A DNA stretch of 23,405 nt from a virus: the IMG/VR virus record IMGVR_UViG_3300000318_000010, positions 1-23,405 of that record; one strand, 5' to 3'. Position numbers and translations under genes: made by a program. The notes beneath the pieces were generated by a model that made no database searches, was not told where the DNA came from, and worked only from the letters and a program-made list of their open reading frames with translations. Shown here piece after piece: positions 1 to 23,405 of this stretch (within the stretch, counting starts at the first letter, position 1; each line of letters begins with the position of its first letter).

Positions 1-579
1 CCCAGCCGATACTGCCCAGCGGTCCCGCTCGTCGCCGATGACATACCGGATAGGCTTGGACGCAAGAGCGTGGGCCTCAGTAGAACCGCACAAAGTGAGG
101 ATACCACCCGGATAGGTTTTTTGCAAAATTGTATTGTTGCTATCCCGGCTCTTAGGATCAGCGACCTTCTTGTGCAGTGCGGGGCAGTCGCGAATCATCG
201 GTGCAATACGCAGCTTGGAATATTCCCTGGCGTCAATAGTAGTGGGGTGGATGAACAGGATGCTGCTCGGATCCTCGTCGATGATGTATCCGATTATGAT
301 ATTCTCAAACGTTGACTTGCCGATCTGTGATGATGAAACAAAGACAATACGGCGCACTTTGGGATCGGTAAAAGCATCCAGCAGCTCGCGGAGGTAGGGT
401 GTTCGGTCCGCTCTCCACAGCCCGATTTCAGCACTGCTTTCACTCGATAGCCTGTGCTTGGCTTCCGCCCACTCAGTTGCGGTCAGATCATTCGGCGGAA
501 CCATGCCGGCCAGGGGCTTTTTAATGGCAACATTCAGCCGGAGCACATCGTTTTTACTCGTCATCCCCTTCACGTCCAT
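1..579 (-). CDS. Phage terminase large subunit, GpA-like (partial, C-terminus outside window)
   Basis: ATPase/nuclease motor that cuts concatemeric phage DNA and drives it into the prohead. The visible 193 codons contain a Walker A-like stretch VSSSQIGKST at residues 81-90 and a Walker B-type stretch VIGDERDRW at 180-188 (acidic pair D183-E184). This is the layout of the lambda gpA family ATPase domain. The reading frame runs off the left edge, so the nuclease domain is not seen. The most upstream in-frame ATG (579) directly follows a stop and has a weak GGGG ribosome site; an ATG at 564 is a possible alternative, but its AAGGGG lies too close. The gene overlaps the end of the small terminase gene. 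A gpA-type motor paired with a Nu1-type small subunit suggests a cos-packaging phage (inference). Confidence 0.9.
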   Translation of the reverse strand, partial: MDVKGMTSKNDVLRLNVAIKKPLAGMVPPNDLTATEWAEAKHRLSSESSAEIGLWRADRTPYLRELLDAFTDPKVRRIVFVSSSQIGKSTFENIIIGYIIDEDPSSILFIHPTTIDAREYSKLRIAPMIRDCPALHKKVADPKSRDSNNTILQKTYPGGILTLCGSTEAHALASKPIRYVIGDERDRWAVSAG

Positions 580-1114
580 TCATCATACCCCAGTTCTGTC
601 GCTCGCGGACGCGTTCCTCGTATTTTTTCGGGTCGTATTTGTAATTTGCCAATTCGCCCATGACCTTGTATACTTCTTTTCGGATGATATTAGCCGCCTC
701 CGATGTCAAGGACACATCCGTCACATCCACGGCCAGCCTGCCGGGCAACGCCATCAGCACCCCGCGCATGGTATAAATCAGATCCTCAGTCATGGCGGCT
801 ACGTCTTCGGAGCGATGCATTTTGCCCTGGAGCTCCTGCGCTTCCATGACAGCTACTATCGCTTTTGCTTTTTTTATTTCAATTTCGGCAGTTTCACGTT
901 GCCGGTCAGGTTCGGTCGCCTCCTTGGTTATAAGTCCTATATATCTCTCAATAGATTTTGTAAGAGAGTATTTTCCTTTTTGGACAGGCTCAAAAATACC
1001 GTCCTGCACAAGCTGCTGTATCCTTCTAGTAGTCAATCCAAGGACAATTGCCAGCTCCTTTGCACAGACAACAGTGTCGAGCGTGATTTGCGCATTGTTT
1101 CTTTGCTTTTCCAA
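554..1114 (-). CDS. Phage terminase small subunit, Nu1-like
   Basis: DNA-recognition subunit of the packaging motor. The first 60 residues (CAKELAIVLGLTTRRIQQLV, then a GKYSLTKSIERYI segment) read as a winged helix-turn-helix like that of lambda Nu1. Residues 70-130 are helical and charged, as expected for the oligomerisation part. About 186 aa is normal for the family. Two TTG codons are adjacent; the one at 1114 is 7 nt from AGGAGG (1122-1127) while the one at 1117 is only 4 nt away, so 1114 is preferred. It is the first gene of the late operon, its 3' end overlaps the large terminase gene, and the 5' side holds the possible cos region. Confidence 0.85.
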   Translation of the reverse strand: MEKQRNNAQITLDTVVCAKELAIVLGLTTRRIQQLVQDGIFEPVQKGKYSLTKSIERYIGLITKEATEPDRQRETAEIEIKKAKAIVAVMEAQELQGKMHRSEDVAAMTEDLIYTMRGVLMALPGRLAVDVTDVSLTSEAANIIRKEVYKVMGELANYKYDPKKYEERVRERQNWGMMNGREGDDE

Positions 1115-1117
1115 CAA

Positions 1118-1301
1118 AAGCCCTCCTTTGCGTAACGAAATGACTAAAAAAATTTTTCACTAACTGAGCGAAATTTGGGGTCGGCGAGCCCGCAAGGCTT
1201 GCCACCACCCCGTCACAGTACCTTTATTTTCCAGAATTATATGCTGTTGCAACTCTCTATTAGTTCGGTTGTCCCCTTACAGAAATGGATTCAATACACA
1301 A
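1118..1301. other. Non-coding region upstream of terminase genes, possible cos/pac region
   Basis: No convincing gene in this stretch, which with the two terminators to its right makes a 355-bp gap. Read on the minus strand, 1170-1215 can fold as a GC-rich nested hairpin: GGGGT pairs with ACCCC, GGC with GCC, and AGCC with GGCT around a small loop. The position just upstream of a Nu1/gpA-type terminase pair is where cos or pac sites usually lie. That assignment is inferred from position only; no cohesive-end sequence can be recognised by eye. Confidence 0.35.
1236..1241 (-). promoter_or_regulatory. Candidate late promoter -10 box (TATAAT)
   Basis: A perfect TATAAT on the minus strand lies about 120 bp upstream of the small terminase start and downstream of two terminators. 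The hexamer 17 bp upstream (ACTAAT) is a poor -35. A good -10 with no -35 is what is expected of a promoter that needs an activator, and the neighbouring gene (1473-1904) encodes an ArpU/DUF1492-like late regulator. The sequence shows only the hexamer; activator dependence is inference. Confidence 0.4.
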
Positions 1302-1322
1302 ATAGAAAGAGCCCGAAGACTC
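1302..1322 (-). terminator. Intrinsic terminator with UUCG loop
   Basis: On the minus strand GAGTC-TTCG-GGCTC forms a 5-bp stem (one G-U pair) closed by a stable UUCG tetraloop, followed by TTTCTATTTG. It is the second of two terminators downstream of the late regulator gene and separates it from the terminase operon. Confidence 0.6.
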
Positions 1323-1380
1323 AATTTGTTTTATTACTTTCTTTGTATACCTTGCATACGATTTAATTGTAAGATTCCGA

Positions 1381-1413
1381 CAAACAAAAACCGCCTCAGT
1401 TTCCCGAAGCGGT
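1381..1413 (-). terminator. Intrinsic terminator after the late regulator gene
   Basis: On the minus strand ACCGCTTC and GAGGCGGT pair (8 bp, one G-U) around the loop GGGAAACT and run into TTTTTGTTTG. It sits about 60 bp after the stop of the gene at 1473-1904 and probably ends the early/middle transcript. Confidence 0.75.
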
Positions 1414-1472
1414 CATTTATATTTCTTCACTTTAATAATAACACAGATAAACCATGACAAACAATGACAGTT

Positions 1473-1904
1473 TTATTTTTTCTCAAACCAGCTTTTATAC
1501 TTCCTATGTGCTGTACGCTGATTTATACCTGTTTCATCCTCAATCTGTTCCCATGTAAGGCCGTTTATGAACCGACACTGAAGGATCAATCTGGTTTCAC
1601 TATCCGGTATTGTAGCTATGTACTCCTGTGCTTCTGTCATCTTGTCCATCAGTTCTTTTATCCGTCGTTTAATGTTACTACGAAGCCTGTTTACCTGCTT
1701 GTCATAACCATCTACGTCAATCCCTGATATCTTGATTACATGCTGTACGTAGGGGAACAATGGCATTGAACCGGTCACAGAATCAGATGTCGTATCAACT
1801 TCAATTCGGTATTCTGCTTCTCGCAGTTGCTTCTTCAAATTTTCTATTTCCTTGCTGTAAAATTTCAACTGCGACAATTCTTGTATATTCACCGTAACCC
1901 TCAC
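1473..1904 (-). CDS. Late transcription regulator, ArpU/DUF1492-like (sigma-70 region 4-like HTH)
   Basis: Probable activator of the late (packaging and structural) operon. The C-terminal 45 residues, ETRLILQCRFINGLTWEQI followed by TGINQRTAHRKYKSW, read like a sigma region 4 helix-turn-helix, as in DUF1492, RinA and ArpU-type phage proteins. The N-terminal 100 residues are helical and charged (likely coiled coil at 15-35 and 65-95). Length 143 aa fits the family. The start is uncertain: GTG at 1904 has GAGAGGG almost abutting it, whereas GTG at 1892 follows GAGGG at normal spacing. Position between the replication block and the terminase operon, with two terminators behind it and a -35-less TATAAT further on, is the classical place for this regulator. 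Confidence 0.8.
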   Translation of the reverse strand: MRVTVNIQELSQLKFYSKEIENLKKQLREAEYRIEVDTTSDSVTGSMPLFPYVQHVIKISGIDVDGYDKQVNRLRSNIKRRIKELMDKMTEAQEYIATIPDSETRLILQCRFINGLTWEQIEDETGINQRTAHRKYKSWFEKK

Positions 1905-1990
1905 ACCCTCTCTGCATAATCCCTGATGTGTTCTTTCTTCATTAGTGCCTCACCTCACAAATGTTGATATCTGTTCATACTGCCCTTCTA

Positions 1991-2024
1991 TTGCGAATTT
2001 ACAATTTCTGCATTAAACTATAAG
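1991..2024 (+). promoter_or_regulatory. Weak candidate promoter for the plus-strand membrane protein
   Basis: Two overlapping readings are possible: TTGCGA, 17 bp, TAAACT; or TTTACA, 15 bp, TATAAG. Neither is close to consensus with ideal spacing. A promoter is needed here because the following gene is opposite to all neighbours, so one of these is likely. Confidence 0.3.
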
Positions 2025-2062
2025 TAAATCTCTTACTACTAACTTTATTTAGGAGGATTCAT

Positions 2063-2266
2063 TTGAACAAACCATTCAATTCAAATCGTTGGTATATTTC
2101 AGGTTATCTGATAATTTGTCTATCCTTGGTTCTAGCTTTTATATACGCCGCTCACAATGACCTCAATAGAAAAGATGGTAAACTCTTAATAGCAGTTGTT
2201 GGTTTAATTGCTATAATAGTTTTTTGTTTAGTGGATCAAATTCGCAAAAAGGTTCAGCATAATTGA
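2063..2266 (+). CDS. Small two-helix membrane protein (probable moron)
   Basis: Unknown function. The 67-aa product has two hydrophobic segments, about residues 10-29 (YISGYLIICLSLVLAFIYAA) and 42-59 (LLIAVVGLIAIIVFCLVD), joined by a short charged loop, and a basic C-terminus; both ends are probably cytoplasmic. The TTG start is supported by AGGAGG six bases upstream. It lies alone on the plus strand between two minus-strand phage genes and its composition is more AT-rich than its surroundings. These are features of a moron, a gene carried by a prophage and expressed independently of the lytic programme. Superinfection exclusion is a common role for small prophage membrane proteins, but nothing here proves it. 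Confidence 0.75.
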   Translation: MNKPFNSNRWYISGYLIICLSLVLAFIYAAHNDLNRKDGKLLIAVVGLIAIIVFCLVDQIRKKVQHN

Positions 2267-2292
2267 TAATTCACATTTTTATTTTTGCGTAA

Positions 2293-3096
2293 TCACGCAG
2301 TCTCCTTCGCCCTGATAATCCGCTCAAGATACCATCTGGCCTTCTTCAGGTCCTCAATCCCACCCTTAAGCCTGCACCTTGATACGTACTGCAGCACAAC
2401 GCCTTTACAGAAGCCTTCAAACTCCTCAGGGGTAAGCTTCTCCTGGATGAAGTCCATAACCTCAATCTTTCCGGTAGTGTAATGAGCCGGATGATTCACG
2501 GTATCCGGAATCAGTTCCAGCATTTCATCAACTTCCTTGCTGGCATTCAGGCAGATCTTCTCGACACTGTCATTGACGCTCTCGTTAATAGCTACGCTGA
2601 CCTCTTTGGCAATCTCCTTGATGTCCGGGTATTCCTCAATTTCGATGAATTCTAAGCTACCTGATGATACCTGATCTGGATGATCTTCGTGGCTGTTTAT
2701 AGCCGATATTGCATCAGCATCAACACTTGTCAGGTTAGTTTGTATAACTACATCCTCCTCTGATACGGACGTGATTTCATCCTGCAGCTGCCTTTTAATT
2801 TTTTTCACGTATATCTGATTTGAAGCCTGTTTGTCTGTCAGCTTAAATTCCTTTGCGACAGCTTTCACACCTTCGATATTGGTCCCGTGTTCCCTGCAAA
2901 TCTCTAACATTCTGTTTACATCAACGTTCAACGCTGTTGTCATATCCTCGACCTCCATTTTTTCGGCAATGCCGTATTTTCGTTTTTCCTCATCACTCAT
3001 TTTCCTGACAGTCACCGGACCTGGTCCGCGATCCTGACGACCGTCCGGATCTATCTTCCATCCGAAATTCGGTATGTATGGATTATCCAGGCTCAT
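2293..3096 (-). CDS. DUF3310-domain phage protein
   Basis: The C-terminal 68 residues (about 200-267) match the DUF3310 pattern: VNHPAHYTTGKIEVMDFI, then a helical part with FCKGVVLQYVSRCRLKGG and LKKARWYLERII. DUF3310 proteins are common in phage genomes near replication genes; their function is not established. The N-terminus (NPYIPNFGWKIDPDG) and a region at about 65-100 with a possible helix-turn-helix (VKAVAKEFKLTDKQASNQIY) precede an acidic linker. The ATG at 3096 follows GGAGGTGG with good spacing and lies one base after the stop of the helicase gene, so an upstream in-frame ATG is not preferred. It is the last gene of the replication block. Confidence 0.75.
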   Translation of the reverse strand: MSLDNPYIPNFGWKIDPDGRQDRGPGPVTVRKMSDEEKRKYGIAEKMEVEDMTTALNVDVNRMLEICREHGTNIEGVKAVAKEFKLTDKQASNQIYVKKIKRQLQDEITSVSEEDVVIQTNLTSVDADAISAINSHEDHPDQVSSGSLEFIEIEEYPDIKEIAKEVSVAINESVNDSVEKICLNASKEVDEMLELIPDTVNHPAHYTTGKIEVMDFIQEKLTPEEFEGFCKGVVLQYVSRCRLKGGIEDLKKARWYLERIIRAKETA

Positions 3097-3097
3097 C

Positions 3098-4477
3098 TTA
3101 AGCCACCTCCCGGGTGTACTTCTCAATCCTTGCTTTCAGTGCCAACATCAGTTTATCCTGCGTTGCGCCTTTATCCTCCAATGCTGCGACCACATCTTCA
3201 TCAACTCCGCCTTCGACAACAAGCCTGTGAATAATAACCTTCTCCAACTGGCCCTGCCGATCAAGCCTTTTATTCGCCTGCAGATACAGCTCCAACGACC
3301 AGGGAAGTCCAAACCAAATAACATGATGTCCTCCCTGCTGCAGGTTAAGCCCGTAAGCTGCTGATGCAGGGTGTGCAAGAAGGATGTCGACTTTATGGTT
3401 ATTCCAATCATCCTCATCCTGTGGACCTTTCAATTCCCGAACTCTCAGACCTGAACCTTCAAGGGCCTTCTTGATCCTGATAAGATCATGCTGGAAATTA
3501 TAAAACACCAAAGCTGATTGTCCGTTCAGCCCTTCCACCAGCTCCATGAAGGCTTCTATTTTGCAATCATGGATGTGGACAACGTTGCGGTCCTCGTCGT
3601 ATACAGCCCCGTTGCACAGCTGCAGTAGCTTGTTTGTCAGGACAGCTGCTGATCCCGCATCAATTGTGTTTTCGTCCACCTCCAGAAGCATTTCGCGTTC
3701 CAGCTTGTCGTAAGCTGCCTTTGCCTTGCTGTCAAGAAGTACCGGCACAGTAACCGTAATGCAGTCAGGTAGATCCAAGTAATCCTTTGCTGACATACTG
3801 ACGCATATATCACCGATCAGTTGCTGAATGACTTCATCGGCTCCGGGCTTTGGCGCGTAGCTGAAAATATGATCCCGATCCCGTTGATCCGGCTCGAAAT
3901 ACCGTTCCCGAAAGTGTGTTATTTTCGTCCCCAGCCTTTTACCCTCATCCAGGAGATACACCTGGGCCCATAGGTCAAGCAGTCCATTTGGCGCCGGCGT
4001 ACCGGTCAGGCCGACAAAACGGGATATATACTTCCGTACCCAGGTCAAAGCTTTGAATCGTTTCGCCTGATGATTTTTAAAGCTGCTGAACTCATCCACG
4101 ATGACCATATCAAACGGCCAGCTGTTCCGAAAATACTCAACCAACCACGGTACGTTTTCCCTGTTGATCACATACACATCGCCCGGCGTGTTCAGCGCCC
4201 TGATCCGCTTGGCTGCAGTCCCTAATACCGTGATCACCCGCAGCATGTGAAGGTGGTCCCACTTCGCTGCCTCTTTGCTCCAGGTGGCTTCAGCAACCTT
4301 TTTCGGCGCGATCACCAACACCTTACTGATCAGGAAGCGGTTATACTTGAGGTCATTGACTGCGGTCAGTGCGATGACTGTCTTCCCGAGTCCCATATCC
4401 AGAAAAAGACCTAACGCCTCATCGACAAGCAGCCGGTTAATGTTATATTTCTGATATGCGTGTGGTATGTATTTCAT
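3098..4477 (-). CDS. SNF2-like superfamily 2 DNA helicase
   Basis: ATP-dependent DNA helicase/translocase, about 459 aa. Motifs in order: Walker A DMGLGKT (27-33), motif Ia VLVIAPKK (53-60), DEFS motif II (128-131), LTGTPAPN (157-164), and motif VI QANKRLDRQGQ (400-410). The family is the compact phage SNF2-type helicase that is normally encoded next to a VRR-NUC nuclease and a VapE-type primase, as here. The ATG at 4477 overlaps the upstream stop as ATGA, indicating translational coupling; a TTG 21 bases upstream has no ribosome site. It probably acts with the nuclease and polymerase in phage DNA replication or recombination. Confidence 0.9.
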   Translation of the reverse strand: MKYIPHAYQKYNINRLLVDEALGLFLDMGLGKTVIALTAVNDLKYNRFLISKVLVIAPKKVAEATWSKEAAKWDHLHMLRVITVLGTAAKRIRALNTPGDVYVINRENVPWLVEYFRNSWPFDMVIVDEFSSFKNHQAKRFKALTWVRKYISRFVGLTGTPAPNGLLDLWAQVYLLDEGKRLGTKITHFRERYFEPDQRDRDHIFSYAPKPGADEVIQQLIGDICVSMSAKDYLDLPDCITVTVPVLLDSKAKAAYDKLEREMLLEVDENTIDAGSAAVLTNKLLQLCNGAVYDEDRNVVHIHDCKIEAFMELVEGLNGQSALVFYNFQHDLIRIKKALEGSGLRVRELKGPQDEDDWNNHKVDILLAHPASAAYGLNLQQGGHHVIWFGLPWSLELYLQANKRLDRQGQLEKVIIHRLVVEGGVDEDVVAALEDKGATQDKLMLALKARIEKYTREVA

Positions 4478-4767
4478 GCTTTTATCAGTCCTTTGCAAAC
4501 TGTGATTATTTGGTCGACTTTTTCCTTGCTGTCGATATCCGCAAATACCCGGGACCCTCTTTTCATGAAATCGTTCTGCTGTTTTATCTGTAAGGGCGTC
4601 GACTTTTTCCCTGTGGCTTTTGTTTCAACAAAAACATACTTGTCCCCGGGTAAGCATATCAACCTGTCTGGCACCCCTGCATTTCCTGGCGAAACGAATT
4701 TATAAGCTTTCCCGCCTATGGCTTTAACCTGGTCCCTGAGGTATCCCTCTATCACGTTTTCTCTCAT
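4474..4767 (-). CDS. VRR-NUC domain nuclease
   Basis: Small PD-(D/E)XK-type nuclease of the VRR-NUC family, about 97 aa. The catalytic pattern is visible: SPGNAGVPDRL (residues 26-36, acidic D34) followed by YVFVETKATG (44-53) with the E48-x-K50 pair, and then Q60/Q63 in the next helix. Stand-alone VRR-NUC proteins in phages may act on branched DNA such as Holliday junctions; the exact substrate here is unknown. The ATG at 4767 puts the N-terminus at the usual family position; an in-frame ATG at 4800 would add 11 residues. The stop overlaps the helicase start (ATGA). Confidence 0.88.
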   Translation of the reverse strand: MRENVIEGYLRDQVKAIGGKAYKFVSPGNAGVPDRLICLPGDKYVFVETKATGKKSTPLQIKQQNDFMKRGSRVFADIDSKEKVDQIITVCKGLIKA

Positions 4768-4800
4768 GTTATTCTCAGCTCCCTTTCCTTTGCGATACAT

Positions 4801-4905
4801 TGAAACGTCTCTCGCGTATATGTATATACATCAGGCACATTAGGCGCATAAGGTGTATACACATATGCCTAATTTCTCTAATTTATATATTCATATAGAA
4901 ATCAA
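4801..4905. other. AT-rich segment beside the repeat cluster (possible DNA unwinding element)
   Basis: Non-coding. It contains the near-palindrome GTATATGTATATAC and the related, closely spaced runs AGGCACATTAGGCGCATAAGG, then a nearly pure A/T stretch at about 4868-4904. Such an AT-rich block next to short repeats is the usual architecture of an iteron-type origin, but function is inferred only from composition. Confidence 0.35.
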
Positions 4906-5048
4906 TGTTTCAATGTTTCAGTGACCTTCTACACCGCTATTCCCTAAGCTTAAAGGGTGATACATTTAATGTTTCAGCAATGTTTCAATGTTTCACTTAC
5001 TGAAACATTCAAATTCAATGTTTCAGTGAATGTTTCAGCAATGTTTCA
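4906..5048. repeat. TGTTTCA repeat cluster (candidate replication origin)
   Basis: Eight direct copies of TGTTTCA begin at 4906, 4914, 4970, 4981, 4989, 5019, 5031 and 5042, usually as AATGTTTCA, and one inverted copy lies at 5001-5007. The inverted copy and the copy at 5019 form a perfect inverted repeat with 10-bp arms (CTGAAACATT at 5000-5009, AATGTTTCAG at 5017-5026) and a 7-bp spacer. The last copy overlaps the stop codon of the primase gene. The array lies between the primase/helicase gene and the VRR-NUC gene with no reading frame through it. Iterons that bind the phage initiator are the leading explanation; a regulator binding array is the alternative. Confidence 0.8.
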
Positions 5049-7439
5049 CCTTTCAAACCCTCTTTGGTATCCGCAATACCCAAATCGCGCACCATTCCTT
5101 TGTCGTTTCCAGCCTGGTATCATTGAGATTATGCCGTTTATCTCTGCAGCATCTGAATATTTCATAAACTTCGGATCACCATTAAAGCATTCGCACCACA
5201 CCTCCAAGGCACATACGCGATCCCGCTCGACCAGCCTGGCGGTCCCTTCCACCATTCCGCCGCTCCAGTACATACGGCGCCGGTCCATCGGCCACTTCGC
5301 CCAATCCTCCGGAACTGGTTTTTCAATGAACTCACGGATGAAGCCTTCACGTGCACTTCGTTCCCTATGTGTCTCCTGCTCCGCCTGTGCAGCTGCTTCG
5401 ATATCTCCCGAGAGGTACAAGGGTTCGCCCAGCTGCCAGCGCGCATATGCTTCGGCCCACAGTTGGCCAACCTCATCGTTGAGATCCCGGAACACATTCT
5501 TTATTGGTTGTTGTACTGCAAGGTCTACCGGCCAGAAGCGGCGGTTGCCTGTTTTATCCCTGAGGTATTCACCGTTATTGGACGTTCCGAAGAAAATGCA
5601 CCGGCGCGGATGCCGTTCCGTACGTCGGCCATACGCAGCGCGGAAGATATCATCCAACTGGCTGAGGAATTGCTTGATCCGTCCGATTTCTGACCGGTTG
5701 AACGCTTCCAGCTCTCCGACCTCAATGATCCATACGCCCTGTACCTGTTCCGATGCCTCTTTCCCTTCAAAGGTTTTCAGGCTGTCTGAGAACCACGCAC
5801 GACCCATTTTATTCAGCAGAGTACTTTTACCGAGTCCCTGAGGTCCTGTGAGTATCGGCATATTGTCAAACTTGCATCCGGGAGTCATAGCCCTGGCCAC
5901 AGCTGCAGTGAATATCTTTCGGGTTACCGAGCGGATGTAAGGTGTATCTGCAGCACCAAGGTAATCGATGAACAATGTGTCCAGCCGTGGGAGTTCATCC
6001 CACTCGAGACTCATCAGGTATTCCTTGACCTCATTGAATGCATGCTTGCGGCCACACAGCGCCACAGCGTCGAAGATTCTGTCCTTTCCCGATATTCCAT
6101 AGGTGTGTTCCATGTAATGCCTCAGGCCTGCATCGTCGACGTCGCCCCAGTCTCTCCGGATGTTTCGCTGATCCCACGGAAGAGCTCCGAGCACAAGTCC
6201 CCTGTTGGCGAACTCATCGAAGGCGATCTTTCCTTTTATAAGGGGATCATTCTCGAGTACAATCAGGATATTGTCCGTCGTTTTTGCAGGCGTTCCTGTG
6301 GTTGCACTGACCGCCAGCTTGCTGATCCAGTTCGCGTTATCATCCGGAGGCGTTGCGAACTCCTGTGTGGCCTTCTCGTATCGTTCCTGGTTAAGCAGCG
6401 CGGCCACATAGCTGTCAGATACTGCGAGCTCGCACATAGCTGTATAAGACGGGAGCTTGTTCGTTGGTGTCTCGGGCTTGGCATCATCGTCCAGGTTGCT
6501 GAACCGGTGGAGGCGGACCAAGTCGAATGCGTTACACAATTTGCCTCCGGCAGGATCCGTTGCATGATGAGAAAACAGAAAATTGCCGTTATCGTATATG
6601 ACCGCACCGCCGACCGTGCTGCCGCCGGTGAACGTGAAGCGGTTTTCACCATCATCGCAAGGGATGTAAACACCCAGAAGGAAGGCATCCATTGCGCGGT
6701 AAATATCATAGGTTTTGCAAAAGGCTCCGACAATGCCGGTCTTTGCAATAGGGTCGCCCTGCTTTGCTGCAAGCTTGACATGTGTCTGTTGAGCTCCAGG
6801 AACCTCCGGCCACTCTGCTACGTTTCTCCAGTTGGCATACATGCCAAGCAAACCGTCAACATCCAGGAAAGGCTTATCGCCATATTGGAAGATATACTGA
6901 CTGTCGGCGCAGCAGCTGGGCCAGTACATGAGGCGGGAAGTTTCAAACGTTGTCGGATCGCAGAGGTCGATGCCTATGATACTTGCCAGTTTTCTAGATA
7001 CAGCTTCGCACTCATCAGGTGAAGCTGTTTTATTTAGAGGGAAAAGAGCTCGCAATCGCGGTTTCCCTGTCTCATGTTTTCTGGTAGAGTAAACAGCGTA
7101 ACCGCAACCAAGTGCATCGATACGTCGTAATACATCCTGTGTGCCTCCTGGTTGGATGTTATCAAGATCAAGGGTCACTACATCACGGCCTATGACATTG
7201 TTTCCTTTTCGCCTATTAGCTACTAGCATACCGGCAACATAGCCGCCAACATCCTTCAGATCATCCTGCTTGCTTTTAGGAAAACTCAGATAGTCTCTAA
7301 GGGTTTCAGTACTTCTAACTGGTGTTTCGAATCGGCCCCAAAATTCAGATATAAATATATTTTGAGGCGGCCATCTTGTGGCTTTTCGACTACCAGCCGT
7401 AGATATTGTTATTTTTCTATCGTAATTTAGGAAAATCAA
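5046..7439 (-). CDS. VapE-family primase/helicase
   Basis: Replication protein of 797 aa with two parts. The N-terminal part looks like an archaeo-eukaryotic-type primase: VVTLDLDN (D91, D93), then YSTRKH (117-122) and KPRLR (126-130). The C-terminal part is the virulence-associated E helicase domain: Walker A GPQGLGKST near residue 535, a Walker B-type stretch GVWIIEVGELE, and the signature GTSNNGEYLRD followed by TGNRRFWPV. The TTG start has GGAGGA seven bases upstream. It is probably the phage initiator/replicative helicase, and the repeat cluster directly behind it is a natural target. Size and domain order are normal for phage VapE proteins. Confidence 0.9.
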   Translation of the reverse strand: MIFLNYDRKITISTAGSRKATRWPPQNIFISEFWGRFETPVRSTETLRDYLSFPKSKQDDLKDVGGYVAGMLVANRRKGNNVIGRDVVTLDLDNIQPGGTQDVLRRIDALGCGYAVYSTRKHETGKPRLRALFPLNKTASPDECEAVSRKLASIIGIDLCDPTTFETSRLMYWPSCCADSQYIFQYGDKPFLDVDGLLGMYANWRNVAEWPEVPGAQQTHVKLAAKQGDPIAKTGIVGAFCKTYDIYRAMDAFLLGVYIPCDDGENRFTFTGGSTVGGAVIYDNGNFLFSHHATDPAGGKLCNAFDLVRLHRFSNLDDDAKPETPTNKLPSYTAMCELAVSDSYVAALLNQERYEKATQEFATPPDDNANWISKLAVSATTGTPAKTTDNILIVLENDPLIKGKIAFDEFANRGLVLGALPWDQRNIRRDWGDVDDAGLRHYMEHTYGISGKDRIFDAVALCGRKHAFNEVKEYLMSLEWDELPRLDTLFIDYLGAADTPYIRSVTRKIFTAAVARAMTPGCKFDNMPILTGPQGLGKSTLLNKMGRAWFSDSLKTFEGKEASEQVQGVWIIEVGELEAFNRSEIGRIKQFLSQLDDIFRAAYGRRTERHPRRCIFFGTSNNGEYLRDKTGNRRFWPVDLAVQQPIKNVFRDLNDEVGQLWAEAYARWQLGEPLYLSGDIEAAAQAEQETHRERSAREGFIREFIEKPVPEDWAKWPMDRRRMYWSGGMVEGTARLVERDRVCALEVWCECFNGDPKFMKYSDAAEINGIISMIPGWKRQRNGARFGYCGYQRGFER

Positions 7440-7459
7440 GGTTAAGTCCTCCCCCTTGG

Positions 7460-8218
7460 TTAAACTTCTAGCTTCCTTATTATGGCGGGGTCTATCTGTA
7501 TTCGGTAATCTTTTTCGAGCAGTCCGATTTCAGCGTTTCCTTTTACACAATCGCCCCACCAGTAAGTTCCCGTGAGTCTCCCGAACAAAGGATGCTCAGG
7601 TGTAAAAGTTTTAAAATGTCCGCGTACAGTATGAAGTCTTTGATTATTTTGAGGCTCATTTTTAGGGCGATTCTGAATCGTCATATGTGCATTCATAGGC
7701 TGAATTTCAAGTATTTCATATTTCAAGTAAGGCTCCTGGTTTTTTCTTTCCATTTGGTGCTTAACTTGCCTGCTTAGGTTTTCGTTAGGATCGTATGGGA
7801 TGTACTTAATGTTTTTGCAATTCATGAGGTTTAAGCTGAAAATTGCTATGTTTTCTAACCTAACCATTAATGGCTCCCAGAAATTAAAGTTTTTCAATAA
7901 ATCATCACCGGCGACTCCTGTCGAAGAGGAATGTATTTCTTCAAAGGATCGACTATCAACTTTATTCTCGAATTTGAGAGTACTCAACCAAAACACATCT
8001 TTATGAGGTAGTGATAAATAAGTACTTATACTAATCGCACTTTCATCACTTGCGACTCTTTGTATGACTACACCTCCATGTGTTTCAGGCATGTCAAGAA
8101 GAAGCATACATACCGGATATGGTGGAGCGGTTCTTAATATTTTGGGGAGTGTATTAGCTTTATACATCGCCGTATAGAGTATTTGGGCCTCTTGTATGTT
8201 TATTATTGGGGTTTTCAA
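7460..8218 (-). CDS. Uncharacterised phage protein with C-terminal VRGHF motif
   Basis: Unknown function, 252 aa. The C-terminal third contains LHTVRGHFKTFTPEHPLFG, then GTYWWGDCVKGN, a pattern seen in many uncharacterised phage and plasmid proteins in which an H-x-V/I-RGH-F/W motif is followed by a P-L-F-G and W-W segment. From memory, the anti-CRISPR AcrVA2 ends with a related RRGHW stretch, so a distant relationship is possible but unproven. The N-terminus is mixed alpha/beta with a hydrophobic YPVCMLLLDMP segment. The TTG start follows AAAGGAG by nine bases. It lies between a DUF4326 gene and the primase gene, so it is expressed with the replication genes. Confidence 0.8.
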   Translation of the reverse strand: MKTPIINIQEAQILYTAMYKANTLPKILRTAPPYPVCMLLLDMPETHGGVVIQRVASDESAISISTYLSLPHKDVFWLSTLKFENKVDSRSFEEIHSSSTGVAGDDLLKNFNFWEPLMVRLENIAIFSLNLMNCKNIKYIPYDPNENLSRQVKHQMERKNQEPYLKYEILEIQPMNAHMTIQNRPKNEPQNNQRLHTVRGHFKTFTPEHPLFGRLTGTYWWGDCVKGNAEIGLLEKDYRIQIDPAIIRKLEV

Positions 8219-8233
8219 CGGATGTCACTCCTT

Positions 8234-8518
8234 TTATGTATTGTTATGGGACGATAATTCTCCCAGAAGTTTTATCAGGATATCTCCGTGACAAGGTAAT
8301 GGCTTGCAATAACAAACCAGTGTTTTATCCTGAAGTTCGTGTAAACTGTTCATGAGCTGAGGCTGGATCCGGATCCAGTTTTCATATTTTTTGATGACCT
8401 CTGCTCTTGTTCCATGTACGCCAATCCTGAAGGGGTTGCCCCACTTTGAAGGACGACCAATAAATACCGCGTCTGCCGGAATGACTGTTTTATATTTGTT
8501 GATGATTGTTGTACTCAT
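8234..8518 (-). CDS. DUF4326 protein
   Basis: The 94-aa product carries the DUF4326 signature: FIGRPSKWGNPFRIG at about residues 19-33, then KYENWIR, and the C-terminal LVCYCKPLPCHGDIL (67-81) with three cysteines and a histidine that could bind metal. The family is common in phages and its function is unknown. The start overlaps the stop of the upstream small gene as ATGA. Confidence 0.88.
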   Translation of the reverse strand: MSTTIINKYKTVIPADAVFIGRPSKWGNPFRIGVHGTRAEVIKKYENWIRIQPQLMNSLHELQDKTLVCYCKPLPCHGDILIKLLGELSSHNNT

Positions 8519-8676
8519 ATTACTGGCCTCAATTCTTCCTTATAAAAATAGTCCCTGGTTTCATTATTTTTGGTATAATTGAAAACTACTTCATATTTGT
8601 GCCTTGTCCTATCAAACGATAGAACCATGCCGAACTTACCATCTTTTGTGTATACGAAATCCAAATAGTAAATCAT
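8515..8676 (-). CDS. Small hypothetical phage protein
   Basis: A 53-aa protein rich in Tyr and charged residues (MIYYLDFVYTKDGKFGMVLS, ending ELRPVI), probably a small beta-rich fold. The frame stays open upstream into the polymerase gene, but the ATG at 8676 has AAGGA eight bases upstream and lies just after the polymerase stop, so it is taken as the true start. The stop overlaps the DUF4326 start (ATGA). No function can be assigned. Confidence 0.65.
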   Translation of the reverse strand: MIYYLDFVYTKDGKFGMVLSFDRTRHKYEVVFNYTKNNETRDYFYKEELRPVI

Positions 8677-8680
8677 AGCT

Positions 8681-10696
8681 TTATTCCTTCTTATAAAATC
8701 GGGTAATGAATCCATCTGCACGGAGCAGCAGGCCTGGTGCCCATGATATCGGCTGCCCCATAATTTCACATGCCAAGTTGAGATCAGCTTCTGTAGCAGG
8801 AACATCCAGGATGCACTCATCATGGACGTGCATAACAGTTTTAAATCCTAAGGTATCAAGTCTCAATAGGCTTACCGCCAGACAGTCTCGTGCGATCGCC
8901 TGAACAATATTTTCCGTCAACTTACCGCCGTATGTTGGGATCGTTTCCCACTTCTTTGTATCCTTTTCAACGCCGTGGTAGTAAAGAGCATCCTTTCCCC
9001 ACTCATTTTGGGAAAGAAACGGCTTTGCATAGAGCAGTTTCCTTCCGCTCGGCAGCGTTATAGTCAGGAAGTCCTGCTGATTATTGTGATCGAATTCACG
9101 AGCAAGGATCAACCCCTTAATACCGACCGGGACTCCATACCGCATGACATCGATCGCTGCATTCTCCAGGCTGTACCACAGATCAACGATCCTTTTGTTT
9201 GTCGACCGCCAACGCTTTACGATTTCAGGAAGTTCCTCCTCGGTAAGGCCCATATCAAGGGCACCCATTTTGATAAGTGCTCCGGATGCGCCCTGATATC
9301 CAAGAGCCAGTTCAGCGACCTTTCCTTTTTGCCTTAGCGCGTATTCCGGATTACCTTTTGATATTCTCTCGATTGGAACACCGAACATCTGAGAAGCTGA
9401 CGCCTCATATATCTTTCCATGGGAAGCGAATACATCAAGTCTCCATTGCTCTCCGGCCAGCCAAGCGATTACACGTGCTTCAATAGCTGAGAAGTCAGCA
9501 ACTGTAAACAGATTACCCTGAGAAGGTATGAACGCTGTACGTATGAGCTGGGAAAGAGTATCCGGTATGTTACCATAGACAATTTTCAGAACATCAATTT
9601 TTTTCGCTTTGACGCATTCCCGAGCATGGGGTAGCGTTTCGAGAAAATTCTTCGGGAGGTTATGAACCTGCACTAGGCGGCCTGCCCATCTGCCAGTCCT
9701 GTTTGCGCCGTAAAACTGTAGGAGTCCTCTTACACGTCCATCATTGCAAACTGCTTCAGCCATTGCCGTGTATTTCTTTACGCTCGTTTTAGAGAGTTCC
9801 TGACGGATTTCAAGCATCCGGCGGACCAGATCATTGTTAGTCGTTTTGATTAGTGCTGCGACAGTTTTCTTTTGAAGATCGGGTATCTCATCTTCGGATT
9901 CTTCTGTCAGCCATTCGGATAACTGCTTTACGCTTTTCGGATTTGCTAGTCCTGACAGATTCACAGCTTCGGTTATCAATTCACGCGTTACAATTTCACT
10001 GCAGTAAATAGCTCCGTCGATGAGCTCCCGATCCACACAGACGCCGTATCCATTTATCCTCTGGTCAAGTTCCCATAGTTTTTGTTCCTGGTCTGGCACA
10101 GGGAATGATGACAGGCGTCTTTCAACTTCCATTTCGGTTACAACATCCTGTTTGCAGTATTCCTTGAATAGGTTCCATTTTTCCGGCTCATGGTGTGGTA
10201 GCGTCCGGGTTCGACGACCATTTTTATTTGTCGGTTTACACGGTATGCAAAAGGTTCTGATCAGTGCTGAGCCTATCCCCATCTTTCGTTTGTCTTCCGG
10301 AAGACCAAGTGCTACTGCAGTCGCAGCAAGGCCAGCTGTGTAACCGCAATATAAGCCGTGCAGCATGGTGCATCTCCACTGATCAAGCGGAGAATATAAC
10401 GATTTGTTCAAGCAATAATATTCGAATGACGCATTATATGCATGTTTGATTACTGCGGGGTCTTGCAGCGCTTCTGGCAGAAAAAAGGGCAACGCCTCTC
10501 CCTGAGCAAGATCGACAATCTGCACCGGGTATCCGTCCCATGAGTAAGCAAATAAGAGGATCTGGAAGTCAGGGCTTTGGACGTATTTATAAAGTCCTGA
10601 TTTCTTCAGATCCACAGAGGAAAAAGTTTCGATGTCGATTGATAAATGCCTAAAATGGGAGTTCAGGCTCATTTGATTGATCATTTGTTCTGGCAT
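8681..10696 (-). CDS. Family A DNA polymerase with 3'-5' exonuclease
   Basis: Phage replicative DNA polymerase, 671 aa, lacking the 5' nuclease domain of bacterial Pol I. Proofreading exonuclease motif SIDIETFSS contains D21 and E23. Polymerase motif A is DFSAIEARV (from residue 401), motif B runs from K458 to LALGYQG (464-470), and motif C is HVHDE with D626 and E627. The ATG at 10696 has GGAGG nine bases upstream and overlaps the preceding 66-aa gene by 47 bases; an internal ATG at residue 9 lacks a ribosome site. All catalytic carboxylates needed for polymerisation are present. Confidence 0.95.
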   Translation of the reverse strand: MPEQMINQMSLNSHFRHLSIDIETFSSVDLKKSGLYKYVQSPDFQILLFAYSWDGYPVQIVDLAQGEALPFFLPEALQDPAVIKHAYNASFEYYCLNKSLYSPLDQWRCTMLHGLYCGYTAGLAATAVALGLPEDKRKMGIGSALIRTFCIPCKPTNKNGRRTRTLPHHEPEKWNLFKEYCKQDVVTEMEVERRLSSFPVPDQEQKLWELDQRINGYGVCVDRELIDGAIYCSEIVTRELITEAVNLSGLANPKSVKQLSEWLTEESEDEIPDLQKKTVAALIKTTNNDLVRRMLEIRQELSKTSVKKYTAMAEAVCNDGRVRGLLQFYGANRTGRWAGRLVQVHNLPKNFLETLPHARECVKAKKIDVLKIVYGNIPDTLSQLIRTAFIPSQGNLFTVADFSAIEARVIAWLAGEQWRLDVFASHGKIYEASASQMFGVPIERISKGNPEYALRQKGKVAELALGYQGASGALIKMGALDMGLTEEELPEIVKRWRSTNKRIVDLWYSLENAAIDVMRYGVPVGIKGLILAREFDHNNQQDFLTITLPSGRKLLYAKPFLSQNEWGKDALYYHGVEKDTKKWETIPTYGGKLTENIVQAIARDCLAVSLLRLDTLGFKTVMHVHDECILDVPATEADLNLACEIMGQPISWAPGLLLRADGFITRFYKKE

Positions 10697-10850
10697 TGTC
10701 CTTTCCCTCCCCGTAAATTTTCTCTTTAGCGTTTAGCCTTTTTAGCTTTCTCTCAACGATATCGTAGCTGCCGCCCCAGATAATACCTTTATCTGAGACG
10801 GCAAACCGCTTCTCTATCTTTTGTGTATTATCGCGTTGAATTCTGATCAT
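10650..10850 (-). CDS. Small basic phage protein with SSB-like C-terminal tip
   Basis: A 66-aa protein encoded between the SSB-like protein and the DNA polymerase, in ATGA overlap with the former. The body (KGIIWGGSYDIVERKLKRLN) is a pattern common in small phage replication-module proteins of unknown function. The C-terminus turns acidic and ends SNEPELPF, resembling the tail tip of bacterial SSB proteins (D-D-I-P-F type), which recruits repair and replication enzymes. The SSB-like partner upstream ends GGIMGL and lacks such a tip. A role in linking the phage SSB to the replication machinery is inference. Confidence 0.75.
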   Translation of the reverse strand: MIRIQRDNTQKIEKRFAVSDKGIIWGGSYDIVERKLKRLNAKEKIYGEGKDNARTNDQSNEPELPF

Positions 10851-11659
10851 AAACCCATTATGCCGCCCGTTATCGGCTTACCCGTTATCGGGTCAATAGG
10901 CTGGTTCGGGGACTGATAACCGGTTTGCAGCGGAGTTCCATAAATCGGCTGGCCGTATGTAGGCTGTACAGGTGTGCCATAATTCGGTTGCTGTACCGGT
11001 GCCTGGTATTGCGGCTGATAAGCAGGAGTTACAGGTTGCTGGTATTGTGGAGGCTGTTGATATTGCGGTTGTTGATACGCCGGCTGCTGGTAGGAAGGTG
11101 CTGCAGGATATCCGGAAGGTCCTTGTCCAAATGCTTCTTCTGCTGACATCTGGCCTCCGAGGGGTTCTCCATCTGCTATCTTTTGTACCGGTCCAAGACC
11201 ACAGCCAACTCCCTTATTACCTGAATTTACAAAAGGGAAAAAGTTGATGTTTACTCGGGCATAAATGCCTGAATAAATTTCTGTCTGGTTGATGATCGGA
11301 TTAAGGCTCAGATCCACAATTGACTGCTGCTGCTTTGAAGATGCCGTAAACACCCAATGTCCTTTGCATTCAGGTCCAAAAGGTTCGCCGCTTTGACGTA
11401 AACCATCTCCATCCCAGATCGGACTTTTAATTTGAGGCGGGCGAACACCATTCCATTTTGATGCTACTCCCTGCTGCACTGCTGCATTGATTGCTGCGTC
11501 GATTCTCTGCTTGGTTGCAATGTCAGACTTCGGTAACAGTACAGTTACACTGAATTTTGCTTCTTGGCCGGGCTTATTCGCATAAGGTGCAAATAGATGT
11601 ACATAACTGAGTCTTACTTGACCGGTTGTTACGAGTGTAGGGCTTGCTTGATTACTCAT
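10847..11659 (-). CDS. DUF2815 single-stranded DNA-binding-like protein
   Basis: Predicted phage single-stranded DNA-binding protein, 270 aa. Residues 1-170 carry the DUF2815 features: GQVRLSYVHLFAPY, FSVTVLLPK, GHWVFTASS, IYSGIYARVNINFFPF and the closing GVGCGLGPVQKIADGEPLGG. The remaining 90 residues are a low-complexity Pro/Gln/Tyr tail of QQPxYQQP-type repeats, ending PITGGIMGL without an acidic tip. The ATG at 11659 follows GGAGG at eight bases and overlaps the upstream stop by eight bases; an in-frame ATG 21 bases upstream is less likely. DUF2815 is normally found with DUF2800 and a family A polymerase, exactly as here. Confidence 0.88.
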   Translation of the reverse strand: MSNQASPTLVTTGQVRLSYVHLFAPYANKPGQEAKFSVTVLLPKSDIATKQRIDAAINAAVQQGVASKWNGVRPPQIKSPIWDGDGLRQSGEPFGPECKGHWVFTASSKQQQSIVDLSLNPIINQTEIYSGIYARVNINFFPFVNSGNKGVGCGLGPVQKIADGEPLGGQMSAEEAFGQGPSGYPAAPSYQQPAYQQPQYQQPPQYQQPVTPAYQPQYQAPVQQPNYGTPVQPTYGQPIYGTPLQTGYQSPNQPIDPITGKPITGGIMGL

Positions 11660-12848
11660 TTTCGAGTCCTCCGTTTTCATTTGAATTGTTTATATTACCA
11701 AAAGCCTCTTCGGCGGTAATACGAGTGTACGCATCGCGTTTGTCGCTTAATGGTGCAAGTGCCGGTTTCCCCGGTGGTTTGATAACGAAAGCATCCAGTA
11801 ATACTTTGAACTTTGCAGGACCTACAAGCTTCTCGGTTTCCGTTAATGTGATCGGTTGTCTTTTGTAAAGCATCGCTTCATCCATACCGGTTGACGTAAG
11901 TATCTTGAATGCTTGGTCGACATCTGCAAACTGTCTGTTACTGCGACCGGCCACAGCTTTCCATCCGGGCACTACACTGCCGGCCAATATTTCATTGAGG
12001 GCATACTCTTCAAGATTCTTAGCCCATTTCGCAAGATTCTGGGCTCTTTCAAGGATCTGTCCTACTTCTTCATTACTGATAAGTGGGGGTTTCATGAAAC
12101 AGAATTCGTCCGTAAGTTTGAGGTTTGCTTCTGCTCTGGCCCGGCAGGTTGCCTTGGCTCGGCAAAATTGGCAGTAATCACCGGGTACAAATTCGCCTAA
12201 GCCCTCGTAAGCTTTTTGGGCTACAGGTTTAATGCTTTCGCCCCAGCTCAGCAGATCAGCGGTTGACAGCTCACATTCTGAGATGCTGTCAAGTCTGGGC
12301 TGAATAATAGTCATGACTATTTTTTCAATCGCGTACAATATCGCGTATTCGCTTAGGGCTCCAAGTGCATAGAGCATCATTTGTGGGTTCATGTCTGCCG
12401 ATACCGGAACACCTTTACCGTATTTGAGATCACAGATCCGGAGCGTGTTGCCGCCAATTATGATACAGTCTCCAGTCCCAAAGCCTTCAGGCGCATAGGT
12501 ACCGTAATCAAGTTTTTTCTCGATCGCAATATACGGTGGAGAACTAAATCCGTGTACAACCTTGGAGATGTAGTCCATGTAGGTGTCGGTATGCCTGAGC
12601 ATTTCATCCTGATATAAAGGCTTTTCCTGAAGCTTTTTGAGCCTGCTGTTGTAGGTCCTGGTACCGATCGGTTCGATAAACGCTTTGCGTAATTTCAGTT
12701 CACCAATTTCATGCGCAAGTCTTCCCTCGTCCGCGTAGTCGCTTTGGGCCTCCGGCAAGGTTGCTTCCAACCTTGCCGAGGGTGTGCAGTGCAGCCATTT
12801 ATGAGATCCACTTGCGGATAACAAGGCATGTGCACTTTCAGAAATCAT
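11652..12848 (-). CDS. DUF2800 Cas4/RecB-like iron-sulfur nuclease
   Basis: Predicted exonuclease of the PD-(D/E)XK superfamily, 398 aa. The active-site pattern is visible: E41/H46 in ADEGRLAHE, D127 in GTGDCII, D140-x-K142 in CDLKYGKG, and the RecB-family motif QxxxY at Q156-Y160. Four cysteines, C21 near the N-terminus and C226/C229/C235 near the C-terminal side, have the split arrangement used to hold a 4Fe-4S cluster in Cas4 and AddB. The role is probably end resection for phage recombination with the neighbouring SSB-like protein (inference). The start overlaps the previous stop as ATGA. Confidence 0.88.
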   Translation of the reverse strand: MISESAHALLSASGSHKWLHCTPSARLEATLPEAQSDYADEGRLAHEIGELKLRKAFIEPIGTRTYNSRLKKLQEKPLYQDEMLRHTDTYMDYISKVVHGFSSPPYIAIEKKLDYGTYAPEGFGTGDCIIIGGNTLRICDLKYGKGVPVSADMNPQMMLYALGALSEYAILYAIEKIVMTIIQPRLDSISECELSTADLLSWGESIKPVAQKAYEGLGEFVPGDYCQFCRAKATCRARAEANLKLTDEFCFMKPPLISNEEVGQILERAQNLAKWAKNLEEYALNEILAGSVVPGWKAVAGRSNRQFADVDQAFKILTSTGMDEAMLYKRQPITLTETEKLVGPAKFKVLLDAFVIKPPGKPALAPLSDKRDAYTRITAEEAFGNINNSNENGGLENE

Positions 12849-13417
12849 ATTTTGGCCCCCATGGCCCTGAGCTGGGTCGCAAAGTTTCCATACTGCTCTT
12901 TGGGCAGTTCTGTCAATGCTGGTACTCTAAATGCAGCAAGCAGGTTTATGAGATCCTGTCTGCGACCGGCATCGTTTATCTGTGTGGCTGCAACAGCAAG
13001 TTGTTCAAGTGTGTAGCCCTGCTGTGTTGTCGGTACTGCAGGGGCAGGTTGCATTGCCGGTGCCGACTGCTGGGGATAAGGGGACTGCTGGACCGGTGCT
13101 TGTGGCTGTTGAGCAGGGACCTGGTATGCTGGCTGCTGCTGCGTCTGAGGTTGATAAGCAGGCTGAGGAGCAGGTGCCTGATAAACTGGTACTGCAGGCT
13201 GTTGCTGGTATGCAAATTGCGGAGCCGGCTGCTCAACAGGAGCGTTATACTGCATTGTTTGAGGCTGTTGAGCGTGTGTTGGCGTTTCCTGAGATGAGAA
13301 TATTACATTATCTGCTTCAGGCTTAGCGTTTTCAACGGTATCTGCCAGACCTGCAAGGGCACCGCTGCTTATTGCTGTTTTCAGATCCTGATAGCCTAAC
13401 TCGATAAGAAATTTCAT
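12845..13417 (-). CDS. Phage protein with P/Q-rich linker and conserved C-terminus
   Basis: Unknown function, 190 aa. A short N-terminal part (1-45) is joined by a roughly 85-residue Pro/Gln/Ala/Tyr-rich disordered linker to a conserved C-terminal block (about 134-190) containing LEQLAVAATQINDAGRR and ALTELPKEQYGNFATQLR. This block recurs in phages next to DUF2800 and DUF2815 genes. The linker resembles the tail of the DUF2815 protein two genes downstream, which suggests they work in the same assembly. The ATG has AGGAGG nine bases upstream. No enzymatic motif is seen. Confidence 0.75.
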   Translation of the reverse strand: MKFLIELGYQDLKTAISSGALAGLADTVENAKPEADNVIFSSQETPTHAQQPQTMQYNAPVEQPAPQFAYQQQPAVPVYQAPAPQPAYQPQTQQQPAYQVPAQQPQAPVQQSPYPQQSAPAMQPAPAVPTTQQGYTLEQLAVAATQINDAGRRQDLINLLAAFRVPALTELPKEQYGNFATQLRAMGAKI

Positions 13418-13433
13418 TTGTGATTTCCTCCTT

Positions 13434-14339
13434 TTATTTGTACTCCCATATGTAATGGTTGCTGTTTAAAAACGCTTCCAGGGTATCAAACTGAGCTGCA
13501 TTTGCTGTTATCTCAAAAACCTCTTTGCTCATTTCCGGTATACAGGGCATGGGCTGAACCGGAGACGAACTATGAGCGGGGAGAGGCGCAGGTGTGAAAA
13601 CCGGTGCCGGGGTTGGTGCTGGTGCTTGTTCAACCTTAATGCTTTCCTTAGCCTTCTGCTCACGCTTTTGAAGAACCTCGGCGTCAGTATTTATCCGGAT
13701 TACGATTTCATCCACCGACTTGTAGGCCAGCAAGCTGAGGTAAGCACCATCAGCCAATCCAACTGATAACTGATACTTAGAATTGGCCAGTTCCACCTTA
13801 GTTTTAATAAGGTCGATGTCCTGAGCTTCTTTGTCCTGCTGCACTTTCAAGGACTTTGCCAGCGCAGTGAGCTCGGTTTCAATCTCTTTTGTTGATTTGC
13901 CTTTGTTGAGATACTCATCGGGAATTATCAGCTTGGAAGCATACTTAGAGCTAAGTTCGTTCTCAAGAGTCACTTTGTCGATAAATGCTTGTATCGTTTT
14001 ACGCTTAGCTTCTTTGCGGTCAGTTTCAAACTTCATCTGCTGTGCTGCAAGAGGATTAATCACCTCATCAATTTTGCCAGAAAGCTTTTTACATTGGTTT
14101 TCAAAGTCAGCAACTGATTCCGTCAGTTTCTTTTTCGTTTCAATCCGGAATTCGTCAAGAGACTTCTGCCCTTTCCGCAAATCAGCAATAGTCTTTTTAC
14201 AATCCGAGACAGTTGCTTCTGTGAAAACCAGGCCTTTGTATTTTACTAAAACCCCATCAAGATAATTAGATATCTCTATATGGTTGAAGTTAACTACAGC
14301 TGCCCTGGTCTCGATCACGTTGATCTGTAATTCATTCAT
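13434..14339 (-). CDS. DUF1351 phage protein
   Basis: A 301-aa phage protein of the DUF1351 type. It is largely helical: residues 40-115 (LVFTEATVSDCKKTIADLR, KGQKSLDEFRIETKKKL) and 150-230 form long charged helices, probably coiled coils. A Pro/Ala-rich linker (APAPTPAPVFTPAPLPAH) leads to a short C-terminal module EVFEITANAAQFDTLEAFLN. Proteins of this family are found at the start of phage recombination modules; a recombination or ssDNA-annealing related role has been suggested by context only. The ATG is preceded by AGAGG about 11 bases upstream. Confidence 0.82.
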   Translation of the reverse strand: MNELQINVIETRAAVVNFNHIEISNYLDGVLVKYKGLVFTEATVSDCKKTIADLRKGQKSLDEFRIETKKKLTESVADFENQCKKLSGKIDEVINPLAAQQMKFETDRKEAKRKTIQAFIDKVTLENELSSKYASKLIIPDEYLNKGKSTKEIETELTALAKSLKVQQDKEAQDIDLIKTKVELANSKYQLSVGLADGAYLSLLAYKSVDEIVIRINTDAEVLQKREQKAKESIKVEQAPAPTPAPVFTPAPLPAHSSSPVQPMPCIPEMSKEVFEITANAAQFDTLEAFLNSNHYIWEYK

Positions 14340-14392
14340 TAAACCGTTGACCTCTCTTTCGTTTGTGATATACTTTAATTGAGTTTCTGTTT

Positions 14393-14418
14393 AGCACCCT
14401 TTAGGTGCTTTTTCTTTT
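14393..14418 (+). terminator. Plus-strand intrinsic terminator within the minus-strand operon
   Basis: AGCACC, loop CTTTA, GGTGCT is followed by TTTTTCTTTT. The U-tract is on the plus strand, so it would stop rightward, antisense transcription. Read leftward the hairpin has no U-tract. It lies between the DUF1351 and AbrB-type genes. Confidence 0.6.
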
Positions 14419-14656
14419 AGCCTCGTAACTCCTTCATGCATCCAGGGCAGATATTCTTCCCCTTGTAGTTAACGACGTTCTTGGCGTCGCCACAGAATAT
14501 ACAGGCCGGTTCATACTTCTTCAGGATGATTGCGCTGCCGTCCACATAGATTTCAAGCGGATCCCCTTCCTCGATGTCCAGAGTGCGCCTGAGCTCGATC
14601 GGCAGAACCACCCTACCAAGCTCGTCAACCTTTCTTACAATTCCTGTTGCTTTCAT
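14417..14656 (-). CDS. AbrB/SpoVT-type regulator with C-terminal zinc knuckle
   Basis: Small DNA-binding regulator, 79 aa. Residues 1-47 (TGIVRKVDELGRVVLPIELR, DIEEGDPLEIYVDG) form the swapped-hairpin AbrB domain, which dimerises to bind DNA. The tail has two C-x2-C pairs (CIFCGD and CPGCMK) likely to bind one zinc ion. The ATG has AGGAGGT upstream and overlaps the previous stop as ATGA. Phage AbrB-like proteins may act on host transition-state promoters or on phage promoters; the target is unknown. Confidence 0.9.
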   Translation of the reverse strand: MKATGIVRKVDELGRVVLPIELRRTLDIEEGDPLEIYVDGSAIILKKYEPACIFCGDAKNVVNYKGKNICPGCMKELRG

Positions 14657-14862
14657 GAAAAGACCTCCTCATAAATTTGTATTTGCCTTTCGGCTTGCAC
14701 CGGGCTTTTACTGATACCCGGATGAACACTTTCCTCATATTCTTCATAATCGCATTCAATATCAGATGTTTCGCAGTCCTCACATAAAGGAAATCCAGCC
14801 TTATAGCTTACATTATCTTGACCAATAGCATCTATGTCTCTGCCACAATTTACACAAGTCAT
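14653..14862 (-). CDS. Small zinc-ribbon-like acidic protein
   Basis: A 69-aa protein with CVNCGRDI at the N-terminus and CEDCETSDIEC at 27-37, which could form a four- or five-cysteine zinc site, followed by an acidic tail (DYEEYEESV). Good ribosome site (GAGGTGA). Its stop overlaps the AbrB-type start, so the two are translationally coupled and may act together. Function unknown. Confidence 0.72.
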   Translation of the reverse strand: MTCVNCGRDIDAIGQDNVSYKAGFPLCEDCETSDIECDYEEYEESVHPGISKSPVQAERQIQIYEEVFS

Positions 14863-14889
14863 AAATTCACCTCATTTTTATTAATAGCA

Positions 14890-15447
14890 CTACTTCACCG
14901 AAAACACTTCTGCTTGCTGCTTTCCGAATATCTTTGCCGCCTCATGATCCAAATAATAAATGTCAATAATCCTGCCGTCATACCGGTCAACAATCCACCC
15001 GGCGGTCCTGTCCTGCACTATGTACTTATGTCCGTTTATCAGTAGCACCGTCCCGATTGGAAGAGGAGCAGCCACCGAAACACCTTCCTGCAGTTCAATA
15101 CCGGTTGCCCCTCTTACAATTCCGCCTGGCCTGTTCCTCGCATACTTACCGCAGCACTTCTCGCAGCCACAATATGCCGTCAGTGTATAGGCGCCGAGAG
15201 AGGTAAGCACCGATCCCCTCTCCCCGCCCCTGCTTTCGTTTTTCTCCCGGAGCTCATCCCGAAGTTTCCGGTTTTCGTCGGTTATTTTCTGGTTCTCATC
15301 GCGGAGTGTATCTATGCGTTGAAGCATTTCTGCTTTTGCAGCCTGTTCCTGAATGGTTTCCTGCTTGTCCGATATGACTGAGGCGATCAGCTCGACGGCA
15401 AAGACCAGGGCAAAGGTGACAAGTGCAATTTTCTCAAGCGTCTTCAT
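14890..15447 (-). CDS. Membrane-anchored 3D-domain protein
   Basis: A 185-aa protein with a single N-terminal transmembrane helix (about 7-25), a coiled coil (27-72) and a C-terminal 3D domain (86-185). The 3D signature is clear: YTLTAYCGCEKCCGK near 87-101, D146 in VQDRTAGW, and D154/D157/D162 in the VDRYDGRIIDIYY stretch. 3D domains are double-psi barrels related to MltA and RlpA lytic transglycosylases, so it probably acts on peptidoglycan outside the membrane. It sits in the early/replication region rather than the lysis cassette, which suggests a job other than lysis, for example envelope modification of the infected cell. Start overlaps the previous stop (ATGA). Confidence 0.88.
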   Translation of the reverse strand: MKTLEKIALVTFALVFAVELIASVISDKQETIQEQAAKAEMLQRIDTLRDENQKITDENRKLRDELREKNESRGGERGSVLTSLGAYTLTAYCGCEKCCGKYARNRPGGIVRGATGIELQEGVSVAAPLPIGTVLLINGHKYIVQDRTAGWIVDRYDGRIIDIYYLDHEAAKIFGKQQAEVFSVK

Positions 15448-18146
15448 GGATTCGCACCCCCCACCAAATCAAAGACTTTCAGTTTAATTTTCCGGAGCCG
15501 ACTCATGGAGGCATCGATAGTGTTCATAATATCCTGAACTTCGTCGGAGTCAACGCCTTCGGTGAAGATGTCGACCTCCCTGTCTGTAAGGAATTTAATT
15601 GCTTCAATAGCCAGGAGCACCTTTTTATAGATCAGATCCTTGACCTCGTCCGGAATGACCTCACGCGTTGCCGACACTTCAATAGGTTGATCATGGAGTT
15701 GCTGCTTTGCCATCTGCAGCTGCTGGTTCAGGCTGCCGATCTGCTGCTGGTAGTTATCGATTTCCTCCTGCTTTTCCGATATGACCTTTCCAAGCTCCTG
15801 GACTTTAGCAGGGTCACCATTGCGTTTGGCCTGGTCGAGCTGCTGCTGTTTGTCGTGGATAGTTTTATTGAGGGCATTGATAGAGCGTTGACTGTTATCA
15901 AGTTGCTTCTTTGTTTCGCGTTCTGCTTCGAACTTAGCATCAATAAGTTTCTTCTGTACTTGTTCTCTTATCTGTTCTGATTCTTTCAGTCGAGCTTCGA
16001 GAGCTTTGTAGTCCTTATGAGTTTTAACCCCGCCGTCCAATACTTTCTGTACCACTTCGGTTGGGGCCGATGGCTTAGAAATTTCATACATTAGAGAATC
16101 AGGAAGCTGTTCCAATTCGCTTGCTTGTTCCAAATTGGAACAAACGAAATCATAACGATTGATTAACCGATAAACTTGTGTTTTGGAATAACCTCCTGCG
16201 GTGTACCATTCTTCAAAGCAGCCATACCCGCGTTTTGACAGCTCGTCTTGAGCTTCCTTTAGCTCTTTCCCAATAAGTGTTTTTGCCTTGCCTGAGATCT
16301 CTGCAATTCGGAAAGCCTTTTCTCTGAGATATTGCGCCGTTTTCTCATCCACGGCAGAGTAATCAAATATTACAGGTTTTGATGAATCGTTCGCAGAAAT
16401 AGCAGTTTCGTTCACGGTTTCAAGGGTTTTTATGACGTTTTCAGAGATCTCGTCCTCAGGTTCGCATGACTCGGTATCACATGAATCCAGATCCATAATA
16501 ATTTTGTATGCTAGGTTGACCTCTTCGCGTTGGCAGTTGTACTCGTTTACCGCTCCAACAACATCCTGATGGTAGTCTTCGCTCTCCGGGTTCTCGTCGG
16601 AAAAACAGCAACCGCCGGCATAGTCGTTAAAGGGGCATTCATATTTATCACAGGCTTCCATTGAATCATTGCAACTTTCATCAGGCTGATCATTTGGGGT
16701 TGCTGGCTGATTTGCGAGGATACTCTTTTCTAACGGGCACCATTCGGGAGATGTATTTGGATCGAAATCTTTATCTACTGCGATTTTCTTTTGCCCGTCT
16801 TCAGATACCTGATAGCAATAATGTGTATAGACATTACATGGACGCTTCGTGGTATGTATACCATCATCTGAAACCACACTGGTATATGTATTCTCACTGC
16901 TGAACCAGTGACCGTAATCACAGTTTCCGCAATGGTGCTTTTTTATAGGTTTATCTGGAGCTACCGGCGTTACGGGGAAAAACTTGTCTATGAGCTCCTT
17001 CTTAGCTGCTATACCCTTTTTATTGGAACTGCAACTGACAGAGATAGTCCGTCTGCAGTCAGCCATGTGATCTGCATTATATCCAGCGCCCAAGTCAGGA
17101 TGGTTCTTACAGAATTGCAGTATCTCCTCCATGAGCTGGTGATCCAGACTGTGAATATTTATTGTGTTTTTATCTTCCAAGCTCCCGGTCCACTCTGTTT
17201 TATGGTTCGGCGCTTTGGACCCGGCCCGGCACTCGAAACGCTTAAAAATTGGATCAGGATATCCTTCTTCTACAATTCTTACAAATGGACACGTCCGGCA
17301 TTCTACATGTTCAATATCTGATTTAACCTTCAATGGATCCTTGGCGCTGGGCAGTAGTTTCAACTCATAACCCGTCACGTCAGCATTTGTGGACTTTTGA
17401 AATTCGATTCCACACTTTGTCCAATATGTTTGTTTTGGCATTGCATCACTTCCTCTTTTTATAAACTTCTGGCAGGCTTTTCCGCCCTCATATCGCTCAT
17501 CGTTGCATTCAGAACAGTGTCCGTATGTGTTTATACTCTTAAAATATCCGCAGTTTCTGCACTCGAAATCTTTATACTCAACACCGTACTTCCACAATAA
17601 CCAGTTATCGCTATACTTGATGAAATTGCAGGAAGAAGCGTACTGATCCAGTTTCTCAAGCGGTGTAGTATCTTTGCAGCAAATTCCATTGCAACATGCT
17701 GGACATTTGTTATCACTACATCCAAAACTCACAGGCGTTTCCTCCTCGTATCGCTTCTTTCCATCGTGGTAATAATCAAACTGCAGCTCCCAACCATAGA
17801 ACCGAGCTTCGTGAAGTGATTTGTATAGTTTCCATTGGATCTCATAGCCGATAAGCTTTCCTTCAGAATCAAGGACCTCCTCAACACACGATAGCTCTCC
17901 AGGCCAATCAGTATGGTCGCCGTGTCCAATAAATGCGCCATGCTTCCAGCCTTCTTCACCCATCCTAGTACGCCATTCCAACATAAGCATGCAGTAATAG
18001 CAGCCGCGTCTCAGGCCAAGTGTAGCTATGTCTTCCCGCTGTTCCGGAGGAACGTCTCCCCAGAATGGAGCAAGCCAGATACAGTCAAGAGTACCGTCAT
18101 CATTTCTGGTGATATCACCGTCTATGCAGTGGATCCGTTCGCTCAT
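15444..18146 (-). CDS. Large cysteine-rich protein with DUF3102-like and coiled-coil C-terminus
   Basis: Unusual 900-aa protein of unknown function. Residues 1-565 contain 37 of its 39 cysteines, many as C-x2-C pairs (49/52, 148/151, 196/199, 211/214, 283/286, 406/409), suggesting several zinc-binding modules; two of these (about 194-227 and 404-472) look like the short cysteine modules encoded separately in other phages. Residues 600-670 (YLREKAFRIAEISGKAKTLI, KRGYGCFEEWYTAGGYSKTQ, VYRLINRYDF) resemble DUF3102, an HTH-like domain of phage and plasmid DNA-binding proteins. Residues 710-820 form a long coiled coil, followed by a 75-residue helical tail. The ATG overlaps the stop of the 50-aa gene (ATGA). 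It looks like a fusion of several phage modules. Confidence 0.85.
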   Translation of the reverse strand: MSERIHCIDGDITRNDDGTLDCIWLAPFWGDVPPEQREDIATLGLRRGCYYCMLMLEWRTRMGEEGWKHGAFIGHGDHTDWPGELSCVEEVLDSEGKLIGYEIQWKLYKSLHEARFYGWELQFDYYHDGKKRYEEETPVSFGCSDNKCPACCNGICCKDTTPLEKLDQYASSCNFIKYSDNWLLWKYGVEYKDFECRNCGYFKSINTYGHCSECNDERYEGGKACQKFIKRGSDAMPKQTYWTKCGIEFQKSTNADVTGYELKLLPSAKDPLKVKSDIEHVECRTCPFVRIVEEGYPDPIFKRFECRAGSKAPNHKTEWTGSLEDKNTINIHSLDHQLMEEILQFCKNHPDLGAGYNADHMADCRRTISVSCSSNKKGIAAKKELIDKFFPVTPVAPDKPIKKHHCGNCDYGHWFSSENTYTSVVSDDGIHTTKRPCNVYTHYCYQVSEDGQKKIAVDKDFDPNTSPEWCPLEKSILANQPATPNDQPDESCNDSMEACDKYECPFNDYAGGCCFSDENPESEDYHQDVVGAVNEYNCQREEVNLAYKIIMDLDSCDTESCEPEDEISENVIKTLETVNETAISANDSSKPVIFDYSAVDEKTAQYLREKAFRIAEISGKAKTLIGKELKEAQDELSKRGYGCFEEWYTAGGYSKTQVYRLINRYDFVCSNLEQASELEQLPDSLMYEISKPSAPTEVVQKVLDGGVKTHKDYKALEARLKESEQIREQVQKKLIDAKFEAERETKKQLDNSQRSINALNKTIHDKQQQLDQAKRNGDPAKVQELGKVISEKQEEIDNYQQQIGSLNQQLQMAKQQLHDQPIEVSATREVIPDEVKDLIYKKVLLAIEAIKFLTDREVDIFTEGVDSDEVQDIMNTIDASMSRLRKIKLKVFDLVGGANP

Positions 18147-18295
18147 AGCTTTACAGTCCTGGTCTTCCCGCTTACCCTATGTATCAGGACCAGTCCTTCC
18201 GGAGTGTTCTTTTCATACTGCCAGTTGTCAGGGTTGAGCTTCAGTTTGACTAACTGGAGCTTCATAGCCCGGGTGAGATTCATCACACGTTTCAT
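18143..18295 (-). CDS. Small DUF6906-like phage protein
   Basis: A 50-aa protein. The pattern (basic N-terminal helix, then NPDNWQYEKNTPEGLVLIHR and a T-R-T-V ending) matches a small protein family frequent in Bacillota phages, DUF6906 as I recall it. The ATG has GGAGG six bases upstream. Both ends are in ATGA overlap, with the 96-aa gene upstream and the 900-aa gene downstream, which strongly supports that it is translated. Confidence 0.8.
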   Translation of the reverse strand: MKRVMNLTRAMKLQLVKLKLNPDNWQYEKNTPEGLVLIHRVSGKTRTVKL

Positions 18296-18582
18296 GGTTG
18301 ACCTCCCGCCCACAAATGTTTATGCAAACCTGTTTTAATCTTTTTAATGTTGAAGCCGGATAGATCCAAGGTATTGATTGGCGTGAGAGCTTTTATCGCC
18401 TGCTGCAGGATTTGAATTGATTCGCACTCATATGGGCTTGGATTTTCGAATTTCTGTAAACGGTCGAGTTCCTTTTCAAATAGCATAGAAATGAAACTCC
18501 ATTCCCTGGTGCTCTCTACTTCAATAATGCAGCTCTCCAGAGCCTTAATATCTAGTTTGCCGTAATTGGTATATACTTTCAT
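18292..18582 (-). CDS. Hypothetical early phage protein
   Basis: Unrecognised 96-aa protein, mostly helical (LDIKALESCIIEVESTREW, FEKELDRLQKF, ESIQILQQAIKAL) with a basic C-terminus. The ATG has GGAGG nine bases upstream, just after the stop of the previous gene, and the stop overlaps the next start (ATGA). Real by context; function unknown. Confidence 0.7.
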   Translation of the reverse strand: MKVYTNYGKLDIKALESCIIEVESTREWSFISMLFEKELDRLQKFENPSPYECESIQILQQAIKALTPINTLDLSGFNIKKIKTGLHKHLWAGGQP

Positions 18583-18597
18583 AAGGCTTGACCTCCA

Positions 18598-18738
18598 TTA
18601 CTTCACTTTCTTTTTAGCCTGTAAGCTTCTGTATATCGCGAGGACTTGGGCGTCACTCATCTTTTGAACTTTCTTGCGCCAGTCCTCTTTGCCTCCGTAA
18701 GCTGCAATGATGTGGCCGCGCATGTCGTTGGTAGTCAT
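18598..18738 (-). CDS. Small hypothetical phage protein
   Basis: A 46-aa protein (MTTNDMRGHIIAAYGG, then MSDAQVLAIYRSLQ and a lysine-rich end). The frame is open further upstream, but that would run under the plus-strand gene; the ATG at 18738 has AGAGGTG five bases upstream and is the natural start. Small phage proteins with an M-S-D-x-Q-V-x-A-I-Y pattern are common near early genes; function unknown. Confidence 0.68.
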   Translation of the reverse strand: MTTNDMRGHIIAAYGGKEDWRKKVQKMSDAQVLAIYRSLQAKKKVK

Positions 18739-18756
18739 TCTGGCACCTCTTTTCTC

Positions 18757-18785
18757 TTGTAAATTCCTCCCACGAGTAGTAGAAT
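18757..18785 (+). promoter_or_regulatory. Promoter for the plus-strand cysteine protein
   Basis: TTGTAA (18757-18762), a 17-bp spacer, then TAGAAT (18780-18785), a good sigma-A-type match. It is placed so that transcription would begin just before the GGGAGG ribosome site of the next gene, and points away from the early operon. Confidence 0.6.
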
Positions 18786-18808
18786 TATGTCGAAGGGAGG
18801 TGTTTTTT

Positions 18809-18958
18809 GTGAGTGATGTTAAGGTATGTCCACTAATGTCAACACCTAATGGCGTGGTAACCTGCAAAAACGAACAATGTGCTTGGTGGTACGGAGGAAG
18901 ATGTGCAGTTCACTCAATAGCTGATGATTTGCGAGATATTGAGCGAAATATTAAATAA
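18809..18958 (+). CDS. Small cysteine-motif protein on the plus strand
   Basis: A 49-aa protein starting at GTG seven bases after GGGAGG. It has CPLMS, VVTCKNEQCAWWYGGRCA and a helical acidic end; the four cysteines (C-x12-C-x4-C-x7-C) could bind zinc. Similar CPLM...CAWW...CA proteins occur in many Bacillota and their phages, function unknown. It has its own promoter and its 3' end overlaps the 3' end of the converging 58-aa gene by eight bases. Independent expression against the operon direction suggests it can be made in the lysogen. Confidence 0.75.
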   Translation: MSDVKVCPLMSTPNGVVTCKNEQCAWWYGGRCAVHSIADDLRDIERNIK

Positions 18959-19127
18959 GTTTGTGTTCTTTTATACTGTCCTGAGCCAATTCAAGCGCTG
19001 TCATCGCTTCCTTGTAGCTCAGGTTTTCTTTTAATACCAGGTTGACAACTTTCTCAGATACTGTTTCCACTTCTACCTGAGCTGTTTGAGACAGATCCAT
19101 AAAGTACTTGGGTAGTGTCGATTTCAC
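18951..19127 (-). CDS. Small hypothetical early phage protein
   Basis: A 58-aa, mainly helical protein (KSTLPKYFMDLSQTAQVEVE, then VSEKVVNLVLKENLSYKEAM and an A-L-E-L-A-Q helix). GTG start with GGGAGGT seven bases upstream, a strong translation signal for such a short frame. It converges with the plus-strand cysteine protein gene, overlapping it by eight bases. Function unknown. Confidence 0.7.
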   Translation of the reverse strand: MKSTLPKYFMDLSQTAQVEVETVSEKVVNLVLKENLSYKEAMTALELAQDSIKEHKLI

Positions 19128-19148
19128 AATACCTACCTCCCTTCCCGT

Positions 19149-19247
19149 TTATTTCACACGCATGATCCGGTTCTGCTCTCCGGGATGCCGCTTCACGTCC
19201 CTATCGCACTGGCCTCCACTACACGGGCATATATTTGTTAATCCCAC
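19149..19247 (-). CDS. Possible cysteine-containing microprotein
   Basis: A 32-codon frame beginning at GTG inside the 3' end of the 92-aa gene, containing ICPCSGGQCDRD and a basic tail. There is no clear ribosome site, so translation would depend on coupling to the upstream gene. Part of it lies in the repeat shared with the leader at 19539-19575. It fills an otherwise empty 110-bp gap, but may be chance. Confidence 0.3.
   Translation of the reverse strand: MGLTNICPCSGGQCDRDVKRHPGEQNRIMRVK
19191..19228 (-). repeat. Imperfect ~37-bp repeat, copy 2
   Basis: Shares about three quarters of its positions with 19539-19575, including the core CCCTATCG, then CTGGC, TCCAC and CGGGC at the same spacing (plus-strand reading). 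It lies upstream of the 58-aa gene, as copy 1 lies upstream of the 92-aa gene. Confidence 0.6.
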
Positions 19248-19516
19248 GGTATTGTTCTGCCGTAATCGCTGGCACCATTCCTCAAAAATTCACAGAAACT
19301 GCTGTTTCCCATGGCGTCCTCGACATTTTTAACTCTGCCGGTTGCGAGTGCTATTAGCATCCAATTCAGATAATTGAGAGATAGCTCTCGTTTAAATAAA
19401 TCCAACTCAACTTCCTTCATGCTTTTATTGAAGTCGAGAATCTCTGACAATTTCTCAACTCTGTTTATTACTGCCACACCAAGTTTCAATTTATTTTCTC
19501 TGCTTAAAGCTTGCAT
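19238..19516 (-). CDS. Hypothetical early phage protein
   Basis: Unrecognised 92-aa helical protein (ENKLKLGVAVINRVEKLSEI, LNYLNWMLIALATGRVKNVE). The ATG follows AAGGAG at seven bases. It is the first gene after the boxA-like leader. A hydrophobic stretch LNYLNWMLIALA is probably the core of a soluble helix bundle rather than a membrane span. Function unknown. Confidence 0.7.
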   Translation of the reverse strand: MQALSRENKLKLGVAVINRVEKLSEILDFNKSMKEVELDLFKRELSLNYLNWMLIALATGRVKNVEDAMGNSSFCEFLRNGASDYGRTIPWD

Positions 19517-19727
19517 GTTTCTTCTCCTTTTTTTCGTGCTTTAGCCCCTATCGTGCTGGCTTCCACCGCTCGGGCCGATGTCATCAGTATGTAGTTTTCA
19601 AAGAACAAATCTATCTTAATGAGGCACCAATTCTCCTCAGTGGCGACAGGTATCCTGTGACCTCCCCGGACGGATCCGGATCATTGGTTTCGGCCTGTTA
19701 CCGGCAGACCATCATCGGGCAGGATTT
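19517..19727 (-). promoter_or_regulatory. Structured leader with boxA-like antitermination sequence
   Basis: A 211-bp non-coding stretch between the excisionase-like gene and the rest of the early operon. Reading leftward it holds several potential hairpins: GGTCTG/CAGGCC with a 7-nt loop, CCGGA-TCCG-TCCGG, ACAGG-ATA-CCTGT, and TGAGG/CCTCA. Then comes TGTTCTTTGAAAACTAC (19591-19607), which closely matches the boxA of Bacillota rRNA leaders, where NusB/NusE load antitermination complexes. It is followed by repeat copy 1 (19539-19575) and the ribosome site of the 92-aa gene. The arrangement recalls nut or put sites of lambdoid phages. Motifs are seen directly; antitermination function is inferred. 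Confidence 0.55.
19539..19575 (-). repeat. Imperfect ~37-bp repeat, copy 1
   Basis: First copy of the element repeated at 19191-19228, located just after the boxA-like sequence and before the ribosome site of the 92-aa gene. On the minus strand its ends GCCC and GGGC can pair. In the frame that encodes the cysteine motif in copy 2, this copy lacks the cysteines and soon meets a stop, so conservation at the DNA or RNA level is more likely than at protein level. Confidence 0.6.
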
Positions 19728-19976
19728 TCACTTGCCAACAACCCTTCGCTTATCGAGATACTCTTTCAGATCGGTTGCATAAACCCGTATTCGGTTTCTC
19801 GCCCTGGTGTGTGGAATTTCACCCTTTTTTATCATCTGGCTAACAATGGTATGTCCAAGGCCTAAGTACTCACAGACCTCTTCAAATGAAAGTAGCGGCG
19901 GTAGAATCATATCGTTTTGAGACTCTTCCAGTTTTTCTACCAATTTTGTACTGAATGGAACAATTTTTTTTAGCAT
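19728..19976 (-). CDS. Excisionase-like HTH protein
   Basis: An 82-aa protein with a MerR/excisionase-type HTH_17 domain at 29-76: LSFEEVCEYLGLGHTIVSQM, IKKGEIPHTRARNRIRVYAT, DLKEYLDKR. It matches the family of small DNA-binding proteins that direct tyrosine recombinases towards excision. The ATG has GAGAGGT upstream. As the second gene of the early operon, turned on when repression fails, it is well placed to act as the excisionase for the integrase at 21624-22856, though a regulator role cannot be excluded. Confidence 0.8.
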   Translation of the reverse strand: MLKKIVPFSTKLVEKLEESQNDMILPPLLSFEEVCEYLGLGHTIVSQMIKKGEIPHTRARNRIRVYATDLKEYLDKRRVVGK

Positions 19977-20002
19977 ATCGTCGACCTCTCTTATTTGCTC
20001 TC

Positions 20003-20260
20003 TCAGGCACTTACTGCCGTTTCCATAAGCGATTTGACATTTTTATTTTCTCCTCCCTGAAATGAGTCGCCTATTAAGTCCACCGCTTTTAGACCAAGTG
20101 CGTTAGCAATCGATATTAAGTCCTGGTCAGTAATTTTTCTGTCACCTTTTTCAATTTTGCTGATTTGGGATTGATTAAATTGTTTCGAAAGGTTAGCCAG
20201 CTTTAATTGAGAAATGCCTTTATCTTCTCTACACGTCTTTATTTTCTCGGCAGTCGTCAA
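20003..20260 (-). CDS. Cro-like XRE-family repressor
   Basis: First gene of the leftward early operon, about 85 aa. An XRE helix-turn-helix spans about residues 5-60 (AEKIKTCREDKGISQLKLAN, NQSQISKIEKGDRKITDQDL). It faces the lysogeny repressor across the operator region, the position of Cro. The TTG at 20260 is eight bases from AGGGGG; a GTG at 20269 is almost on top of that ribosome site and is less likely. It probably binds the same palindromes as the main repressor to shut down lysogenic transcription. Confidence 0.85.
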   Translation of the reverse strand: MTTAEKIKTCREDKGISQLKLANLSKQFNQSQISKIEKGDRKITDQDLISIANALGLKAVDLIGDSFQGGENKNVKSLMETAVSA

Positions 20261-20292
20261 AACGTACACCCCCTCTATATATTGTTAAATCA

Positions 20293-20459
20293 ATTCTGAT
20301 TTGGAATTAATTCTATATTGAACTTATTTTAAGCGGTAATCAATTCCTTTATAGAATCGTTATATTGAATTGTGTCCGTTTTTCTTGAACATGCTAGTTT
20401 TTTCTTGACAATATTCTATTTTAGAATTATTATTGAGTCGTAATATTCTATTTTAGAAT
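20293..20459. promoter_or_regulatory. Operator array of the lysogeny switch
   Basis: Five copies of a 15-bp near-palindrome. Two are identical, ATTCTATTTTAGAAT at 20413-20427 and 20445-20459 (32 bp apart, about three helical turns). Three are variants: ATTCTGATTTGGAAT (20293-20307), ATTCTATATTGAACT (20310-20324) and ATTCCTTTATAGAAT (20343-20357). The two perfect sites lie on the repressor promoter and its start region. The three variants lie where the leftward early promoter must be; several -10-like hexamers exist there (TATAAA, TATAGA) but no clear -35, so that promoter is not resolved. Confidence 0.75.
20405..20433 (+). promoter_or_regulatory. Repressor promoter
   Basis: Perfect -35 TTGACA (20405-20410), exactly 17 bp, then TATTAT (20428-20433). 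The 15-bp operator at 20413-20427 fills the spacer and the second perfect operator covers roughly +5 to +20. The repressor should therefore shut off its own transcription when abundant. Confidence 0.8.
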
Positions 20460-20483
20460 TGTTTAGAAAGGCGGCAGAGTACT

Positions 20484-21116
20484 GTGGATATTATAGGGAA
20501 ATCAATAAAGCAAATTAGGGAGGACAAAAATCTTTCCACATACGATTTGTCAAAAAAAACGGGTATTTCGCAATCTACTATAAGTAAATTGGAAAACGGT
20601 AAAAGAAGCGCTGATATTGAACTCGTAAAAATAATTGCTTCAGCTTTAAAAACAGATATAAGCACAATATTAAAGGGCCCAAAGATAATGCGTGATAAGT
20701 TCTTTGATGTAATTGAGGAGAAAAATTACACAATAGAAGAATTGTCAGCAAATACTGGATTATCCTCTGTAGCGGTGAAGGAGATTCTCACTCGTTTAGA
20801 TTCCTATTATCTCGATGATTTTTATATATTAGGAAAGGTCTTGGGATTTAGCAAGGGAAGCATAGATAAAAGTTTTGAATTAGATCGCGCTGTGTACGAG
20901 CATTTTGGATATAAAGAAGTTGCAAGATCTTTAGATGATCGATACAATAAACTACTTGCAAAGGATGTTAATATCGTAAAAGAGCCCGACACTATATATA
21001 CCATCGCAGCATCCCGTATTGATGGTTATGACGAACCACTTACAGAGGATGAAGCCGCTGCAGTAAAAGCTTACTTGGAAACATACAGGAAAATGAAGCA
21101 TAATAAGAAGGATTGA
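20484..21116 (+). CDS. XRE-family lysogeny repressor (ImmR-like)
   Basis: Main immunity repressor, 210 aa. The N-terminal HTH (about 6-60: KQIREDKNLSTYDLSKKTGI, SQSTISKLENGKRSADIELV) binds DNA. Residues 65-130 contain a second segment with HTH character (YTIEELSANTGLSSVAVKEI). There is no S24/LexA autocleavage domain, so inactivation must come from another protein; the next gene, six bases downstream, encodes an ImmA-like peptidase. GTG start with AAAGGCGG upstream. Expressed from the promoter with the built-in operator, it should repress both itself and the leftward early operon. Confidence 0.87.
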   Translation: MDIIGKSIKQIREDKNLSTYDLSKKTGISQSTISKLENGKRSADIELVKIIASALKTDISTILKGPKIMRDKFFDVIEEKNYTIEELSANTGLSSVAVKEILTRLDSYYLDDFYILGKVLGFSKGSIDKSFELDRAVYEHFGYKEVARSLDDRYNKLLAKDVNIVKEPDTIYTIAASRIDGYDEPLTEDEAAAVKAYLETYRKMKHNKKD

Positions 21117-21122
21117 GATATA

Positions 21123-21611
21123 TTGAATAAGCTCGAAAAACTTGTGATAGAAGCCCAGGCGGAAAACATCGACATTCAACACGCAGAACTGCCCGCAAAC
21201 GTTTCAGGTCTATATGATAATGATGGCATCGACGATCCACTCATCGTAATAAACGCATTACTTAAGACTCAATCCGAGCAGGCCTGTGTAATGGCGGAAG
21301 AACTCGGCCACCATTATACTTCATGCGGCAATCTTTTAACCGACAGTACAGTCGATCACACTGTGATCCAGCAGCAGGAGCTCCGCGCGAAGCGCTGGGC
21401 TACCAAAAAGCTTGTATCGATAAAAGCTATAATTAAAGCGTATGACGCAGGTTGCCAGTCCCTTTATGAGTTTTCTGAATACTTGGAAGTTACAGAAGAT
21501 TTCTTCAGAAAAGCACTAAATCAATATGCCAATATGTATGGCGCATATAAACAGCGAGGCAAATACATTATTTATTTTGATCCTCCGGCAGTACTAAAGT
21601 TATTTGAATGA
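21123..21611 (+). CDS. ImmA/IrrE-family metallopeptidase
   Basis: A 162-aa protein of the M78 (DUF955) family. The metal-binding helix reads CVMAEELGHHYTS; the usual H-E-x-x-H appears as E59-E60-L-G-H63, a variant common among phage ImmA proteins, with H64 next to it. The C-terminal half has a helical domain (KLVSIKAIIKAYDAGCQSLY, EFSEYLEVTEDFFRKAL). In ICEBs1 and phi105, ImmA cleaves the ImmR repressor to induce the element; adjacency to a protease-less repressor implies the same here. TTG start with AAGGA upstream. The missing first His leaves metal use to be shown. Confidence 0.88.
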   Translation: MNKLEKLVIEAQAENIDIQHAELPANVSGLYDNDGIDDPLIVINALLKTQSEQACVMAEELGHHYTSCGNLLTDSTVDHTVIQQQELRAKRWATKKLVSIKAIIKAYDAGCQSLYEFSEYLEVTEDFFRKALNQYANMYGAYKQRGKYIIYFDPPAVLKLFE

Positions 21612-21623
21612 GGAGTTGATTCT

Positions 21624-22856
21624 ATGCCAAATGACAAGCGAATAAAAAGAGATAAGAATGGACTCTATTATGTCCGTTATGAAGCTGGCTTTAAAGCAGA
21701 CGGCACCCGTAATCAAAAGTTCCGAGGTGGATTCTCAACTGCTGATGATGCAGAAGATTTTCTGAATGAACAAAAATATAATCTCCGCCACGGTACATAT
21801 ATCAACCCTGAAAAAACACTAGTATGCCAATACCTGAATAAATGGCTTGAGGACCGGAAGGAAGAATTAAGCCCCACAACATATTCAGGATATGAGGTGA
21901 ATATTCGCTGCCACATTAACCCGCACATCGGTGGCCTCCGGCTCCAGGATCTCAAAGCAATCCACATCAAAGATATGTACAAAGCCCTTCAAAAAGACAG
22001 AGATGTTACAATAGACAAAGAAGTAAGGCATTTTAAAAAGCTCTCTCCTAAGTCAATTTTGTATGTTCGTCGCGTATTATCAAAAGCTCTGGAGGATGCC
22101 TGTATCGATGAGATATTGGAGAAAAATGCGGCACGGACTGCAAAATCGCCAGAAGTAGCAAAACATAAAGCAAAATTTCTTTCGACAGCTCAAATAAAAA
22201 CCATGCTTGAAAAATTCGAGAACGACGATCTGTTTGTACCGGTTTATCTGGCTGTTGTTCTTGGATTGCGAAGGGGAGAAGCGCTTGGGTTAAGGTGGGA
22301 AAACATAGACTTTGACCAGAAAATAATTATGATTCGTTCAGAACTCACCATGTATGATGGCAATCCAATTTTCATTGAAGACGTGAAAACAGAAGATTCC
22401 GATAGAGATATCATCGTAACAGACAGGATAATCGAATTGCTGAAAAGGCAAAAGATCTCTCAGAAAGAGAACAAGCTTGCAATGGGCAAGAAATACATTT
22501 CAAAATTCACTTGCCAGTACTGCGTAGAAAAAGGATCTAAAATAACCGAAAAGGAAATGAAAGCAACAGACTTTATATGCACATGGCCGGACGGGGTTAT
22601 ATTTAATCCATCGCACGTAACAAGATCTTTTAAGGACAGGATGAAAAAATTTGGGCTGCCCGAGATCACATTCCATGAATTGCGGCATTCCAACGGAGCT
22701 TTGATGATTTCTCAAAACGTACAATTGAAAGGAGCTAGTGAGAGGCTCGGCCATAGTACTATTGTCATTACAAATGATTATTATGGGCATGTTGAAAAAT
22801 CCGTTCAAGAAAGCATTGCCAATACAATCGATCGAGCAATATGGAATGACGAATAG
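21624..22856 (+). CDS. int: Tyrosine integrase
   Basis: Site-specific recombinase, 410 aa. An N-terminal arm-binding domain (about 1-58: GLYYVRYEAG, FSTADDAEDFLNEQ) is followed by the core-binding SAM-like domain (65-170) and the catalytic domain. Catalytic residues: R216 in LGLRRGEALGLRW, K255 in VKTEDSDRD, H351/R354 in FHELRHS, H377 in RLGHST, and nucleophile Y387 in TNDYYGHV. An insert at about 290-322 carries C297, C300 and C319, not typical of the fold. ATG with GAGGAG eight bases upstream. It directly precedes the attachment site in the tRNA-Ser gene. Confidence 0.95.
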   Translation: MPNDKRIKRDKNGLYYVRYEAGFKADGTRNQKFRGGFSTADDAEDFLNEQKYNLRHGTYINPEKTLVCQYLNKWLEDRKEELSPTTYSGYEVNIRCHINPHIGGLRLQDLKAIHIKDMYKALQKDRDVTIDKEVRHFKKLSPKSILYVRRVLSKALEDACIDEILEKNAARTAKSPEVAKHKAKFLSTAQIKTMLEKFENDDLFVPVYLAVVLGLRRGEALGLRWENIDFDQKIIMIRSELTMYDGNPIFIEDVKTEDSDRDIIVTDRIIELLKRQKISQKENKLAMGKKYISKFTCQYCVEKGSKITEKEMKATDFICTWPDGVIFNPSHVTRSFKDRMKKFGLPEITFHELRHSNGALMISQNVQLKGASERLGHSTIVITNDYYGHVEKSVQESIANTIDRAIWNDE

Positions 22857-22860
22857 CATG

Positions 22861-22938
22861 ATTGTATACAGTATACAATATACACTAAAAATTTCACGAA
22901 AACTTCACATGAAATGTGAAATGAAGTGGTTTTTAGTG
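22861..22938. repeat. Palindrome and nested inverted repeats between integrase and attachment site
   Basis: A perfect 19-bp palindrome, ATTGTATACAGTATACAAT (22861-22879), begins within a few bases of the integrase stop. It is followed by CACTAAAAA (22883-22891) paired with TTTTTAGTG (22930-22938), enclosing TTCACAT-GAA-ATGTGAA (22904-22920). The outer pair can act as a terminator for the integrase gene, or the repeats may be integrase/excisionase arm sites. Both readings are inference. Confidence 0.6.
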
Positions 22939-23023
22939 GATAGAATTGGAAAGCACAAAACCCGCAAACCCTTGATATGTGGCACCTCGTGAGCTTCAGT
23001 GGTTAATTGTGAAAAATGAAAAA

Positions 23024-23086
23024 TACGACTGGAAATCGTGTGAACGTTAACCCGTTCCAAGAGTTCGAATCTCTTTCTCTCCGCCA
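23024..23086 (+). other. Attachment site (right prophage end): 3' part of tRNA-Ser(GGA)
   Basis: Begins with the anticodon arm (TACGA, loop CTGGAAA with anticodon GGA at 23031-23033, TCGTG), then a long variable arm (GAACG/CGTTC), the T arm (AAGAG-TTCGAAT-CTCTT), the 3' acceptor strand TCTCTCC, and G-CCA. No matching 5' acceptor strand (GGAGAGA) or D arm exists upstream; that sequence is phage DNA. This is the duplicated 3' end left by integration into the tRNA gene; the complete gene should stand at the other prophage end. The exact crossover core cannot be fixed without that end. Confidence 0.85.
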
Positions 23087-23091
23087 CAATG

Positions 23092-23130
23092 AAGGCTTTC
23101 AGGGTTTAGACCTGAAAGCCTTTGTTTTTT
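23092..23130 (+). terminator. Terminator of the original tRNA-Ser transcription unit
   Basis: A perfect 12-bp stem, AAGGCTTTCAGG with CCTGAAAGCCTT, loop GTTTAGA, then TTTGTTTTTT. It follows the CCA end by five bases and marks bacterial DNA beyond the prophage. Confidence 0.9.
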
Positions 23131-23405
23131 GTGTCTAGAAATGTCGACGGTTAGTCGACGATAGACGGAAATACTTGTAACTACATATAAATAACATCAC
23201 ACGAATTAAGCGAAATTTTGGGCGTCGGAAGGTCGACTAATTTGCAGTTATTACATTATATTAGTAAACCGACCTTCAGTATAAAGCTCGCATAATGTGA
23301 GACGCAATTTATAGGGTGCGTTTAATTTTCGTGCACCATAATATTCCAAATAGCGTTGCAAACACATACAAAACAAGAAGTATATAAAAGCTGGAACAGC
23401 TCAAA
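23131..23405. other. Bacterial flank without a complete gene
   Basis: AT-rich. It has a GTCGAC...GTCGAC pair at 23144-23158 and a long imperfect hairpin at about 23230-23278 (AAGGTCGACTAAT with ATTAGT-AAAC-CGACCTT). On the minus strand a frame ending at 23309 encodes a hydrophobic segment (YILLVLYVFATLFGILWC) and a basic tail, and could be the end of a membrane protein entering from the right, but too little is visible to call it. Confidence 0.4.

Follow-up and report, generated by a model that had tools for sequence, protein, structure and literature searches.

The window, by which we mean the whole stretch of 23,405 nt that was analysed, contains the early region of a prophage, whose gene order starts with an integrase and runs through a metalloprotease-like gene to a divergent CI-like repressor (Table 1). 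On the minus strand, where the finding lies, the Cro-like and HTH_17 genes come first and the leader next; beyond it lie several small genes and a replication operon encoding a polymerase, helicases and an exonuclease, and after these the genes for a phrog_36 regulator and the terminase small subunit. The early operon 3′ of the leader extends over about 17 kb. The leader is non-coding, as originally described, and occupies the space between the stop codon of the HTH_17 gene and the start codon of a 92-aa gene; relatives of the next early proteins 3′ of it were searched for and not found. Judging from the phage genes and the type of boxA, the host probably belongs to the Bacillota, and the host genome encodes both the NusB and the Rho families. 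In agreement with the original prediction, scans of the early proteins (Pfam, PHROG) revealed no recognisable N-like protein, although a diverged small one is possible among them.

Table 1. Features of the early region and of the leader, with positions in the window.
Feature	Position	Strand	Basis or remark
Integrase	21624-22856	+	Start of the described gene order
Metalloprotease-like gene			phrog_87; between integrase and CI-like repressor in the gene order
CI-like repressor, divergent	20484..21116	+	Marks the immunity/early region
Early gene 1, Cro-like HTH protein, 88 aa	20003..20269	-	Pfam HTH_3, PHROG repressor families
Early gene 2, HTH_17/excisionase-like, 82 aa	19728..19976	-	Pfam HTH_17 5.3e-12, phrog_66
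Type-I hammerhead-ribozyme-like RNA	19652..19725	-	Likeness to FP_Epona, C4 relatives, pair covariation
Possible 5′-end hairpin of downstream product, ACAGG AUA CCUGU	19646..19658	-	FP_Epona counterpart
rRNA-type boxA, TTGTTCTTTGAAAACTACATA	19588..19608	-	Motif match, rRNA boxAs of the class, homologues in G017/G209
Two-helix hairpin, boxB-/put-like in position	19543..19576	-	Four-copy RNAalifold, slid controls
First gene 3′ of the leader, 92 aa, no known family	19238..19516	-
Second hairpin copy, boxA-less, next intergenic spacer	19196..19229	-	Model R1, direct repeat D2

In bacteria, boxA is a signal that protects the transcription of rRNA. The leader carries one, TGTTCTTTGAAAACTAC, at 19607-19591 of the minus strand, exactly where it had been placed originally. 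In the window, TGTTCTTTGAAAACTA has one match with 0 mismatches, compared with 0.36 matches in shuffled sequences even when 3 mismatches are permitted; across the whole 3.8-Mb genome, TGTTCTTTGAAAACT has one exact occurrence and is found with 1 mismatch at two other places. The claim that this boxA is of the rRNA type is borne out by genomes of the class, which have TTGTTCTTTGAAAACTGCACA, TTGTACCTTGAAAACTGAATA and TTGCACCTTGAAAACTACATA in their 16S-23S spacers or before 23S. Moreover, a model made from the window boxA and two relatives matches multi-copy places in other class genomes, with several of the checked loci located in the 16S-23S interval or ahead of 23S, which identifies the motif as the rRNA boxA of the class, beyond mere resemblance. 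No rRNA-linked boxA of the host itself was found in its draft assembly, and the comparison rests on the class genomes.

Two other genomes, G017 and G209, contain a homologous boxA (loci L005 and L060, respectively), and the core differences between the relatives are found where rRNA and phage boxAs are variable as well. They were found through the sequence similarity of the leader and not through a boxA pattern: blastn with the leader identified the relative in the early region of G017, which as a query identified G209. Both regions are prophage-like early regions, with a divergent repressor seen in that of G017, and in both the boxA and the same following RNA lie just after the Cro-like gene. 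Overall, the boxA-hairpin unit comes after the first early regulator gene or genes in all three genomes.

The RNA that follows boxA forms a two-helix hairpin, with an outer helix of GGCCC/GGGCU and an inner tip of UGG AAG CCA. The next intergenic spacer holds a second copy, a direct repeat (D2) with 80% identity, to which model R1 assigns 20.4 bits (E 0.00093, in the window). Applied to the four known copies (two in the window and one each in G017 and G209), RNAalifold yields one structure with 11 pairs, 4 of them with changes on both sides; in particular, the pairs of the tip exchange UGG/CCA for UCC/GGA between copies. In this small sample, which includes two close relatives (the G017 and G209 copies), 95.5% of the cells of the consensus hairpin are paired (32-57% in slid controls) and the covariation score is 0.591. 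The compensatory changes point to selection. The original prediction had named a lack of covariation or conservation of the leader in related prophages as what would count against it; the comparison was run and gave no such refutation. It had also proposed at least four hairpins, which is true of a fold, but the minimum free energies of the window pieces are not clearly below those of shuffles (z from -1.5 to +0.8). The real structures were identified by comparison with relatives and not by folding energy, and the apparent richness in hairpins comprises two different things, the hairpin 3′ of boxA and a hammerhead-like RNA 5′ of it.

Further copies of the hairpin were sought widely. Scans of IMG/VR with the hairpin sequence (GTGGARGCCAGYRCGATAGGG; AGCRCGAKAGGGGCTAAAG; GACANCGGCCNGAGCGGT; GCCNGAGCGGTNNARGNNAGC) returned no further true copies; two of the matches (L105 and L129) resemble tRNA D-arms by eye, a likeness taken as coincidence. 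A phylum-wide search gave no new hairpin copy, and a search of genome contigs gave one match, in Caulobacter. The weaker matches of model R1 in class genomes and IMG/VR (29 bits or less) comprise mainly the boxA part, some of them being rRNA boxAs, and blastn matches to the boxA-hairpin in plasmids and phages look like chance. Separately, the G017 early gene after the boxA-hairpin (L005, about 1267-1480, minus strand) appears to be disrupted by a frameshift and an in-frame stop when set against the 76-aa gene in L060.

Upstream of boxA, the 5′ half of the leader aligns by blastn with Faecalibacterium phage FP_Epona (75% over 75 positions, E 0.7). The two RNAs have the same place in their operons, immediately 3′ of the second early gene's stop codon, and both have CCGAUGA where a hammerhead has CUGANGA; although the E-value alone is weak, the position is identical, and they are apparently homologous. 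The core, CCGAUGA...GAAA...UC, is that of a U4-to-C variant of the hammerhead, with a predicted cut between 19659 and 19658. Against RAGATH-1 (Rfam RF03152), the FP_Epona copy scores 18.7 bits, where the cut-off is 56.3. A U4C variant is reported to be active enough in vivo for viroid infectivity (PMC3088659). The same paper describes hammerheads that flank prophage genes and lists an inactive hammerhead-like RNA from F. prausnitzii, which may or may not be the FP_Epona RNA.

A pattern scan of IMG/VR identified the C4 core with full hammerhead folds in contigs L014 and L017; most C4 pattern matches among L008-L027 are chance and have no hammerhead fold. In L017 (2824-3155), a single 61-aa gene has a C4 type-I hammerhead on one side and a canonical type-II hammerhead (Rfam, 41.4 bits versus 37) on the other. 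When the matches of the same pattern are divided by the letter at position 4, hammerhead folds are found in 7 of 27 with T, in none of 21 with A or G, and in 3 of 16 with C, a count that includes FP_Epona and is partly by design because the first pattern required C4, FP_Epona itself having been found independently by blastn. In a loop-masked alignment of nine sequences, whose stem I was partly fixed by the search, 98.1% of the cells pair and there are 14 two-sided changes.

Among these, the window copy is the weakest. It has an A-C mismatch beside the cut (1.1-2.1) and a stem III of three pairs before an internal loop, and its hammerhead fold lies 2.4-2.9 kcal/mol above the minimum; the FP_Epona RNA has the hammerhead as its lowest-energy fold for as long as the downstream strand is absent. 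The window copy was not reported by a strict hammerhead scan, and an Rfam scan of the window gave no hammerhead match, although Rfam also missed the canonical relatives L146 and L147. The window hammerhead may be slow or inactive. Further, ribozyme stem I and the possible 5′-end hairpin of the downstream product are mutually exclusive. The FP_Epona counterpart of that hairpin is GCAGG AGCCA CCUGC, where the closing pair changes from A-U to G-C; the hairpin has accordingly been kept, and the ribozyme pair 1.1-2.1 has been lost in the window. The antitermination leader first proposed is supported in part by the rRNA-type boxA, the covarying hairpin and the nutR-like place, but more than a third of the leader is hammerhead-like, which that proposal missed.

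The boxA type extends well beyond these three prophages. In 196 class genomes, the pattern TTGNNCYTTGAMAACTRMATA has 30 matches and its reversed control has 0; an rRNA marker is present in the fetched locus for only 4 of the 30. The same type is found in at least 119 viral contigs of IMG/VR where, of 65 distinct contexts among the matches listed, 53 fall outside long frames and none has an rRNA marker nearby. These counts indicate that boxA is common in the viral and mobile DNA of such bacteria. The RNA 3′ of phage boxAs is generally not more structured than the RNA 5′ of them (p 0.98).

Several groups of these loci, which are spread over viral contigs (IMG/VR loci L197-L276) and mobile-element-like DNA (genome loci L316-L339), have features of their own. 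Conserved RNA families lie 3′ of boxA, for example in L327/L329/L330 and in L331/L338/L339. Another boxA family with conserved downstream sequence comprises L062, L064, L065, L083 and L337, and in L062 and L065 the Rfam pemK RNA (RF02913) lies about 200 nt further on. In L222, L220, L253, L257 and L210, a hairpin and T-run resembling an intrinsic terminator is located within 90 nt past boxA, an arrangement expected of a read-through site. In three genomes (L316, L317 and L320), boxA is a few bases 5′ of an RBS-like motif that precedes a small frame, similar in all three and membrane-protein-like; these loci may represent boxA control close to the start of translation in a cellular setting.

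We give an even chance to the reading in which boxA and hairpin form a nut-like module for loading host NusB/S10 onto the early transcript, preceded by a ribozyme or its remnant. Transcription from the early promoter would cross the Cro-like and HTH_17 genes and then enter the leader, where the hammerhead-type RNA would be made first and, if active, would cut the transcript at 19659/19658. The cut would separate the two regulator genes from the rest, and the downstream RNA would begin with the short hairpin. The boxA would emerge next, on RNA still attached to RNA polymerase, and host NusB/S10 would bind it as in rRNA operons. With the adjacent hairpin as a second contact, the polymerase would become able to withstand termination, most probably that by Rho, along the early operon. 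Cleavage by the window's own ribozyme is the least certain step; like it, NusB/S10 binding, resistance to termination and any coupling between the two halves of the leader are inferred.

The sequence itself supplies the boxA, the covarying hairpin, the hammerhead likeness, their positions and the host NusB and Rho families; the rRNA type of the boxA, its spread among phages, its recurrence with the hairpin just after a Cro-like gene in two other early regions, the terminator-like hairpins directly past some phage boxAs (e.g. L222, L220, L253 and L257) and the evidence on the hammerhead are also counted in favor of the nut-like module. Antitermination would fit a boxA at a nutR-like position. 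A pattern scan for intrinsic terminators on the coding strand of the early operon found none that is convincing except at 1414-1389, at the far end. This good terminator-like site (minus strand) separates the phrog_36 regulator gene from that of the terminase small subunit and is a candidate for the early/late boundary. By comparison, the conjugation operon of pLS20, which has a known processive antitermination system, contains more than 20 intrinsic terminators (PMC8955417). The scarcity of internal terminators relative to pLS20 is counted against the nut-like module, as are the lack of a recognised N-like protein, the four hairpin copies, the ordinary structure of RNA downstream of phage boxAs and the weak window hammerhead.

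Without clear internal terminators to read through, either resistance to Rho or a role in translation or RNA stability is possible. NusB/S10 bound to boxA might block or assist the ribosome and so act on the translation or RNA stability of the downstream gene, and not on termination, which we consider unlikely. There is a precedent in the E. coli suhB leader, whose 5′ UTR has a boxA no more than 50 bp from the start codon and where the Nus factors act as repressors (PMC5725501), and in some phages (e.g. L244, L241 and L205) an RBS-like motif is only 3-12 nt past boxA. However, phage boxA-to-RBS distances vary widely, from 3 to more than 200 nt, and the window boxA ends 72 nt 5′ of the start codon of the 92-aa gene, with the conserved hairpin between them. 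The nutR-like place of boxA in three prophage-like early regions fits control of transcription better.

The covariation of the hairpin and its second, boxA-less copy in the next spacer could also be those of a self-acting RNA antiterminator (put-, EAR- or canT-like), whose hairpins would bind RNA polymerase directly, with boxA secondary and a phage protein unnecessary. Since boxA is kept in all three complete copies, and Rfam scans of the leader gave no relevant match, we regard this as quite improbable. There is a similarly slim chance that the leader is chiefly a hammerhead processing site, parting the regulator mRNA from the replication operon, with boxA as a passenger or an incidental protector of the long downstream RNA. 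The FP_Epona RNA at the same place, the two hammerheads around one gene in L017 and the gene-flanking hammerheads of other prophages (PMC3088659) are all as this would have it, but the gap between the Cro-like gene and boxA in G017 and G209 is too short for a hammerhead, none is seen there, and the window copy looks weakened. Finally, a weak hammerhead fold and few known hairpin copies might suggest that the ribozyme is dead and the boxA vestigial, both now without a function, which is highly improbable given a boxA far above chance, core differences confined to naturally variable positions and a hairpin apparently under selection.

The leader is assembled from parts of known kinds. In the open-access literature, with most subscription papers excluded, neither the combination of boxA, hairpin and hammerhead nor the spread of rRNA-type boxA in phage-like contigs was found described, and no paper was found that joins boxA, prophages and Firmicutes/Clostridium in such a sense. 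Tentatively, Bacillota phages and mobile elements might widely carry rRNA-type boxA leaders attached to varied structured RNAs, which would form a large, unrecognised class of N-independent, nut-like sites for NusB/S10, coupled here to a self-cleaving ribozyme that would trim the early transcript just 5′ of the loading site. The leader points towards a so far unstudied mode of long-transcript control in Gram-positive phages, and the compact boxA-hairpin unit, together with the list of phage boxAs, makes the question directly testable. The C4 relatives of the hammerhead, in addition, supply natural variation in a catalytic core that hardly ever changes.

Each part of the leader resembles a known system. 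Like type-I hammerheads (RAGATH-1, RF03152), the upstream RNA has the three-helix order, GAAA, A15.1-U16.1, C17 and a covarying stem II; it differs in C4, an extra U after A9 and the A-C at 1.1-2.1, and Rfam is silent on it. Its intergenic position between early phage genes is that of the prophage hammerheads (PMC3088659). As in lambda nut, a boxA and a hairpin lie in an early leader after a cro-like gene (cf. nutR) and host Nus factors are available; in contrast to the N-dependent boxA-boxB of lambda, the window has a Bacillota rRNA-type boxA, a larger two-helix hairpin with an AAG/AGG tip and no N-like protein that was found. The processive antitermination systems conAn (pLS20) and canT (Tn916) similarly belong to Gram-positive mobile elements and have an RNA that opens a long operon, but by their descriptions they are set apart from the window leader, canT being a 452-nt RNA and conAn a protein with an RNA; boxA is not mentioned in the two papers on them that were searched (PMC11658703, PMC8955417). 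HK022 put and B. subtilis EAR, also structured leader RNAs of a phage early or other long operon, are set apart from it by their description as RNA antiterminators acting without a phage protein. The boxA itself is of the same sequence class as the NusB/S10-binding copies of rRNA operons, in the 16S-23S spacer and the 23S leader, and differs from them in its location in a protein-coding phage operon and in the RNA that follows it.
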